Origin: Aeromonas eucrenophila
GTDB taxonomy: Bacteria; Pseudomonadota; Gammaproteobacteria; Enterobacterales; Aeromonadaceae
Direction: 5' to 3'
Assembly: GCF_000819865.1 (NCBI RefSeq)
Contig: NZ_CDDF01000011.1
Span: forward strand, 116,566-180,565
DNA length: 64,000 nt
The position numbers and the translations under genes are program-made. Under the pieces are notes generated by a model. It was not told the origin of the DNA. It did no database searches and saw only the letters and a program-made list of their open reading frames with translations. Position 1 is the stretch's first letter. Every line of letters begins with the position of its first letter. Of the stretch, positions 1-64,000 are shown piece by piece.

Positions 1-480
<480 letters not shown>

Positions 481-509
481 CCAGCCCCTTTCACCCAGGT
501 GAAAACCCA

Positions 510-537
510 AAGAGGCCGACAGCGATGTCGGCCTCTT
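510..537. terminator. Bidirectional intrinsic terminator between glpK and the LysR gene
   Basis: Perfect 12-bp stem (aagaggccgaca / tgtcggcctctt) with loop gcga. The A-rich and T-rich flanks allow function for the rightward glpK and the leftward LysR gene, which converge here. Confidence 0.85.
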
Positions 538-594
538 CTATTGTGTTCGCGCCCCACGCCGGTGCACACCGAGCAGGCAGAGGTGGTGATTGCC

Positions 595-1497
595 CTACAG
601 GGAATGGTTGCCGAGCTGCTCCCGGATAAAGTCGAGCCAGACCCGCAGCCGGATGTCGCGCTGGGCATCGGAGTAGAACACCGCATTGATGGGACGCGAG
701 GCGCCGCTGTTGCTGCGCGCCAGCACCTCCACCAGGGCGCCGCTCGCCCTGTCCTCCCCGGTCATGAAGTCAGAGAGGCAGACGATCCCCTGCCCCTTGA
801 GCGCCAGCTGGCGCAGGGTCTCGCCGCTGCTGGCCCTCAGGGTCGGGGTGATGGCAAAACGGTCTCCCTGCTCCGCGCTCAGCAGCGGCCAGTGGTTGAG
901 GTGATCGGGATGCAAAAAGCCGAGCAGCTCGTGACCCTCCAGCAGATCCGCCGGCTGGCGCGGGGTGCCGCGCTCGCTTAAATAGGCGGGAGAGGCCAGC
1001 AGCCGCAGCTTGGATCGCCCGAGCGGCAGGGCGCGCAGGGAGGAGTCGGTCAGCTCGCCGATGCGAATGGCCATGTCCACTCGCCGCTCCATCAGGTTGA
1101 TGAAGCCCTCGGAGCTGTGCAGTTGCAGCTCGATGGCCGGGTAGCGGCGGCGAAACTCGCCGATGATGGGCACCAGCCGGTGCAGTATGAAGGGGGTGGC
1201 AGCATCGACCCGCAATATCCCCTCCGGTTGCTCTCGGCGCATCAGCAGGTGGCTCTCGGCCTCGCTCATCTCGGTCAACACCTTGACCGCCCGCTGATAG
1301 AACCAGCTCCCCTCCTCGGTCAGGCTGACCCGGCGGGTGGTGCGATTGAGCAGCACGGTGGCGAGCTTTTCTTCGAGGCGCTTGATGCCGCGGCTCACCA
1401 CTGAGTTGTCCATCCCCAGGTTCTCCGCCGCCTGGCGAAAGCTACCCGCCTCCACCACGGCCACGAACAGGGTCAGTTCATCGGAATGGGTCTTCAT
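595..1497 (-). CDS. LysR-family transcriptional regulator, YafC-like
   Basis: A 300-residue DNA-binding regulator. Residues 1-60 form the LysR winged helix-turn-helix (FVAVVEAGSFRQAAENLG, then SRGIKRLEEKLATVLLNRTTR). The rest is the effector-binding domain, including the FINLMERRVDMAIRIGELTDSSL segment typical of the YafC/DsdC-like group. It resembles E. coli YafC over its whole length. It lies downstream of and on the same strand as the DUF1254 genes but is separated from them by a terminator, so it is probably transcribed alone. Its targets are unknown. Confidence 0.88.
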   Translation of the reverse strand: MKTHSDELTLFVAVVEAGSFRQAAENLGMDNSVVSRGIKRLEEKLATVLLNRTTRRVSLTEEGSWFYQRAVKVLTEMSEAESHLLMRREQPEGILRVDAATPFILHRLVPIIGEFRRRYPAIELQLHSSEGFINLMERRVDMAIRIGELTDSSLRALPLGRSKLRLLASPAYLSERGTPRQPADLLEGHELLGFLHPDHLNHWPLLSAEQGDRFAITPTLRASSGETLRQLALKGQGIVCLSDFMTGEDRASGALVEVLARSNSGASRPINAVFYSDAQRDIRLRVWLDFIREQLGNHSL

Positions 1498-1607
1498 TGT
1501 TGTTATCCTGGCAAGAGCAATGGCGTTTTATAGACGCAATGTCGATAAATTGGCAAGCCAAAATCTCCCGCGCCATCACGTTGGCGCCCGGCACCCGGCC
1601 CACATAA

Positions 1608-1637
1608 ACAAGCCCCACGACGAGGCGTGGGGCTTGT
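1608..1637 (-). terminator. Intrinsic terminator after the DUF1254 gene
   Basis: A 12-bp stem (1608-1619 with 1626-1637, core aagccccacg) lies 27 bases past the DUF1254 stop. On the minus strand it is followed by a short T-rich stretch. Confidence 0.75.
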
Positions 1638-1663
1638 ATCGACAGCGGCCTTCGGCCGAGGGG

Positions 1664-3127
1664 TTAGTTCAACTTCTCGATCTTGGGCGGGATCCAGCTG
1701 CCATCCAGTATGGGTTTCTCGCCCCAGTAGGCGCGGATATAGAGGGAGAAGTGACCCTCGGGCGCCGGCAGCCAGTTGTTGATCTCGGCCTTGGGCGGCG
1801 CCTTGCGGCTGACATGGATGGTCAGGGAGCCGTCAGGATTGAGCTTGAGATCCTTGTTCTTGGTGCCAAGCGAATAGCGGTTGAGCTCGTTCGGGCTGAA
1901 CAGGTGCTTGCTGTTATAGAGGGTCAGGGACCAGAAGCCCTTCACCGGGGGCAACTGCCCCTTGGCGAAGGTGACCTGGTAGCTGTGGGCGCCGTCGAGC
2001 TGCACCTTGCCGGCATCATAGTCCGTGTAGAAGTACTGGGTCTCGTCGGGCTTGTTGTCGAACATGTTCGACTTGGAGGTGCCGGTGCGGTTGTAGTAGT
2101 CCACCCCGAACTGGGCGTTGTTCTTGGAGCGGTTCCAGCCATTGCCCGCCGGTACCCCGTTGTTCTCCCACCTGAAGAAGTCGGCGATCACCGTCTTGTC
2201 GGTCTGCTCCGCCGCTTCGTTCATCCACTGGCGCACCTTGGGATCCTGCTTGCCCGCGTTCACCAAGTGGCGGAACTGGGCATACAGCGCCTCTTCACCG
2301 GGCAGGGGCGCGACCTTGGTCAGCACGTTGTCCAGCTGATCGAAGAACTTGTCCGGGATGACCCACTTGGTCTCCCCGGCGCTGGGGTTGGGCTTCTCGC
2401 CGATGGAGGGGATGTTGGCGTAGTCATAGGACTTCATCTTGCCGTCGAACTTGCTGAGCGGGTAAGTCATCACCTCCCGCACCGGCGCCTGGATGGCCGC
2501 CCGATCTTCCTTGGTATCGTCCATCTGCACCCGGGGGATCACGTTGGCCATCTCGGTGGAGGAGCAGATGACCCCCTCGATCCCCTTGGGAGTCTCACCC
2601 TGCCAGTTTGGCCCCACCAGCAGGTAGAAGCCGGGCTTGGAGCCATAGGGCTTGCCGAGGTTCGCTATCTGGTCGGTGCGGGCATCGTAGATGGCGTAGA
2701 CCCAGAAGCGATCGCCGAAGTCCGGCACCTGGATCACCACGGGTTCTTTATCCAGCTCGAAGAAGCCGAGCCCGTAGACCACGTCCTGATTCGGGCAAGT
2801 AACGAAGGTTTCTGCTGGTTTGATGTAATCCGTCAGCATGCTGAGCTGCCCCATGGGGGCAACCGGCACCATGCCGCCATTGAGGGCCGGATAGGGCGCC
2901 TTGGTGATGGTGGCCCGGCGGTTGAACTGATTGACCATGGGATAACCCCAGATGTAGGCCTGCTGGGCGATGGCCTTCACGTAGGCCTCCGGCATCTGGA
3001 CCCCGGCGGCGGGCCAGGTCAACGCATCAAACGCCGTGGGATGGGGAATGGTCAATGGGGCCGACTGGGCCATGGCTCCCGCGCTCAGCGCGAGCGTGGT
3101 CAGCCATACGAGTTGCTTGAGTTTCAT
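1664..3127 (-). CDS. Exported DUF1254/DUF1214 domain protein
   Basis: A 487-residue protein with a clear N-terminal signal peptide (hydrophobic residues 5-17, AMA cleavage motif near residue 20), so probably periplasmic. Residues about 50-200 are the DUF1254 domain (AYIWGYPMVNQFNRR, then CPNQDVVYGLGFFELDKEPVV). Residues about 340-480 are DUF1214 (GFWSLTLYNSKHLFSPNELNRYSLG). The biochemical role of the family is not established. A second copy of the same architecture lies 63 bases upstream on the same strand but is broken, so the pair was probably a two-gene operon of paralogues. The start ATG is preceded by a purine-rich stretch (GAGGAGACATAG). Confidence 0.9.
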   Translation of the reverse strand: MKLKQLVWLTTLALSAGAMAQSAPLTIPHPTAFDALTWPAAGVQMPEAYVKAIAQQAYIWGYPMVNQFNRRATITKAPYPALNGGMVPVAPMGQLSMLTDYIKPAETFVTCPNQDVVYGLGFFELDKEPVVIQVPDFGDRFWVYAIYDARTDQIANLGKPYGSKPGFYLLVGPNWQGETPKGIEGVICSSTEMANVIPRVQMDDTKEDRAAIQAPVREVMTYPLSKFDGKMKSYDYANIPSIGEKPNPSAGETKWVIPDKFFDQLDNVLTKVAPLPGEEALYAQFRHLVNAGKQDPKVRQWMNEAAEQTDKTVIADFFRWENNGVPAGNGWNRSKNNAQFGVDYYNRTGTSKSNMFDNKPDETQYFYTDYDAGKVQLDGAHSYQVTFAKGQLPPVKGFWSLTLYNSKHLFSPNELNRYSLGTKNKDLKLNPDGSLTIHVSRKAPPKAEINNWLPAPEGHFSLYIRAYWGEKPILDGSWIPPKIEKLN

Positions 3128-3190
3128 CTATGTCTCCTCTGAGGAAGGCTCCCGGCGCGGCACCTTGACCACACCGGGATGCTGTCTGAT

Positions 3191-4671
3191 TCAGTTGTTC
3201 ACCTTGACCAGATCGTCCAGGATCCAGGTCTGGTCATAGAAACCGTCTTCGGTGCCATAGAGGCGCAGGGCCACCAGGAAATTGCGTCCCGCTATGGTCT
3301 TGATAAAGGCGCTGTCTGCGACATCTTTTGGCTTGCTGGGCCCAAACCAGAGGTCGATGGAGCCATCCTGGTTCTTCGGAATGTCGTAATAGCCGTTGGT
3401 GGAGGGCAGCAGCTGATCCGTCTCCGGCATGGTGCCGTCGGTGATGTTGTAGGCGGTCACCGCCCAGAACAGGGCCGCCGGCGGGTTCGCGGGCAGGTGC
3501 AGCTTGTAGGTGTTGCCGCCCTCCAGGTGCTTGCCGTCCTTGTCCTTGGTCGCATAAGGGTACTTGGAGCCCGCCCCCGTGGTGTGCATCACCATGGCCG
3601 CCGCACTCGAATAGGCGATCTGGAAGAAGGCGGCGCGCTGGTTCTTGTCCAGGGTGGCGTATTGCATCCACTCGGCGGTGGCCCCTGCCCAGGAGTTCTC
3701 CCACTGGCGGTTCGGTTAGTAGAGCTGGCGCTGATCGTCGAGTCCCACCTGACGGCGGGCCAGGATCATGCGGGGGGCCATCTCCACCGCCTTCTTCAGC
3801 AGGGCCCCTTGCTCGGCGCGAACGGCTTGCCCTTGACGATGCCGATGCCGATGCTCAGCAGGGCACTGCGAGTCTGATCCGGGATCGCGGTGAGCGGCTC
3901 GTAATCGACGAACTCCTTCAGTTTCTGCCAGTAAGCGCCATCCGTCGGGTACATCATGGTGACCCGCTTGCCGCTCGCATCCGGGAACTCCATCGGCTTG
4001 ACCTCCTTCTCCACGTCCCACAGGGGATAGACCCGGGTGGTTTCCGCATTCTTCACCGCCGGGGCCGGATCCGGCTTGCCCTCCCCCTTGCCCATGATGG
4101 TGCGGAAGAACAGGAAGACGTTGTAGGTCGATGACTTGAACGCGAAATAGCCTTGCGGCACAGGCCCTTCGTAATCCGGTGGCAGCAAGAGGTAGAGGCC
4201 GCCACGGGCGCGACCCGGGCCTATGGCCCCCACGTCCGTGATGGTCTGCTGGAAGAAGTCGGTGAACATGCCGATGACGTTGGCCGGCGCCTTGATCACC
4301 AGCGGGCCCGTCTGCTTGAGATCCAGATAGCTCATGGAGTAGATGACATCCCCATTGGGGGTCGGCACCACGGCGCGGCTGTCCATCCGCTCCTTCCACA
4401 CCGGCAGCACGTTGTAGCCGCTGCCAAAGGCGGCCTCGGAGCCGTCGCGCAGGCCTATGGTGTTCATCAGCGGCAGGGAGACCAGATAGGCCTGCACCGC
4501 GTCCTGGTAGTAGAGCTCGTCGCTCAGGGTCTTCGCCTCGGACTCCGACAGCCAGTTGCCCTTGTTCAGCTGGGTCATCAGGGGAGACATGGGGGCCTCT
4601 GCCGCCGCCATCATGGGGTTGGCCCCCAGCAGGGCGAGGAGAATGGCCGAGGTGAGATAGCGATGTGTCAT
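3191..4671 (-). pseudogene. Second DUF1254/DUF1214 gene, broken by a frameshift and a nonsense codon
   Basis: The ATG at 4671 (GGAAGG ribosome site upstream) begins an exported protein with signal peptide (LTSAILLALLGANPMMAAAEA) and DUF1254 domain. The frame ends early at 3796. The homologous sequence continues in the next frame from about 3815 (ALLKKAVEMAPRMILARRQVG), needing the equivalent of one lost base in the GCCGAGCAAGGGGCCC stretch. It then meets an in-frame TAA at 3716-3718, after which PNRQWENSWAGATAEWM and a full DUF1214 domain continue to the stop at 3191. The family typically has a tyrosine or similar residue before PN, so TAC to TAA is a plausible origin of the stop. Two independent lesions make a sequencing artefact less likely than true decay. 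Confidence 0.85.
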
Positions 4672-4854
4672 AGAACCTTCCTGTTCTCTGTGAAGTCGGC
4701 GGTAATCCATTACCGCCTACGAGAAGGGTCTCTCCTGAGTGCGCAGTCAGCGCAACATGAACACAACGTATATGCTTCTTTCGATACAAAAATGACATTG
4801 GTAACAAGGGGGCGTCGGTTGCCTGATCGCCCCCCGTCAACGAGGAGCAATGAC

Positions 4855-5202
4855 ATGAAATACAAGGGAAGCTGCCACTGCGGCAGGGTGGCATTCGAAG
4901 TCGAGGGGGAGCTGACCCAGGCCATGGCCTGCAACTGCTCCATCTGCCAGCGCAAGGGATCCCTGCTGTGGATGCTGCCGCGCGACAAGCTGCAACTGCT
5001 GACCCCGGACGAGGCCGCCAGCACCTACACCTTCCACAAACATGTGGTCAAACACCGCTTCTGCCCGGTGTGCGGCATCCACCCCTATTGCGACGGCGTG
5101 GATCCCAAGGGGCACCACATGGTCGCCGTCAATGTCCGCTGCCTGGAGGGAGTGGATCCCGAGGCGCTGCCGGTGCAGCACTACGATGGCCGGGCCCTGT
5201 GA
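4855..5202 (+). CDS. GFA-family (CENP-V/GFA domain) zinc protein
   Basis: A small 115-residue protein of the glutathione-dependent formaldehyde-activating enzyme-like family. The zinc ligands are visible: C7 and C9 (SCHCG), C26, C28 and C31 (CNCSIC), C70 and C73 (CPVC). Members bind zinc; whether this one acts on S-hydroxymethylglutathione is unknown. The start at 4855 was chosen because GAGGAGC ends 6 bases upstream. It diverges from the DUF1254 pseudogene. A weak hairpin follows at 5226-5255. Confidence 0.9.
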   Translation: MKYKGSCHCGRVAFEVEGELTQAMACNCSICQRKGSLLWMLPRDKLQLLTPDEAASTYTFHKHVVKHRFCPVCGIHPYCDGVDPKGHHMVAVNVRCLEGVDPEALPVQHYDGRAL

Positions 5203-5225
5203 CCGGGCGCTGAGCCAAGTCATCC

Positions 5226-5255
5226 GCACGCCGGGGCAATGAAGCCCTGGCGTGC
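5226..5255 (+). terminator. Hairpin after the GFA gene, weak terminator
   Basis: A 12-bp stem with one G-T pair (gcacgccggggc / gccctggcgtgc), loop aatgaa. Only an interrupted T stretch follows, so termination strength is uncertain. Confidence 0.5.
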
Positions 5256-5430
5256 GATAAGCTCCTCCTTTCCGCCACTACCTCTCCCCCCAGACTTTTC
5301 CAATCCCTGGTGCCATTGCTGTGATCCGGCGCTAACACTCCCGCCGACAACAAGGCTACAATCGGCGCCCACATAGGGATATTGAGCAGGCGTCTTATCA
5401 CCAACCCTGCTGTCACACGAAGGAAGCACA

Positions 5431-5820
5431 ATGTCATTTGAACACCGCCTGTTCGCCGCCCATCAAGAGCTGGCCAGCAAGGGCGTGAAGGAGATCAACT
5501 ACGACCCGCCCCTGTGCCAACTGCTGCGCAAATTCGGCTGGCAACTGAAACCACCCCACTATGAGCGCTTTATGGTCAACCTGATCGCCATGGGGCTGCC
5601 GGTGGGTATCATCTGGGGACTGTTGATGTGGTTCTTCGGCTGGGAGCATGAGGTGAGCCTGGGGTATGCCCTGCGCCAAACCAGTTTCTTTGCCATCGGT
5701 GTCGGCCTGCTGATGGCTATCGTCTTCCAGGTGCGCCGTCGGCAGCTCAAGTTGACCCCCTGGGAGGCACTGCCCCACTCCACGCCGCGGACCCAGAAGC
5801 GCTGGCAACCCAAGCAGTAA
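5431..5820 (+). CDS. Small membrane protein, DUF6404-like
   Basis: 129 residues: a soluble N-terminal part of about 45 residues (FEHRLFAAHQELASKGVKEINYDPP, then LLRKFGW), two hydrophobic segments at about residues 48-70 and 80-98, and a basic C-terminal tail. This matches my recollection of the DUF6404 family, whose function is unknown. GAAGGAAG precedes the ATG. Confidence 0.72.
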   Translation: MSFEHRLFAAHQELASKGVKEINYDPPLCQLLRKFGWQLKPPHYERFMVNLIAMGLPVGIIWGLLMWFFGWEHEVSLGYALRQTSFFAIGVGLLMAIVFQVRRRQLKLTPWEALPHSTPRTQKRWQPKQ

Positions 5821-5862
5821 GGTGTCAGTAATGGAGCATCAACCGACAAGCCAGGAAGCCAT

Positions 5863-6228
5863 ATGACCAAGGCCCATGAAAAACTGAACTATGTGGAGTT
5901 TGCCGCCCGGGATCTCGCGGCCACCAAGACCTTCTTTACCGCCGCCTTTGGCTGGCAGTTTGTGGATTACGGCCCCGACTACTGCGCCTTTGCGGGGGAA
6001 GGGCTGGATGGCGGCTTCTACCGGGCGGATCTCTGCTGTCAGAGCGCCCAGGGCGGCGCCCTGCTGGTGTTCTACAGCGCCGACATTGCGGCGACCCAGG
6101 CCAAGGTGTTCCAGCATGGGGGCACCATCATTCGCCCGCTGTTTGACTTCCCCGGTGGCCGCCGTTTCCACTTCGTTGAGCCCAGCGGCAATGAGTTTGC
6201 GGTCTGGTCCGAGGCGGCCGGCGCCTGA
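5863..6228 (+). CDS. VOC-family protein (glyoxalase/bleomycin-resistance fold)
   Basis: 121 residues with the paired beta-alpha-beta-beta-beta units of the vicinal oxygen chelate fold: LNYVEFAARDLAATKTFFTAAFGW at the start, and FDFPGGRRFHFVEPSGNEFAVWSE at the end. Metal-binding side chains seem plausible (E in VEF; H and E near the C terminus). The substrate cannot be inferred; related proteins include lactoylglutathione lyases and antibiotic-binding proteins. It lies 42 bases after the DUF6404 gene and may share its transcript. Confidence 0.88.
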   Translation: MTKAHEKLNYVEFAARDLAATKTFFTAAFGWQFVDYGPDYCAFAGEGLDGGFYRADLCCQSAQGGALLVFYSADIAATQAKVFQHGGTIIRPLFDFPGGRRFHFVEPSGNEFAVWSEAAGA

Positions 6229-6383
6229 GCTGGCGTGGTGCGCTCCTGGTGACTCCTTGCAGGGGCGCACCCTTCACCACTGCTCTATTGCTGCGCTCAC
6301 CTCAATAGTGTTTTGCGACAGCGCCCCTCTTATCCGCACGCCACCGCAGGCATACTGACTCTCGTTGTCTCGAGGAGAGTCAG

Positions 6384-6674
6384 ATGTCCGTTCCCGTCAT
6401 AGTGATTGCCCAGCTCGACGCCAAGCCCGAATTCGCCGCCCAACTCAGGGCCGCCCTGACACCGCTGATCGCGGCCAGCCAGCAAGAGGCCGGCTGCCTG
6501 CGCTATCAACTGCACCAGAGCCTGGATAACCCCCAATCCTGGATGCTGCACGAGGAGTGGGTGAGCGAGGATGCCCTTATCGCCCACCAGCAAGAGCCCC
6601 ACTTTATCGCCTTCGTGGCCGACACCCAGGGCTGGTTTGCCAACAGCACCGTTCGCCGCTATCACTTGGCCTGA
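6384..6674 (+). CDS. Antibiotic biosynthesis monooxygenase-domain protein (YgiN-like)
   Basis: A 96-residue single ABM domain (dimeric alpha/beta barrel). The family pattern is visible: AQLDAKPEFAAQLRAALTPLI, EAGCLRYQLHQSLDNP, MLHEEWVSEDALIAHQQEPHF. E. coli YgiN is a quinol monooxygenase of this fold; a similar redox role here is inference. The ATG is preceded by GAGGAGAGTCAG. Confidence 0.87.
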   Translation: MSVPVIVIAQLDAKPEFAAQLRAALTPLIAASQQEAGCLRYQLHQSLDNPQSWMLHEEWVSEDALIAHQQEPHFIAFVADTQGWFANSTVRRYHLA

Positions 6675-6787
6675 CCGCCTGCACCACTTTTTCTGCCCAC
6701 CAGCAGTTTGACCGCAGACGGCAAACTGACTGATGGGCAAACCCCATAAACAAGAACGTAAAAAGCAAGAACATGAGGAGTTTGATG

Positions 6788-7588
6788 ATGAAAATGCCAA
6801 TGATGGGTCTGGGCACCTTCCGCCTGAAGGGCGAGCCCCTGCTCGCCACCCTGAACACCGGCCTGGAGCTCGGCTATCGCCATATCGACACCGCCCAGAT
6901 CTACGGCAACGAGGCCGAGGTGGGCGAGATATTGGCCAGCACTGCTGTGCCCCGCCAGGATATCTACCTGACCACCAAGGTGTGGACCAGCGAGTTCGGT
7001 CCGGGCAAGGTGATCCCGAGCCTGAAGGTAAGCCTCGAGAAGCTGCGCACCGATTATCTGGACTTGGCGCTCATTCACTGGCCCTCCCCCCAGGATGAAG
7101 TGCCGATGGCGGTCTATCTGGAGCAGTTGGCCGAGGCCAAGGCCCAGGGCCTGACCCGGGAGATCGGGGTCTCCAACTTCACCGTGGCCCAGCTCAAAGA
7201 AGCCATCGACATCCTGGGGCCGGGCGCCATCGCTCACCAGCAGGTGGAAGTGCACCCCCTGCTGCAAAACCGCAAGGTGGTTGAGTTCTGCCAGGAGCAG
7301 GGCATCGCCCTCACCGCCTATATGCCGCTCGCCTACGGCAAGGTGCTCACCGAGCCGCTCTTGGTAGAGATCGGCAAACGCCACGGCGTCTCGGCGGCCC
7401 AGGTGTCGCTGGCCTGGCTGCTGGCCCAGGGCATGACGGTGATCCCGAGCTCCACCAAGCGGGAGAACCAGGCCGCTAACCTGGCCGCCCTCAAGGTCCA
7501 GCTCAGCCCCGACGAGATGGCCCAGATCGCCACCCTGGAGCGGGGCGAGCGCTGCGCCAATCCGGACTTCGCACCTGCCTGGGACTAA
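6788..7588 (+). CDS. dkgB: Aldo/keto reductase, 2,5-diketo-D-gluconate reductase B type
   Basis: A 266-residue NADPH-dependent TIM-barrel reductase, the same length as E. coli DkgB (267) and similar throughout. The catalytic tetrad can be placed at D34, Y39, K64 and H97 (IDTAQIY, TTKVW, LIHWPSP). The cofactor motif IPSSTKRENQ is near residues 214-223. In the family it reduces methylglyoxal and other aldehydes or ketones as well as diketogluconate. The start at 6788 (MKMPMMGLGTF) was chosen because GAGGAG ends 7 bases upstream; ATG codons at 6773 and 6785 are alternatives. Confidence 0.93.
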   Translation: MKMPMMGLGTFRLKGEPLLATLNTGLELGYRHIDTAQIYGNEAEVGEILASTAVPRQDIYLTTKVWTSEFGPGKVIPSLKVSLEKLRTDYLDLALIHWPSPQDEVPMAVYLEQLAEAKAQGLTREIGVSNFTVAQLKEAIDILGPGAIAHQQVEVHPLLQNRKVVEFCQEQGIALTAYMPLAYGKVLTEPLLVEIGKRHGVSAAQVSLAWLLAQGMTVIPSSTKRENQAANLAALKVQLSPDEMAQIATLERGERCANPDFAPAWD

Positions 7589-7598
7589 CCGGATTGTT

Positions 7599-7710
7599 CC
7601 CTCTCCCCATGGGAGAGGGTATAGCAGCATCTTTCGCTACCCTAAGCCAGTTTTGCAGCATATACAGAATGTCCCCTCATCCCCGCCCCTTCTCCCGCCA
7701 GGGGAGAAGG
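7599..7710. repeat. Two short inverted repeats downstream of dkgB
   Basis: Hairpin 1 is ccctctccc / gggagaggg at 7599-7619, loop cat. Hairpin 2 is ccttctcc / ggagaagg at 7688-7710. Neither has a T tract. Pairs of C/T-rich hairpins like these resemble dispersed extragenic palindromes, but copy number cannot be judged from one window. Confidence 0.45.
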
Positions 7711-7746
7711 GAGTCAATAACGATCCGGGACATTTATCCAACCCCT

Positions 7747-7777
7747 AGCGGGAGGCACTGTGCCTCCCGCTTTTTTT
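7747..7777 (+). terminator. Intrinsic terminator downstream of dkgB
   Basis: An 11-bp perfect stem (agcgggaggca / tgcctcccgct) with a 3-base loop, followed by seven T. The 7589-7945 gap otherwise holds only the inverted repeats and the promoter region of the next gene. Confidence 0.88.
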
Positions 7778-7945
7778 GGTTTGGTGCGCTGCCACCCCCC
7801 TTTCCCGCCCGATAACACCCGCCTCCCCTCGGTTATTGCTGCTGATTAAGCAAAAGTAATTTGATGTCATCGTCATTTTTGCCAACAAAGCACGTCGGCA
7901 TACTGGCGCCATTCTCCCGTCGGGAGTCCTATCCAAGGAGTTTGT

Positions 7946-9118
7946 ATGCCACTGGCGTTATTTGCCCTCACCCTGAGTGCCTTTGCGATCGGCACCACCG
8001 AATTTGTGATAGTGGGGCTCATCCCCACCATCGCCGAGCAACTGCATGTCTCCCTGCCCTCGGCGGGCCTCTTGGTCAGCCTCTACGCCCTCGGCGTCGC
8101 CATAGGTGCGCCGCTGTTGACCGCCCTGACCGGCAAGCTGCCGCGCAAGTGGTTGCTGGTCGGGCTGATGGCGCTGTTCACCGCCGGCAACCTGCTGGCC
8201 TGGCAGGCCCCCGGCTACGAGAGCCTGATCGTCGCCCGGGTGCTGACCGGTCTGGCTCACGGGGTCTTCTTCTCGGTGGGTTCGACCATCGCCACTGGCC
8301 TCGTGGCCAAAGAAAAAGCGGCCAGCGCCATCGCCATCATGTTCAGCGGCCTGACCGTCGCCCTGGTGACCGGTGTACCGCTCGGCACCTGGATTGGCCA
8401 ACAGTTTGGCTGGCGCGAGACCTTCCTGGTGGTGAGCCTCTTGGGCCTCATCGCCATGGTGGGCAGCCTGCTGCTGATCCCGAGCAACCTGCCCAAGGGG
8501 GCAGCCTCCAGCATCCGTGAACAACTGCTGGTGCTGACCAAGAAGCCGCTGCTGCTGGTCTACGCCAAGACAGCGCTCGGCTACGGCGGCGCCTTCACCG
8601 CCTTTACCTTCCTCGCCCCCATCCTGCAACAGGTGAGCGGCTTCGGCGCCAACGCGGTCAGCCTGATCCTGCTGGTATACGGAGTATCGGTGGCATTCGG
8701 CAACATCTGGGGCGGCAAGCTGGCGGACAAGATGGGTCCATTGCCCGCGTTGAAGCTGATGTTTGCCGGGCTGGCGCTCATCTTGCTGATGCTCACCTTC
8801 ACCGCGCCCCATCCGGTGCTGGCGGTGCTGACCGTGCTGGTGTGGGGTGCCTTCGCCTTTGGCAACGTGCCGGGACTGCAGGTGCTGGTGGTGAAACAGG
8901 CCGAGATCCATACCCCCAACGCCGTGGACGTGGCCTCCGGCCTCAACATCGCCGCCTTCAACGTCGGCATCGCCTTGGGTTCAGTCGTTGGTGGCTTCGT
9001 GGTGGAGCACCTTGGGCTGATGCACACCCCCTGGATAGGCGCGCTGATCGTGCTGCTGGCCTACGGCCTGACCCACGTCAGCGAGAAGCGCGAGGCCAAA
9101 TTGGCGCTGGCGGTCTGA
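7946..9118 (+). CDS. MFS transporter, DHA1 drug-efflux type (AraJ/YdhP-like)
   Basis: A 390-residue inner-membrane protein with about 12 hydrophobic segments. The N-terminal signature is GTTEFVIVGLIPTIA; the family loop motif between TM2 and TM3 is seen as GAPLLTALTGKLPRKW. VLTGLAHGVFFSVGS and GVPLGTWIGQQFGWRETF match the AraJ/YdhP group of proton-driven exporters of sugars, purines or drugs. The substrate is not deducible. AAGGAG lies 6 bases before the ATG. It converges with cydX and shares a bidirectional terminator with it. Confidence 0.88.
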   Translation: MPLALFALTLSAFAIGTTEFVIVGLIPTIAEQLHVSLPSAGLLVSLYALGVAIGAPLLTALTGKLPRKWLLVGLMALFTAGNLLAWQAPGYESLIVARVLTGLAHGVFFSVGSTIATGLVAKEKAASAIAIMFSGLTVALVTGVPLGTWIGQQFGWRETFLVVSLLGLIAMVGSLLLIPSNLPKGAASSIREQLLVLTKKPLLLVYAKTALGYGGAFTAFTFLAPILQQVSGFGANAVSLILLVYGVSVAFGNIWGGKLADKMGPLPALKLMFAGLALILLMLTFTAPHPVLAVLTVLVWGAFAFGNVPGLQVLVVKQAEIHTPNAVDVASGLNIAAFNVGIALGSVVGGFVVEHLGLMHTPWIGALIVLLAYGLTHVSEKREAKLALAV

Positions 9119-9132
9119 CCTTCCCCCAAACG

Positions 9133-9162
9133 AAAAGGCCGACACTGAGTGTCGGCCTTTTT
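9133..9162. terminator. Bidirectional terminator between the MFS gene and cydX
   Basis: A 13-bp stem (aaaaggccgacac / gtgtcggcctttt) with loop tga and T or A runs on both sides. Confidence 0.88.
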
Positions 9163-9182
9163 CATTTCCAAGGCGGCGGGGC

Positions 9183-9296
9183 TCAAGACTCCTTGAGATC
9201 CTCGTCCGCGGCCCAGCGCGCCTCCAGCCAGAGCAGGTTGACCAGGCCGCACAGCAGGGCAAAGCCCAGCCCCAGAATCCAGGTGAAATACCACAT
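9183..9296 (-). CDS. cydX: Cytochrome bd oxidase small subunit CydX (YbgT family)
   Basis: A 37-residue single-pass membrane protein starting MWYFTWILGLGFALLCGL, matching the CydX signature MWYFxWILG. CydX stabilises the CydAB complex and its haems. It lies 28 bases after cydB on the same strand with a GGAG-type site (AAGGGAGTTTCG) before the ATG, completing the operon order A-B-X. The C-terminal tail is acidic, as in E. coli. Confidence 0.93.
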   Translation of the reverse strand: MWYFTWILGLGFALLCGLVNLLWLEARWAADEDLKES

Positions 9297-9324
9297 AGTC
9301 GAAACTCCCTTGAGTAGAAGACGG

Positions 9325-10452
9325 TTAGTAGAGGCTGTGGCCGTGCTGGCGAACCTGATCCGTGCTGACCTTGCCGCGCACCACCCGGTAGACCCAGAGG
9401 GTGTAGCCGATGTTGATGGGCATCAGCACCCCCACTATCCCCAGCATGATGAGCAGGGTGCCCTCGCTGGAGGTGCCGTCCCACAGGGTCAGGCTGCTCG
9501 ACGGATCCAGGGACGAGGGCAGCACGAAGGGGAACAGGGCGATGGCGATGGTCAGCATCATGGTGGCGCAGGCGCCGCCGCTGGCCATGATCGCCAGGCG
9601 CGGCAGGCCGCGGGCACTGGCAAGGCTGCTCACCATGGGCAGCAGCAGGCCCAGGGCCGGCACGCACCAGAGCCAGGGCTGCGCCGCGAAGTTGCTGAAC
9701 CAGCCGTCCGGTGCCAGCGCCACCTGCTTCATCAGCGGGGTGAGGGCGCCGTTGAGATCGCCTATCTCCTGCAAGCGATAGCCTTCCATCTGACTGAGCC
9801 AGACGCCGCCAAGGGCAAACAGACCGCTCGCCAGAGGGCCGAGCCAGAGGCTCTGGCGGGCGCAGCGCTCGGCAATAACCCCTTGGGTCTTGCACTGCAG
9901 GAAGCTGGCGCCGTGCAGCATCAGCAGGGCCAGCGCCGTGCCCATGCAGGTCAGCAGCAGCGGCCAGTTGAACTCAAAGGCGCCGTAGTGGATTCGAAGG
10001 TGCGAATCGAAGCGAAACGGCAATCCTTGCAGCAAAAAGCCGAGGGTCGCGCCGAACACTAGGGTCGGCAGCAAGGCCCCGGTCACCAGGGCCCTGTCCC
10101 ACCAGCGGCGCCACTGGGCCGATTCCAGCTTGCTGCGATAGTCAAAACCCACCGGGCGCAGGAAGAGGCCGAACAGCAGGAACATGAAAGGCACGTAGAG
10201 CGCCGAGAAGGCGGCGGCATAGACCAGCGGCCAGGCGGCGAACAGGGCGCCGGCACCGGCGATGAGCCACACCTGGTTGCCCTCCCACACCGGGCCCACG
10301 CTGTTGAGCAGCACCCGCCGCTCCTCATCTGTCTTGCCGACGATAGGCAGCAACAGGCCCACCCCCAGATCGAAGCCGTCCATCACCACGAAGCCGATGA
10401 GCATGAACAGCACCAGGCCCCACCAGATCAATTTCAGGGTTTCATAATCCAT
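9325..10452 (-). CDS. cydB: Cytochrome bd ubiquinol oxidase subunit II
   Basis: A 375-residue integral membrane subunit. It begins [26 protein letters not shown], as CydB does, and carries DLGVGLLLP and [12 protein letters not shown]. It forms the scaffold of the bd oxidase that reduces O2 to water with quinol. Its ATG overlaps the cydA stop by one base (TGATG), so translation is coupled. E. coli CydB is 379 residues, so this is full length. Confidence 0.97.
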
Positions 10453-12023
10453 CAGAGCGCACTCCCGCTTGCCAAGACTTCACCTTGATAACGACCCGTC
10501 TGCAGGCTGGCGGGCCCTTTGCGGATCACATGACGCAACAAGAACAGCTCCACCACCAGCAGGCTGGTGTAGATGAGGCTGATGGAGATGAGGCTGAACC
10601 AGATCTGGCCCGGCTGCAGCAGAGAGACCGAGGCCGAGACCGGCAACACCTCGCTGATGGTCCAGGGCTGGCGGCCAAACTCGGCCACGAACCAGCCCGC
10701 CTCGATGGCAATCCAGGGCAGCGGAATGCTCCAGAACAGCACCTTCAGCAGGCGCGGCGATTGCACCAGCCGGCCCCGGCACAGTTGCAGGAAGGAGGCG
10801 GCAAAGAGCACCAGCAGCACCACCCCTATGCCCACCATCAGCCGGAAGCTCCAGAACAGCGGCGCCACCTGGGGCACTGAATCCTCCACCGCCTTGGCGA
10901 TGGCCGCCTCGTCGGCTTTGGCAATGTCTTTCGCATGGGGGGTCAACAGCAGACCGTAGCCGAGATCCTGACGGTGCTGCTCGAAGGTGGCGCGGGCGGC
11001 GCCGTTGCCACCGTCCTGGCGCAGCGCCTCCAGGGCGCCATAGGCCAGCATGCCGCTGCGGATGCGCACCTCGTGCTCGGCCTTGAGATCCTTGATGCCG
11101 GTCACCGCCTCATCCAGGGAGCGGGTGGCGATGATGCCCATCAGATAGGGGATCTTGACGGCCGCATGGGTCTTCTCGGCCTGCTGATCGGGCCAGCCGA
11201 ACAGGGTGAAGGCCGCCGGGGCAGGCTCTGTCTCCCACTCCGCCTCGATGGCGGCGAGCTTGACCTTCTGCACCTCACCGGTGCGATAACCGGACTCGTC
11301 CCCGAGGACGATGACCGAGAGGATGGCGGCCAGACCGAAGCCGGAGGCGATGGCGAAGGAGCGCAGGGCGAAGCGCACCTCCATGCGGCGCAGCAGATAC
11401 CAGCTGCTCACCCCCATCACGAACAGGGACGCGGCCACGTAACCCGCCGCCACAGTGTGCACGAACTTGACCTGGGCCACCGGGTTGAACAGCACGGCGG
11501 TGACGTCGGTCAACTCCATGCGCATCGTCATGGGGTTGAACTCGGCGCCGACCGGGTTCTGCATCCAGCCGTTGGCGATCAGGATCCAGAGCGCGGAGAG
11601 GTTGGAGCCGAGCGCCACCAGCATGGTCACCATCAGGTGTTGACCACGGGAGAGTCTGTCCCAGCCGAAGAAGAACAGGCCCACCAGGGTAGATTCGAGG
11701 AAGAAGGCCATCAGCCCTTCCACCGCCAGGGGGGCGCCGAAGATGTCGCCGACATAGTGGGAGTAGTAGGCCCAGTTGGTGCCGAATTGAAACTCCAGGG
11801 TGATCCCCGTGGTCACCCCCATCACGAAGTTGATACCGAACAGCTTGCCCCAGAAACGGGTGATGTCCTTGTAGATCACCTTGCCGGTCATCACGTAGGC
11901 GGATTCGGCGATCACCAGGATCCAGGACAGCCCCAGGGTGAGGGGCACAAACAGGAAGTGAAACATGGCCGTGGCCCCGAACTGCAATCGGGACAGGCTT
12001 ACCACATCATCCAGGCTAATCAT
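10452..12023 (-). CDS. cydA: Cytochrome bd ubiquinol oxidase subunit I
   Basis: 523 residues; carries the haems and quinol site of the high-affinity terminal oxidase. The haem ligand in AMFHF is H22 when the ATG at 12023 is used (E. coli H19). [12 protein letters not shown] is near residue 440. The Q-loop (about residues 235-325) includes [19 protein letters not shown] and a long insert, so this is the long Q-loop type found in enterobacteria. GAGAGTCC lies before the start. The gene diverges from the YdcR-like regulator, with 120 bases between starts. Confidence 0.98.
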
Positions 12024-12143
12024 GCAGGACTCTCTATGTTGCATTTAACAGACAGGTTTTCGCCTGCCAAGTACAACATGAGTCATGACACCTATAACAG
12101 ATGCAGTTATATTGAAATACACCTAGAACAGTTTGAACCCACC

Positions 12144-13559
12144 ATGTCTCGCTACGGCCAGCTGGCAGCCCTGCTGCAGCAACAGATAGAGCGCGGCGTC
12201 TGGCAGCCGGGGGAGCGCATTCCCTCCATCCGCCAGAGCTGCAAGACCCACGCCCTCAGCCCCATGACGGTGCTGCAGGCCTATCAGCTGCTCGAAAGCC
12301 GTGGCCTGATACTGGCGCGGCCCCAGTCCGGCTACTACGTCAAGGCCGCCCCCTCCCCGCTGCGGGCCAGCGCGCCGCAACAGGCCCACTACAGCGGCTC
12401 GGTGGACATCAACGATCTGGTGTTCGAGGTGCTGCAGGCGAGCAAGTCCCGCGAGCTGGTGCCGCTCGGCATGGCGGTGGCGGATCCCGCGCTCTTCCCC
12501 CACCCCCAGCTCGGCCGGGCCCTGGCCAGCTGCATGCGCCGGCTCGACCCCTTCAGCACGGTGGCAGACCTTCCCCCCGGTAACGAGGCGCTGCGCCGCG
12601 CCATCGCCCAGCGCTATGCCGGCGACGGGCTGGCGGTCGACCCCCAGCAGATCATCATCACCACCGGTGCCATGGAGGCGCTCTCCCTCGGACTGCAGGC
12701 CCTGACCGAGCCGGGGGACTGGGTGGTGGTGGAATCCCCCACCTTCTACGGCGCCCTGCAGGCCATAGAGCGCTTGAAGCTCAACGTGGTGGAGATCCCG
12801 GTGATCCCGGGAGTCGGCATCGATCTCGCCCTGCTGGTGGAGGCGCTGACCCAGCGCCCCATCAAGGCGTGCTGGCTGATGGGCAACGTCCAGCACCCGC
12901 TCGGCCACACCATGCCGGACGGGCACAAGCAGGCGCTGATGGCCCTGCTCAACGAACACCGGGTGCCGCTGGTGGAGGACGACGTCTACGCCGAGCTCTA
13001 TTTCGGCCGGGAGCGGCCTCGCCCCATCAAGAGCTGGGACGCGCGGGGAGACAGCCTGCTGTGCAGCTCCTGGACCAAGTGCCTGGCGCCGGGTTTTCGG
13101 GTCGGCTGGGTGGTGGCGGGGCCCCATGCCGAGCGCATCCAGCGGCTGCAGCTGATGTCGACCCTGTCGACCAATGTGCCTAGCCAGCTGGCGCTCGCCG
13201 ACATGCTGCGCCAGGGCGGGGTGGACGCTCACTTTCGGCGCCTGCGCCACACCCTGGCCCAGCGTCAGCAGCAGATGCGCGCCGCCCTGCTGCGCCTCTT
13301 CCCGGATGAGGTGCGCATCAGCGCCCCGGACGGCGGCTACTTCCTCTGGCTGGAGTTCGACCCCCACCTCGACTGCCGGGCCCTGCACGCCCAGGCACTG
13401 GCCTGCGGCTTCTCGCTGGCGCCGGGGGCCTTGTTCTCGAGCCAGGGCCAGCACAACCACTGCCTGCGCATCAACAGCTCCCATCCCTGGAGCCCGGCGC
13501 TGGAGGCGGCCCTGGAGCAGCTTGCCGATCTCATTCACCGGCAACTGGGCACCGGTTAG
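12144..13559 (+). CDS. MocR-type regulator: GntR HTH fused to PLP aminotransferase domain, YdcR-like
   Basis: 471 residues. Residues 1-75 are the GntR winged helix (YGQLAALLQQQIERGVWQPGERIPSIRQ, then LLESRGLILARPQSGYYV). Residues about 110-465 form a fold-type I aminotransferase domain; the PLP lysine is in SSWTKCLAPGFRVGW, near residue 312. The whole protein is very similar to E. coli YdcR. Members sense PLP or amino compounds and rarely catalyse. The start at 12144 begins directly before the HTH. Divergence from cydA makes adjacent control possible but not shown. Confidence 0.92.
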   Translation: MSRYGQLAALLQQQIERGVWQPGERIPSIRQSCKTHALSPMTVLQAYQLLESRGLILARPQSGYYVKAAPSPLRASAPQQAHYSGSVDINDLVFEVLQASKSRELVPLGMAVADPALFPHPQLGRALASCMRRLDPFSTVADLPPGNEALRRAIAQRYAGDGLAVDPQQIIITTGAMEALSLGLQALTEPGDWVVVESPTFYGALQAIERLKLNVVEIPVIPGVGIDLALLVEALTQRPIKACWLMGNVQHPLGHTMPDGHKQALMALLNEHRVPLVEDDVYAELYFGRERPRPIKSWDARGDSLLCSSWTKCLAPGFRVGWVVAGPHAERIQRLQLMSTLSTNVPSQLALADMLRQGGVDAHFRRLRHTLAQRQQQMRAALLRLFPDEVRISAPDGGYFLWLEFDPHLDCRALHAQALACGFSLAPGALFSSQGQHNHCLRINSSHPWSPALEAALEQLADLIHRQLGTG

Positions 13560-13704
13560 CAACGTCCGTCAGAGCCCGCCAGAGTAGCGGGTTCCCCTTC
13601 AACCCCGCTCACTCTCGCTCCACAACCCATCTTTTTTTCCGTGCGGCTGCATCCAATCGCCTCCCCCCGTCGTCTCTTGCTTGAACCTCAATCAAGGAGA
13701 GACG

Positions 13705-14526
13705 ATGAAACCCCACCCCCTATGGCCGGCCCTGCTCTGCGCGGCCCTCGTTCAACTGCCGCTGCAGGCCGCCCCAAGTGCTGATCAAGCTGGCGCCTCC
13801 GAGAAGACCGGCGTTGCCCATCAGGCCGGCGATGGCGTGATCCGCCTATATGGCCCGGGCGGGCCCGATACCGCGCTGAAACGGGCGGCCACGGCCTTCC
13901 AGCAGGAGACCGGGATCAAGGTCGAGGTCACCGCCGGCCCCGAGTCCAGCTGGCGCGATCGGGCGCTGCAGGATGCCGATCTGTTCTTCGCCGGCGCCGA
14001 GCAGTCCATGTCCGCCTATCTGGAGCGCTATCCCTTCCTCGACAAGCAGAGTGCCCACGCCTACTACCTGAGGCGCAGCGTCATCGCCGTGCAGAAGGGC
14101 AACCCGGCGGGGATCCGCGGCATCGAGGATCTGATCAACCGCCCCCTCAAGGTGGTGGTGACCGAGGGGCTCGGCAGCTACAACACCTCCGGCACCGGCC
14201 TCTGGGAAGACGTGGCCGGGCGCAAGGGCTCCCTGGCCGATGTGCAGAAGCTCAGACGAAACATCGTTGCCTTCGAGCAGGGCAGCGGCGCCAGCTTCCG
14301 GGCCTTCACCGGCCAGCAGGCCGATGCCTGGATCACCTGGGTGCACTGGCCCCTAAACCACCAGGACAAGGCCGACTTCGTCGAAATCGAGCCGGAGCGC
14401 CGCATCTATCGCGATCTCGTCATCGCCAAAGCCGCGGGGGCCGACGCCAGCACCCAGCGCTTCCTCGACTTCATCGACAGCCCCCAAGGCGAGCCCCTCT
14501 TCGCCCAGGATGGCTGGACCCGTTAA
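13705..14526 (+). CDS. AcfC-like periplasmic solute-binding protein
   Basis: 273 residues with signal peptide (PLWPALLCAALVQLPLQAAPS). The mature part is a type II binding fold with strong resemblance to Vibrio cholerae accessory colonization factor AcfC: YGPGGPDTALKRAATAFQQETG, AEQSMSAYLERY, YLRRSVIAVQKGNP, SYNTSGTGLWEDVAGR and ADAWITWVHW. The ligand is unknown; the fold is related to molybdate/sulfate binders. It is the first gene of a close four-gene group with an ECF sigma/anti-sigma pair. AAGGAGA lies 4-5 bases before the ATG. Confidence 0.85.
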   Translation: MKPHPLWPALLCAALVQLPLQAAPSADQAGASEKTGVAHQAGDGVIRLYGPGGPDTALKRAATAFQQETGIKVEVTAGPESSWRDRALQDADLFFAGAEQSMSAYLERYPFLDKQSAHAYYLRRSVIAVQKGNPAGIRGIEDLINRPLKVVVTEGLGSYNTSGTGLWEDVAGRKGSLADVQKLRRNIVAFEQGSGASFRAFTGQQADAWITWVHWPLNHQDKADFVEIEPERRIYRDLVIAKAAGADASTQRFLDFIDSPQGEPLFAQDGWTR

Positions 14527-14557
14527 CCCCAACCCCATGAATCTCAGGAGACACACC

Positions 14558-14977
14558 ATGAACAAGTTCCTCATCACCCTCGCCTGCCTGCCCCTCGCCT
14601 CGGCCTGGGCCCTCGAGACCCAGCCCCTGAGCGGGGCCGAGCAGGTGCCCATCGCCCAGATGACCGAGAACGGCAAGGCCTATCTGGTCGATGCCAAGGG
14701 CTTTAGCCTCTACCGCTTCGACAAGGATGCCCAAGGAAAATCAAACTGTTATGCTGAATGCGCCGAGAAATGGCCGCCGGCATTGGCGAGCGACAGCGAG
14801 GTCAAGGCCGGGGTCGGCAGCGCGGCCGACGCCGGTGTCGGCCTGGTCCTGCGCGACGACGGCCGCTATCAGTGGAGCTACCGTGGCCAGCCGCTCTATC
14901 GCTGGATCAAGGATGAGCAGCCCGGCCAGAGCAGCGGGGATGGCATGAAGAATGTCTGGCACCGCGTCCAACGATGA
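14558..14977 (+). CDS. Small secreted YxFxxD-repeat-type protein (COG4315-like)
   Basis: 139 residues with signal peptide (FLITLACLPLASAWA). The mature part holds two related units: GFSLYRFDKDAQGKSNCYAECAEKWPP and QPLYRWIKDEQPGQSSGDG, with paired cysteines in CYAEC. This is the secreted repeat of unknown function found in COG4315 proteins. A recurrent neighbour of such genes is an ECF sigma factor, as here. It is 31 bases from the AcfC-like gene, with CAGGAG before the ATG. The function is unknown; redox or haem association is speculation. Confidence 0.82.
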   Translation: MNKFLITLACLPLASAWALETQPLSGAEQVPIAQMTENGKAYLVDAKGFSLYRFDKDAQGKSNCYAECAEKWPPALASDSEVKAGVGSAADAGVGLVLRDDGRYQWSYRGQPLYRWIKDEQPGQSSGDGMKNVWHRVQR

Positions 14978-14984
14978 GGTCTGA

Positions 14985-15515
14985 GTGAATATCGACAATC
15001 AGCAGCTCGCCCACCTGCTCGCCCGCAGTCGGCTCAGGGACAAGCAGGCGTTTGAAGCGCTCTATCAGCTGACGGGCCAACCCCTGTTCGCCCTGCTCCA
15101 CGCCCTGCTCAAGGACAAGCAGTGGGCCGCGGACGTACTGCAGGAGGGCTTTTTGAAGATCTGGCACGGCCAGAGCGCCTATCCGGTCGACTACCCCTGG
15201 GCCTGGCTCTGCCAGTGCATGCGCAATCTGGCCATCGATGCCCTGCGGGCCAAGGCCCGCCACGGGGAGATCCCGCTGGAGGAGTCCTTCGAGGAGAAAC
15301 CTGCTCAGAGTACGGAAGGGGGGCTTGCCCCCTCTTTTTCCCTCGAACGCTGCCTCGGGCAACTCTCCGCCGACAAGCGCAACGCCATAGTGCTGGCCTA
15401 TCGGCACGGCCTGAGCCACCAGGAGATCGTCACCCACACCCAAACCCCGCTTGGCACCGTCAAGTCCTGGATCCGGCGCGGACTGGAGGAGCTCAAGCTA
15501 TGCCTGACCCAATGA
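14985..15515 (+). CDS. ECF-type RNA polymerase sigma factor
   Basis: 176 residues beginning at a GTG 7 bases after the previous stop (ATGAGGT upstream). Region 2 is at about residues 15-85 (DKQAFEALYQLTGQPLFALLHALL, then LQEGFLKIWH and YPWAWLCQCMRNLAIDALR). Region 4 is at about 120-172 (LPSR-type helix: QLSADKRNAIVLAYRHGLSHQEI, then TPLGTVKSWIRRGLEELK). It lacks regions 1 and 3, as ECF factors do. It is followed by an overlapping membrane anti-sigma gene, so activity is presumably controlled at the membrane. Confidence 0.93.
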   Translation: MNIDNQQLAHLLARSRLRDKQAFEALYQLTGQPLFALLHALLKDKQWAADVLQEGFLKIWHGQSAYPVDYPWAWLCQCMRNLAIDALRAKARHGEIPLEESFEEKPAQSTEGGLAPSFSLERCLGQLSADKRNAIVLAYRHGLSHQEIVTHTQTPLGTVKSWIRRGLEELKLCLTQ

Positions 15516-16204
15516 CCCCCAAACGCTACCGGGACCCCGCCCTGCGCGAGCGGCTCGCCGGTGAATACGTGCTGGGCACCCTGAGCCCGCGGGTGCAGGC
15601 CAGGATGACCCGCCTGATGGCGCGCGATCCCGACTGGTGGCAGTGGATAGCTCAGTGGCAACAACATCTGGATCCCCTGCTGCATCAACCCCAGCCCGCC
15701 CCGACCCTGCCCCGCAGCGTCTGGCGCAACATAGAACAGGGAATCTCCCCCAAGCCCAGGCCCCATCGCCTGTGGTGGCCGCTCGCCATGGCCGCTTCCC
15801 TGCTGCTGGGCCTGTGGCTGCAACACCTGCTCCCCTCGCCCTCCGCCCCCATCCAGCCCGTGCGCTACCTGGCCATGATGTCTTCCGCGGGCGAGGAGGC
15901 TCCCTTCGTGTTGGTGGCCTACCAAGGCAAGCAGCCGGGCCAGTCCAGCATCCGCTTGCAGCAGAATCAGGCGAGCCCGCTGCACCTGCCCGCCGACGCC
16001 ATGCTCTGGATGCGCGACAAAGCGTCCGCCAAGCTGGTACCCCTAGCCCCCCTCAAAGAGGTCATGGCGGGTCGCCTGATGAGCCCGACCGAGTGGCAGC
16101 AGCTCAAGGCGAGCAGCGAGTTGCTGGTGATGGCGAAGGACAGCGAGCATCCGCTCTATCGCGGCCACTGCATCGAGCTCGGCCCCTGGCCGACGGAGAG
16201 CTAG
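15500..16204 (+). CDS. Membrane anti-sigma factor (RskA/ChrR-like, anti-sigma-K type)
   Basis: 234 residues. The N-terminal cytoplasmic domain has RERLAGEYVLGTLSPRVQARMTRLM, typical of anti-sigma-K factors. One transmembrane segment lies at about residues 93-112 (WWPLAMAASLLLGLWLQHLL), followed by a periplasmic domain. It overlaps the end of the sigma gene by 16 bases, indicating coupled translation. It is expected to bind and hold the ECF factor until an envelope signal arrives. Confidence 0.9.
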   Translation: MPDPMTPKRYRDPALRERLAGEYVLGTLSPRVQARMTRLMARDPDWWQWIAQWQQHLDPLLHQPQPAPTLPRSVWRNIEQGISPKPRPHRLWWPLAMAASLLLGLWLQHLLPSPSAPIQPVRYLAMMSSAGEEAPFVLVAYQGKQPGQSSIRLQQNQASPLHLPADAMLWMRDKASAKLVPLAPLKEVMAGRLMSPTEWQQLKASSELLVMAKDSEHPLYRGHCIELGPWPTES

Positions 16205-16243
16205 GTACCGCAAGACGCGGTTCACCGCAGATGCGGCACCAAC

Positions 16244-16271
16244 AACAAGGCCCCGTCACGGGGCCTTGTTT
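16244..16271. terminator. Intrinsic terminator after the sigma/anti-sigma operon
   Basis: A 12-bp stem (aacaaggccccg / cggggccttgtt) with loop tca and T-rich tail. It also suits the converging TerB-like gene on the minus strand. Confidence 0.87.
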
Positions 16272-16289
16272 CTACACGTTGTTCGAGGC

Positions 16290-16940
16290 TTAGCCCGGCC
16301 CGTTCAGCTGGGCCACCTGCCGCTCTATGCTGCCCCTGAGGTTGTCGTCGAGCTTGAGGGCCCGCGCCAGCTCGTCGAGGTAGCCACGCTCCATGAAGTG
16401 ATCCACGTCGATGGCGAGCAGGGAGGCGAGGTAGACCTCGGTGGCCTGCTCCATGTCGGTGACTTCCCGGGCCAGCGCCTGGGGATCCAGCGGACGGGCG
16501 AGCTCGGCATCGATCCAGCGCGCCGCATCGCTCTGCCCCTGCTCGGTCAGGTACTGCTGGATCTTCTGACGCTCGGCGTCGTCGATGTGGCCGTCGGCCC
16601 GAGCCGCCGCCACCATGGCGCGCACCAGCAGGGTCGAGCGGGCGTCAAGCGCCTGCCCTTGCAGCGTATCGAGGGGCTGGGCAGGCTGGCTCGCGCCCCC
16701 CTGCTGGGACTGCCAGTCCTGATAGAGCTTGTAGGCGAGGCCGCCCAGGGCCGCCGCACCGCCTACCGCCGCCACCTTGCCGCCATACTTGCGCACCTTC
16801 TTGTTGCCAAGCAGCAAGGCCATGGCCCCGGCGGCCAGACCGCCCTGCGCCATGCCCTTCATCTGGGCCTTGCGGCTGTCACCGCCGTCGTTGAGCCAGC
16901 CCTTGCCGGCACCCAGCAGTTGGTCGAGTATTTGTTTCAT
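16290..16940 (-). CDS. DUF533 / TerB-like protein, YebE family
   Basis: 216 residues. A glycine/alanine-rich hydrophobic segment lies at about residues 33-70 (MALLLGNKKVRKYGGKVAAVGGAAALGGLAYKLY). A TerB-like helical domain follows at about 95-210 (LLVRAMVAAARADGHIDDAERQKI, then YLASLLAIDVDHFMERGYL). It matches E. coli YebE, a membrane-associated protein of the envelope-stress regulon whose molecular role is unknown. Despite the family label, tellurite resistance should not be assumed. Confidence 0.88.
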   Translation of the reverse strand: MKQILDQLLGAGKGWLNDGGDSRKAQMKGMAQGGLAAGAMALLLGNKKVRKYGGKVAAVGGAAALGGLAYKLYQDWQSQQGGASQPAQPLDTLQGQALDARSTLLVRAMVAAARADGHIDDAERQKIQQYLTEQGQSDAARWIDAELARPLDPQALAREVTDMEQATEVYLASLLAIDVDHFMERGYLDELARALKLDDNLRGSIERQVAQLNGPG

Positions 16941-17000
16941 AGGTCCTCCTCCACGGTGATTTTCATGCTAGGTTGGCCTGACTGAATCTGAGGTGAATGA

Positions 17001-17852
17001 ATGCCGCTCCCAAGACTGGCCCTGCTGACCCTCTTTACCCTGCTCGCCTTCGCGGCCAACTCCCTGCTCTGCCGCCTGGCCCTGTTCGAAGAGCGGATGG
17101 ATCCGGCGCTGTTCACCCTGCTGCGACTGACCAGCGGGGCCCTGGTGCTGCTCCTGCTCTGTGCAGCCCGCAGCCCCACGCCGCCCCGCCAGGGAGACTG
17201 GGGGGGCGCCCTGGCCCTCCTCGTCTACGCCGCCGCCTTCTCCTTTGCCTATCTCACCCTGACCACGGGCACGGGTGCCCTGCTGCTGTTTGCGGCCGTC
17301 CAGCTCAGCATGCTGGCCCCCCCTCTGCTGCGGGGCGAGCGTCTGCCTGCCCGCCAATGGGCCGGCTTGCTGCTCGCCATGGCGGGGTTGGTGCTGCTGT
17401 TGCTGCCAGGCATCCAGGCGCCGGATCTCCTGGGGGCTGTCCTGATGGTCACCGCCGGCATCGCCTGGGCCTGCTATACCTTGCGGGCCTCGCGCTTTGG
17501 CGATCCCGTCGCCGCCAATGCCGGCCACTTCCTGCGCGCCAGCCTGCCTGCGGCCCTGCTCTATCTGCTGCTGGGCCGGCTCGAGGCCAGCCCGGCCGCC
17601 ATCGGTTATGCCCTGGCCTCGGGGGCCCTCGCCTCCGGCCTGGGGTATGCGCTCTGGTATTCGGTGCTGCCCCAGCTGGGACGCACCCTGGCCGCCAGCG
17701 TCCAGCTGCTGGTGCCCCTGCTCGCGGCCATGGCCGGGCTCATCTGGTTGGATGAGTCCTGGTCGCTGCGGTTGTTATTGTCATCGCTGGGCATTCTGGG
17801 GGGCATAGCCCTGGTCATCGCGGGACGCCCCCCGGCGGGAGACAAACCATGA
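17001..17852 (+). CDS. EamA/DMT-family transporter
   Basis: 283 residues with ten hydrophobic segments in two EamA repeats of about 140 residues (FAANSLLCRLALFEERMDPALFTLLRLTSGALVLL in the first; GIAWACYTLRASRFGDPVAANAGHFLRASLPAALL in the second). It is a drug/metabolite transporter of unknown substrate in the inner membrane. The next gene overlaps its stop by 4 bases (ATGA). Confidence 0.88.
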   Translation: MPLPRLALLTLFTLLAFAANSLLCRLALFEERMDPALFTLLRLTSGALVLLLLCAARSPTPPRQGDWGGALALLVYAAAFSFAYLTLTTGTGALLLFAAVQLSMLAPPLLRGERLPARQWAGLLLAMAGLVLLLLPGIQAPDLLGAVLMVTAGIAWACYTLRASRFGDPVAANAGHFLRASLPAALLYLLLGRLEASPAAIGYALASGALASGLGYALWYSVLPQLGRTLAASVQLLVPLLAAMAGLIWLDESWSLRLLLSSLGILGGIALVIAGRPPAGDKP

Positions 17853-18148
17853 AGATCGCCATACTGCTGCTCGGACTTACCCTCTCGACCGGCCTGCTTG
17901 CCGCCAATCCGGACAGGGAGACCCATCAGGCCGGGCTGGACAGAGCCTGCATCAACGCCCGCCAACAACAGACGGGGCAGGACAAACAGCAACTCATCGA
18001 TGCCTGCGTCAGGGCCGGGGGCAAGGCGACCCGATGCCAGCAGCAATACGCCAGCGTCGGTCAGCGTACCGGCAACGAGCGCCCCTATGTGTCACCCCTG
18101 GCGCCCTGCCAGCAGGCCGACGCCTACCGCAAGAGTAACCGGCAGTGA
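17849..18148 (+). CDS. Small secreted cysteine-containing protein, unknown
   Basis: 99 residues. A clean signal peptide (MKIAILLLGLTLSTGLLAAN) precedes a polar, glutamine-rich mature part of about 80 residues with four cysteines (in RACIN, DACVR, TRCQQ and APCQQ). This suggests a periplasmic protein with two disulfides. No family recognised. Its ATG overlaps the stop of the EamA gene (ATGA), so it is co-translated with the transporter. Confidence 0.7.
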   Translation: MKIAILLLGLTLSTGLLAANPDRETHQAGLDRACINARQQQTGQDKQQLIDACVRAGGKATRCQQQYASVGQRTGNERPYVSPLAPCQQADAYRKSNRQ

Positions 18149-18167
18149 TGCCATCTGAGGAGAATGC

Positions 18168-18638
18168 ATGACCCCACCCCGCGAGCTGACCCTGCAGTTT
18201 CTGGCCGAGCCCGCCGACGTCAACTTCGGCGGCAAGGTGCACGGCGGCATGGTGATGAAGTGGATCGATCAGGCGGGCTACGCCTGCGCCGCCGGCTGGT
18301 GCGGCGGCTATGCGGTGACCGTCTACGTGGGGGGCATCCGCTTCCTGCGCCCCATCCAGATAGGCCAGCTGGTGGAGGTGCACGCCCGGGTGATCCACAC
18401 CGGCACCACCAGCATGCACCTGGCGGTGGACGTCTACAGCCGCCACCCCACAGAGCGGGAGCGCCACAAGACCACCCACTGCATCATCATCTTCGTCGCC
18501 ATGGACGAGGGCGGCAAACCGAACAAGGTGCCCCAGTGGCAGCCCGTTTCGGACGAGGATCGGCAGTTGCAGCAGTACGCCAGGAAGCTGATGGCCCTGC
18601 GCGAGGAGATAGACAAGGAGATGCGCCAGCATCTATGA
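18168..18638 (+). CDS. Acyl-CoA thioesterase, hotdog fold (YciA/BACH type)
   Basis: 156 residues, one hotdog domain. FLAEPADVNFGGKVHGGMVMKWIDQAGYACA carries the catalytic-site asparagine and the helix start seen in YciA-type acyl-CoA hydrolases; FLRPIQIGQLVEVHARVIHTG and TTHCIIIFVAMD follow. It hydrolyses acyl-CoA to free acid and CoA; chain-length preference cannot be read. It is 19 bases after the small secreted gene, with GAGGAGAATGC before the ATG. Confidence 0.9.
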   Translation: MTPPRELTLQFLAEPADVNFGGKVHGGMVMKWIDQAGYACAAGWCGGYAVTVYVGGIRFLRPIQIGQLVEVHARVIHTGTTSMHLAVDVYSRHPTERERHKTTHCIIIFVAMDEGGKPNKVPQWQPVSDEDRQLQQYARKLMALREEIDKEMRQHL

Positions 18639-18752
18639 CAACGGGGCGCCAGCATCTGTGATGGTGGTGTGCAGATGTGACATGGGCTCGCTCCCGATCC
18701 GGACGCCGCCCTGTATAATGGCCGCCATCGACAGACGAGTATCGGAGCAACC

Positions 18753-18908
18753 ATGTCACTGGAAACTGCCCCCCCCGAGGTCAAGCTCGCGGTGGACCTT
18801 ATCGAACTGCTGGAGACCAACCGGATAGCGCCGGATCTGGCGCTGGCGGCGCTGGCCATCGTCACCCAGGACTACCAACGCAAGCTCAAAGAAGGCAAGG
18901 ATCACTGA
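18753..18908 (+). CDS. ybaM: YbaM-family small protein (DUF2496)
   Basis: 51 residues, [20 protein letters not shown] at the start. The same pattern occurs in E. coli YbaM ([17 protein letters not shown]). The rest is a short helical region ending in a basic tail. The function is unknown. CGGAGC lies 5 bases before the ATG, and a TATAAT-like element (tgtataatgg, about 18712-18721) is a possible promoter -10. Confidence 0.85.
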
Positions 18909-18942
18909 GCGCGGCTCGGTTGAGCCCACACCAGGAGGTTCC

Positions 18943-19410
18943 ATGACAGATCCCATTCGATTCGAAACCGGTCGCCCCATGCTGTTGGGGGGCCTGCGCC
19001 GCCACCATGAGTTCCAGCAAGGGGACTTCGGCGGTCAGTGGCGCGACTTCGGCGCCCTCGGCCCACTGCCCGGCCAGCTCGGGGAGCACGCCTACGGTGT
19101 CATCTGCGGCGCCGACGCCACCAGTTGCGAATACATGTGCGCGGTGGAAGTCGCGGCGCTGGAGGTCTTGCCCAAGACCCTGGGCCGGATGCGCATCGAC
19201 CCCCAAACCTACGCCGTCTTCCTGCATAGGGGCCACGTCTCCACCCTGCCGCAGACCTGGCAAGGGGCGCTGGACTGGCTGGCCCGGTCCGATTATGAGT
19301 CTGCCCACAAGCCGGACTTCGAGCGCTACGGCGCCGCGTTTGACCCCGAAACCGGCGGTGGTGAGCTGGAAGTCTGGCTCGCCGTAAGGCCCAGACAGGC
19401 GCTCGCCTGA
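18943..19410 (+). CDS. GyrI-like / AraC effector-binding domain protein
   Basis: 155 residues forming one small-molecule-binding domain of the GyrI/BmrR C-terminal type: RFETGRPMLLGGLRRHHEF, YGVICG, YMCAVEVAAL, YAVFLHRGHVSTLPQTWQGALDWL, ERYGAAFDPETGGGELEVWLAV. There is no DNA-binding domain, so it is a stand-alone binder. The ligand is unknown. CAGGAGG lies before the ATG. Confidence 0.87.
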   Translation: MTDPIRFETGRPMLLGGLRRHHEFQQGDFGGQWRDFGALGPLPGQLGEHAYGVICGADATSCEYMCAVEVAALEVLPKTLGRMRIDPQTYAVFLHRGHVSTLPQTWQGALDWLARSDYESAHKPDFERYGAAFDPETGGGELEVWLAVRPRQALA

Positions 19411-19526
19411 CCCCCTGGCACCGACCGCTCAAGCGCGGATAAATATGCATAAAAACAGCTTATAAATGGGGTGACGCCGAACGAAGACCATGCAAGGATG
19501 GAGCCCCTCTTTGTGTGAGCCTCGTG

Positions 19527-20726
19527 ATGGATAACCCCAATAACATCGAACGGCCAGGGCCCTGGAGCCTGTCGGCCCGGCTCATGACGCTGGCCTGCCT
19601 CATCGTCTTCATGGCCCAGATGGCCACCACGGTTTACCTCCCCTCCCTGCCAATCGTGATGAGCGATCTCGCCATGACGAGACAACATGCGGAGCTCTCC
19701 ATCTCCCTGTTCGTGATTGGCGCCGACCTGCCACTGCTGTTTTGGGGCGCCGCCGCCGATCGCTTTGGCCGCCGGCTTCCCCTGGCCCTGTCACTGCTGC
19801 TGTTTGTCGGGATCAGCCTGCTGCTCGCCACCACAAGTCAGGGGCCGCTGTTGCTGGTCTTGCGCACCCTGCAAGGGATAGCGGCGGGGGGCGCCACCAT
19901 CATCGCCCGCATCCTGATACGGGATCACTGGCAGGGGGACGAGCTGGCTCGCCGCCTCTCTGTCCTCTCCATCGCCTTCATCACGGCCCTCGGTGGCGGC
20001 CAGTGGATAGGCGGGCTCATCAGTCGCTATGCCCACTGGCAGCTGGGGTTCGTCCTGGTGGCGGCCGTTGGCATGGTGGCACTGGCGCTGATGATCCGCC
20101 TGCCGCTGCAGGGCCCCAATGCCGCAGCGCCCACCACCGGCATGTGGCGGCGCTACGCCAGCCTGCTGCAACGCCCCGGCTTTCTCTGGCCCGCCTGCGC
20201 CGGGGGGCTCGGCTTTGCCATCACTGTGACCCTGCAAGAGATCAGTCCCTTCGTCCTGCAGCAAGGGTTCGCGCTGGAGGTGACCACCTTCGGGGCGCTG
20301 GGGCTGCTGATCGGGGTCGCCTACTTCGCGGGAGCCATGGCGGTCAATCGGCAGGTCGCCAGGGTGGGTGGCAAGCGGCTGATGAGGCAAGGGGCCGGCC
20401 TCATCTTGCTGGCCGCTGCCGGCATGGTGGTGCTGTCAATGCTGTCCGATCTACAGGGAGAGGGGGTGCTGGTGATCATGATGGGGCTCTACTGCCTCAT
20501 CATCTTCGGGCAGGCGGTGCTCTTCCCCAACAGCATGGCGCTGGCGGTCAGTGATGCCAGGGAACATGGCGCCTACGCCATGGCGCTGTGCGGCTTCTTG
20601 CAACAGGGGCTGGCGGGTATCGCCGCCGCAGGTGCCACCCTGCTGAGCCATCACGGCACCTGGGCCCCCGCCATCTTCGCCCTGGCCCTGGTGGCCGCAC
20701 TGATCGTCCGCTTCAAGGTGCACTAG
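19527..20726 (+). CDS. MFS drug exporter, Bcr/CflA type
   Basis: 399 residues with about 12 membrane segments. The family motifs are YLPSLPIVMSDL after TM1, the A-loop WGAAADRFGRRLPL and the motif LRTLQGIAAGGATIIARILIRDHW. These are typical of Bcr/CflA proteins, which export bicyclomycin, chloramphenicol-like compounds or sulfonamides. The substrate is not inferable. ATG at 19527 was preferred; a GTG at 19515 is an alternative, and no strong ribosome site distinguishes them. Confidence 0.87.
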   Translation: MDNPNNIERPGPWSLSARLMTLACLIVFMAQMATTVYLPSLPIVMSDLAMTRQHAELSISLFVIGADLPLLFWGAAADRFGRRLPLALSLLLFVGISLLLATTSQGPLLLVLRTLQGIAAGGATIIARILIRDHWQGDELARRLSVLSIAFITALGGGQWIGGLISRYAHWQLGFVLVAAVGMVALALMIRLPLQGPNAAAPTTGMWRRYASLLQRPGFLWPACAGGLGFAITVTLQEISPFVLQQGFALEVTTFGALGLLIGVAYFAGAMAVNRQVARVGGKRLMRQGAGLILLAAAGMVVLSMLSDLQGEGVLVIMMGLYCLIIFGQAVLFPNSMALAVSDAREHGAYAMALCGFLQQGLAGIAAAGATLLSHHGTWAPAIFALALVAALIVRFKVH

Positions 20727-20750
20727 CGCGGCTCATCTCGCGGCCTGCGC

Positions 20751-21605
20751 TCAGCGCGGCCCCATCACCTCGTCGCACAGGCGAATGAGCGCCTGGCTGA
20801 GGCCTTCGAGCGGTTCCCCCTTGTCCATCCCCAGGTGCAGCGCCAGCTCGACCGAGCGCACCTGGGGCCAGTCCGTCAGCGCCACCTGATCCGGCAGCAG
20901 CAACCGCGCCGGCAGCAGGCTGACCCCTATCCCCGCGCTCACCGCCCCTTGCAGGCTGGCGAGGCTGGCGCTGACATAGGCGATGTGCCAGCGCAGCCCC
21001 TTGGCGTCGAGGGCCTCCGTCAGCTGGCGCCGGTAGAGCCCCTCACTCGGGAACACCACCAGGGGCACCGGATCCCGCCCGCAGGCGGGCCAGTCCCGGC
21101 TATCGACCCAGGCGAGCGGCTCGCGCCAACGGGCGACGGGATCCCCCTGCCCCCGCGCCTGCTTGACCAGGGCCAGATCCAGCCCCCCTTCCTCGAAGCT
21201 GCGCCACAACTCGTGGCTGAGGCCGCTCTGCACCTCCAGCCGCACCATAGGATACTGGCGGGCGAAGGCGGCCAGCACCGGCGCCATGACGCCGGCGACG
21301 AAATCCTCCGGCACCCCGATCCGCAGCGGCTGGCTGGCCTCGCTGACCCGCTCCCCGGCCTGCGCCAGCAGCGCCAGGATGCGGCGCGCCAGCCCCAGCA
21401 ACTTCTCCCCGGCCACCGTGGCCACTACTGTGCGGCCGCTTCTGTCCAGCAGCGGACAGCCGAGTTGCTGCTCGAGGCGGCGCATCTGCTGGCTGATGGT
21501 GGACTGGGTCAGGTGCACCCGCTCGCCGGCGCGGGTGAAACTGCCGGTTTCGAGGATGGCGACAAAGCTGCGCAAGAGCTGGGGATCCAGCAGGGGGCTG
21601 TCCAT
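20751..21605 (-). CDS. LysR-family transcriptional regulator
   Basis: 284 residues. The HTH lies at residues about 7-60 (LLRSFVAILETGSFTRAGERVHLTQSTISQQMRRLEQQLGCPLL). The C-terminal effector domain has GVPEDFVAGVMAPVLAAFARQYPMV. It is short for a LysR protein but complete. The start at 21605 places the HTH at the usual distance; an upstream ATG at 21644 would add 13 residues. It diverges from the deaminase/CynX-like pair, 112 bases apart, and is the natural candidate to regulate it. Confidence 0.9.
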   Translation of the reverse strand: MDSPLLDPQLLRSFVAILETGSFTRAGERVHLTQSTISQQMRRLEQQLGCPLLDRSGRTVVATVAGEKLLGLARRILALLAQAGERVSEASQPLRIGVPEDFVAGVMAPVLAAFARQYPMVRLEVQSGLSHELWRSFEEGGLDLALVKQARGQGDPVARWREPLAWVDSRDWPACGRDPVPLVVFPSEGLYRRQLTEALDAKGLRWHIAYVSASLASLQGAVSAGIGVSLLPARLLLPDQVALTDWPQVRSVELALHLGMDKGEPLEGLSQALIRLCDEVMGPR

Positions 21606-21717
21606 CTGAGGGGTTTTCCCATTTATAAAATCACTGATAGTCATTCTATCATTTAATTTCCAAATGACATGGCGGCCCGCTAGGCTGCTCCCATCCCCCT
21701 CTTTCGCAGGATCTCCC

Positions 21718-22227
21718 ATGCTACAGGCCCATCTCCCCCAGTCCGGCACCCGTCTCGTCAACTCGTTGACCGCGATCTCCGATCCCACCCATCAGGAGTG
21801 GCTCGAGCAGACGCTGCACCTGGCGCTGACCCACCGTCAACAGGGGGGCCGACCCTTCGCCGCCCTGCTGGTGAAGGAGGGCAAGCTGCTGGCGAGCGCC
21901 GTCAATCGCATGCTGGAGGCGGGGGATCCTACCCGTCACGCCGAGCTGGAGGCCCTGCGCGAAGCCAGCCAGCACGGCTCCCTCAAGGGCGCCGTGGTCT
22001 ATGCCAGCGGCCACCCCTGCCCCATGTGCCTGTGCGCCCTGGTGATGAACGGCATCGGCGCCGTCTACTACGCCTTCGACAACCAGGATGCGGCCCCCTT
22101 CGGTTTCGACAGCACATCGAGCTATGACAAGCTGCGACTGCCCCTCAGCCCGCCGCCGCTGCCCCTCATCAAGCTGCCAAGCCCGCTCCCGGCCGCCGCC
22201 CTCTACGGGGCCCAGCCCCATGAATGA
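21718..22227 (+). CDS. Nucleoside/guanine deaminase-like cytidine-deaminase-fold protein
   Basis: 169 residues. The zinc site is intact: RHAELEAL (HAE, catalytic glutamate) and PCPMCLCAL (PCxxC). GGRPFAALLVKEGKLLA precedes them, as in TadA/GuaD enzymes. The C-terminal proline-rich tail and the GFDSTSSYDKL segment are closer to guanine deaminase GuaD-type proteins than to tRNA-specific TadA; the true base is uncertain. It is followed by a transporter overlapping by 8 bases, suggesting a purine/pyrimidine salvage unit. Confidence 0.85.
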   Translation: MLQAHLPQSGTRLVNSLTAISDPTHQEWLEQTLHLALTHRQQGGRPFAALLVKEGKLLASAVNRMLEAGDPTRHAELEALREASQHGSLKGAVVYASGHPCPMCLCALVMNGIGAVYYAFDNQDAAPFGFDSTSSYDKLRLPLSPPPLPLIKLPSPLPAAALYGAQPHE

Positions 22228-23458
22228 GCCGTCCATGCGGCCAGGGGCCGGCGCCCTGCTGCTGCTGGTCATGCTGATCGGCATCAACCTGCGCCCCTTC
22301 CTCACCGCCATCGGCCCGCTAGCGGGGCAGATAGACGCGCGGCTGGCGCTCGGCATGGACAACCTGGCCTGGGTGACCCTGCTGCCGCTGCTGCTGATCG
22401 GGGTGGGCGTGCTGTTCACCCCGACCCTGCGCACCCTGGCCGGCCCGCGCCCGCTGCTGGCCGCGGCCCTGCTGCTGCTGGCCCTCGGCAGCGCCCTGCG
22501 CTTCGATCTGACCAGCGGCGCCCTGCTCATCGCCAGCGCCGCCCTCTGCGGCCTGGGCTCGGCCCTGGTGCAGGGGGTGCTGCCCGGCCTCATCAAACAG
22601 GTCTTCGCCAGCCGGGTGCCGCTGGTGATGGGGATCTTCTCCGCCTGCATGATGGGAGGCGGTGCCCTCGGCGCCGTGCTCAGCCCCCAGCTCGCGAGCC
22701 AGCTGGACTGGTCGCGGGTGCTGGCACTCTGGAGCCTGCCGGTGCTGCTGGCGCTCGGCTGGCTCGGGTGGCGCGTGCGCCTGCCCGTCCCCCCCGCGCC
22801 GCTAGTGCCCGAGGGGGAGCAGCGCCTGCTCGCCCTGCCCCGCAGCTGGCTGCTGATCCTGTGCTTTGGCATCATCAACAGCGGCTATGGCATCGTCGTG
22901 GCCTGGCTGGCGCCGGCCTACATGGCGCTGGGCTGGAGCGCCCAGCAAGGGGGTGAGCTGGTGGCCTGGCTGGCGCTGGCACAGACCCTGAGCGGCCTCG
23001 GCCTGCCGCTGCTGGCGGCGCGCAAGGAGGACAGGCGCCCCTGGATGGGGCTCGCCATATTGCTGCAGGCGCTGGGCTTTGGCGGCCTCTGGCTGGCGCC
23101 GACCAGCGCCCCCATCCTCTGGTGCATGCTGTGCGGCGCAGGCCTTGGCGGCAGCTTCTCCCTCATCATGGTGATAGCGCTCGATCATTTGCCGGATCCA
23201 CGCCGCGCCGGCACCCTCAGCGCCCTGATGCAGGGGTTTGGCTTCATGCTGGCGGCGACCGGCCCCTGGGTGGCGGCGCGCCTGCATCATGTGAGCGGCG
23301 ACTTCGCCAGCGCCTGGCAGTGGCAGCTGGGCGGCCTGGCGCTGATGAGCCTGCTGGTGCTGCGTCTCAACCCCCGTTACTACGCTCGGGTGATGCGCCT
23401 GCCCGTGGTTGGCAAGACGGGCACATCCACACCTGCCCAAAGCAATACACCGGCCTAG
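22220..23458 (+). CDS. CynX/NimT-family MFS transporter
   Basis: 412 residues with about 12 membrane segments. The CynX/NimT pattern is visible: INLRPFLTAIGPLAGQI after TM1, then GMDNLAWVTLLPLLLIGVGVL and GLIKQVFASRVPLVMGIFSACMMGGGALG. The family includes cyanate and nitroimidazole-related transporters, but substrates are mostly unknown. Its start overlaps the deaminase gene by 8 bases, so the two are co-expressed. Its TAG stop lies in the loop of a hairpin. Confidence 0.87.
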   Translation: MNEPSMRPGAGALLLLVMLIGINLRPFLTAIGPLAGQIDARLALGMDNLAWVTLLPLLLIGVGVLFTPTLRTLAGPRPLLAAALLLLALGSALRFDLTSGALLIASAALCGLGSALVQGVLPGLIKQVFASRVPLVMGIFSACMMGGGALGAVLSPQLASQLDWSRVLALWSLPVLLALGWLGWRVRLPVPPAPLVPEGEQRLLALPRSWLLILCFGIINSGYGIVVAWLAPAYMALGWSAQQGGELVAWLALAQTLSGLGLPLLAARKEDRRPWMGLAILLQALGFGGLWLAPTSAPILWCMLCGAGLGGSFSLIMVIALDHLPDPRRAGTLSALMQGFGFMLAATGPWVAARLHHVSGDFASAWQWQLGGLALMSLLVLRLNPRYYARVMRLPVVGKTGTSTPAQSNTPA

Positions 23459-23471
23459 GGCCGGTGTATTG
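23443..23471 (+). terminator. Hairpin whose loop is the stop codon of the CynX-like gene
   Basis: A perfect 13-bp stem (caatacaccggcc / ggccggtgtattg) with loop tag, which is the stop codon. There is no T tract on either side, so it could act as an mRNA 3' stabiliser or a terminator between the converging CynX-like gene and rluF. Confidence 0.6.
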
Positions 23472-23501
23472 GGAGCATGAACAACCGTGTGACGGGGCGC
23501 C

Positions 23502-24509
23502 TTAGCGTCCCTTCTTCTGCCGTCCACCCTGGTTGGTGCGCGGTTTGCCCGCCGCGGCGGGTTTGCCGCCTTTGGCCGGGGCACCCTTACCAGCGGCGCC
23601 TTTAGACGCTGTCCCCTTGCCTGCGCCGCCCTTGCCCGCCGGACTCTTGTTTTCGAATGCGGCCGGACCCGGTACGTTGGGACGCCCGCCTATCTCGTGA
23701 TCGTCGTCCCGGCGCGGCTTCTTGCCCTGCGCCGCCTTGGCAACCGGCTTGTTGGCAGGCTGCGCTCCCTTGGCCGGCTTCACCTCGGAGGAGGAGTCCT
23801 CGATGAGCTTGAACAGCTCGATCAGCTCGTCGTCGGTCAGATCCCGCCACTCCCCCACCGGCAGCCCCTTGAGGCTGACGTTCATGATGCGGATGCGCTC
23901 GAGCTTGGTGACCTCGAAGCCGAAGTGCTCGCACATGCGGCGGATCTGGCGGTTCAGGCCCTGCACTAGCGTGATGCGAAACACGAAGGGCGCCTCTCGC
24001 TTCACCTTGCACTTCTTGGTGACGGCGCCGAGGATAGGCACCCCGGCCCCCATGCCCTTGATGAACTCATCGGTCACCGGCTTGTCGACGGTCACCAGGT
24101 ACTCTTTCTCGTGATCGTTGCCCGCCCGCAGGATCTTGTTCACCAGATCCCCGTGGTTGGTGAGGAAGATGAGCCCCTGGGAGTCCTTGTCGAGCCGGCC
24201 TATGGGGAAGATGCGGGTGCTGTGGTTGACGAAGTCGACGATGTTGTCCTTCTCCCCCGCCTCGGTGGTGGAGACGATGCCCACCGGCTTGTTCAGCACG
24301 ATGAACACCAGGCTGTCTGCTTCCCGCGCCTCGATCACCTGACCGTTGACCTTGACCAGATCCCCGGCAAACACCTGATCGCCGATGCCGGCCCGCTTGC
24401 CGTTGATGAAGACGTGGCCCTGCTCGATGAAGCGGTCGGCCTCACGGCGCGAGCAGATGCCGCTCTCGCTGATGTATTTGTTCAGGCGCATGGATTCATC
24501 GGCCAGCAT
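23502..24509 (-). CDS. rluF: 23S rRNA pseudouridine(2604) synthase
   Basis: 335 residues. An S4 domain lies at residues about 8-60 ([24 protein letters not shown]). The RsuA/RluB-type catalytic domain follows, with catalytic aspartate D107 in [10 protein letters not shown], the same number as in E. coli RluF. It is nearly identical to RluF through [22 protein letters not shown]. The C-terminal 80 residues are a low-complexity Lys/Gly/Ala tail (repeats such as GKGGAGKG), longer than in E. coli. It modifies U2604 of 23S rRNA. Confidence 0.96.
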
Positions 24510-25131
24510 GGGTCACCTGCCAGATCATGGGGTTGAGGGGGGTTGTCGGCTGGGTCAGCCGGATCGTCATCGGGTTAGTCTGCATAGCATTCCATCATTA
24601 AAAGGGTCAAAGCCTGCGCATTCTTCAAAAAAACGCCGCTACAGTAGCATATTGCCCCGCTCCGTTCGCCGGATACTTGCAGCCGCCTCGGAATCCCGCC
24701 CCCTGCCAATGAGGCTCCATCCGGGGTGGAGGACCGTATGTCGCAACTCTGCCTGCCCCATCGACGGCGCCACTTGCTCAGCGCCATTCTCCCCGGGCCG
24801 ACCTTCCCGGCTCAGTTACACATATTCATTCGCACCTCTTTATACCCGGGCCGGATAAGCCAGCGCCGGTGGCGAGCCTGCCCAACGCGAAAAGGCAGAA
24901 CTAAGACTTGCTATTTATTGACTGAAAATGCATAAAAAGATTTTCGTCAGCACGAATTATCTTGCCAAGGTTGAGCGCCCAGAGGCGATATTGCGCCCTT
25001 TGTCGGCAAATCCGGCAGGAAACCAAATTGTTGTCCGTATTCACCTAAAACACCGAACATAAATTTGGATACGAGGCATGAACCCTTCTCTGGCATGAGG
25101 CCATTTTTACCATTCATTACAGGAGTTACAG
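24510..25131. other. 622-base gap between rluF and gdhA
   Basis: No convincing gene. The left part is GC-rich like the genes; the right half (about 24900-25060) is more AT-rich and presumably holds the gdhA promoter. A TTGACT-like element is at about 24919-24924, but a good -10 at proper spacing was not found. Nothing else recognised. Confidence 0.5.
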
Positions 25132-26478
25132 ATGAGTCATTCCCTATCCCAGGCGGATTTTCTGGCCCAGGTCGCCAAGCGCAACGCCCATCAACCCGAG
25201 TTCATTCAGGCGGTGAGCGAGGTGGTCGCCTCCATCTGGCCCTATCTGACCCGCCACCCCCGCTATCTGCAGCACGGCCTGCTGGAGCGACTGGTGGAGC
25301 CGGAGCGCTTGGTGCAGTTCAGAGTCAGCTGGGTGGACGACAAGGGTCAGGTGCAGGTGAACCGCGGCTACCGCATCCAGCACAGCTCCGCCATCGGTCC
25401 CTTCAAGGGCGGCATGCGCTTCCACCCCTCGGTGGATCTCTCTGTGCTGAAATTCCTCGCCTTCGAGCAGACCTTCAAGAACGCCCTCACCACCCTGCCC
25501 ATGGGTGGCGGCAAGGGCGGCAGTGATTTTGATCCCAAGGGCAAGAGCGAGGGCGAGGTGATGCGCTTCTGTCAGGCGCTGATGCTGGAGCTCTATCGCC
25601 ACCTGGGTGCCAACACCGACGTGCCGGCCGGCGACATCGGCGTCGGCGGGCGCGAGGTGAGCTACATGGCGGGCATGATGAAGAAGCTCACCAACAGCGC
25701 AGAGTGCGTCTTTACCGGCAAGGGACTCTCCTTCGGTGGCAGCCTCATTCGCCCGGAAGCCACCGGCTACGGCCTGCTCTACTTCGTCGAGGCCATGCTG
25801 GCCCACCGCGGCCAGTCCCTGGCGGGCATGACGGTGTCGGTCTCGGGCTCCGGCAACGTGGCGCAATACGCCATCGAGAAGGCGATGGAGCTCGGCGCCA
25901 AGGTGATCAGCGCCTCCGACTCCGGCGGTACCGTCCATGATCCGGACGGCTTCACCCCCGAGAAACTGGCCCGCCTGATGGAGCTCAAGAACGAGCAGCG
26001 CAAGCGGGTGGCGGATTACGCCCACGAGTTCGGGCTCGAGTTCTTCACCGGCCGCACCCCCTGGCACCTGTCGGCTCAGGTCGCTCTGCCCTGCGCCACC
26101 CAGAACGAGCTGGGGGAAGATGACGCCGCCAACCTTATCGCCAACGGCGTGCAGCTGGTGGCCGAGGGGGCCAACATGCCGAGCAGCGCTGCCGCCATCC
26201 AGGCCTTCCATGCCGCCAAGGTGTTGTTTGCCCCGGGCAAGGCCGCCAACGCGGGCGGCGTCGCCACCTCCGGCCTCGAGATGAGCCAGAATGCCCAGCG
26301 CCTCTCCTGGAGTCGGGAAGAGGTGGATGCGCGCCTCAAGGGGATCATGAACAGCATCCACGCCACCTGCGTGCGTTACGGCCAGGATGGCGAGGCCCAC
26401 GTGAACTACGAGTCAGGCGCCAACATCGCCGGCTTCGTCAAGGTGGCCGACGCCATGCTGGCCCAGGGGGTTTGTTAA
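25132..26478 (+). CDS. gdhA: NADP-specific glutamate dehydrogenase
   Basis: 448 residues (E. coli GdhA 447). It catalyses reductive amination of 2-oxoglutarate with ammonium and NADPH. The substrate-site segments GPFKGGMRFHPSVDLS and LPMGGGKGGSDFDPKGKSEGE hold the catalytic lysines; the Rossmann motif is SGSGNVAQYAIEKA. The hexameric small-type GDH fold is complete. CAGGAG lies 7-8 bases before the ATG. It is followed by a terminator, so it is monocistronic. Confidence 0.98.
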   Translation: MSHSLSQADFLAQVAKRNAHQPEFIQAVSEVVASIWPYLTRHPRYLQHGLLERLVEPERLVQFRVSWVDDKGQVQVNRGYRIQHSSAIGPFKGGMRFHPSVDLSVLKFLAFEQTFKNALTTLPMGGGKGGSDFDPKGKSEGEVMRFCQALMLELYRHLGANTDVPAGDIGVGGREVSYMAGMMKKLTNSAECVFTGKGLSFGGSLIRPEATGYGLLYFVEAMLAHRGQSLAGMTVSVSGSGNVAQYAIEKAMELGAKVISASDSGGTVHDPDGFTPEKLARLMELKNEQRKRVADYAHEFGLEFFTGRTPWHLSAQVALPCATQNELGEDDAANLIANGVQLVAEGANMPSSAAAIQAFHAAKVLFAPGKAANAGGVATSGLEMSQNAQRLSWSREEVDARLKGIMNSIHATCVRYGQDGEAHVNYESGANIAGFVKVADAMLAQGVC

Positions 26479-26524
26479 TTCACCAGGATAAGGCGATGGG
26501 CGATTGATTCGCCCCTCAGATCAC

Positions 26525-26551
26525 AAAAGGCAGCCCAGGGCTGCCCTTTTT
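26525..26551 (+). terminator. Intrinsic terminator after gdhA
   Basis: Stem aaa(a)ggcagcc / ggctgcc(c)ttt with one mismatched pair, followed by a T run. The 3-base loop is at 26536-26538. Confidence 0.82.
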
Positions 26552-26641
26552 CTTTCAGATCGTTTTTCACCTGCCTCACTTCACACTCCCTTCACCCCGG
26601 CATGGGAGGCTCTGCTCTCTTCCCAATGCAGCGAGATCAAT

Positions 26642-26850
26642 ATGATGGTCAGAATAGGCGTGCTCTTGATGGTGATGGGGGTCGCAGCTTCATGGCGTTC
26701 AGCCTCATCGGCTCCTCCCTCGATAAACAGGGATTCTTGCATGAACCCTTCGCCCTGCTTCCCCTCGGCTACCTGTTGCTGCTGGCGGGGGCCGGCCTGA
26801 CCTTCCTGGGACTACTCAGGGCGAGACGCCGGCAGGGACGCTCAGGCTGA
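26642..26850 (+). pseudogene. DUF3955-like small membrane protein gene with a frameshift
   Basis: From the ATG at 26642 the frame reads MMVRIGVLLMVMGVAA, a first hydrophobic segment. The homologous continuation FMAFSLIGSSLDKQGFLHEP then LLPLGYLLLLAGAGLTFLGLL is in the next frame, so one base is missing near 26686-26690 (gtcgcagcttcatgg). GSSLDKQGFLHEPFALLPLGYLL matches the DUF3955 pattern of a two-segment membrane protein. The function of the family is unknown. A single-base error in the sequence is possible. Confidence 0.65.
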
Positions 26851-26957
26851 CTGAGCTGGCGGTTTGTTCTTAGTGCCAAGCTGATGCAATCGGACGATGG
26901 CCCGTGGGCAATCTGCGCGGGGTTGATGCCCTGCTCGCCCCAGAGCCTCTCGCAAGC

Positions 26958-27326
26958 CTAGAGATAGCGGCTTATCTCGATAAGGTGCTGATCCGGGTCC
27001 AGGAAATAGACGGATTCGATGGGCCCGTAGGCACCGCTCTTGGTCACAGGCCCCTCCACTATCTCGACTCCCTGGCTTTCGAGCTGCACCACCACCTGCG
27101 CCAGGGTCCAGTGGGTGATGAGACAGATATCCCCCGCTCCCACCTGCGCCCTGTTGCGCGGCTCCTGCCCCAGCAGTTGCAGGTTGATCTTCTGATTGCC
27201 AAAGCGCAGCGCCCGCCGCCCGGCCCCGAAGGTGATGGCCTCCATCTCGAGCACCGCACTGTAAAACGCGACCGAGCGCTCTATGTCGCTCACCGTCAAT
27301 ACCAGATGGTCGATATGGCTGATCAT
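26958..27326 (-). CDS. VOC-family protein (glyoxalase/fosfomycin-resistance-like fold)
   Basis: 122 residues. ISHIDHLVLTVSDIERSVAFYSAVL at the N terminus holds the first metal-site histidine (H7 region), and SVYFLDPDQHLIEISRYL at the C terminus holds the glutamate. This arrangement occurs in VOC proteins annotated as virulence-associated or dioxygenase-like. The substrate is unknown. The start at 27326 puts the usual MxxIDHLV motif at the N terminus. Confidence 0.87.
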   Translation of the reverse strand: MISHIDHLVLTVSDIERSVAFYSAVLEMEAITFGAGRRALRFGNQKINLQLLGQEPRNRAQVGAGDICLITHWTLAQVVVQLESQGVEIVEGPVTKSGAYGPIESVYFLDPDQHLIEISRYL

Positions 27327-27338
27327 GTGCCCTCCCAA

Positions 27339-27642
27339 ACCTTGTGATCCCTTCTCATCCTACCCCAGTGAATACTCTGGTGTTGTGTGGAGCCATAGGT
27401 TATCTGGCATTTATTAAATTTTTTAAAATCCTAATCTTGGGCCTATACGCCGGCTACGTTACGGAGCCATTGGAAATAGCGTTAAGGCCCAAATAAAACG
27501 AGTCGACCACAATCGAGGAATGCTCAGATGCAATGGGCAATAGAGTGGCGCTTTACCACAAGCTGCCGAGGCTGGTGCGAGAATAGCGCGCGTCCGAGCC
27601 TTGTCGGTCACGGCTCGGGAGCCAAGATACTGACGGACGAGG
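27339..27642. other. 304-base gap between VOC and DeoR genes
   Basis: Locally AT-rich around 27405-27435. An open frame on the minus strand at 27459-27683 shows no recognisable protein signature. Nothing else seen. Confidence 0.4.
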
Positions 27643-28398
27643 CTACACCTCCACCAAGGTGACGCCAACCGCATCGAGCCCATGGCGCTGCTCGTCCGAC
27701 AGGCCAGTCTCCGTCACCAGGGTAGCCAGCTCCGCCAAGGGCATGATCTGATAGGGGGACGCGGCGCCGAGCTTCTCGCGGGTGGCCAGCACTATGGTCT
27801 CTGCCGACTGCCTTGCCATCAGACTCTTGATGGCCGCCTCTTCCCGATCGCCGGTCGTGATCCCCATCTGTGGATGCAAACCGGTCGCCCCCATTAGAAA
27901 CAGATCGGCCCGAATGCGGGATATCGCCTCCGCGCTCTGGGCCCCCACCGCGACCATGGAGTGCTTGAACAGACGACCACCGATGAGCTCGACCTCCACC
28001 CTGGGGTGATGGACAAGCTCCACGGCGATGCTGGGACTGTGGGTGATGATGGTCGCTCGCAGCTCCCGGGGCAGCTGACGTGCCAGCTGCACATTGGTGG
28101 TGCCGCCATCGAGAAACACAATCTGGCCAGGTTGGATCAGCCGGGCGCCGGCCTGTCCCAGCCTGATTTTCACCGACGAGCCTATCTGCTCGCGAGTGCC
28201 AAAGTCCGCGATCGCCGAGGAGACGGGCAAGGCCCCACCGTGGACTCGTTGCAGCAGTCCTTCGCTGGCAAGTTCCCGCAGATCGCGCCGGATCGTATCC
28301 TCTGACACCTCAAATTGCTGGCTGAGCGCCTTGGCAATCACCCGGCCATCTCGCTGCAAGAGACTGATGATAAGCGCCTTGCGTTCCGATGTGAGCAT
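27643..28398 (-). CDS. DeoR-family transcriptional regulator
   Basis: 251 residues. The N-terminal HTH is at residues about 5-55 (ERKALIISLLQRDGRVIAKALSQQFEVSEDTIRRDLRELASEGLLQRVHGGAL, the DeoR signature). The sugar-phosphate-sensing domain has FLDGGTTNVQLARQL and GGRLFKHSMVAVG. Members usually repress sugar or nucleoside catabolism in response to a phosphorylated sugar. It diverges from nudK, 106 bases apart, which makes nudK a candidate target. Confidence 0.92.
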   Translation of the reverse strand: MLTSERKALIISLLQRDGRVIAKALSQQFEVSEDTIRRDLRELASEGLLQRVHGGALPVSSAIADFGTREQIGSSVKIRLGQAGARLIQPGQIVFLDGGTTNVQLARQLPRELRATIITHSPSIAVELVHHPRVEVELIGGRLFKHSMVAVGAQSAEAISRIRADLFLMGATGLHPQMGITTGDREEAAIKSLMARQSAETIVLATREKLGAASPYQIMPLAELATLVTETGLSDEQRHGLDAVGVTLVEV

Positions 28399-28504
28399 TC
28401 GTCCTCCAACTGCACGAAATCAATTGACTGTGCACGATATTGCATTAAATATGCGCAAATATCCAGCACAGGGATCCCCATCCCTGCTCACCGAGGGAAA
28501 TCAC

Positions 28505-29092
28505 ATGAGCATCGCAAATCGCATTCGGGTAGAGCATGTCGCCGTCCTCTCCGACGACTGGTACCTGCTAAAGAAGACCACCTTCTCGTTCTTGCGCAGT
28601 GACGGCAGCTGGCAGCGCCAATCCCGTGAGACCTACGACCGTGGCAATGGGGCGACCATACTGCTCTATGAGCCGGAGCGCCGCACCGTCATCCTGGTTC
28701 GCCAGCTTCGCTACCCCGCCTTCGTCAATGGTCACGACGATCTCCTCATCGAGGCGCCCGCCGGCCTGCTCGACGAGGCAGCCCCCGAGGTGCGCATTCG
28801 TGCAGAGGTCGAGGAAGAGACGGGAATTCGGGTGCGCGAGGTGCGCCAGATCTTCGATGCCTTTATGAGCCCGGGCTCGGTGACGGAGCGGCTGCACTTC
28901 TTCGTGGGCGCCTATCATGGGAGTGATAGGGTCTCGCAAGGGGGTGGCAACGAAGAGGAAGGGGAAGATATCGCCGTGCTCGAGGTCGGTATCGAGGAGG
29001 CGCTCGCCATGATTGAGTCGGGAGCTATTCGGGATGGCAAGACCATCATGCTGTTGCAGTACGCCGCCCTGCATCTGTTTAACACCCGATAA
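28505..29092 (+). CDS. nudK: NUDIX hydrolase, GDP-mannose pyrophosphatase type
   Basis: 195 residues, similar to E. coli NudK throughout: YDRGNGATILLYEPERRTVILVRQLRYPAFVNG, then the Nudix box GLLDEAAPEVRIRAEVEEETG (E residues in the REVxEExG-like core), then FMSPGSVTERLHFFVGAY and IRDGKTIMLLQY. The enzyme cleaves GDP-mannose or ADP-ribose to nucleoside monophosphate and sugar phosphate. GAGGGAAATCAC precedes the ATG. Confidence 0.9.
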   Translation: MSIANRIRVEHVAVLSDDWYLLKKTTFSFLRSDGSWQRQSRETYDRGNGATILLYEPERRTVILVRQLRYPAFVNGHDDLLIEAPAGLLDEAAPEVRIRAEVEEETGIRVREVRQIFDAFMSPGSVTERLHFFVGAYHGSDRVSQGGGNEEEGEDIAVLEVGIEEALAMIESGAIRDGKTIMLLQYAALHLFNTR

Positions 29093-29202
29093 CCCTGGGT
29101 CATGGCCCAGCCTGCGCCGCTTGGCTTGTCCACACAGAGCGCGTCATCGGGTGCCTGAACTGTCCCTCAGATTGGTTCAGTCGGAGCTAGCGATAGGTTG
29201 GC

Positions 29203-29790
29203 TCAGCATGGGATCCGCTCGATCCGGCCGCCGCTGAGTTTGAAGAAGGCATCCTGTGGCAACTCTTGGCGCCAGCTGGTGACATAGTCGAGATCGGCAT
29301 AGGCACCGCGCAGCATGGCACCAAACAGGCCGTGGGAGATGACGATGGCACGCTCGGCGACTGTGCAATCCATCAGCCAGCTCTGCGCCCGGCGCTGGAT
29401 GCTCAGATAACCTTCGCAGCCGGGCGCCTGCAGATACCAGTCCGGTTTGCTGATATCGAGCTCTGGGTGATCTTCCAGCAGATCCGGTACCCGGCAGCTC
29501 TCCCATTCCCCCATCCCCAGCTCCACCAGCCGCTCATCCCAGATGATCTGTTCGCTCTCTATCCCCAGCTGCTGACATACCAGCAGCGCCGTCTGGCGGG
29601 CACGCCCCAGCGGGCTGGCATAGACGCACCAACGGGCAGGCTCGGCGATCTGCTCCCGCAGACGAGCCCCCATGGCACTGGCCTGCGCCTCGCCCCTGGC
29701 GGTCAGATCCGAGTTGCAGCGCCCCTGCAGTCGCTGCTCGGCGTTGTAGCGCGTCTGACCGTGGCGTAGCAGATAGAGGATGCGAGACAT
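29203..29790 (-). CDS. Histidine phosphatase (phosphoglycerate-mutase-like)
   Basis: 195 residues. The catalytic LRHGQTRYN is at residues about 8-16, followed by LQGRCNSDLTARGEAQA, YASPLGRARQTA, LVELGMGEWE and the second histidine in VISHGLFGAMLRG. This is the cobC/gpmB branch: a phosphomonoesterase acting through a phosphohistidine. The substrate is unknown. GCAGGAG lies 6 bases before the ATG at 29790. Confidence 0.9.
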   Translation of the reverse strand: MSRILYLLRHGQTRYNAEQRLQGRCNSDLTARGEAQASAMGARLREQIAEPARWCVYASPLGRARQTALLVCQQLGIESEQIIWDERLVELGMGEWESCRVPDLLEDHPELDISKPDWYLQAPGCEGYLSIQRRAQSWLMDCTVAERAIVISHGLFGAMLRGAYADLDYVTSWRQELPQDAFFKLSGGRIERIPC

Positions 29791-30461
29791 GATTTCTCCT
29801 GCGGGTTTAGATAGATAATAAGTGTGCGGAATAGTAGATATAAGATACGAACGAAGGCCAACGAATAGGAAAAAACACGCCATAGACCACTGTACTAACT
29901 TCATCATATATGGCTTGGCTTACACGGCAGGAAAAATTGAGTATGTCGTTCAGCCGAGCGGGGTAATTGCCCTATCAAACAAGTTCTCCGTTTAAAAGGA
30001 GGTCCAATAAAGAATATCTATGATTTCATCCACAACATTTTATGTGTTGGGTGGAAAATCACTCTAACTCAAGCCATATAATTATTTATAAGAAAAAATT
30101 CGCTTTCATGATCCCCTATCGATAAATCAGAAATAATTATTCGCTGTAGAAACGATCATAAATAATACTCATACCTTAGATATCCTATCATTTTAATTAA
30201 GTAATATGGATATTATTTATTACCCACACTGAAATGCTAACGAAAAAACCAAGGCAAACCCAAAAACAAACAAACGCATAACAACATTGACACAATAAAT
30301 TCAACTTGGTGATGGGAAAGCTGTCATCACTCATTTTTTGATCGTCAATTGTGAATAAGACGATGAAAATCGGTCTCAAATGCAGTATAAAAGACTATCT
30401 GCGACAATTTGTGACTGACAAAACCATGGATAACACTGTTAATAGAGGAGTCAACAAAGGA
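29791..30461. other. AT-rich 670-base region before the wzz-type gene
   Basis: GC falls sharply compared with both sides. No protein-coding gene recognised. A strong AAGGAGG at 29996-30002 is followed only by a 15-codon frame starting 17 bases on, which is too distant to trust. It probably contains the promoter of the wzz-type gene and marks the left side of an imported segment. Confidence 0.5.
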
Positions 30462-31559
30462 ATGAATCATCAGTTTATTGACAAAAAAGATGATGAGATA
30501 GACTTGTCTGAATTGATAATATTGTTATGGAAGAAAAAAATTCGTATTTTCCTTGCAGCCTTCATCTGCGGCTGTATTGGTTTGCTGTATGCAATACAGG
30601 CACCCGAGCAATGGACCGCCAGCGCAGTCATCTATCAACCTAAGCCACGCGACACATTGCAGCTTGATCAACTAAGAAATGCCCTTAATATACAAGGGTT
30701 AAGTGGCACCAAGAATAATGACTCCCTGTACAAGGATTTTTTCCTAGAATTTAATTCTTACAACAATATAAATGATTATTTAAAGGCAACGATCCAATTC
30801 AAAGAATATGTGGCAGAGCATAATTTGTCCGAATTGGCACAACAACGCTTGTTGAGAACCTGGTCGGCATGGATGAAGAACGAACTTGAAGATAAGAAGG
30901 GTGAACAACCTGGTATACGTCTCTCCTTTTCTTTCTATAAGAGAGATGACGCATTATCAATGCTAACTGGCTATATTAATTATGTTGTTGAATTGCTGAG
31001 CCAAGAATTCATCGAAGATTTGGAAAATAATAAAAAAAGTAAAATTAATACTCTTAATCTAAGAATGAAATTAATGACCGAAGATGCAAAGCGAAAATTG
31101 GCTAGAGAAATCGAAGGTGTAGAATACAGTATGAGCATAGCCAATGCTGCTGGAGTAAATAAGCCATTAGAGAATTTCAGCTATGGTGATCGTTTCCCAA
31201 TAACCCTAGGGGAAGATGCATTAGTAAGAAAATTAGCCATTTTAAAATCACTAAAAATTGAAGAGTATATGCCAGAAATAGCTGAGTTGGGAGTACAGCT
31301 CGCTAGACTGGATCAAATAAAGATTGGTGATTTAAAACTTAGCCCATTTTCTTATCTGGATACACCTAGCCAACCATTGAGACGGGATAAACCCAAACGC
31401 CCGTTGATCGTCATATTAGCAACAATGCTTGGGGGAATGTTCGGTATAGTGATGGTGCTCATCCAACATGCACTTACTCAAGCAAAAAATAAAAAAATAG
31501 AACAAAATTATGATTACCCACCCCAATTGGTTAATGCCCGTTCATATACAAGTTCTTGA
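30462..31559 (+). CDS. Wzz-type polysaccharide chain-length determinant (PCP family)
   Basis: 365 residues. The Wzz N-terminal domain begins DEIDLSELIILLWKKKIRIFLAAFICGCIGLLYAI, with TM1 at about residues 28-47. A long, charged, mainly helical periplasmic part follows. The C-terminal hydrophobic segment (PLIVILATMLGGMFGIVMVLIQHAL) has a proline-rich lead-in (SYLDTPSQPLRRDKPKRP), as in WzzB. It sets O-antigen or other polysaccharide chain length in the inner membrane. The start at 30462 uses AGAGGAG 11 bases upstream; earlier in-frame ATGs exist. Base composition is far more AT-rich than the neighbours, and no other polysaccharide genes are adjacent. Confidence 0.87.
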   Translation: MNHQFIDKKDDEIDLSELIILLWKKKIRIFLAAFICGCIGLLYAIQAPEQWTASAVIYQPKPRDTLQLDQLRNALNIQGLSGTKNNDSLYKDFFLEFNSYNNINDYLKATIQFKEYVAEHNLSELAQQRLLRTWSAWMKNELEDKKGEQPGIRLSFSFYKRDDALSMLTGYINYVVELLSQEFIEDLENNKKSKINTLNLRMKLMTEDAKRKLAREIEGVEYSMSIANAAGVNKPLENFSYGDRFPITLGEDALVRKLAILKSLKIEEYMPEIAELGVQLARLDQIKIGDLKLSPFSYLDTPSQPLRRDKPKRPLIVILATMLGGMFGIVMVLIQHALTQAKNKKIEQNYDYPPQLVNARSYTSS

Positions 31560-31963
31560 AAAACAACGAACTGAAAGGATGTTATCCCAATAGTATGCTG
31601 GAAAACTAATCATGAAACAGGTCATCCCGATGACCTGCTTCATCAATTCCCCCCCAACATCCTTTGTTTCTCTTCTCACTGCTCACTTTTATATTTCAGT
31701 TTAAAAACACACCGCATCTGGTCCTGTTACTGTCCCGGCGACTAGCCTACTCACCTGAAGTTACCATTTCACGGCAACGTCAATGCCCGAGGTCGTGCTC
31801 TGTGGCGATAATAGTGGGAAAAAAGTATCGGTTTGACACCATCAACAGGCAGGCTCGGCGAGCTGATCCCGCAGATGGGCGGGGCGGAAAAACGACAAGG
31901 AGAGGAATGCGGAAGGTAAGAGAGGCCCTGGCCCCTCCCCTTTCAAGCGGCCACCATCCCTCG
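31560..31963. other. Gap between the wzz-type gene and the YheO-type regulator
   Basis: Contains an imperfect inverted repeat at 31613-31642 (caggtcat / atgacctg core), possibly a terminator without a T tract. GC content returns to the chromosomal average from about 31720. No gene seen. Confidence 0.45.
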
Positions 31964-32617
31964 CTAGCCTTTCTTGATCTCCCGCAGATAGCGGTAGATG
32001 GAGTGCACCGAGATGCCGAGCTGACGGGCGGCGATCTGGGCGCTGTCTTTGAGCTCGAAGATCCCCAGCTCATGCAGCTGGTTGACCATGACCCTGGTCT
32101 TCTGGGATGGCGGCACCGCCTCGTTGCCCCGCACCTCTGCGCTGATGCTGTCGATGGTGCTGCTCAGGGCCTCGTCGATGTTGCGGGCGAACACTTCGGG
32201 GGTCGCACTCGGCTCATGCTGGTGCATGCATTCCGGCATCATGGTGCGCAGCACGGATTGCAGCGGGGCATCCATGTCGCTGTTGATGCAGAGCAGGCCG
32301 ATCGCCTGGTGCTCGCCGTTGCGAATGACGGTGGTGAGAGAGCGCAGCGTCTTGCCGGTGGCGCACTTGGTCATGTAGGGGCTGGAGACATCCTGTCCAC
32401 TCTTGATCTTCATCATCGCCAGGTTGGTGATGGGGGCGCCGACGCTGCGGCCGGTGATATGGCCGTTGGCAATCTTGATGATCGACGGATTGCGCGCATC
32501 CAGGCTGTGCAGCAGCACCTCGGTATGCTGACCATACATGGCGGCGATGCCGTCCACGATGATCTCCATCGCCTTGAGGATCTCGAAATCGGTCGGGGTC
32601 AACTCGTGCAGTTTCAT
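31964..32617 (-). CDS. YheO/DauR-type transcriptional regulator (PAS-like + HTH)
   Basis: 217 residues. The YheO PAS-like domain is residues about 10-120 (VDGIAAMYGQHTEVLLHSL, then IANGHITGRSVGAPITNLA). The C-terminal HTH is residues about 180-215 (IFELKDSAQIAARQLGISVHSIYRYLREIKK). Related regulators DauR and DguR in Pseudomonas control D-amino-acid use, and a dgu operon includes a RidA protein. Here ridA lies about 195 bases upstream on the same strand, a similar pairing. The ligand here is unknown. Confidence 0.87.
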   Translation of the reverse strand: MKLHELTPTDFEILKAMEIIVDGIAAMYGQHTEVLLHSLDARNPSIIKIANGHITGRSVGAPITNLAMMKIKSGQDVSSPYMTKCATGKTLRSLTTVIRNGEHQAIGLLCINSDMDAPLQSVLRTMMPECMHQHEPSATPEVFARNIDEALSSTIDSISAEVRGNEAVPPSQKTRVMVNQLHELGIFELKDSAQIAARQLGISVHSIYRYLREIKKG

Positions 32618-32812
32618 GGGGGCCTTAATGATAACGCCGCGGCCCATGATCGGCTGCGGCTGGGTGCCTGCTCAGGCAGACATGATAGCCTCGGCGGCGG
32701 CCATGTCCACTGTTGCCATCTAGCTGATCCCTATGGTGGTTTTAACGCCCGACCGAAGAGCATGCGGCCCTTGGAGGGACGTCGTCAAACGGCTCGCAAG
32801 CGGCCTCCCGTC

Positions 32813-33196
32813 TCAGGGCAGCCGATGGGCGATGGCCTCAATCTCGACCCTGACCCCCATCGGCAGATCCTTGACCGCAAAACAGCTGCGCGCCGGGCAA
32901 TCCGCCTGGAAGTACGCCTGATAGACCCCGTTGAAGGCGGCAAAGTCGGCGATGTCCGCCAGATAGCAGGTGGTCTTGAGCACGGTGTCCAGGCTACCGC
33001 CACCGGCCTCCAGCACGGACTTCAGGTTCTCCAGCGATTGACGGGTCTGAGCCTCGATCCCCCCCTCCACGACGCCCCCCTGCCGCTTGCAGACAGGCAG
33101 CTGACCCGAGGTGAAGATGAGGTCGCCATAGGCGGTGCCATGGCTATAGGGACCGATGGCATCGGGCGCGGCGGCTGAGACAATAAGGGTTTTCAT
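32813..33196 (-). CDS. RidA-family (YjgF/YER057c/UK114) protein
   Basis: 127 residues. IGPYSHGTAYGDLIFTSGQLPV and QTRQSLENLKSVLEAGGGSLDTVLKTTCYLADIADFAAFNGVYQAYF are the family core. The arginine near the C terminus needed for imine deamination may be in CPARSCFAVKDLPMGVRVEIEAIA, as in RidA. It hydrolyses reactive enamines/imines released by PLP enzymes. CGGAGG lies 5 bases before the ATG. Neighbouring YheO-type regulator on the same strand. Confidence 0.92.
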   Translation of the reverse strand: MKTLIVSAAAPDAIGPYSHGTAYGDLIFTSGQLPVCKRQGGVVEGGIEAQTRQSLENLKSVLEAGGGSLDTVLKTTCYLADIADFAAFNGVYQAYFQADCPARSCFAVKDLPMGVRVEIEAIAHRLP

Positions 33197-33538
33197 AGGA
33201 CCTCCGAGGATCAGGTGCGGTGAGCATCAGGCTCATGTTGTTCGTGCAACATTATTTGATTAAAAATAGATTTGTTCAACTTTATTTTTATGAAAACAAA
33301 CTGAAGTACGCGCAAAGGAACAACAGGTTACAAGTCAATGTACTGATTTAAATGAAAAATTTACCTCCGTAAAAGAACCTCAAAGGTTCAAGTTTTTTTG
33401 CATCTAACGCACGACCAGGATTTTCATCGGGCGCATCAGACGCCGTCGGCGACTCGGGTCGGGCTTAGGCATGACGCCTGCGACTCAGCGCTCTGCGTCT
33501 GCGTCAAAGCCAGCCACGGCTTGATCTCAGGGAGTGCT
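33197..33538. other. Upstream region of ridA
   Basis: AT-rich from about 33240 to 33310. Holds gttgttcgtgcaac (inverted repeat gttg/caac) at about 33237-33250 and a related ttgttcaac at about 33272-33280, possible operator sites for the YheO-type regulator. This is inferred from position only. No gene seen. Confidence 0.35.
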
Positions 33539-33690
33539 GATAGCGGATAACGGATAACGGATAACGGATAACGGATAGCGGATAGCGGATAGCGGATAGC
33601 GGATAGCGGATAGCGGATAGCGGATAGCGGATAGCGGATAGCGGATAGCGGATAGCGGATAGCGGATAGCGGATAGCGGATAGCGGATAG
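33539..33690. repeat. Tandem 7-bp repeat array, 21 full copies of gatagcg/gataacg
   Basis: Starting at 33539 the unit gatagcg is followed by four gataacg variants, then gatagcg without interruption, ending in a partial gatag: 21 full units plus 5 bases. Read on the minus strand, every frame encodes the same heptapeptide cycle (YPLSAIR) without stops, because 7 is not a multiple of 3. It lies between the ridA upstream region and the speA terminator, outside any gene. Such an array is expected to change copy number by slippage. Confidence 0.97.
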
Positions 33691-33720
33691 GATGCTGGCA
33701 ATACTGCGCGAGGCCGCAAT

Positions 33721-33748
33721 AAAAACGGCGCCCTGAGGCGCCGTTTTT
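33721..33748. terminator. Bidirectional terminator after speA
   Basis: A 12-bp stem (aaaaacggcgcc / ggcgccgttttt) with loop ctga. On the minus strand it lies 30 bases after the speA stop. Confidence 0.9.
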
Positions 33749-33779
33749 CATTCCCGTGAAGGACGAAGCAAGCCGTGGC

Positions 33780-35681
33780 TTATTCGTCTTCCAGATAGGC
33801 GTAACCTTGCAGACCCAGCTCCAGCTCGTCGAGCAGGGCCTTGCGGGTCGCGTCGTCCAGCGCCGGGTGGGAGGCGATCCGCTGGTAGTTCTCGCGGATG
33901 ACGGACGGGTCGATGTTGACGTAACGCAGCAGCTGATCGACGGTGTCGCCGCGCACCACGTTGCGAATGTCCATCTTGCCTTCGTCGTCGAGCCACACTT
34001 CCGCGCAGTGGGTGTCACCGAACAGGTTGTGCAGATCCCCGAGGATCTCCTGATAGGCACCGACCAGGAAGAAGCCGACGTGGCACTCTTCGTTTTCGCC
34101 GTACTCCGGCATCGGCAGGGTGCTTTCAACCCCCAGACCGTCGACGTAGTGCTCGACCTGACCGTCGGAGTCGCAGGTGATGTCCATCAGGATGCCGCGG
34201 CGGGTGAGCGGACGCTCGAGGCCGGTCAGCGGCATCACGGGGAACACCTGGCCAATGCCCCAGGCATCCGGCAGGGACTGGAACAGGGAGAAGTTCGCGA
34301 AGCACTTGTCCGCCAGCTTCTCGGAGAGCTCGTCCGCCAGGGCGCGGTGGTTGCGGTTCACCGGGTTGAGCAGCTCTTTGAGCGCCAGACAGGTGTTCTG
34401 GTGCAGCATCTCGGCCCAGGCGCGCTGCTCGAGGTTCAGCAGCCCCATGGTGAACTGGGTGTTCACGTCCCCAAGGTCGGCCACGGAGTCGTGGAAGATC
34501 TCCAGCAGGGAGGGATCCTCGGTGCGCAGATCCAGCCAGCCCTTCCACATGTTCTGCAGAATGGTGGGCGCGTCTTCATCCGGCGCGTGGATGTCGTTCA
34601 CCTCCACCCCTTCGGCACCGATGAGATTGGTGACCAGCACGGCGTGGTGAGCGGTCAGGGCGCGGCCGGACTCGCTGATGATGGTCGGGTGCGGCAGGTC
34701 GAACTCGCGGCACACATCGCCTATGCCCCACACCACGTTGTTGGCGTACTCGGACAGGCTGTAGTTCGCGGAGCAGTGGCTCTGGGAGCGAGTGCCCTCA
34801 TAGTCCACACCCAAGCCGCCGCCCACATCGACCACGTCGATGGGCACGCCGAGACGACGCAGTTCGGCGTAGAAACGGCCGCACTCACGGATGCCGCCCT
34901 GGATGTCGCGGATGTTGGCAATCTGGGAGCCCAGGTGGAAGTGCAGCAGTTGCAGGCAGTCCAGCTTGCCGAGGCTGCGCAGACGCTCCACCAGCGCCAG
35001 GATCTGGGAGGCGGAGAGGCCGAACTTGGACATGGCGCCGCCGCTCGATTCCCACATGCCGGAGCCGGTGGAGGCGAGCTTGGCACGCACGCCGATGTTC
35101 GGCTTGATGTTCAGGCGAACTGACTCGTCCAGCACCATTTCCAGCTCGGAAGGCTTCTCCACCACGATGTAGACCTTGTGGCCCATCAGGTTGCCCAAGA
35201 GGGCGTGGCGGATGTATTCGCGGTCCTTGTAGCCGTTGCACACGATCACCGAGCCTTGCTCATGGTGATGGGACAACACGGCCAACAGCTCCGGTTTGGA
35301 GCCCGCTTCCAGCCCAAGCCTTGGCTTGTCGCTGTAGGACTGGCTGATGGTCTCGATGACGCGGCGCTGCTGGTTTACCTTGATCGGGTAAACGCACAGA
35401 TAGTCCCCTTCATAGCCTGACTTCTCGATGGCCTGACCGAAGGCGTTGAACAGCGCATCGACCCGGCTCTTGAGGATGTCGGGGAAACGCAGCAACACGG
35501 GGGTGGTCAGCCCGGACTGGCGCAACTGTTCGATGGCATCGGAGATTACGATGTGGGCATCGGGGCGCGACTTGTCGGGCGCGACGGTCACATGACCGGC
35601 GTCATTGATATTGAAAAAACCCGCACCCCAGTAGGGAACGTTGTAGACCTTCAAGGAGTCCTTGCTGGACCAGTTAGTCAT
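33780..35681 (-). CDS. speA: Biosynthetic arginine decarboxylase
   Basis: 633 residues. Converts arginine to agmatine, the first step of putrescine synthesis through SpeB. The PLP lysine is K101 in CVYPIKVNQQRRV. GLEAGSKPELLAVL, HFHLGSQIANIRDI, VDVGGGLGVDYEG and SESGRALTAHHAVL are all present. Length and motifs match SpeA rather than the acid-induced AdiA. No speB follows. The gene is preceded by a leader of about 640 nt from a good sigma-70 promoter. Confidence 0.97.
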   Translation of the reverse strand: MTNWSSKDSLKVYNVPYWGAGFFNINDAGHVTVAPDKSRPDAHIVISDAIEQLRQSGLTTPVLLRFPDILKSRVDALFNAFGQAIEKSGYEGDYLCVYPIKVNQQRRVIETISQSYSDKPRLGLEAGSKPELLAVLSHHHEQGSVIVCNGYKDREYIRHALLGNLMGHKVYIVVEKPSELEMVLDESVRLNIKPNIGVRAKLASTGSGMWESSGGAMSKFGLSASQILALVERLRSLGKLDCLQLLHFHLGSQIANIRDIQGGIRECGRFYAELRRLGVPIDVVDVGGGLGVDYEGTRSQSHCSANYSLSEYANNVVWGIGDVCREFDLPHPTIISESGRALTAHHAVLVTNLIGAEGVEVNDIHAPDEDAPTILQNMWKGWLDLRTEDPSLLEIFHDSVADLGDVNTQFTMGLLNLEQRAWAEMLHQNTCLALKELLNPVNRNHRALADELSEKLADKCFANFSLFQSLPDAWGIGQVFPVMPLTGLERPLTRRGILMDITCDSDGQVEHYVDGLGVESTLPMPEYGENEECHVGFFLVGAYQEILGDLHNLFGDTHCAEVWLDDEGKMDIRNVVRGDTVDQLLRYVNIDPSVIRENYQRIASHPALDDATRKALLDELELGLQGYAYLEDE

Positions 35682-36330
35682 GGGCTATGCCTCGCAAATG
35701 AGCGGCCAGAAGACCGCCTTCGTTACCCTCAATCACATCCAGACCATCGATCGCTTAAGAGTGGCGAGCCTGAGCTGCCTGCTGGCGTTCGGAAGGTAGT
35801 GACACCACGGTCATGACCTTCCACATCGCCAGACCCTCGATTGCAATCGCGGCAAGCCTGAGCTGCCTGGTGGATCTTGGGAAGTAACGAGTCTTGATGT
35901 GGGGCTGGTGGCTTTACATCAAGCTCAACGGTATGCGGTGCCACTCTAACGCGGCGCCGCGGTACTTTGATGACGAGCGGCATCAGCCACGCCGTTCGTT
36001 CATCATTCGGCAGCCATCGCGACGACAAGGGAGATTTCAAGGAAGATAAGGGAAGACGTCAGCACGCACGCGTGTTGATAGACGACAACCACCACAGCCA
36101 GCTCAACTCCAGTGACCACCCATGACAAGGGAAGATGATGAGCCATTGGCTCAGTCGGTCAGTTGGATGATGAGAGTCCGTTGCTCTCCCTGATACCGGA
36201 GCCTAACCGGTATTAAAGAAACCATACCCTAGCAGTGTCTGTCGTTTCTGCGTGCCTCGCCCTATAGGCGTATGATCCTGCCGGTGTCTGGCGGCTCTGC
36301 CTGCTCAGGGTTACCATCGGATCGGCGCGG
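35682..36330 (-). other. Long speA leader region with imperfect repeats and short frames
   Basis: About 640 nt lie between the promoter and the speA ATG. Two imperfect copies of a segment of about 85 nt are present: the core gcctgagctgcctg recurs at about 35768-35781 and 35857-35870, with flanking similarity (gatcgatggtctgg / caatcgagggtctgg on the minus strand). Two short frames on the minus strand are arginine-bearing: 36151-36225 (24 codons, MVSLIPVRLRYQGEQRTLII at the start) and 35729-35983 (84 codons, MPLVIKVPRRRVRV at the start). Neither has a good ribosome site. Regulatory function is inference. Confidence 0.5.
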
Positions 36331-36360
36331 AGTGTACACACTTACCGCCGCTACTGACAA
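36331..36360 (-). promoter_or_regulatory. Candidate sigma-70 promoter for speA
   Basis: On the minus strand, TTGTCA (36360-36355) and TACACT (36336-36331) with an 18-base spacer. It is the best promoter-like match in the 1-kb gap, and everything downstream to 35682 would be untranslated leader. Confidence 0.55.
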
Positions 36361-36717
36361 TAAAAAATCGTGTTAAAAAATCGGTTTTACCGGGTGGGTC
36401 AAATCTTGCTGTCAGCAAGGCTGGCTCTGGGATGGCGCGCATTGGCCCCCCCTCCCGATTAGCCCTGAAAATAACAGGTGAACCGGCCATCTTGCCCCAT
36501 GCCTTGCCGGCACAGGGCCGAGGTCATATTTGGTCAACACGCCTGTGATTAACCACGCTTTAATCCGGAATTTTTATGCACGAACACCCCTGAATGACCA
36601 CCGTAGCCCCCTCCTTTTCCCCTTCCACAAATTCATCAAAAACTGCGCTGACGCAATGAGAGGTGCGACAGTATTGTCCACAATGGCCCCTCATCATTTC
36701 CGGTTCGAGGCTTGCCC
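36361..36717. other. Upstream region of pepT
   Basis: A/T-rich near 36360-36390, followed by a small hairpin (cttgctg/cagcaag overlap at about 36406-36420). It should hold the pepT promoter. No gene or clear regulator site seen. Confidence 0.4.
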
Positions 36718-37941
36718 ATGGATACCCTGCTTGAGCGTTTTCTGCGTTACGTGACTTTTCATACCCGCTCCGATGCGACCAATCCCGCCTGCCCCAGCAG
36801 CGAGGGACAGCTCGTCTTCTCCCGCGCCCTGCAGGAGGAGCTGACACGGCTTGGCTTGAGTCAGGTGACCCTGGACGAGCACGGCTACCTCACCGCCTGT
36901 CTGCCGGGCAACCAGCCGGACGCGCCGGCCATCGGCTTGATTGCCCATATGGACACCGCCGACTACGAGGCCGAGCAGGTAGTGCCGCAGATCATCGAGC
37001 GCTATCAGGGGGGAGACATCTGCCTCGGCAAGGGGGACGAGGTGCTGGCCATCCGCCAGTATCGTTGCCTGAAGAACTATCTCGGCCAGGATCTCATCAC
37101 CACCGACGGCACCACCCTGCTCGGCGCCGATGACAAGGCGGGCATCGCCGAGATCCTGACCGCCGTCGAGCAGTTGCTGGCCCATCCCGAGATCCCCCGT
37201 GGCGATCTCTGGCTCGGTTTCACCCCGGACGAGGAGATTGGCCGCGGCGCCGACTTATTCCCGCTGGACAGATTCCCCGCCAAGTGGGCCTACACCGTCG
37301 ATGGCGGTGAGCTCGGCGAGCTCGAATACGAGAACTTCAACGCCGCCAGCGCCACCGTGCGTTTTATCGGCAACAACGTGCACCCCGGCACCGCCAAGGG
37401 GGGCATGATCAACAGCCAGACCCTGGCCGCCCGCTTCCATGCGGACATGCCAACCGAGCAGACCCCGGAGTGCACTGAAGGCTACGAGGGCTTCTTCCAC
37501 CTGGCCCAGATGAGCGGCACAGTAGAGCAGAGCGAGCTGCACTACATCATCCGTGACTTCGACGAGGACAGCTTCGCCGCCCGCAAGGCCCAGCTCAAGG
37601 AGCGGGTCGCGTCATTGAAGCTGGACAATCCCAAGGCGCGCATCGAGCTGGAGATCAGGGACAGCTACCGCAACATGCGCAGCCAGATAGAGCCGCACAT
37701 GCACATAGTGGAGCTGGCCAAGGCCGCCATGGTGGCCGCCGACGTGGTACCGAAGATCAAGCCCATTCGCGGCGGCACTGACGGTGCCCGCCTCTCCTTT
37801 ATGGGGCTGCCTTGCCCGAACCTGTTCACCGGTGGCCACAACTTCCACGGCAAACACGAGTTCATCCCGCTGCAATCCATGGAAAAGGCAGTCGCCACCC
37901 TGGTGGAGCTGGTGCGACTGACCTCGGCCTACCGGGCGTAA
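36718..37941 (+). CDS. pepT: Peptidase T (tripeptide aminopeptidase)
   Basis: 407 residues; E. coli PepT is 408. Removes the N-terminal residue from tripeptides in the cytoplasm. Dizinc M20 ligands are visible: H77 and D79 (LIAHMDTAD), D in LLGADDKAG, EE in TPDEEIGRGAD, and H in GGHNFHGKHEF. VDGGELGELEYENFNAA belongs to the lid domain. CGAGG lies 7 bases before the ATG at 36718. Confidence 0.97.
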   Translation: MDTLLERFLRYVTFHTRSDATNPACPSSEGQLVFSRALQEELTRLGLSQVTLDEHGYLTACLPGNQPDAPAIGLIAHMDTADYEAEQVVPQIIERYQGGDICLGKGDEVLAIRQYRCLKNYLGQDLITTDGTTLLGADDKAGIAEILTAVEQLLAHPEIPRGDLWLGFTPDEEIGRGADLFPLDRFPAKWAYTVDGGELGELEYENFNAASATVRFIGNNVHPGTAKGGMINSQTLAARFHADMPTEQTPECTEGYEGFFHLAQMSGTVEQSELHYIIRDFDEDSFAARKAQLKERVASLKLDNPKARIELEIRDSYRNMRSQIEPHMHIVELAKAAMVAADVVPKIKPIRGGTDGARLSFMGLPCPNLFTGGHNFHGKHEFIPLQSMEKAVATLVELVRLTSAYRA

Positions 37942-38142
37942 CGGCGCCGCCCTGAGCTGTGCGAGCCGGGGAGCGGGCCGTTCATGGACTTTGGCAGAGT
38001 CCCCGCGTTCCACCACGGCATCGACGGCCTGGTGTGGGTGGAGGTAGGCCGTATCAAGCCCACAAGCGGGCATGAGACCTCAATCAGTAGCAGGTCATGC
38101 CATAGCTGTTCAAGTTGACAGTCAGACTGACTGCCAACAAGC

Positions 38143-38167
38143 AAAAGGGAGGCATGGCCTCCCTTTT
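38143..38167. terminator. Bidirectional terminator between pepT and the SelW-like gene
   Basis: A perfect 11-bp stem (aaaagggaggc / gcctccctttt) with loop atg between the converging genes. Confidence 0.9.
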
Positions 38168-38187
38168 ATCCGTTCGAGCACCCTGGA

Positions 38188-38499
38188 TCACTCTGTGGCA
38201 GGCTTCCTGTCCGCGTGCCCGAGGTCCCGCTCCGGGGCTATGATGTCGCGCACCCGTTGCTTGATCTCTTTCGCCTCGGGGAAGCCCTCGTCGGCCACCC
38301 TGTCCCACACCTGCACGCCGTTTACCAGGATCTTGAACTCCCCCTTGCTGGCGGGCACCAGCGCCACCTCGCCCAAGTCGCTATCGAAGGTGGAGAGCAG
38401 CTCCTGGGCCAGCCAGGCGGCCCGCAGCATCCAGCGGCAGAGGGTGCAGTAGCGGATCTCGATGCGGGGCTTGCCGACGGGGGTTAACTGTTCAGTCAT
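38188..38499 (-). CDS. SelT/SelW/SelH-family thioredoxin-like protein
   Basis: 103 residues with the redox motif CTLC (IEIRYCTLCRWMLRAAWLAQELLS) at about residues 18-21, where eukaryotic relatives have CxxU. GEFKILVNGVQVWDRVADEGFPEAKEIKQRVRD completes the family pattern. The biochemical role in bacteria is not established. It lies 76 bases after the SAHH-like gene on the same strand. Confidence 0.9.
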   Translation of the reverse strand: MTEQLTPVGKPRIEIRYCTLCRWMLRAAWLAQELLSTFDSDLGEVALVPASKGEFKILVNGVQVWDRVADEGFPEAKEIKQRVRDIIAPERDLGHADRKPATE

Positions 38500-38575
38500 G
38501 GGATACTCCGTAAAAAGGATTCAGCGGACGATGCAAGCCCGCGACACCGGTGCAAAGAGGACGGGGCTGGCCCCT

Positions 38576-39697
38576 TTATTGGATGACCCCGTGAAAGTCC
38601 GCGAGCCAATGACGCGCTATGGTCTGCATGGTGGCCTGGGGCAGCTCGAACAAGCCGGGGATCGGGGCCTGACGTGCAAGCTGATGCACCCCCTCGATGA
38701 TCTCCGCCAACACCAGATAGACATACTCGCCGATGACGGCGCCGTGGACGAAGTTGACGGCCTCCCCCCGGTTGAGCAGGAAGATGGTGCTGCCATCCGG
38801 GCGGGTAAGCGCCAGCACATGGGGGCACACCTCCTCGCTCGGCCAGGAGAGCTGGGAGAGACAGAACGCAAACTCGTCGTCGGCCGAGGTGACCGAGGCC
38901 AGCATGGCGCCGGGGCGCAGCGCCTGCAGATCCGCGAGACCCAGCGAACCGTTGCCGGTGGAGCAGATCACCAGCTCGGCCCGGCCGAGCGCCTCCTCCT
39001 TGCCCACCAGCTTGAAGCCGTGGGACAGCGCCTCCACCTGGCGCAGGGCATCCGTCTCCACCAGCTCCAGATGCAGGTTGCGGCAACGCAGCTCGCGGGC
39101 GATGCTGCGCCCCACCTTGCCATAGCCAAACAGGGCGGCCTGACAGACGTTGAAGGTGCGATTGAGGGTGCGCGCCAAAGATTCCGCGGAGTAGACCACG
39201 CTCAGGCCAATCTGGATATCCTCGGCCTGCTTGAGCGGGCTGCGCGCCACCGAGATGACGGGGGCGGCCAGCACCTCCTGCTCGTAGCGCTGATGACCGT
39301 TTTCGGTCATCTCCACCACCCCGATGAAGCGCTCGCCGAAGTGTTCGCAGAGGATGGCCTGGGTCCTGGCAAAATAACCGCCGATGTCCAGGATGATGAG
39401 CCGCTCATGGGCCTCCACCAGTGGCGCTATCTGGGCGATCACCTCTGCAGGGTCGTTGCTCCAGTGACGGTCGAGGGGCAATACGGGGTAGTGCTGCTGG
39501 GCCCAGGTCAGGGTCGGCCCGTGCACCGACTTGGGTTTGGGCAAGATGGCGCCCACCCGTCCGATCCGGGATAGCGCCTGGATAAAATAGGGCCTGTCGG
39601 GGAGCAGATGGGTGACCAGCAGGATACAGAGGCCCTCGAGGCGCGCCTGCTCGATAAAATGGCGAAAAAACAGATGCTCAGATCCTTGACTGCGCAA
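38576..39697 (-). CDS. S-adenosylhomocysteine-hydrolase-like NAD-binding protein, unknown substrate
   Basis: 373 residues. The Rossmann region ALFGYGKVGRSIARELRCRNLHLELVETDALRQVEA, the later ICSTGNGSLGLADLQALRPGAMLASV, and the earlier IGVVEMTENGHQRYEQ resemble the NAD and substrate regions of S-adenosylhomocysteine hydrolase. The protein is shorter than SahH, and its N-terminal segment (LLPDRPYFIQALSRIGRVGAILPKPKS) is divergent, so it is probably not a standard SahH. It starts at TTG with AAGGAGG 7 bases upstream, a strong combination. A large hairpin lies just upstream. Confidence 0.75.
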   Translation of the reverse strand: MRSQGSEHLFFRHFIEQARLEGLCILLVTHLLPDRPYFIQALSRIGRVGAILPKPKSVHGPTLTWAQQHYPVLPLDRHWSNDPAEVIAQIAPLVEAHERLIILDIGGYFARTQAILCEHFGERFIGVVEMTENGHQRYEQEVLAAPVISVARSPLKQAEDIQIGLSVVYSAESLARTLNRTFNVCQAALFGYGKVGRSIARELRCRNLHLELVETDALRQVEALSHGFKLVGKEEALGRAELVICSTGNGSLGLADLQALRPGAMLASVTSADDEFAFCLSQLSWPSEEVCPHVLALTRPDGSTIFLLNRGEAVNFVHGAVIGEYVYLVLAEIIEGVHQLARQAPIPGLFELPQATMQTIARHWLADFHGVIQ

Positions 39698-39731
39698 CTG
39701 TGCGCCTCCTTAGTGTGCCGCAAGTATGCAG

Positions 39732-39766
39732 GCAGACAGAACCCGGCATGGCCGGGTTCTGTCTGC
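39732..39766. terminator. Perfect 16-bp hairpin upstream of the SAHH-like gene
   Basis: gcagacagaacccggc / gccgggttctgtctgc with loop atg. There is no T tract on either strand. It lies between the stop of the membrane-protein gene (39890) and the TTG start (39697), so it may be a terminator for the former or a leader structure for the latter. Confidence 0.6.
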
Positions 39767-39770
39767 GTCC

Positions 39771-39801
39771 AGATAAAAAATTAACAAAATCATTTTTATC
39801 T
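39771..39801. promoter_or_regulatory. Inverted repeat agataaaaa-N13-tttttatct
   Basis: 9-bp arms (39771-39779 and 39793-39801) separated by 13 bases in an AT-rich patch upstream of the SAHH-like gene. Possible operator or part of a promoter; the regulator is unknown. Confidence 0.4.
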
Positions 39802-39889
39802 GAAACCACAATAACGCTCAATCTTTATCTGCACAGACTATGACTAAGCATGCAAATATAAACGTAATCGCCTGTTTTTCATGCAAAAA

Positions 39890-40627
39890 TCAGTACAGTG
39901 AGGCCTCAGGCCAGACCCACCACAGACTCAGACCGGCACCGATGCCCGCCACCAGGGTCAGCGCAATCCAGCGCTGGATCCAGGGCTTGTTGCGCAAGGC
40001 CCATTCCAGCAGCGGCAGCAGCCAGACCGGCAGCAGCACGACGAGCGGCACCTCCACGTATTGCCAGGCCAGCATCTGCACGAAGGCGAGCGCCAAGCCC
40101 AGTGCCGCCGGTGCCACCTTAACCCCGGCGAAGGCCGCGAGCAGGGCACGGAAGCCGGCAAACGCCGCCAGGGCCCCCGCCAACTGGGCGATGAGCAGAC
40201 TGCCATCGATGCCGATGACCAGCGCCAGCCAGATGAAGCCGAGCGCAAAGCCGAGCCCCTCCTGGCTGTCGGTGCGCAGCTGCGCCCAACCGAACCAGGC
40301 GATGGCGGGCAGCAGCGCCAGCCAGATGCGTGAGTCCAGGGCGAGCACCGAGGCCAGCCCCAGCCACCACACCAGGGCCGCGAGCGCGGCGAACAGCGCG
40401 ACGGCGGCCCGCTTGTCCTCTACCTGAGCCGCCACGGCGGGCACCAGCAGGGTCAGCGGCAGCCATTGCCACGCCTTGACCGGCAGGCCATAGACGCCGC
40501 CGAGCAGACAGCCCACCAGCCAGATGGCCAGCGCCCCCCACAGATACCCCAGCCTCGGCCAGCGCCATGACAGCAAAGCGGCCCCCAAGGGAGCCGCCAG
40601 GGTTTGCAACAGGAGTGCTGCGCCCAT
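39890..40627 (-). CDS. Integral membrane protein, unknown
   Basis: 245 residues, almost entirely hydrophobic with seven to nine predicted membrane segments (for example LGYLWGALAIWLVGCLLGGVYGL, and PLVVLLPVWLLPLLEWAL near the C terminus). It is rich in alanine, leucine and tryptophan. No family recognised. Its ATG overlaps the stop of the YceI gene (TAATG), so translation is coupled; a joint role with YceI in the envelope is plausible but unproven. Confidence 0.75.
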   Translation of the reverse strand: MGAALLLQTLAAPLGAALLSWRWPRLGYLWGALAIWLVGCLLGGVYGLPVKAWQWLPLTLLVPAVAAQVEDKRAAVALFAALAALVWWLGLASVLALDSRIWLALLPAIAWFGWAQLRTDSQEGLGFALGFIWLALVIGIDGSLLIAQLAGALAAFAGFRALLAAFAGVKVAPAALGLALAFVQMLAWQYVEVPLVVLLPVWLLPLLEWALRNKPWIQRWIALTLVAGIGAGLSLWWVWPEASLY

Positions 40628-41196
40628 TACTTGCGCACGCCTTCGACGAACAGGTTGATGGTCAGCTCATCGGTGATATTCGGCACCATGAAGTTCACCC
40701 CAAAGTCGCTGCGCTTGAGAATGGTGGTGGCGTTGAAGCCGTTGCGGTAGCCGCCCCAGGGATCCTTGCCTTCACCGATGTGCACCAGCTCGAAGGACAC
40801 CGGCTTGGTGACGCCGTGCAGGGTCAGGTTGCCCTTGAGCACGCCCTTGTCCTTGGTGCCCTCATAGCCGGTGCTGACGAAGGTCACCTTGGGGTACTGC
40901 TTCACGTCCAGGAAGTCCGGGCTGCGCAGATGCTTGTCACGGGGCTCGTGGTTGGAGTCCACGCTGGCGGCATCGATCTCGAAGCTCGCCTTGGCCGTGG
41001 CCGGGTTGGCTTCGTCCATGCTGAAGGTGCCAGTGAAGGTGTTGAAACGACCCACCACCTCGGAGAAGCCGAGGTGGCCCACCTTGAACTGGACAGTGGT
41101 GTGCGCCGGATCGACGTCGTAATCGGCCGCCATCAGGGGAGCCGCCATAAACAGGCAGGAGGCCAACAGGGTTTTGGTCATCTTCATCGCGCTCAT
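40627..41196 (-). CDS. YceI-family periplasmic lipid-binding-like protein
   Basis: 189 residues. Signal peptide (MTKTLLASCLFMAAPLMAAD), then the YceI beta-barrel: YDVDPAHTTVQFKVGHLGFSEVVGRFNTFTGTFSMDE, DKHLRSPDFLDVKQYPKVTF, LTLHGVTKPVSFEL, ILKRSDFGVNF. The family binds isoprenoid or polyprenyl-type lipids. The start at 41196 was chosen because AAGGA lies 7 bases upstream. It heads a two-gene operon and diverges from a LysR gene. Confidence 0.93.
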   Translation of the reverse strand: MSAMKMTKTLLASCLFMAAPLMAADYDVDPAHTTVQFKVGHLGFSEVVGRFNTFTGTFSMDEANPATAKASFEIDAASVDSNHEPRDKHLRSPDFLDVKQYPKVTFVSTGYEGTKDKGVLKGNLTLHGVTKPVSFELVHIGEGKDPWGGYRNGFNATTILKRSDFGVNFMVPNITDELTINLFVEGVRK

Positions 41197-41329
41197 TCCA
41201 TTTTCCTTCATTTATTCATTGAGAAGCCATAACTGTAGACAGGATGTTAACCTCACGAGTGGTGATAGATAATTACCGTTATATTAAAATGATTATCATC
41301 TGACAGTAGAAAGTGAGGAGAGGAATGTA

Positions 41330-42232
41330 ATGGATCAGATAGCCGCCATGCGCACCTTCATCAAGGTGGTGGAGTGTCAAAGCTTCACCAAGGCCGCCCA
41401 TCAGCTCGGCATCTCGGTCGCCATGACCTCCAAGCTGATGCAGCAGCTCGAGGAGTCCCTGTCGACCCGGCTGCTGTCGCGCACCACCCGCCAGGTCAAC
41501 CCGACCGAGGCGGGCCAGTTCTACTACCAGCGCTCCCAGGCGCTGCTCGCCGAGCTGGAGGAGACCCACAGCCAGCTCACCCGCAACAACCAGCAACCTC
41601 AGGGCACCCTCAAGCTGTCGGTGCCCATGGACTTTGGCTACCTGCACCTCTCCCCCGCCCTGCCGCTGTTTCGCGAGCGCTTCCCCGAGCTCAAGCTGGA
41701 GATCGAATACAGCGATCGGCGGGTGGCACTGGTGGAAGAGGGCTTCGATCTGGCGCTGCGCATCGGCAACCTGCCGGACTCCTCCCTGGTGGCCAAGCCG
41801 CTGGCCATGATGAAGCTGGTGGTGTGTGCCAGCCCCACCTATCTGGCCCGCCGGGGCAGCCCCAAGACGCCTGAGGATCTCAAGCAGCACGACTGCCTCA
41901 TCTACACCCTGACCCAGCCGGACTGGGTGTTCAAACGGGATGGGGAGCAGCTGAGCGTGCGCCCGCAAGGGCCGCTGCGTGCCAACAACGGGGTGGCCCT
42001 GACCCGGGCCGCCTGCGACCATCAGGGCATCATATTGCAGCCCACCTTTATCGTCGGGGACGCGCTGCGCTCCGGGGCCCTGGTGCCGCTGTTACCGGAA
42101 TGGGAGAAGGGGCAGGTGGGGCTCTATGCGCTCTACCCGCACCGCCGCTTCGTCTCGGCCAAGGTGCGCTGCTTCATCGAGTTCGTGCAGGAGCGCTACC
42201 TCGCCCCTCATTACTGGGATCGAGAGGTCTGA
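41330..42232 (+). CDS. LysR-family transcriptional regulator
   Basis: 300 residues. HTH: MRTFIKVVECQSFTKAAHQLGISVAMTSKLMQQLEESLSTRLLSRTTRQ. The effector domain matches the large subgroup with FDLALRIGNLPDSSLVAKPL and VVCASPTYLARRG. It diverges from yceI with 133 bases between starts and probably controls it. That region contains AT-rich inverted-repeat-like elements (gataattaccgttata; aaaatgattatcatc). GAGGAGAGGAATG precedes the start. Confidence 0.9.
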   Translation: MDQIAAMRTFIKVVECQSFTKAAHQLGISVAMTSKLMQQLEESLSTRLLSRTTRQVNPTEAGQFYYQRSQALLAELEETHSQLTRNNQQPQGTLKLSVPMDFGYLHLSPALPLFRERFPELKLEIEYSDRRVALVEEGFDLALRIGNLPDSSLVAKPLAMMKLVVCASPTYLARRGSPKTPEDLKQHDCLIYTLTQPDWVFKRDGEQLSVRPQGPLRANNGVALTRAACDHQGIILQPTFIVGDALRSGALVPLLPEWEKGQVGLYALYPHRRFVSAKVRCFIEFVQERYLAPHYWDREV

Positions 42233-42295
42233 CAGGCCAGATTGCGGCGATTAGATGAAAGGGCCCCACTCCCCTATGATGGGCGGGGCAGATGC

Positions 42296-42730
42296 TCAGA
42301 GCTTGGCTTGGGGGTCCGTCTGGGAGGGCGTCTCGGGCCGTGGCAGTTCGGCCACCAGCAGCAGTTCGGTCATCGTCAGCTGCCAGCGTGGCAGGCGCCG
42401 CCGCAGGGTGGCGAGCTGCGCCTCACTCAGGGCGTAGGGCAGCATGATGTGCAGGCAGTGGCAGTCCAGCATGGCTGCCAGTTGCAGCGTCAGGGTGAGG
42501 TTGGCCTCCTCGGTCTTGTGCTTGTTGATGCGCTTGCCGAGCTCCTGGCGAAAATGGGTCTCGGGATCCTGGGTCATCGCCTGCCAGCCATAGCCAAACA
42601 GCGGGATCAGGGTGCTGACGATGCCAAGGGCGGTCAGCGGCCGCTTGGGGGGGTGATAGAGGGCGTTGAGATCCAGCAGGACAGGGCTTTGATGGGGCTC
42701 ACGACTACCGGATAAAATAGCATTACTCAT
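42296..42730 (-). CDS. Hypothetical protein, 144 residues
   Basis: No family recognised. There is a single moderately hydrophobic stretch ([16 protein letters not shown], about residues 34-50), then a soluble part with [38 protein letters not shown]. The N terminus is polar. It lies between the LysR gene and the divergent fhs, 66 bases from the fhs start, and codon use matches its neighbours. Confidence 0.6.
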
Positions 42731-42796
42731 TGGATAACCTTGTTGATTCCTCTAGACTTCGCCGCAGTTTTAACCAGACATGCCAACGAGGTGCTG

Positions 42797-44527
42797 ATGC
42801 TAAGCGATATCGAGATCTCCCGCCAGTCCCCCCGCCTGCACATCGACGAACTGGCCCGGCGCCTTCGCATCCCGGCCGCCCTGCTCAGCCCCCGTGGCCA
42901 TCACAAGGGCAAACTCAGCCTGGCGCTGCTCAAGGAACCGCCGCAGAAGCGCGGCAAGCTGGTGCTGGTGAGCGCCATCACCCCCACCCCGCTCGGCGAG
43001 GGCAAGACGGTCACCACCCTCGGGCTCTCCATGGGGCTCAACCACATAGGCCAGTCCAGCATCGCCACCATACGCCAGCCGAGCCTGGGGCCCGTGTTCG
43101 GGGTCAAGGGAGGCGCCGCCGGGGGCGGTCACGCCCAGGTGGTGCCGATGGAGGAGATGAACCTGCACCTGACCGGGGACTTCCACGCCCTCAGCGCCGC
43201 CCACAACCTGGCCGCCGCGGCGCTGGATGCCCGCCTGTTCCACGAGCATAAACTCGGCGATCAGTTCAGCGCCAGGACAGGCCTGCCGCGCCTCGACATA
43301 GACCCGGCCAACATCCTCTGGCCACGCACCCTCGACATCAACGACCGCGCCCTGCGCCACCTCAGTATCGGCCAGGGTGGCCCGAGCGACGGGGTAGAGC
43401 GCCAAGATCGCTTCGTCATCACCGCCGCCTCCGAGCTGATGGCCATACTGGCGCTGGCAAGCGATCTCAGAGATCTGCGCGAGCGCATCGGCCGCATCCA
43501 GCTCGCGCTGGATCTGCACGGCCAGCCCATCACCGCCGAACAGCTCGAAGTGGCGGGCGCCATGACGGTGCTGCTCAAAGACGCGCTGCAGCCGACCCTG
43601 ATGCAGACCACGGAGCAGACCCCGGTGCTGGTCCACGCCGGCCCCTTCGCCAACATCGCCCACGGCAACTCCTCGGTCATCGCCGATCGCATGGCGCTCG
43701 GCCTCACAGACTATGTGGTGACCGAGGCGGGCTTTGGCTCCGACATGGGGCTGGAGAAGTTCTTCAACATCAAGCACCGCCAGTCCGGCATCACCCCCTC
43801 CTGCGTGGTGCTGGTGGCCACTGTGCGCAGCCTCAAGGCCAACAGCGGCCTGCTCGACATTCGCCCCGGCCAGCCCTTGCCCCCGAGCCTCGGGGAAGAA
43901 GATCTGCCGACCCTGCGCCAGGGCTGCGCCAACCTCGCCTGGCACATCAAGAACGCCCGCCGCTACGGGGTGCCCGTGGTGGTGGCCATCAACCGCTTCC
44001 CAAGTGACAGTCAGGCCGAGCTGACCCTGCTGGCGGACGAGGCGCGCCGCGCCGGTGCCTGCGGCGTCGCCCTCTCGGAGGCCTTCACCCAAGGGGGCGC
44101 CGGGGCAAGCGAGCTGGCTCGCGCCGTGGTCGAAGCCTGTGGGCAACCGAGCGAGATCAAGCTGCTCTACCCGGACGCCATCAGCCTGACAGCCAAGCTC
44201 GCCACCCTGGTGGAGTGCGGCTATGGCGGCCGCGGCGTCCTGCTCTCAGACAAGGCCAAGGGCCAGCTCGCGGCGCTCGCCAAGGCGGGCTGGGATCACC
44301 TGCCCATCTGCGTGGCCAAGACCCCGCTGTCGCTGAGCCACGATCCCGCCCTCAAGGGGGTGCCTACGGATTTCGAGGTGCCCATCGAGGAGGTGAGGCT
44401 GTGCGCCGGCGCCGGCTTCGTCTACGCCCTGGCGGGCCCCATCATGACCATGCCGGGCCTTGGCAGTCTGCCCGCCTACCGTCATATCGATATCGATGAC
44501 GACGGCGAGATTATCGGACTGAGCTGA
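42797..44527 (+). CDS. fhs: Formate-tetrahydrofolate ligase
   Basis: 576 residues. Makes 10-formyltetrahydrofolate from formate, THF and [24 protein letters not shown] is the P-loop, followed by [39 protein letters not shown], a hallmark of the family, and [20 protein letters not shown]. Slightly longer at the N terminus than many homologues; the start at 42797 has CGAGG 5 bases upstream. It gives formate-dependent one-carbon supply. A terminator follows. Confidence 0.97.
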
Positions 44528-44550
44528 GCAGCAAACCCGCCAGAAACGAC

Positions 44551-44577
44551 AAGGCCCCGCCAATGGACGGGGCCTTC
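44551..44577. terminator. Terminator between fhs and the chemotaxis receptor
   Basis: A 9-bp stem (aaggccccg / cggggcctt) with a 9-base loop between the converging genes. Confidence 0.75.
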
Positions 44578-44603
44578 TGCTATCTGCAACGCAACGATGC
44601 GAC

Positions 44604-46253
44604 TTAGAGCGTAAAGCGCTGGGTCATATGGTGCAGCGAGGTCGCCAGCTTGCTCAGCTCGATGCAGGCCTGGGCGGTCTGCTGGGCGCCCTGCGCATTC
44701 TCGTCCGCGGCGTTGTGAATGTTGACTATGCTGCGGTTGAGCTCCTCGGTCACCGCGTTCTGCTCCTCGGTGGCGGTGGCGATCAGGGTATTCATGTCGC
44801 TGATCTGGGTGACGGCACCGTTGATGCTGTCGATGCTGTTGCCCGCCTCCCGCGCCAACCCGACGCTGTTTTGCATCTGCTGGCGGCTCAGTTGCATGGC
44901 GCTGCCCGCCTCGGCGGTGCGCTCCTGCAGCACCTCGATCATCTTGCTGATCTCGGCGGTGGAGTTCTGGGTGCGCTGGGCCAGTGAACGCACCTCGTCG
45001 GCGACGACCGCGAAACCACGGCCCTGCTCACCGGCGCGCGCCGCCTCGATGGCCGCGTTGAGCGCCAGCAGATTGGTCTGCTCGGCGATGCCGCGAATAA
45101 CGTCAAGCACCATGCTGATGTTGGTGCTGTCCTGCTCCAGCTGCTGCACCACGCCACCCGCCTGCTCGATCTGCTGGGACACCTGCTCGATGCTGGTGAT
45201 GGCGCGACCCACCACCTTGTGCCCCTCGCTCGAGGTGTGGGAGGCGGCCTTGGCGGCGCTCATGGCGTCCGTGGTGTTGCGGGCCACCTCATTGACGGTG
45301 GACTGCATCTCGTTCATGGCGGTGGCCACCTGGGAGACCTCGCTCTGCTGGCTGGCCATGCCCTTGGCGGACTGCTCGGAGATGGCGCTCACCTCCTCCA
45401 CCGCGCTGCTGAGCTGGCTCACCGAGCCCGCTATCTCGCTCACCAGATCCGCCAGGGAGCCCTGCATGCGATCGATGGCGGTGCCGAGCTGGCCCAGTTC
45501 GTCGCGCTTGAAGCGGTTGCCCCGGATCCACTCCTGCAGCTCGCCCTTGCCGAGATCGCCGCTGGCGATGCGCTGGGTCTGGCGAGCCAGCATCACCAAG
45601 GGATCCCGGATCTGACGGGTCAGCACGGTGGAGAGCACGGCCACCAGCCCCAGTCCCAACAGCAGGGAGATGATGATGCTCAGCTTGGCGCTGTCAAAGG
45701 CGGCCACCACGGCGGCACGGGAGTTGATGGAATAGCCGTGGTTGATCTGGATGAGATCCGCCACCGACTTGGCTAGGCCGGTGTAGAGGGTGATCCCCTC
45801 CGTCATGAACAGGCGCTGGGCCTCGGCCATCTGATCCGAGTCTTGCATCTGTCTGATGCGCTGGTGCAGGGCGACGTATTTCCCCCAATCCACCTTGACG
45901 GTGTCGAAGGTACGGCGCTCCTCCACGTCCTCCGCCCAGATGGTGGCGTCGTGGGCCGCTATCTGGCGCTCGGCCTCGCGCAGGCTCTGCTCGCTGGCAT
46001 CGCGGTAATGGGCTTTCTGTTGGGGATCGTCCGCCACCAGGAACACATCCAGCTCATAGCGGCGCAGGGCATTGATGGTCTCACCCAGGGTGCTGGTGCG
46101 AACGACGGCAGGCAAGATGCTGTCGGTGAAGCCGGTGGCGGCCCGGTTCATGTTGCCAAACTGCAGCAGCGAGAAGCCGCCGATAAAGGCCATCATCAGG
46201 CCGAGCACCGCAAAGCCTGCGGTGAGTTTCTTACCTATGGTCATGGTATTCAT
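44604..46253 (-). CDS. Methyl-accepting chemotaxis protein
   Basis: 549 residues. TM1 is at about residues 13-31. A four-helix-bundle-type periplasmic sensor follows (about 35-190; [25 protein letters not shown]). TM2 is at about 194-212, then a HAMP domain ([25 protein letters not shown]) and the signalling domain with the conserved hairpin tip [26 protein letters not shown]. The ligand is unknown. The start at 46253 was chosen for GCAGGA 6 bases upstream and TM1 placement. Confidence 0.95.
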
Positions 46254-46554
46254 GGCATGTCCTGCAATGGGTGAGCGAGTGGTATTCGTCTGTGCTGTGC
46301 CTTCCTGGCACGGGGCACCATAGCTGCCATCCATTGCAGTATTTCAAGCCTCCCGGGCACCACGCCCTGTGAGTCCCGGCCCGTCACATCAGGGCCATAG
46401 AGCCGATGCCGGATCCCAGATGGACACCAAAGGACCATGGGCCGGCATGAAGAGCTGTATCGGCCAGTGCAGTCACGGCTTTAACACTTTTCTGAGGAAA
46501 TCTTGAGGGGGCAGTACGGGGATAAACGGCGGGGGCATGGGCGCCCCCCCGTTG
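46254..46554. other. 301-base gap between folE and the MCP gene
   Basis: A G/C-rich imperfect hairpin near 46524-46553 (aacggcggggg / gccccccc) follows the folE stop and may be its terminator. The rest should hold the MCP promoter. No gene seen. Confidence 0.45.
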
Positions 46555-47211
46555 TCAGCCTTTCAGGCCGCCGAGGAACTCGGCGCGGGTGTCCGGCTGG
46601 GTCTTGAAGACACCACCGAGGGAGGTGGTGGTGGTATAGGAGGTGGAGTCCATCACGCCGCGGGCCTTCACGCAGAAGTGGGTCGCCTTGATGCTGATGG
46701 CCACGTCACGAGTGCCGAGCAGGGTCTGCAACGCCAGCAGGATCTGCTGGGTGAGCCGCTCCTGCACCTGGGGCCGGCGGGCGAAGAACTGCACTATGCG
46801 ATTGATCTTGGAGAGCCCTATCACCTTGCCGCGGGGGATGTAGGCCACGTGGGCCAGCCCGTCTATGGTGACGAAGTGGTGCTCGCAGGTGCTGGTGAGA
46901 CTGATGTCCCGCACCATGATCATCTCGTCCACCTTCATCTTGTTCTCGATCACCGTCACCTTGGGGAAGGTGCTGTAGTCGAGGCCGGAGAAGATCTCGT
47001 TCACGTACATCTTGGCGATGCGGTGCGGCGTCTCGGTCAGACTGTCATCCGTCAAGTCCAGCCCCAGCGTCTCCATGATGGCGCGCATGTGGCCTTCGAT
47101 CTTCTCTCTCTTCTGCTGGCCGTTCAGTTCATTGGCCACCAGCGGTGTCTCCAGGCCCTGGGCCTCGAGGGCGGCCCTGACCAACAGGGCTTCCTGACTT
47201 AAGCTCGTCAT
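46555..47211 (-). CDS. folE: GTP cyclohydrolase I
   Basis: 218 residues. First step of tetrahydrofolate synthesis (GTP to 7,8-dihydroneopterin triphosphate). Zinc and catalytic segments: [47 protein letters not shown], with the cysteine and histidines of TCEHHF, and the second cysteine in [10 protein letters not shown]. Length is as E. coli FolE (222). It diverges from moeA. Confidence 0.97.
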
Positions 47212-47533
47212 CTTGTTTCTCTCCCACGCTCAGGGACTGTGATGGCCACCGTACCGGTGACGGCACTCTGCGGTGCGCACCCGTTCAGGACGGTAATAGT
47301 ACAGGGCGATTATTGTCATAATTCGGACTAACTCAAGCCCGACACCTGACTTTATGTCAAACCGTCCTGTTTTACCCTCGATCCACCCTGCCCATACGGG
47401 GGGAGTTGGACGAGATAATGTCACCTTTCATCCCCTCATTCCCGCTCGCCACGCATTCCTGTGCGGTGAACCTGCCCATGGCGCGGTTTTTTTGGGATAA
47501 TCCGCCCTCTACCACACCAAAGAGGTCATGAAG
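47212..47533. other. folE-moeA divergent intergenic region
   Basis: Should contain both promoters. AT-rich at about 47310-47360. No open frame or RNA element recognised. Confidence 0.4.
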
Positions 47534-48760
47534 ATGGGATTCGACACTGGCGCACTGCTCCCCTTGAACGAGGCCCTGCAAGGGATGCTGGACCAACTCG
47601 CCTGCAACTGCGACACCGAGCAGTTGCCGCTGCCCCAGGCGCTGGATCGGATCCTGGCGGAAGATATCGCCTCCCCCCTCTCGGTGCCCCCCTTCGATAA
47701 CTCCGCCATGGACGGTTACGCCGTGCGTCTGGCCGATCTCGCCACCGGTACCCCGCTCAAGGTGGCGGGCAAGGCCTTCGCCGGTCAGCCCTATGAGGGA
47801 GAGTGGCCCGCCGGCCACTGCATCCGCATCATGACGGGGGCCCCGGTTCCCGCCGGCACAGAGGCTGTCATCATGCAGGAGGAGGCCGAGCTCGAAGGGG
47901 AGCTGGTGCGCTTTATCAGCCAGCCCAGACCCGGCCAGAACATCCGCCGCCGCGGTGAAGACATGGCTGAGGGCTCGCAGGTGCTGGCCTCCGGCCTGCG
48001 TCTGAGCCCCCGCGAGTTGCCGCTGCTGGCCTCCTTGGGCATCGCCACCGTCACCGTGCGCCGTCCGCTCAAAGTCGCCATCTTCAGCACCGGCGATGAA
48101 CTCAAGCCAGTGGGCACGCCCCTTGCTCACGGCGACATCTACGACTCCAACCGCTACGGGGTCAAGGCCATGCTGGCGCGCCTCGGCATCGATTGTCTGG
48201 ACCTTGGCATCATCCCGGACGATCCCGCGCAACTGCGTGCCGCCTTCATCCAGGCAGACAGTGAAGCCGATGCCCTGATCACCACGGGCGGCGTCTCGGT
48301 CGGCGAGGCAGACTTCACCAAGCAGTTGCTCGAAGAGCTCGGTGAAATCGGCTTCTGGAAACTCGCCATCAAGCCGGGCAAGCCGTTCGCCTTCGGCCGC
48401 CTGCCCAACGCCTGGTTCTTCGGCCTGCCGGGCAACCCGGTCTCCGCCATGGTCACCTTCGATCAGCTGGTGCGCCCGGCCCTGGCCAAGCTCGCCGGCC
48501 AGACTTTCATACCGCCACTGCGGATCGGCGCCGTCGCGAGCGAACCCTTGAAAAAAGCGCCGGGCCGGCTGGACTTCCAGCGCGGCATCTTGAGCGCGGG
48601 CCCGAACGGCCTCGAGGTGCGCAGCACAGGCTCTCAGGACTCCGGGGTGTTCAGCTCCCTCTCCAAAGCGAACTGCTACATAGTGCTGGAACAAGAGCGC
48701 GGCAGGGTGGCGGCGGGGGACACCGTCACCGTCGAGCCCTTCGCGGGGCTGCTGCTGTGA
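47534..48760 (+). CDS. moeA: Molybdopterin molybdotransferase
   Basis: 408 residues. Inserts molybdate into adenylated molybdopterin. [84 protein letters not shown] and [14 protein letters not shown] are all MoeA signatures. The start at 47534 ([15 protein letters not shown]) matches the E. coli N terminus and sits 8 bases from AGAGG; an ATG at 47528 is also possible. It overlaps moeB by 4 bases. Confidence 0.97.
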
Positions 48761-49512
48761 GCGAGATCCTCTCGGACGCGGAGCTGCTGCGCTACAACCG
48801 CCAGATCATCCTGAAATCCTTCGACTTCGAGGGACAGGAGGCGCTCAAGCAGGCTCATGTGCTGGTGATAGGTGCCGGCGGCCTTGGCTGCGCCGCCGCC
48901 CAGTATCTGGCGGTGGCTGGGGTCGGGCGGCTGACCCTGGTGGATTTCGACAAGGTGGAGCTATCCAACCTGCAGCGCCAGGTGCTGCACAACGACGGGC
49001 GCATCGGTCAGTACAAGGTGGACTCCGCCGCCGAGTCCCTGCGTGCCCTCAACCCCTGGCTGAAAGTGGAAACTCACGCCGCCGTCGCGGACGAGGCGCT
49101 GCTCGATGCCCTGTTGCCGAGCCACCGGCTGGTGCTCGACTGCACCGACAACGTAGTCATCCGCAACCTGCTCAACCAGAAGGCCAGACGGCATAAGGTG
49201 CCGCTGGTCTCCGGCGCCGCCATCCGGCTGGAGGGGCAGCTGTGCAGCTTCACCTGGCAGGAGAGTGAGCCCTGCTACGCCTGCCTGAGCTCGCTGTTTG
49301 GGGAGCAATCCCTCACCTGCGTCGAGGCCGGCGTGCTGGCCCCCATGGTGGGGCTGGTGGGCAGCCTGCAGGCGCTGGAAGCCATCAAGCTGCTGGCCAG
49401 CATGGGCAAAACCTACAGCGGCCGGCTGCTGATGATCGACGGCCTTGGCGGCGGATTTCGCGAGTTGAAGCTGCCCAAGCGCCCCGACTGCCCGGTCTGC
49501 TCACATCCCTGA
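48757..49512 (+). CDS. moeB: Molybdopterin-synthase adenylyltransferase
   Basis: 251 residues, GTG start inside the moeA stop (GTGA). Adenylates the C-terminal glycine of MoaD. The E1-like fold is visible: [68 protein letters not shown], and zinc cysteines in CYACL and CPVC. Its substrate MoaD is encoded at 56276-56521 in this window. Confidence 0.97.
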
Positions 49513-49541
49513 GCACGCATTCTCATCAATAAGTTGCGCCC

Positions 49542-49577
49542 AATAAAAAGCCGAACCCAGGAGTTCGGCTTTTTATT
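49542..49577. terminator. Bidirectional terminator between moeB and the ParR-like gene
   Basis: A 15-bp perfect stem (aataaaaagccgaac / gttcggctttttatt), loop ccagga. Lies between the converging operons. Confidence 0.92.
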
Positions 49578-49590
49578 GATGACGAGATGC

Positions 49591-50406
49591 TTAGAAGATC
49601 CCCTTCGCCTTGACCTTCTTCATGTTGGCCACTTGGCTCGAGAGATCCTCGATCAGCGGCTCGGCACTCGACTCATCCCCGACCTGTCGGCCCGGCTGGC
49701 TGGCCAATCGCTGGATCAGCCGATGCTGCTCACGAATGAGTTTGGATTGCTCCTCCAGCTGGCGAGAGAGCAGCGCCAGGCTGTTCTGCAGTGGCGCCAG
49801 ATCCGTCTCAACCCCCATCGCAGGCAGCTTGCCTGCGATGGCGTCCGCCAGCTGATCGTGATCCAGCGCCCCTGGCAATCCCTGGCGTAGCTCATCCCAG
49901 AGTTCGGTGGGTTGCTGCTCACCAAGGCGGCTCACTATCTCATCCACCAACTGGTCCGACGCCGGCATGGCCTGAGGCTGGCTCAGGCGTTGCACTATTT
50001 CTTCCAGTATCTGGGCACTGTTGTCCTGACCCAACTGGGGAGCCAACCTGGCCACTATCTGATCGATCATGGCGTCGGTCAGAGCCGGGGCATCACTTCC
50101 CTGCCCCAGATCGAAGCCGCAGCTGGCGAAGGCATGGCGCAGGGTGGCCAGGCTCACCTGCTCCGGGCCGAAGGCATTGGCCACCGCCTTGCACAGGCTG
50201 GGGGCCAGCACGTACATGAACATGCCGGACAGGTAGATGTCCTTGTGGAAGCGGCTCTTGGAGAAATCGAACTCCTCGACCCCGTCCTGGATCTTGCGGG
50301 CCCTTTGATACCAGCTCTGCAATACCCCAGCCGCATAGCGGTCAGACTCCAGCGCACCCGGATCCATGTAGATGGAGAAGGTCATGCGCTTGAGCTGACT
50401 ACTCAT
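49591..50406 (-). CDS. ParR/StbB-like DNA-binding partner of ParM
   Basis: 271 residues. Residues about 6-85 resemble the ribbon-helix-helix module of plasmid ParR: a short strand (KRMTFSIYMDP), a helix (ESDRYAAGVLQSW) and a later helix (RFHKDIYLSGMFMYVLAPSL). A long acidic helical middle part of repeated I/L-rich units follows (IDQIVARLAPQL; LEEIVQRLSQ; VDEIVSRLGEQ; LADAIAGKLP). Then come a coiled-coil stretch (LLSRQLEEQSKLIREQHRLIQRLA) and a basic C terminus (MKKVKAKGIF), where ParR proteins contact ParM. It is much longer than R1 ParR (117). Its ATG overlaps the parM stop by 8 bases. DNA binding is inferred. Confidence 0.65.
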   Translation of the reverse strand: MSSQLKRMTFSIYMDPGALESDRYAAGVLQSWYQRARKIQDGVEEFDFSKSRFHKDIYLSGMFMYVLAPSLCKAVANAFGPEQVSLATLRHAFASCGFDLGQGSDAPALTDAMIDQIVARLAPQLGQDNSAQILEEIVQRLSQPQAMPASDQLVDEIVSRLGEQQPTELWDELRQGLPGALDHDQLADAIAGKLPAMGVETDLAPLQNSLALLSRQLEEQSKLIREQHRLIQRLASQPGRQVGDESSAEPLIEDLSSQVANMKKVKAKGIF

Positions 50407-51442
50407 CGTCAACCCCGGCCATCACGGCCGCTTCCCGATACACCTCTTCTTCCTCCGTGGTGTAGAGGCAAATCTCCCGGGCCAGAGCAGACTGGGCGTC
50501 TTCCAACAGCTCGACCCGCTCACCCAGGGTCGGATAGGCGCTCTTGATCGCCTCAACGATGAGGGAGGCGCCACCACCGACTAGATAGACCCGGTTCGGG
50601 TTCTTGGCGAACTTCTTCGCCTCGTGGGCCACCTGGGAACCCAGCTCGTCGATCTTGTTCTGCATCTTCTCGAGGATGCGCGGGATCTGGCTCTCGTCAT
50701 TGACCACGTCGCGCACGAAGCTCATGTCGTGACGACGCTTGATGAACTCGTTCGCCACCAGGTAGCTGGAGTCGCTGTCTGCCGCCGCCAGGGCCTTGCG
50801 GGTGGCGTCAGTCACCATGGAGACGCCGATCTCGTTGTTGCCATACACATCGGAGACATCGTCAAACTCACCGACGATGATCCCCATGTCCAGGGTGGTG
50901 CCACCGCAGTCGATCACCAGGGTCTTGGTGAACTCGTTGCAACCGGAGCCAACCAGACGGGACAGGGCTGCGGGCAGGCTTTCCGGCATCACCTCGACGC
51001 TGACGATGTTGAACAGCTCACCTTTGTTCAGGGAGATGGCACGCATCAGGTTGCGGCGCTTCTTCTCAATCTTCTCTTCGTTGCGCTGACAGTCATCCGG
51101 GTTGTAGAACTCGGTGATGGGCAGGGTGACGGTAATGGCCACATCCCCCGGGGTGACGCCGGTCTGCAACAGGGCATGATGCACGGACAGCAGGTTCAGG
51201 TCGTCGTACTGGTACTCCACATGGGTCGTCGCCAGGGACTTGTCCGAGGTGGCGTCATAGGTGTACTTGGTGTTGCCTATCTCGTAGTTGTAGATCTTCT
51301 TGTCCTTGCGCAAGGCGGCGCTCTTCCAGTCTTTACGGAAAGAGTTGGGAGAGATGATGGTCTTGAGCACCTTGTTCTCGATCCAGCTCACCTTGACGTT
51401 GGTCGAACCATCATCGATGGCCATTTTTATTACTTCAGACAT
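50399..51442 (-). CDS. parM: ParM/StbA-type actin-like ATPase
   Basis: 347 residues, very similar to plasmid R1 ParM (320). Phosphate-1 loop IDDGSTNVKVSW at residues about 9-20; ISPNSFRKDW; QYDDLNLLSVHHALLQTG; TLPITEFYNPDD; phosphate-2 loop IDCGGTTLDMG; adenosine motif VYLVGGGASLIVEAIK. It polymerises with ATP to push DNA apart in plasmid segregation. Here it is surrounded by housekeeping genes, with no replication gene or integrase visible. The start at 51442 has an AGGG upstream. It forms a two-gene operon with the ParR-like gene, the same order as plasmid parMR. Confidence 0.9.
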   Translation of the reverse strand: MSEVIKMAIDDGSTNVKVSWIENKVLKTIISPNSFRKDWKSAALRKDKKIYNYEIGNTKYTYDATSDKSLATTHVEYQYDDLNLLSVHHALLQTGVTPGDVAITVTLPITEFYNPDDCQRNEEKIEKKRRNLMRAISLNKGELFNIVSVEVMPESLPAALSRLVGSGCNEFTKTLVIDCGGTTLDMGIIVGEFDDVSDVYGNNEIGVSMVTDATRKALAAADSDSSYLVANEFIKRRHDMSFVRDVVNDESQIPRILEKMQNKIDELGSQVAHEAKKFAKNPNRVYLVGGGASLIVEAIKSAYPTLGERVELLEDAQSALAREICLYTTEEEEVYREAAVMAGVDDE

Positions 51443-51471
51443 GAGGAAAACCCTGTTGATAGAGCGAAATG

Positions 51472-51515
51472 GGTCCGATTGCCTTGCCTTATGCCCTTGG
51501 CAAGGCGATCGGACC
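51472..51515. promoter_or_regulatory. 17-bp inverted repeat in the parM leader, candidate operator/centromere
   Basis: Arms ggtccgattgccttgcc (51472-51488) and ggcaaggcgatcggacc (51499-51515) match at 16 of 17 positions, with one G-T pair and a 10-base spacer. It sits 30 bases upstream of the parM start. In R1 the ParR-binding parC site is in the same place but is made of direct 11-bp repeats, so the resemblance is positional only. As RNA it would form a strong hairpin and could also be a terminator of an upstream transcript. Confidence 0.6.
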
Positions 51516-51553
51516 AATCCATACACGGTGAATAAGGCTAAGGGGCGACAAGT

Positions 51554-52315
51554 TTAATGAGTTTCTAAAATCCGGTGAAGCAAATGATTGAATCCGGCGG
51601 GATCTTCCGCCGGCCAGGCGTGATGACCTGGGGGGGTGTGGATGCTGGCGTTGGGAAGGGCAGCGAATTGTTCTACCCGTTTGGCCAGCGGCAGATAGTC
51701 CTGGGTGGTGGAGATGATGGCGACCGGCTGCACTATCTGGCCGAGACGGGCGCGGGCCGACCAGCCGGGCAGGCCATCGAGCAGGGCCCGATAGGTCTTC
51801 TTCTTGTTGCTGCGCACGAAGCGCTGGCGGAAAGTGGCGCGTACCTGGGCGAGCTCGGGGCCGGGGAACAGCTCGCGGCCGAGCCACCAGGCGAGCGGGC
51901 GCATGCCGAACCAGCGCAGCCATTTAAGGCGCATGGCATGGCGCTCCTGATCCTTGGGGGTCTCCAGCAGGAACTCGCTGAAGCCGTTGACCAGCACCAG
52001 CCCGCGCACCTTGTGCGGCAATTGCAGGGCCAGCTCCAGCGCCACCATGGCCCCCAGCGACAAGCCCACTATCCAGGCGGGTTCAGGCTGTTCGTCGAGC
52101 CAGCGCGCCACGTCACCGGCCAAGGTGCCGACGTCGAAGGGGCCTTCCTGCAGGCTCTGGCCGTGGCCGCGCAGATCCAGCGCCACCACCCGGTAGTGTT
52201 CGCTGAAGCGCTCTATCTGCGCCTGCCAGTCGAGGCTAGAGGAGCCGAGCCCGTGCAGCAGCAACAGCAGGGGGCCTTCTCCTGCACTGCGCAGGGCCAG
52301 CCCGTGGGATTTCAT
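51554..52315 (-). CDS. Alpha/beta hydrolase
   Basis: 253 residues. The oxyanion region is LLLLHGLGSSSLDWQAQI. The nucleophile elbow is IVGLSLGAMVALELA (serine of GLSLG), and the catalytic histidine is in PPGHHAWPAEDP. An aspartate in STTQDYLP may complete the triad. It resembles BioH/MhpC/3-oxoadipate enol-lactonase relatives; the substrate is unknown. A GTG at 52333 with GAGAGGAAGAGA upstream is an alternative start. Confidence 0.88.
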   Translation of the reverse strand: MKSHGLALRSAGEGPLLLLLHGLGSSSLDWQAQIERFSEHYRVVALDLRGHGQSLQEGPFDVGTLAGDVARWLDEQPEPAWIVGLSLGAMVALELALQLPHKVRGLVLVNGFSEFLLETPKDQERHAMRLKWLRWFGMRPLAWWLGRELFPGPELAQVRATFRQRFVRSNKKKTYRALLDGLPGWSARARLGQIVQPVAIISTTQDYLPLAKRVEQFAALPNASIHTPPGHHAWPAEDPAGFNHLLHRILETH

Positions 52316-52413
52316 TACCTGATTACGACGCACGGATCTCTTCCTCTCGACTCCTGCCTGCCTCAACATCCGCCCCTGACGGCTTGCGCGCCAGATCCCG
52401 GAGCCGGTGCTCG

Positions 52414-53469
52414 TTACCCCTCGCCCACCAGGCTGACGGCCTTGATATAGGCGAAGAGCCGCTGTCCTGGCATCAGCGCAAGCCGTGCGGCGGAGCGGCT
52501 GGTGATCCGGGCCAGCAGTATCTGCTGCCCCAGCGTCAACTGCAACAGGGTTTGCCCCGGCCTCAGCTCACGCACCTCGAGCAGACGGGTCTCGAGGCAG
52601 TTCGAGAGGCTGGAATGCTCTATGGGGGCGGTCGCTATCACCACATCCCGCCCCGCCACCTTGATCTGCAGGGGACCGGTCTCGTCGGGAGCATGCTCCA
52701 TGGTGACCATCAGCAGCTGATCCCCGAGCTGCAGGCTCGCCATCTGCGAGGCCGCATCGTAGTGGGACAGGCTCGTCTCCAGCATGACGCCGGCATCGTC
52801 GCGACTGGCCAGGGAGAGGTCGGTGCGGGCGAAGATCTCGCTCGGCCGACCTTGGGCCTCCACCTTGCCGCCGGCCAGCAACACCAGCTGATCGCACAGC
52901 AGGCTCACCTCCTCCATGGCGTGGCTGACGAAGATCATCGGCATGCCGCTCTCACGCTGCAACCCCTTGAGCACATGGGCCTGCTGAATGCGGCTGCGTC
53001 TGTCCAGCGCCGAGAAGGGTTCATCGAGCAGCAGCAAGTCCGGCTCGGCCAGCAGGGCCCGCCCCAGCGCCACCCGCTGGCGCTGGCCACCGGAGAGACC
53101 GTGGGCCGGCTGGCTCAGCAACTCGGCAAAGCCGAGCCGCTGGGCCAACTCCTCTGGCTGCCAGCGCCCCCTGCCCTTCTTGGCCGCCAGCCGCAAGTTG
53201 GCAAGCACCGTCAGGTGAGGGAAGAGCCGCGAGTCCTGAAACACCAGCCCGATACGGCGCTGCTCAGGCAACAGGCCGGCCATCTCCCGCGCCTGCCAGC
53301 ACAGGCGATCCTGCGGTTGGCGATCCAGCCCCGCCATGATCCGCAGCAGGGTGCTCTTGCCGCAGCCCGAGGGGCCGAACAGCCCGAGTATGCCGCTAAG
53401 GGGCAGTGCCAGATCGCAATCGAGTTCGAATCCGCCAAACTGGCGGTACACCTGCAACGAGAGGGTCAT
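52414..53469 (-). CDS. modC: Molybdate ABC transporter, ATP-binding protein
   Basis: 351 residues. Walker A GPSGCGKST, Q-loop in LVFQDSRLFPHLTV, signature LSGGQRQRVALGRAL, Walker B LLLLDEPFSALD, and switch histidine in FVSHAMEE. A C-terminal TOBE/Mop domain (about residues 285-350; SSLSNCLETRLLEVRELRPGQTLLQLTLGQQILLARIT) binds oxyanion, as in ModC. It energises ModB. A YdeI-like gene is inserted between it and modB. Confidence 0.96.
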   Translation of the reverse strand: MTLSLQVYRQFGGFELDCDLALPLSGILGLFGPSGCGKSTLLRIMAGLDRQPQDRLCWQAREMAGLLPEQRRIGLVFQDSRLFPHLTVLANLRLAAKKGRGRWQPEELAQRLGFAELLSQPAHGLSGGQRQRVALGRALLAEPDLLLLDEPFSALDRRSRIQQAHVLKGLQRESGMPMIFVSHAMEEVSLLCDQLVLLAGGKVEAQGRPSEIFARTDLSLASRDDAGVMLETSLSHYDAASQMASLQLGDQLLMVTMEHAPDETGPLQIKVAGRDVVIATAPIEHSSLSNCLETRLLEVRELRPGQTLLQLTLGQQILLARITSRSAARLALMPGQRLFAYIKAVSLVGEG

Positions 53470-53491
53470 CACCGACTTTATCTCCATGGAT

Positions 53492-54091
53492 TCAGGCCAC
53501 TGATGGCGTGGCCGAGGATGGTAAGGTGCTGGCCACTATCTCTGCCACCCTCTTCGCCCGGGTTTCCGCCTTTTTAGCCTGAAGCAGACGCATCAGCAGC
53601 GCTTTTTTCGCCGATTTGCTGAGCGCCTCGAACCACTCAGCCGCACCGTGCTGGCTGGCAAACGCCTGCGCCAGATCGGCCGGGATGAGCAACGCCTCTA
53701 CCTCGTCCAAGCTATTCCAACTGCCGTTACCCTTGGCCAGTTCAATGACCCTGAGCCCCTCGGGGCTGATAAGGGCGTGCTCAGCCAGCCTCGTGACCTT
53801 CTCCTTGTTGATGCTGGACCAGGTGCTGGCGGGTTTCCTCCTGCTGAACAACTGCATGTAACGATCCCCATCCAGGCTCTTCTTGGTGCTGTCTATCCAA
53901 CCAAAGCAGAGTGCTTCATCGACGGCCTGCGACCAGCTCAGCGAGGGCTTGTTCGATGCCTTCTTGTAGTAAATGAGCCAGATCTGCTCTCTTTCGAGGT
54001 GGTGTCGGTGCAGCCACTCCCGCCACTGTGCCTGACTGGCAGGACAGACTGTTTCGTACTGCTGTGATGCATTCTGCATTGCGATGAACAT
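53492..54091 (-). CDS. YdeI/OmpD-associated-family protein
   Basis: 199 residues: WREWLHRHHLEREQIWLIYYKKASNKPSLSWSQAVDEALCFGWIDSTKKSLDGDRYMQLFSRRKPASTWSSINKEKV in the N-terminal half is the family core, followed by a helical C-terminal part ending with LLRLLQAKKAETRAKRVAEIV-type helices. E. coli YdeI-type proteins are linked to bacteriocin tolerance, mechanism unknown. It sits between modB and modC on the same strand (gap of 22 bases each side), an unusual insertion. The start at 54091 has GAGAGG 5 bases upstream. Confidence 0.85.
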   Translation of the reverse strand: MFIAMQNASQQYETVCPASQAQWREWLHRHHLEREQIWLIYYKKASNKPSLSWSQAVDEALCFGWIDSTKKSLDGDRYMQLFSRRKPASTWSSINKEKVTRLAEHALISPEGLRVIELAKGNGSWNSLDEVEALLIPADLAQAFASQHGAAEWFEALSKSAKKALLMRLLQAKKAETRAKRVAEIVASTLPSSATPSVA

Positions 54092-54113
54092 ATCCTCTCG
54101 ATGAAACTCGTCC

Positions 54114-54794
54114 TCAGCCAAACAGCCTCCGTTGCCTGCGCTGCAATACCCCATAGACCAGCACCAGCATGACGAGGGAGAAGCCCATCAGGCCACCGGC
54201 CAGATAGTGGGCGCTCTGGTAATCCATGGTTTCCACGTGATCGAACAGGGCGATGGAGAGCACCTGGGTTTCCCCCGGGATGTTACCGCCTATCATCAGC
54301 ACCACCCCGAATTCCCCCAGGGTGTGGGCAAAGCCCAGGGCCGCCGCCATCACGAAGCTCGGCAGCGTCATCGGCAAGATGATGTGAAAGAAGCGCTCTA
54401 AGGGCCCGAGCCCCAGGGTCGCGGCCGCTTCCAGCTCCTTGTTGCCCATGTTGACGAAGGCGGAGGTAAGGGGCTGCACCACGAAGGGCAGGGAGTAGAT
54501 GACGGAGGCGAACAGCAGGCCGAGGAAACTGAAGGCGAGCGGTGCACCGAAGGTATCCCGCCACCAGGCGCCGAAGCCGTATGTGGGGGAGAAGGCGAGC
54601 AGCAGATAGAAGCCGAGCACGGTCGGCGGAAGCACCAGGGGCAGCGCCACCAGCGCCTCCACCACGGGTCTGAGCCTGTGCTGGCTGCGCGACAACCACC
54701 AGGCGAGCGGCGGCGACAGCAGCAGGAGTATGCCGGTAGTGCTGGCGGCCAGTTTCAGGGTCAGCCAGACGGCGAGCAGATCCCCTTCACTCAT
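54114..54794 (-). CDS. modB: Molybdate ABC transporter permease
   Basis: 226 residues with five to six membrane segments. AVWLTLKLAASTTGILLLLSPPLAWWLSRS begins the protein. The conserved cytoplasmic loop contacting ModC is EAAATLGLGPLERFFHIILPMTLPSFVMAAALGFAHTLGEFGVVLMIGG. It passes molybdate from ModA across the inner membrane. Confidence 0.96.
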   Translation of the reverse strand: MSEGDLLAVWLTLKLAASTTGILLLLSPPLAWWLSRSQHRLRPVVEALVALPLVLPPTVLGFYLLLAFSPTYGFGAWWRDTFGAPLAFSFLGLLFASVIYSLPFVVQPLTSAFVNMGNKELEAAATLGLGPLERFFHIILPMTLPSFVMAAALGFAHTLGEFGVVLMIGGNIPGETQVLSIALFDHVETMDYQSAHYLAGGLMGFSLVMLVLVYGVLQRRQRRLFG

Positions 54795-55004
54795 AGAGTC
54801 TCCTCTTCGGTTCTGGTGAAAAATAGGATGCCATGAGTGACCGGACGCCGCTTCCGGGTCAGGCGAAACGCCGCGAGCAGACCCCCTTCACTCATGTCCG
54901 GCTCCCAAATCGAATTCAGGCAACAGCATGTTTTGCATCCTTATCTTGCAGACTGGCCGGCCCAGGGGCCGGCCAGTCACCATACGGGGTCAGCTCTCAT
55001 GCCA

Positions 55005-55733
55005 TCATTGCGGCAGGGCATAACCCGCGGCCTTGATCTGCTCCTGGCCCGGGCCCTTGAGCCAGGCCACCAGGGCATCGACCGCTTCGCCCTTCTTCAG
55101 GACCAGGCCCTGCTGCTCAATGGCAGGATAGAAGGCGTTCGGCACGGCCCAGGCTTCCCCTGTCTTGCCCGCTTCCACCAGGTTGGCCCAGGCGACGAAG
55201 CCCATCTCGGCGTTGCCGGTGTCAACGAACTGCCAGGTCTGGCCGATGTTGGTACCGGTCAGCAGACGATACTGCTTGGGATCGATCTTGAGGTGTGCCA
55301 GGGTCGCCATGGCGGCGGTGCCATAAGGCGCGGTTTTCGGGTTGGCGATAGCGAGGTTGCCCTTCCAGTCGCGCAGGGTGGCCTCATCGGGTGCCGGACC
55401 GCCCTTCTTCCACAGGCCCAGCTGGCCGATGGCATAGGTGAAGCGCTCGCTGCCCTTGCCTTCAGCTTCCAGTTTCTGAGGAGTCTTCACATCGGCGGAG
55501 AGGAAGAGATCGAAGGGGGCTCCGTGGGTGATCTGGGTGTAGAGCACCCCGGTCGCGGCGGAGGAGATGGCCAGGGTGTGGCCCGTCTTGGCGGTGAAGT
55601 CCTTGCCGATACGCTCTATGGTGCCCTTGAAGTTGGCGGCCACGGCGACCTTGACCTCATCGGCCTGCACGGCGGTGGTGTGCAGCGCCGCGGCGCAGAT
55701 CCCCAGCATGACAACAGATAACAGCGGTTTCAT
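55005..55733 (-). CDS. modA: Molybdate-binding periplasmic protein
   Basis: 242 residues with signal peptide (LLSVVMLGICAAALHTTAVQADEV). Mature motifs: VAVAANFKGTIERIGKDFTAKTGHTLAISSAATGVLYTQITHGAPFDLFLSADV and TGTNIGQTWQFVDTGNAEMGFVAWANL are typical of ModA. The start at 55733 gives a normal signal peptide. A 210-base gap separates it from modB; the 3' part of that gap has no recognised element. It follows moaE by 50 bases. Confidence 0.95.
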   Translation of the reverse strand: MKPLLSVVMLGICAAALHTTAVQADEVKVAVAANFKGTIERIGKDFTAKTGHTLAISSAATGVLYTQITHGAPFDLFLSADVKTPQKLEAEGKGSERFTYAIGQLGLWKKGGPAPDEATLRDWKGNLAIANPKTAPYGTAAMATLAHLKIDPKQYRLLTGTNIGQTWQFVDTGNAEMGFVAWANLVEAGKTGEAWAVPNAFYPAIEQQGLVLKKGEAVDALVAWLKGPGQEQIKAAGYALPQ

Positions 55734-55783
55734 TCCCTTACTCCTGGTTGCGGATCCTTCGTGACCAGATCCTGTGACGGGGC

Positions 55784-56272
55784 CTATTCCCCTGACTGCC
55801 AGCGGGCCGCGGCGGCGTTGTCGCTCTCCTTGGCCTCGACCCAGCGTTGTATCCCCTCGGCGGTCAGCTCCTTCTTCCAGAACGGCGCCCGGGTCTTCAA
55901 AAAATCCATGATGAAGTGACAAGCCTCAAACGCAGCGTCTCTATGGGCGCTGCTCACCGCCACCAGCACAATTTGATCGCCGAGCAGCAGCTCGCCGATG
56001 CGGTGAATGAGGGTGCACTCCTGCAGCGGCCAGCGGGTGCGCGCCTGCGCGATTATATCGGCCAGCGCCTTCTCGGTCATGCCGGGGTAGTGCTCGAGGG
56101 CCAGCCCCAAGACCTGCTCCCCCTGATTGAAGTCGCGCACCTTGCCGACGAAGGTGACGATGGCCCCTGTGTCGTGGCGGGCGGCGAGCCGCTCGTACTC
56201 CTGCCCGAGGGAGAAGTCGGCCCGCTGCACCAAGATGCGGTCGACGGCGTCACTGCGCAGCTCGTTGGACAT
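55784..56272 (-). CDS. moaE: Molybdopterin synthase large subunit
   Basis: 162 residues. With MoaD it converts precursor Z (cPMP) to molybdopterin. GAIVTFVGKVRDFNQGEQVLGLALEHYPGMTEKAL, IHRIGELLLGDQIVLVAVSSAHRDAAFEACHFIMDFLKTRAPFWKKE (active-site lysines) are conserved. It follows moaD with a 3-base gap. Confidence 0.96.
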   Translation of the reverse strand: MSNELRSDAVDRILVQRADFSLGQEYERLAARHDTGAIVTFVGKVRDFNQGEQVLGLALEHYPGMTEKALADIIAQARTRWPLQECTLIHRIGELLLGDQIVLVAVSSAHRDAAFEACHFIMDFLKTRAPFWKKELTAEGIQRWVEAKESDNAAAARWQSGE

Positions 56273-56275
56273 GGC

Positions 56276-56521
56276 TCAGCCTCCGGTCACGGGGGGGAAG
56301 AAGGCCACCTCGTCGCCATCGACAAGGGCCGTCTCCAGCGGCACCAGGGTCTGATTCACCGCCACCAGCAGCTTGCCGGATTCCAGCGCCAGCGCCCACT
56401 TGTCGCCGCGCTCGCACAGCGCGGCTCTCAGCTGTTCTGCATCCCGGTAGTCGCACGGCAGGCTGAGCTCGTCGCAGCCGACCAGCTCCCTGACTTGCGC
56501 AAAAAACAGTACCTTGATCAT
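56276..56521 (-). CDS. moaD: Molybdopterin synthase sulfur-carrier subunit
   Basis: 81 residues, ubiquitin-like. [15 protein letters not shown] at the start and the C-terminal [10 protein letters not shown] double glycine that is adenylated by MoeB and then thiocarboxylated. Its ATG overlaps the moaC stop (ATGA). Confidence 0.95.
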
Positions 56522-57021
56522 GCTGGCTCCTCGGGGTTATCCAACGGGCTGGCCAGCTGGAAATGGCCGGACTTGCCGCCCCGCTTCTCCACCAGTCGCA
56601 GCTGCTCGATCACCATGTCTTTTTGCACCGCCTTGCACATGTCGTAGATGGTGAGCGCCGCCACCGAGGCGGCGGTCAGGGCTTCCATCTCCACCCCGGT
56701 CTTGCCGGAGAGCTTGCAGAGGGTGCGAATGTGGACCCTATTGTGCTCGGACTGGGGTTCTATCTCTACCTCCACCTTGGTGAGGGCCAGCGGATGGCAG
56801 AGGGGAATGAGGTCGGCAGTCTTCTTGGCCGCCATGATGCCGGCGATGCGGGCGGTGGCGAACACATCCCCCTTGTGGTGCTGACCGCTCAGGATCAGAG
56901 CCAGGGTGGCGGGGGCCATGGTCACGAAGGCTTCGGCGCGGGCTTCCCGCTCCGTGACCTGCTTGTCGGTGACGTCCACCATGTGAGCTTCACCGCTCTG
57001 GTTGAGATGGGTCAGGTTCAT
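56518..57021 (-). CDS. moaC: Cyclic pyranopterin monophosphate synthase accessory protein
   Basis: 167 residues. [84 protein letters not shown] and KRGGKSG are MoaC hallmarks. With MoaA it makes cPMP from GTP. moaA is not in this cluster. ATG at 57021 preferred; a GTG directly before it is in frame. Confidence 0.96.
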
Positions 57022-57078
57022 CACTGTTCCCCTGCTTGAGAGCTGGAGTGGATGGCGCGTGCTGACACGCGCCGCGAT

Positions 57079-57585
57079 TCAAAGATGGGAGACAAAGTTG
57101 CACGGCTTGGTACGGGCATCGAGCTGCTCCCGGATCAACTGCTCCCAGCCGAGCTGGCAGGCGCCGGTGGAGCCCGGCAGGCAGAAGATGAGGGTGCGAT
57201 TGGCCAGCCCCGCCAGTGCCCGGCTCTGCATGGCAGAGCCCTTGATCTCGGCAAAGGAGAGTTGACGGAACATCTCGCCAAAGCCCTGCACTGTGCGCTC
57301 GAACAACACACCGACCGCTTCCGGCACCCGGTTTTGCTCGTTGAAGCCGGTGCCACCGTTGACCAGCACCACTTGCACCGCCTCGCCGGCGATCCAGTCG
57401 CTGACCTGAGCCCGCACGCGGAACAGGTTGTCGGCGCACAGCGCCCGATCGGCGAGGTGATGTCCGGCCTGAGTCAGGGCCGATACCAGATAATCCCCCG
57501 AGCTGTCGTCGGCGGCGGTGCGGCTGTCGGAGACCGTCAGCACGGCGATCTTGAGGGGAATGAATTCACTGTTTTTTGATGCCAT
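57079..57585 (-). CDS. moaB: Molybdopterin adenylyltransferase-like protein MoaB
   Basis: 168 residues. PLKIAVLTVSDSRTAADDSSGDYLVSALTQAGH and VVLVNGGTGFNEQNRVPEAVGVLFERTVQGFGEMFRQLSFAEIKGSAMQSRALAGLANRTLIFCLPGSTGACQLGWEQLI match MoaB/MogA, including the GGTG molybdopterin-binding loop. It is the first gene of the moaBCDE-mod group. The start at 57585 was chosen to match the MoaB N terminus. Confidence 0.94.
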   Translation of the reverse strand: MASKNSEFIPLKIAVLTVSDSRTAADDSSGDYLVSALTQAGHHLADRALCADNLFRVRAQVSDWIAGEAVQVVLVNGGTGFNEQNRVPEAVGVLFERTVQGFGEMFRQLSFAEIKGSAMQSRALAGLANRTLIFCLPGSTGACQLGWEQLIREQLDARTKPCNFVSHL

Positions 57586-57656
57586 CAGGACAATTCCTGT
57601 CAATCAATGACCATGAGAGGAGAAGGGATGAACGCGGTTGCCTGGCCAGATATCCG

Positions 57657-57708
57657 CCGGCCACGCCGGTTGTGCATGCACACAGGCACAGGCGCCCCAT
57701 TACCGGGG
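57657..57708 (-). promoter_or_regulatory. Hairpin-rich leader upstream of moaB
   Basis: Three adjacent inverted repeats: ccggc/gccgg (57657-57669), the palindrome tgtgcatgcaca (57671-57682) and cccc/gggg (57695-57708). On the minus strand a TAGAAT-like -10 lies just upstream (about 57716). Such leaders before moa operons can be molybdenum-cofactor riboswitches, but I could not match the conserved core, so this is only a structured-leader candidate. Confidence 0.35.
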
Positions 57709-57763
57709 ACGGATTCTATCAAAAGTTGGCGGCAAGATGGGGTTAATGAGTCCATAAAGGTGA

Positions 57764-57801
57764 AATGCCATCGGGCCGGCAAGGGCCGGTCCGATGGCAT
57801 T
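57764..57801 (-). terminator. Terminator-like hairpin at the end of the nap operon
   Basis: A long, nearly perfect stem (aatgccatcgg-ccggc with its complement, one mismatch), 4 bases after the napC stop. On the minus strand the arm is followed by TTCACCTTTAT. Confidence 0.8.
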
Positions 57802-57805
57802 GGGT

Positions 57806-58396
57806 TTAGAACCCTTTCACGCCCGTCATGTCGGGCAGCTGGTGCGCTATGCCCTTGTGGCAGTCGATACAGGTATTCTCCCCGCTCGCCAGGTTGGTGG
57901 AGTGCATCTGGGCGGCGCGACGTCCCTGCAAGGAGAAGTCCATGTATTCGAAGTTGTGGCAGTTGCGACACTCCCTCGAATCCGTGTCCTTCATGCGCTG
58001 CCACTCCCGTTCGGCCATCTCGCGGCGATGGGATTCGAACTTCTCGCGGGTATCCACCTTGCCGGTCAGCATGCCCCACAGCTCCTTGGAGGCCTGCACC
58101 TTGCGAATGATCTTGTAGGTCCACTCGTGGGGCACGTGGCAATCCGGGCAGCTGGCGCGCACGCCGGAGCGGTTGGCATAGTGAATGGTGTCGCGGTATT
58201 CCACGAACACGTTGTCCTTCATCTCATGACAACCGGTACAGAACTTCTCGGTGTTGGAGGCTTCCATGGCGGTGTTGAAGCCCCCCCAGAAGATGACACC
58301 ACCGAAGAAGCCCATCATCAGCAGCACCCAGAGGGCGGCCTTTGAGGGAGACTTGAAGGTGGTCCACAGTCGCTGCAAAAAACCAGGTAATTTCAT
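57806..58396 (-). CDS. napC: Tetrahaem membrane quinol dehydrogenase NapC
   Basis: 196 residues. One N-terminal membrane anchor (about residues 21-41, [20 protein letters not shown]), then four haem motifs CTGCH, CPDCH, CRNCH and CIDCH. It passes electrons from menaquinol or ubiquinol to NapB/NapA. The start at 58396 follows GAGGAG. It is the last gene of the operon. A 23-codon partial duplicate of its 5' end lies just upstream. Confidence 0.96.
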
Positions 58397-58407
58397 CAAT
58401 GGACTCC

Positions 58408-58479
58408 TCAGTTCAGGGCTTCATTCAAGGGGGACTTGAAGGTGTCCCGAAGGCACTGCAAAAAGCCGGGTAATTTCAT
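58408..58479 (-). pseudogene. Chimeric napC/napB mini-ORF left by a tandem duplication
   Basis: 23 codons with its own ATG. It starts [17 protein letters not shown], as NapC does ([17 protein letters not shown]), and ends EALN followed by TGA, as NapB does (VEALN). The surrounding DNA of about 80 bases is an imperfect direct repeat: aatttcatc-n-ggactcctcagttcagggctt occurs at 58390-58419 and 58473-58502 in near-identical form. It is best read as the junction of a tandem duplication that later lost its middle. Confidence 0.8.
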
Positions 58480-58490
58480 CTGTGGATTCC

Positions 58491-58946
58491 TCAGTTCAGG
58501 GCTTCGACGGGCTTGAAGGTGTTTTCCACCAGCGGCTTGGCATCCGCTTGCGGCACATGGCACTGCAGGCAGAAGTAGCGGCGGGGAGAGACCTCACCCA
58601 GGGTCATGCCGTCACGGGTCTCGAAGTGAGTCGGGCTGATCTTGGGGGCCTTCATGCGGCTGGCATTCTTGAAGCTGTGGCAGGCCAGGCACTTGTTGAC
58701 CTTGTTATCCACCTCGTAGTTGCGGATGTCGTGGGGGATCAGCGGAGGCTGATGCATGTACTGGCGATCGTAGATGTCGCCGTCCTTGCGGTAGTTCTTC
58801 AGCGGGGCGGGATCGGCCTCGGCCGCGAGATCCGTGCTGCCTCGCTCCGACTTGATGCCCCCCGTGCTGTTGGTAACCTCGGGGACTGCCGCCATCAAGG
58901 AACCCGCCATCAGGCAGGCCAGCATTGCTCCAATCAGCTTTTTCAT
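58491..58946 (-). CDS. napB: Dihaem periplasmic nitrate reductase electron-transfer subunit
   Basis: 151 residues with signal peptide (LIGAMLACLMAGSLMAAV). Two haem motifs, CLACH and CLQCH, plus histidines in MHQPPLIPHDIRNYEVD that give the bis-His ligands. Transfers electrons from NapC to NapA. Its ATG overlaps the napH stop (TAATG). Confidence 0.96.
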   Translation of the reverse strand: MKKLIGAMLACLMAGSLMAAVPEVTNSTGGIKSERGSTDLAAEADPAPLKNYRKDGDIYDRQYMHQPPLIPHDIRNYEVDNKVNKCLACHSFKNASRMKAPKISPTHFETRDGMTLGEVSPRRYFCLQCHVPQADAKPLVENTFKPVEALN

Positions 58947-59821
58947 TATTTGTTCTCCGACATTGTCTCTGCCTTGACGGCAAAACCTACAGTGATTTCA
59001 AAAACTTGCTCCGCGCAGACATCGATGCAACGGCCGCAATTTGTGCACTCCTGAGCCGCAATCAAGGGCCCGTGACCGCGCCTGGCACCGTGAACCGGGC
59101 CGCGCAGAATGGGACGCTCGGGGCAGACCGCATAACAATCCATGCAGTTGCTGCAACGCTCACGCCCCCTGGCTGACAACTTGATAAATCCGACCCGGTT
59201 GACCAGGGCATAGAAGGCCCCCACCGGACAGAGGTGACCACACCAGCCCCGCTCCACCACGAAGAGGTCGAACAGGAACAGCGCCACCAGCAGACCCCAG
59301 CCCGCCCCCATGCCAAACAGCAGGCCGCGCAGGGCGAGGGAAACCGGGTTGACCAGCTCCCACACCAGCACACCGGTGACGACCGGGGCGACCAGCACCA
59401 TGGCCAGCAACCAGTAACGCGTGTTGCGGCTGAACTGGCCGTTGCCCTTGAGACCGAGCCGGGCGCGCAACCAGGCAGCCGCATCGGTGACGAGGTTGAC
59501 CGGACAGACCCAGGAACAGAACACCCGGCCCCCGACCAGCCAGTACCCCAGCAGCACTATGGCCGCCCCGAGCCACAGGGTGGCGAGGGGCCAGTGGCCC
59601 GCCGCGACCGACTGCAACAGGGTGAGCGGATCCGCCAGCGGCACCGTCTCCAGCAGCAGGGAGCTCGAGAGATTCCCCTTGAGGATCCAGAGATCCGCGA
59701 GTGGCCCCAGCAGGAACAACCCCAGCACGCCGAACTGCGTCAGACGACGCAGCAGCAGGAAGCGGTGTGACCGCCACCAGCCGAGCCGTGCCCTCGCCTC
59801 CTGTCCCGGGTAACCGCTCAT
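58946..59821 (-). CDS. napH: Quinol dehydrogenase ferredoxin subunit NapH
   Basis: 291 residues. Four to five membrane segments with the NapH/NosR-type cytoplasmic CxxxCP motifs (FCSWVCPVN and [11 protein letters not shown]). Two C-terminal 4Fe-4S motifs follow ([12 protein letters not shown] and [11 protein letters not shown]). With NapG it forms a second quinol-oxidising route to NapA. It overlaps napG by 4 bases (ATGA). Confidence 0.95.
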
Positions 59822-60552
59822 GATCCCTCCGGGGTGCGGGTCGGCAGACTGAGCCGCTCACCGATGAGCGACTTGCCCGCCTTGCGCTTCTCTTCCCAGC
59901 CGAGCCGGTAATGATGACCGAGCTCCCCTTTGGCGAGCTGAGGGGGCACCACCTTGATGGCCGCCGTCTCCAGCACGCAGGCGTGCTCGCACTTGCCACA
60001 ACCGGTGCAAACATCGCTGTGCACGGTCGGCAGGAACATGGCGTGCTTGCCGGTGCGCGGATTACGCACCAGCTCGAGCGTGATCGCCTTGTCGATCAAG
60101 GGACAGACCCGATAACAGACATCGCAGCGCAGACCCAGATAGTTGAGGCAGGTCTCATGGTCGATGAGCACCGCCACCCCCATCCGCGCCTGATCGATGT
60201 CGGTCATGGCCGGGTCCAGCGCCCCGCTCGGGCAGACCACCACGCAGGGAATGTCTTCACACATCTCGCAGGGCACGGCACGCGCCTCGAAGTAGGGAGT
60301 GCCCGTGGTCACGGGTTCGAGCAGCCTGGCAAGCTTGAGGGTGTCGTAAGGACAGGCCTCAACACAGAGCCCACAGCGCACGCAGGCGCCGAGAAACTCG
60401 GCCTCCGTCAGTGCCGCCGGCGGTCGCAGCGCCTGGGCAGGCACGGCGTGCGCCTGCTGGCGCGCCACCCCGCCGAGCCCTGCACCAAGCAGGCCCACAC
60501 CGCAGGCCCCCTTGGCGAGATCGGCCAGGAACTGGCGACGGCTGCGACTCAT
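59818..60552 (-). CDS. napG: Ferredoxin-type protein NapG
   Basis: 244 residues. A Tat signal ([24 protein letters not shown]) exports it folded. Four 4Fe-4S motifs are visible: [35 protein letters not shown] and [11 protein letters not shown]. Partner of NapH. It follows napA by 15 bases. Confidence 0.95.
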
Positions 60553-60567
60553 CCCCCGCGCCCCGCC

Positions 60568-63057
60568 TTAGGCCTTCATGACCTTGACGGCGCACTTCTT
60601 GTAATCCGTCTCCTTGGAGAGCGGATCCGTGGCGTCCAGGGTCAGCTTGTTGACCAGCTGGCTCGCATCGAAGAAGGGCATGAACACCAGGCCTTTTGGC
60701 GGCTTGTTACGACCACGGGTCTCGACGCGGGTCTTCACCTCACCGCGGCGGGAGGAGACGATCACCTCTTCCCCACGGCGCACACCCCGGGCCTTGGCAT
60801 CTTCCGGGTGCATGAACAGCACCGCATCCGGGAAGGCGCGATAGAGCTCGGGCACGCGGCGGGTCATGGAGCCTGTGTGCCAGTGCTCCAGCACCCGGCC
60901 GGTGGAGAGCCACATGTCGTATTCCTTGTCCGGCGCTTCGGCGGCTGGCTCATAGGGCAGCGCGAAGATCACCGCCTTGCCATCGGGTTTGCCATAGAAA
61001 CGCACGCCCTCGCCCGCCTTCACATAAGGATCGAAGCCTTCGCGATAGCGCCACAGGGTCTCCTTGCCGTCCACCACGGGCCAGCGCAGGCCGCGCGCCT
61101 CGTGGTATTGATCGAACGGCGCCAGATCGTGACCGTGACCACGGCCGAAGCTGGCGTATTCCTCGAACAGCCCCTTCTGCACGTAGAAGCCGAAGTGTTC
61201 TGCCTCGTCGTTCAGCACGCCCTTGCTCTGCTCTTTCGGGAACTGATCGACCTGACCGTTCTTGTAGAGCACCTCATAGAGGGTCTTGCCCTTGAGCTCG
61301 GGTTGCTTGGCGATAAGCTCCGCCGGCCAAACCTCGTCCACGGTGAAGCGCTTGGAGAATTCCATCAGCTGCCACAAGTCGGACTTGGCCCCTTCCGGCG
61401 CCTTGACCTGCTGGTGCCAGAACTGGGTGCGGCGCTCGGCGTTGCCATAGGCACCCTCTTTCTCCACCCACATGGCGGTGGGCAGGATGAGATCGGCAGC
61501 CTGGGCGGTCACAGTCGGGTACGGATCGGACACCACGATGAAGTTGGCCGGGTTGCGATAACCGGGCAGCCCTTCTTCATTCATGTTCGGACCGGCCTGC
61601 ATGTTGTTGTTGCACATCACCCAGTAGGCGTTGAGCTTGCCGTCTTTGAGCATGCGGCTCTGCAGCACGGCGTGATAGCCCACCTTGTCCGGGATGGTGC
61701 CTTCCGGCAGTTTCCAGATCTTCTCGGCAATGGCGCGGTGCTTGGGCTCGGTCACCACCATGTCGGCAGGCAGACGGTGGGCGAAGGTGCCCACTTCGCG
61801 GGCGGTGCCACAGGCGGACGGCTGGCCGGTCAGGGAGAAGGGACCGCTGCCCGGGGTGGAGATCTTGCCGGTCAGCAGGTGGATGTTGTAGCAGAGGTTG
61901 TTGGCCCAGACGCCACGGGTGTGCTGGTTGAAGCCCATGGTCCAGTAGGAGACCACCTTCTTGCTCGGGTCGGCATAAAGTTGCGCCAGTTTTTCCAGCT
62001 TGTCCTTGGAGACGCCGGAGAGCTTGGAGACCGAATCCACGTCGTAATCCGCCACGAATTTCGCGAAATCATCGAAGCTCATGGGGGTGGATTCGCCACT
62101 GTCCGGGTTCTTCGCCTGCTGCTGCAGCGGGTTGGTCGGACGCAGGCCGTAGCCGATGTCGGTGACGCCCTTGCGGAACTGGGTGTGCTTGTTGACGAAC
62201 TCCCAGTTCACCTTGTCGTTCTGGATGATGTAGTTGGCGACGTAGTTGAGGATCGCGAGATCGGTCTGCGGCGTGAACACCATGCCGTTGTCGGCCAACT
62301 CGAAGCTGCGATGCTCGAAGGTGGAGAGCACGTGCACCTGCACGTCCGGATTGGAGAGGCGGCGATCGGACATCCGTGACCAGAGGATGGGGTGCATCTC
62401 GGCCATGTTGGAGCCCCACAGCACGAAGGCGTCGGCTTGCTCGATGTCGTCGTAGCAGCCCATGGGCTCATCCATACCGAAGGTGCGCATGAAACCGACC
62501 ACGGCCGAAGCCATGCAGTGACGGGCGTTGGGATCCAGGTTGTTGGAGCGGAAACCGGCCTTCATCAACTTGGAGGCGGCGTAACCTTCCCACACTGTCC
62601 ACTGGCCGGAGCCGAACATGCCGACGGCGGTCGGGCCCTTCTCTTTGAGGGTGGCCTTGAACTTCTCGGCCATGATGTCGAACGCCTGATCCCAGCTGAT
62701 GGGGGCGAAGTCACCGTTCTTGTCGAATTTGCCGTTGGTCATGCGCAGCATGGGCTGAGTCAGCCGGTCCTGGCCGTACATGATCTTCGACAGGAAGTAG
62801 CCCTTGATGCAGTTGAGGCCACGGTTGACCGGGGCATCGGGATCGCCCTGGGTCGCGACGACGCGGCCACCCTGAGAGCCCACCAGCACAGAACAACCGG
62901 TACCGCAGAAGCGGCACGGCGCCTTGTCCCAGGTGATGGCGGTCTTGTCGGTACTGGTGATCAGGTTCGCCGCCAGGGTGGGGGCACTGACACCGGCCAC
63001 AGCAGCGGCTGCAGCCACCGCGTTGGCCTTCATAAAGTCGCGTCGACTCAGCTTCAT
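60568..63057 (-). CDS. napA: Periplasmic nitrate reductase catalytic subunit
   Basis: 829 residues, as E. coli NapA (828). Tat signal [21 protein letters not shown]. The 4Fe-4S cluster cysteines are C48, C51, C55 and C83 (CRFCGTGC, then [10 protein letters not shown]). The molybdenum-ligand cysteine lies in the [17 protein letters not shown] segment. Reduces nitrate to nitrite with bis-MGD cofactor in the periplasm. The ATG overlaps the end of a decayed napD copy (ATGA). Confidence 0.98.
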
Positions 63058-63310
63058 GGCATATCCTCACTTTGCTTATCGCGTAAGTTGTCGAGTGTAT
63101 CGATCTGGTAGTCGCTCAGGCGGTGAACAACACACCCGGCATCGCTTTTATCGCATCAATGGCCGCCATCCTGATGGATCCCGTTGGCTCAGCCTTATGA
63201 CGCGTCATTCCTTGTTATTGCACATCGAATTCATCGAGCTATTGGTAGATAAAGGCAGCACAGAGCCCCGCATCACCTGCATCATGAGAAGCCGCGCTGG
63301 CTCAGTCTCA
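63054..63310 (-). pseudogene. Two decayed partial copies of napD between napD and napA
   Basis: The copy nearest napA (63054-63195) reads SIRMAAIDAIKAMPGVLFTA then a stop, parallel to intact NapD RPIMDAIDAINALPGVLSAA. After a frameshift it continues and ends exactly at napA with an ATGA overlap, the arrangement expected of an original napD. A second copy (about 63204-63297) preserves ctcgatgaattcgatg and nearby bases against the napD 3' end, with an internal deletion. Both copies share a ggctcag-n-atgac boundary 113 bases apart. Confidence 0.75.
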
Positions 63311-63317
63311 TGACTCT

Positions 63318-63605
63318 TTATTCCTCACATTGGGCATCGGATTCATCGAACTGATGGTAGATGAGCGCGGCGGAGAGCACTCCCGGCAGCGCATTAATGG
63401 CGTCGATGGCATCCATGATAGGGCGTTGGCTCGGCCCCTCCAGGGTCACCACCAGCTTGCCTTCATCGCTGACGGCGTGGATCTCGGCCCCCTTGAGGGC
63501 GGCTATCTGCTCGGCGAGCCGATGACGCAGTGCAGGCTGGGTCAGCACCACCAGGCTAGATACGTGAAACTCTTCTCGGTTCATATTATTTTCCAACTTG
63601 CTCAT
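63318..63605 (-). CDS. napD: NapA maturation chaperone NapD
   Basis: 95 residues. EFHVSSLVVLTQPALRHRLAEQIAALKGAEIHAVSDEGKLVVTLEG is the NapD ferredoxin-like fold that binds the NapA Tat signal and delays export until cofactor insertion. The start at 63605 overlaps the napF stop (ATGA) and has AGGAAG 6 bases upstream; an internal ATG at 63584 would give a more standard length. It is separated from napA by about 260 bases of decayed napD copies, which is unusual. Confidence 0.92.
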   Translation of the reverse strand: MSKLENNMNREEFHVSSLVVLTQPALRHRLAEQIAALKGAEIHAVSDEGKLVVTLEGPSQRPIMDAIDAINALPGVLSAALIYHQFDESDAQCEE

Positions 63606-64000
63606 CGCTTGCTTCCTGTCGGCGCGTCGCCATGGCGAACTCCGATCCTGATGCTGCCAACCGGGCAATCCGCGACGCAGGCGCCACAGCCATTGCACAG
63701 CTCGCTATCAACGCTGGGGGTTGGGACTCGCCCCAGCTGGGGGGAAAAACGGATCGCCTGCAGCTCACAGCTGTCCTGGCAACGCTGGCAGAAGACCTGG
63801 GCACTGGCCAAGCAACCAGCTTCGATGTGGGCCACATAATCCCACGGCGCCTGGGTGGTCGGCCGAAATATCGGCGCCTGGCAGGCGGTCACACAGTCGG
63901 TGCAGAAGGTGCATTCGCCGCGCAGAAAATCCACCGTCGGAAAGCCACCATCCCCCTTGACCAAGATCTGCTCGGGGCAGGCCACCAAGCAATCACCACA
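63602..64000 (-). CDS. napF: Ferredoxin-type protein NapF (5' end outside window)
   Basis: The last 132 residues are present. 4Fe-4S motifs visible: CGDCLVACP (cut by the window), CTFCTDCVTACQAP, CQRCQDSC-type and CNGCGACVADCP. NapF is a cytoplasmic iron-sulfur protein that helps load the cluster of NapA. It is the first gene of napFDAGHBC, and its stop overlaps the napD ATG. Confidence 0.95.
   Translation of the reverse strand, partial: CGDCLVACPEQILVKGDGGFPTVDFLRGECTFCTDCVTACQAPIFRPTTQAPWDYVAHIEAGCLASAQVFCQRCQDSCELQAIRFSPQLGRVPTPSVDSELCNGCGACVADCPVGSIRIGVRHGDAPTGSKR

Follow-up and report, generated by a model that had tools for sequence, protein, structure and literature searches.

What does an actin-like segregation pair of the plasmid type do on a bacterial chromosome? 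The question is raised by a locus of Aeromonas eucrenophila, found in the stretch of 64,000 nucleotides that was analysed here (the window), in which a parM gene is followed by a gene for a ParR-like partner (Table 1). A sequence-only reading of the locus had proposed a system with a new cargo and had listed a chromosome region, a stored plasmid or a defence function among the candidates. A new cargo is still the favoured idea, but the distribution of the pair and its gene neighbourhoods point to lateral flagella rather than to those candidates.

Table 1. Features of the parM locus, with positions counted from the first nucleotide of the window
Feature	Position	Strand	Basis or remark
moeB-like flanking gene, ThiF family	48757..49512	+	PF00899, 8.4e-73; one border of the empty site
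parR-like partner, 271 aa	49591..50406	-	ATG 50406, stop 49591-49593; 8-bp overlap with parM
Conserved C-terminal tail, last 14 residues of partner, ends KGIF; proposed to bind ParM	49594..49635	-	Motif in 79/79
Variable linker (residues 97-257 of the partner), with repeats and many helices as judged by eye	49636..50118	-	Length varies among species in alignment A2
ParR-type (ribbon-helix-helix-like) N-terminal domain, partner residues 4-96	50119..50397	-	hhalign, PDB profile match
parM, actin-like ATPase of the ParM/StbA family, 347 aa	50399..51442	-	ATG at 51442, stop 50399-50401
Hairpin or palindrome, 30 nt upstream of the parM start	51472..51515	-	Folding versus shuffles, pair conservation
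Alpha/beta hydrolase flanking gene	51554..52369	-	PF12697, 5.2e-23; other border of the empty site

A ParM of the R1 type on the chromosome

The actin-like protein was identified as a ParM of the plasmid R1 type rather than an MreB or FtsA, as had been read from the letters. It matched the Pfam domains StbA_N (E 1.4e-59) and ParM C-terminal domain (E 4.7e-36), and a PDB search returned R1 ParM (1mwk) at E 2.1e-67, spanning residues 8-310, with all four matches up to E 1 being ParM and none of them MreB or FtsA. The previously quoted actin-type nucleotide loops DDGSTNVK, DCGGTTLD and GGGASL are all present, the NCBIfam MamK model reached only E 0.077, and parM is a single match in the genome. 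A possible longer start exists at an in-frame GTG (51526); we chose the ATG because relatives align from it and because the hairpin sits between these two codons. The end at 51515 first given for the pair is not the start of ParM but the outer edge of that hairpin.

Both moeA and moeB homologues and the alpha/beta hydrolase were confirmed as neighbours by Pfam matches, together with an ABC ATPase carrying a TOBE domain, and upon reading the list of open reading frames from 45 to 56 kb no replication, conjugation or integrase gene was seen. The pair lies on a 470-kb contig (C11) with housekeeping genes and is also chromosomal in three single-contig genomes (G010, G015 and G023). In a survey of 37 Aeromonas genomes, as the sequence-only reading had advised, we found the pair in 20, while in 15 of the 17 lacking it moeB is directly followed by the hydrolase gene; the other two have a contig end or, in G006, about 590 bp between moeB and the hydrolase gene. 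The locus is thus not confined to genomes with an integrated plasmid, and this empty site together with the neighbours rules out a plasmid or prophage remnant.

In a tree of ParM proteins, 47 members of this family (from the window, three further loci and 43 of the 80 named loci, themselves the best 80 among 98 relatives) were split by a branch with SH-aLRT 99 from 12 plasmid, phage and low-identity chromosomal ParMs. The family ParMs are hence one clade apart from plasmid ParMs. Among the best 5000 plasmid records, a 2.1-Mb replicon of Photobacterium encodes a protein 74% identical to ParM and the other 4999 are below 60%, the highest among those listed being 52%; the partner was found at E 0.01 in none of 72,556 plasmid records besides the Photobacterium replicon. 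Both genes are under purifying selection, with omega values of 0.025-0.080 for parM and 0.10-0.22 for the partner gene in seven comparisons with other Aeromonas.

The partner as a diverged ParR

The overlapping translation of the two genes was borne out, and so was the ParR-like, ribbon-helix-helix nature proposed for the N terminus of the partner, as homology at the level of profiles. The partner alone matched the plasmid ParR family PF10784 weakly (E 0.15). When its family was aligned (alignment A2, with 48 rows, of which 43 come from the 80 named loci, 4 are database proteins and one is the window), 23 of the 48 members matched PF10784 at E 0.1 or better, the best at 6.7e-13. Comparison of this family by hhalign with eight plasmid and phage ParRs (alignment A3, which excludes the 223-aa ParR-like protein of plasmid L190) gave a probability of 96.4 and E 1.4e-9 over residues 4-96, and the family profile had StbB/ParR (2jd3) as its top PDB match, at E 7.2e-5 and over profile positions 50-106 only. 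Judged by such profile homology, the partner is a diverged ParR. Two other sets of matches were rejected: those in the PDB to alphaRep, a designed helical repeat (best 6e-8), have their best stretches within the helical low-complexity residues 215-268, with the family profile ranking ParR first, and single-sequence Pfam matches of the Sigma54_CBD type appeared in just 2 of the 48 family members.

Relative to plasmid ParR, the N-terminal domain has an insertion of about 13 residues. As a ParR-like strand with basic residues is kept there, as seen by eye, DNA binding by this domain may persist. Of the features remarked upon earlier, the repeats can be made out by eye on the alignment, as can the richness of the C-terminal half in helix; Q227, in the linker, is nearly invariant. 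The large size, 271 aa, is ordinary within the family (171-352 aa at 79 loci). All of the 79 partners examined have [KR]G-x-[FW] at their very end, with letters unlike the ends of the plasmid and phage ParRs compared. Among the 80 named loci, L142 is without a partner, at a contig end, and L115 and L143 have a late start, by a frame shift or use of another start. The partner of A. salmonicida is frame-shifted, and the contig with its lateral cluster ends at lafA.

A hairpin but no iteron array upstream of parM

Folding of the parM leader was beaten by just 1 of 200 shuffles (z -2.86), and in 13 Aeromonas rows (L116 left out) the 16 pairs of the hairpin were kept in 96.6% of cells, with three pairs changed on both sides, all in the single row of A. 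enteropelogenes. No Rfam match to the hairpin or leader was found up to E 1. We also searched for iterons in the 250 bp upstream of parM at 17 of the 80 named loci and in the window, using 15 shuffles for each. Of these 18 regions, 17, the window included, had no iteron array above shuffles and so lacked the direct-repeat array adjoining parM that is the parC feature; the one exception was Hafnia L129, with 4 repeat copies where its 15 shuffles gave no more than 3. The same test found an array in four of six plasmid or phage controls and failed in the other two. A lateral sigma-28 promoter before parM was not found with a simple pattern, which is uninformative as that pattern also missed lafA.

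Co-occurrence of the pair with lateral-type flagellar genes

In the 37 Aeromonas genomes, the partner, ParM and a lateral-type FlhA occur in the same 20 and are all missing from the same 17, "lateral" being a class by FlhA similarity (at least 871 bits, with polar FlhA at 686 bits or less) and not by microscopy. Fisher's test gave p 6e-11 with kinship ignored. On the polar flhA tree of these genomes the joint label changes 13 times, with at least 10 changes forced by well supported branches, and 10 independent pairs gave p 0.002 in a sign test, the two traits being identical in all 37 genomes so that the same vector was entered twice. None of 16 Aeromonas loci has the pair near flagellar genes, and its distance to lateral flhA is 1.95 Mb (G010), 1.96 Mb (G023) and 1.11 Mb (G015) in the single-contig genomes. 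In G009, G027 and G029 the partner of the window was matched at only 29-33% and ParM at 77-78%. Two ParM lineages are found at different sites within Aeromonas, and both follow the rule of co-occurrence.

The same rule was seen across the order. A family ParM (at least 60% identity) was found in 17 of 295 Enterobacterales genomes, all 17 of which have a lateral-type FlhA (at least 761 bits); this includes 8 of 8 genomes outside Aeromonas (p 7e-9). With a stricter FlhA cut, placed in a gap at 774-844 bits, G144 and G262 drop out, leaving 15 of 17, and in both of these genomes the pair lies inside the flagellar cluster holding that same FlhA. G263, with a partial FlhA (57% identity, 688 bits) and no ParM match, was counted as negative. 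A lateral-type FlhA was present in 39 of the 295 genomes and 22 of the 39 are without a family ParM, so lateral flagella can do without the pair.

Outside Aeromonas the two are often neighbours. At 40 of 64 such loci among the best 80 of 98 relatives, at least two flagellar gene types lie within 10 kb, at a median distance of 867 bp; some loci are cut by contig ends, so that flagellar neighbours may be missed, the count left out FlgE, FlgG, LafK, MotY, an NlpC/P60 gene and two unnamed genes, and the LafF reference starts at a doubtful codon. The linked sites differ, being after lafU, between fliI and flhA, between a motY-like gene and fliM, or beside flhB-fliR. At the 24 unlinked loci among the same 80, an unbroken lateral-type FlhA is encoded in 23 of the genomes, and the remaining one, Vibrio mexicanus, has the lateral run fliPQR-flhB-flhA, in which flhA is broken into two frames. 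A third type of FlhA, at 780-785 bits, is found in the two Vibrio that have linked pairs (L161 and L170), where the genes beside the pair may or may not belong to a lateral system. In the genomes examined, the ParMR pair is very probably tied to lateral flagella, and this co-occurrence suggests that a DNA-moving actin was re-used for flagella.

Possible roles of the pair

On balance, if narrowly, we favour the reading that the domesticated ParMR module serves lateral flagella, most likely by placing or sharing out basal bodies. The mechanism set out below has about even odds. Polymerisation, tail binding, cargo and effect on flagella, all of which we infer, would fit together as follows. A plasmid-type ParM-ParR module would have been taken over, probably once, by the gammaproteobacterial lateral (secondary) flagellar system, with loss of its DNA centromere array. 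By analogy with plasmid systems, ParM most likely forms ATP-driven filaments, and the conserved tail of the partner is proposed to bind the filament ends as plasmid ParR does, with the variable linker possibly acting as a tether. The ParR N-terminal domain would be held, directly or via another protein, at lateral basal bodies or assembly sites, whereupon filament growth could govern the spacing, the placement or the sharing of lateral flagella, both along the cell and between daughter cells, in the way that polar flagella are governed by FlhF/FlhG. For this whole picture, of a segregation pair domesticated as a cytoskeleton that positions or partitions lateral flagella, with ParR redirected from centromere to basal bodies in an actin counterpart of FlhF/FlhG, we see the chances as equal on either side. 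In the open-access literature searched we found no report of a link between ParMR and lateral flagella.

Control of lateral flagellar gene expression is an unlikely alternative, in which the ParR domain would bind upstream of laf operons and ParM would titrate or switch it through its ATP state or polymerisation. Plasmid ParRs are DNA-binding repressors of the operon that encodes them, the ParR domain is kept in the partner, parM of Aeromonas has a conserved palindrome in front of it, and several genera have the pair among flagellar genes, as is often the case with regulators. However, the arm pattern of that palindrome (at most 2 mismatches) occurs in this genome upstream of parM only and is absent from the laf cluster, an ATPase held at such low omega values exceeds the needs of a repressor, and a LafK-like activator is already encoded in the genome, while many of the linked clusters encode a LafS-like sigma factor.

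We consider it rather improbable that the pair instead acts in the swarmer state, with ParM filaments moving nucleoids, arrays or other cargo in elongated, lateral-flagellated cells. Lateral flagella and swarmer differentiation often coincide, so the same co-occurrence would be expected, and plasmid ParM is a mover of DNA; yet many Enterobacteriaceae carry the pair among flagellar genes, and swarmer elongation is not known for their flag-2 type systems, nor was an upstream centromere array found in 17 of the 18 regions. That same lack weighs against continued DNA partition, be it of a chromosome region or of a cryptic plasmid, by way of a centromere elsewhere, which we hold to be very improbable: it would agree with the retained ParR-type domain and with chromosomal ParMs without an assigned role in other bacteria, as described in PMC12270681, but its close plasmid relatives come down to the Photobacterium replicon, for ParM among the best 5000 records and for the partner among all those searched, and it leaves the tie to lateral flagella unexplained. 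Passive hitchhiking, in which the pair moved with lateral clusters and was kept by chance, would suit its place in or near the cluster in several genera but is already disfavoured, to the point of being hardly credible, by the strong purifying selection, by at least 10 joint gains or losses in spite of the megabase distances in Aeromonas, and by the two ParM lineages that obey the rule from different sites.

For the open question of how bacteria decide how many lateral or peritrichous flagella to make, and where, this actin-adaptor pair, which comes and goes with the lateral system, is a direct and testable candidate. If a service to lateral flagella is true, the pair would clearly exemplify the re-use of a plasmid partition machine in the service of an organelle, and one class of chromosomal ParMs would gain a role.

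Comparison with known systems

Among the closest known systems is the type II ParMRC of plasmid R1 and its relatives (ParM/StbA, ParR/StbB and parC), with which the pair shares ParM homology over residues 8-310, the ParR-type N-terminal domain and the order parM-parR with genes touching or nearly so. It differs from these in being chromosomal with a separate ParM clade, in lacking upstream iterons in 17 of the 18 regions tested, in occurring with lateral flagellar genes, and in a partner having an insertion, a mostly longer and variable linker and the fixed C-terminal motif. MamK, the actin that positions magnetosomes, is likewise a bacterial actin arranging an organelle but belongs to a different family, and we know of no ParR-type partner for it. 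Chromosome-encoded ParMs (cParMs) have been characterised from Desulfitobacterium and Clostridium botulinum, where a chromosomal ParM is also found with a ParR and roles beyond plasmid segregation are suggested by the authors; the cassettes listed there are, in contrast, mostly from Firmicutes with one from Burkholderia, and the main text of that paper contains neither "flagell-" nor Aeromonas, Photobacterium or Enterobacter (PMC12270681). The flag-2/lateral loci of Enterobacterales are the kind of cluster in which the pair sits; 39 conserved proteins were counted for them in a paper with a main text in which ParM, StbA, segregation and actin are absent (PMC6993521). Finally, the proposed job, to set the place and number of flagella, is that of FlhF/FlhG, an SRP-GTPase/MinD-type switch, and a 2025 review calls it unclear if lateral systems contain partners specific to FlhG (PMC12826062). 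The protein folds differ, FlhG being a MinD-type ATPase and ParM an ATPase of the actin type.

Co-occurrence of the pair with lateral flagella in Aeromonas

Surveying 37 Aeromonas genomes, one per species, we found the partner gene in 20 and parM in the identical 20, and a FlhA classified by its sequence as lateral-type was present in exactly these same genomes (at least 871 bits, versus at most 686 bits for polar FlhA). Fisher's test, which ignores kinship, gave a p value of 6e-11. On a tree of polar flhA, a single-gene tree whose 34 inner branches leave 10 forks open, the joint label changed 13 times, with at least 10 changes forced by well supported branches. An independent-pairs test on that tree yielded 10 pairs and a sign-test p of 0.002, with the same vector entered twice, because the distributions of the pair and of lateral FlhA were identical across all 37 genomes. 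Together with the linkage described below, we consider it very probable that the pair is linked to lateral flagella.

A rival explanation would be that the pair has been kept through hitchhiking. In the genome of the window, the lateral cluster, with a flagellin, FlhA and a LafK-like sigma-54 activator, was found on a separate contig (C8) from that of the pair (C11), and in three single-contig Aeromonas genomes the distances between the pair and lateral flhA were 1.95, 1.96 and 1.11 Mb.

The genes flanking the pair encode MoeA, a MoeB-like protein, a TOBE-domain ABC ATPase and an alpha/beta hydrolase, and the hydrolase-side flank recurs at 13 named loci of other Aeromonas. The pair behaves like a clean two-gene cassette, since the hydrolase directly followed moeB in 15 of the 17 Aeromonas genomes lacking it; of the remaining two, one had the locus at a contig end and one (L210) had about 590 bp between moeB and the hydrolase gene. 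Aeromonas diversa, A. simiae and Aeromonas sp. RU39B carried a more diverged form of the pair, located on a different contig from moeB. In A. salmonicida ATCC 33658 (L115 and L066), the start and body of the partner were in different frames and the contig of the lateral cluster ended at lafA; partner and lateral cluster may both be decaying in this strain.

Features of the pair and its neighbourhood (window positions unless a locus is named)
Feature	Position	Strand	Remarks
parM	50399-51442	minus	347 residues
parR-like partner	49591-50406	minus	271 residues
Hairpin or palindrome	51472-51515		30 nt before parM start; conserved in 13 Aeromonas rows
NlpC/P60 cell-wall hydrolase gene	L139:9135-9896		between lafU and parM; Pfam
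NlpC/P60 cell-wall hydrolase gene	L141:9138-9899		between lafU and parM; Pfam

Co-occurrence across the order and flagellar neighbourhoods

ParM was found (E ≤ 1e-3) in 23 of 295 genomes of the order, which again represent one per species. Seventeen of these ParMs were at least 62% identical to that of the window, and all 17 genomes had lateral-type FlhA, as defined by a cut in the gap between 705 and 761 bits, which was seen in none of the other six (ParM identity below 50%). Lateral-type FlhA was present in 39 of the 295 genomes, thus leaving 22 lateral-type genomes without a family ParM. With a stricter cut, in the gap from 774 to 844 bits, the figure became 15 of 17, as two genomes (G144 and G262) dropped out; in both, the pair sits inside the flagellar cluster of the borderline FlhA. 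Outside Aeromonas, all eight genomes with a family ParM had lateral-type FlhA, versus 30 of 279 genomes overall. As a separate observation, G061, G119 and G255, genomes from another genus of the same taxonomic family, and locus L261 showed one lateral-type FlhA above the cut and no ParM match; a lateral-like cluster surrounds the FlhA of G061.

Flagellar genes were next to the pair in many other genera. Scanning the named loci, which are the best 80 among 98 relatives, we found two or more flagellar gene types no further than 10 kb from the pair in 40 of 64 non-Aeromonas loci, with a median distance to the nearest of 867 bp; a further locus had a single flhA match, 23 had no flagellar match within 10 kb, and the same scan found flagellar genes at none of the 16 named Aeromonas loci. 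For the genomes of the 24 non-Aeromonas loci without two nearby flagellar gene types, together with six linked ones, an unbroken FlhA of at least 853 bits was found in 29 of 30. The exception, Vibrio mexicanus, had a LafS-like factor together with the lateral run fliP-Q-R-flhB-flhA on one contig; its flhA is divided between two frames, through either a frame shift or an assembly error, and its parM and partner are open.

In Photobacterium, Enterovibrio and many Enterobacteriaceae, the pair followed the run lafA-fliD-fliS-lafE-lafS-lafU. One extra gene separated lafU and parM in the Enterobacteriaceae loci, encoding in the two cases scanned an NlpC/P60 protein with a possible role in opening the cell wall to lateral flagella; relatives of this gene were seen at the same position in other Enterobacteriaceae. 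In Buttiauxella, Pluralibacter and two Citrobacter, the pair had fliEFGHI on one side and flhA-flhB-fliR-fliP on the other; a motY-like gene and fliM flanked it in G066 and an uncultured Ferrimonas. In two Vibrio (Vibrio sp. Y2-5 and V. xiamenensis; L161 and L170) it adjoined flhB-fliR-fliP. Their genomes hold three FlhA types, at about 930-940, 780-785 and 678-686 bits, and may therefore encode a third flagellar system.

The two proteins and the upstream region

The two genes of the window overlap by 8 bp. Its ParM had both ParM domains and matched plasmid R1 ParM in the PDB (E 2.1e-67). The partner, the N terminus of which had been likened to ParR in the sequence-only reading, gave little domain signal on its own. 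As a family it can be identified as a diverged ParR, because 23 of the 48 aligned members matched the plasmid ParR family PF10784 (E ≤ 0.1; best 6.7e-13), its profile matched at residues 4-96 that of eight ParRs from plasmids and phages (probability 96.4, E 1.4e-9), and the top PDB match was the ParR StbB (2jd3, E 7.2e-5), covering part of the domain. Compared with plasmid and phage ParRs, the partner has an insertion of about 13 residues. The linker is variable in length, with whole proteins of 171-352 residues, and the C-terminal end is nearly fixed, with [KR]G-x-[FW] in all 79 partners. A short repeat in the linker, e.g. LVDEIVSRLGQQ, varies in copy number (L118:11037-12092, P0068), and partner length therefore differs between species. 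In seven comparisons, ParM was under strong purifying selection (omega 0.025-0.080), with values of 0.10-0.22 for the partner.

DNA partition is another rival explanation for the pair. Plasmid parM genes have parC direct repeats upstream, and our repeat count detected such repeats in four of six plasmid or phage controls. Using the same method (250 bp, 15 shuffles each), repeats above shuffles were absent upstream of 17 of 18 family parM genes, the one positive being Hafnia. The parC-type centromere thus appears to have been lost in the family. The region before parM in Aeromonas instead has a conserved hairpin or palindrome of 16 pairs (96.6% paired), with double-sided changes at three pairs, all within one of the 13 rows. 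Its arm pattern was unique to this site in the window's genome, and an Rfam search of it gave no match; candidate roles for it are those of operator, messenger leader or terminator component.

Origin and spread of the ParM family

In a quick tree of 59 ParMs, in which the plasmid rows have long branches, a branch with an SH-aLRT of 99 and a stem of 1.55 changes per site separated the 47 family members from the plasmid, phage and low-identity chromosomal ParMs. The main Aeromonas ParMs clustered with the Buttiauxella/Citrobacter R56 type and A. diversa-type ParMs with those found after lafU in Enterobacteriaceae; the genus therefore holds two lineages at different sites, both of which follow the rule of co-occurrence with lateral flagella. 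Among 72,556 plasmid records, the partner was found (E 0.01) only on a 2.1-Mb Photobacterium replicon, having a ParM with 74% identity. The other 4999 plasmid records among the matches listed (best 5000) were all below 60% identity, the highest listed being 52%, and phage ParMs (16 records) reached at most 41%.

Proposed function and comparison with known systems

Co-occurrence and linkage point to a function in common with lateral flagella, without specifying which. Two rival explanations, in which the pair controls laf transcription or works in swarmer cells, propose other functions. We give about even chances to a mechanism whereby ParM and its partner space, place or share out lateral flagella. 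ParM would polymerise with ATP, and the N-terminal domain of the partner would carry the cargo; because of the genetic link, this cargo is most probably the basal body of the lateral flagellum or the site of its assembly, with spacing, placement or fair sharing of the flagella as outcome. In plasmid systems the ParR C terminus binds ParM, and by analogy the shared partner tail would be the obvious candidate for contacting ParM.

In searches of an open-access library, which lacks most subscription journals, we found no paper linking ParM to lateral flagella. The main texts of a Flag-2 survey (PMC6993521) and of PMC7526173 mention neither ParM, StbA, segregation nor actin. Chromosomal ParMs, mostly of Firmicutes and with no known role, are described in PMC12270681, in the main text of which terms beginning with flagell- are absent. 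According to a passage in PMC12452197, I-F3 CRISPR-associated transposons of Shewanella attach at genes of the ParM/StbA family, and these attachment-site genes might be the flagellar parM.
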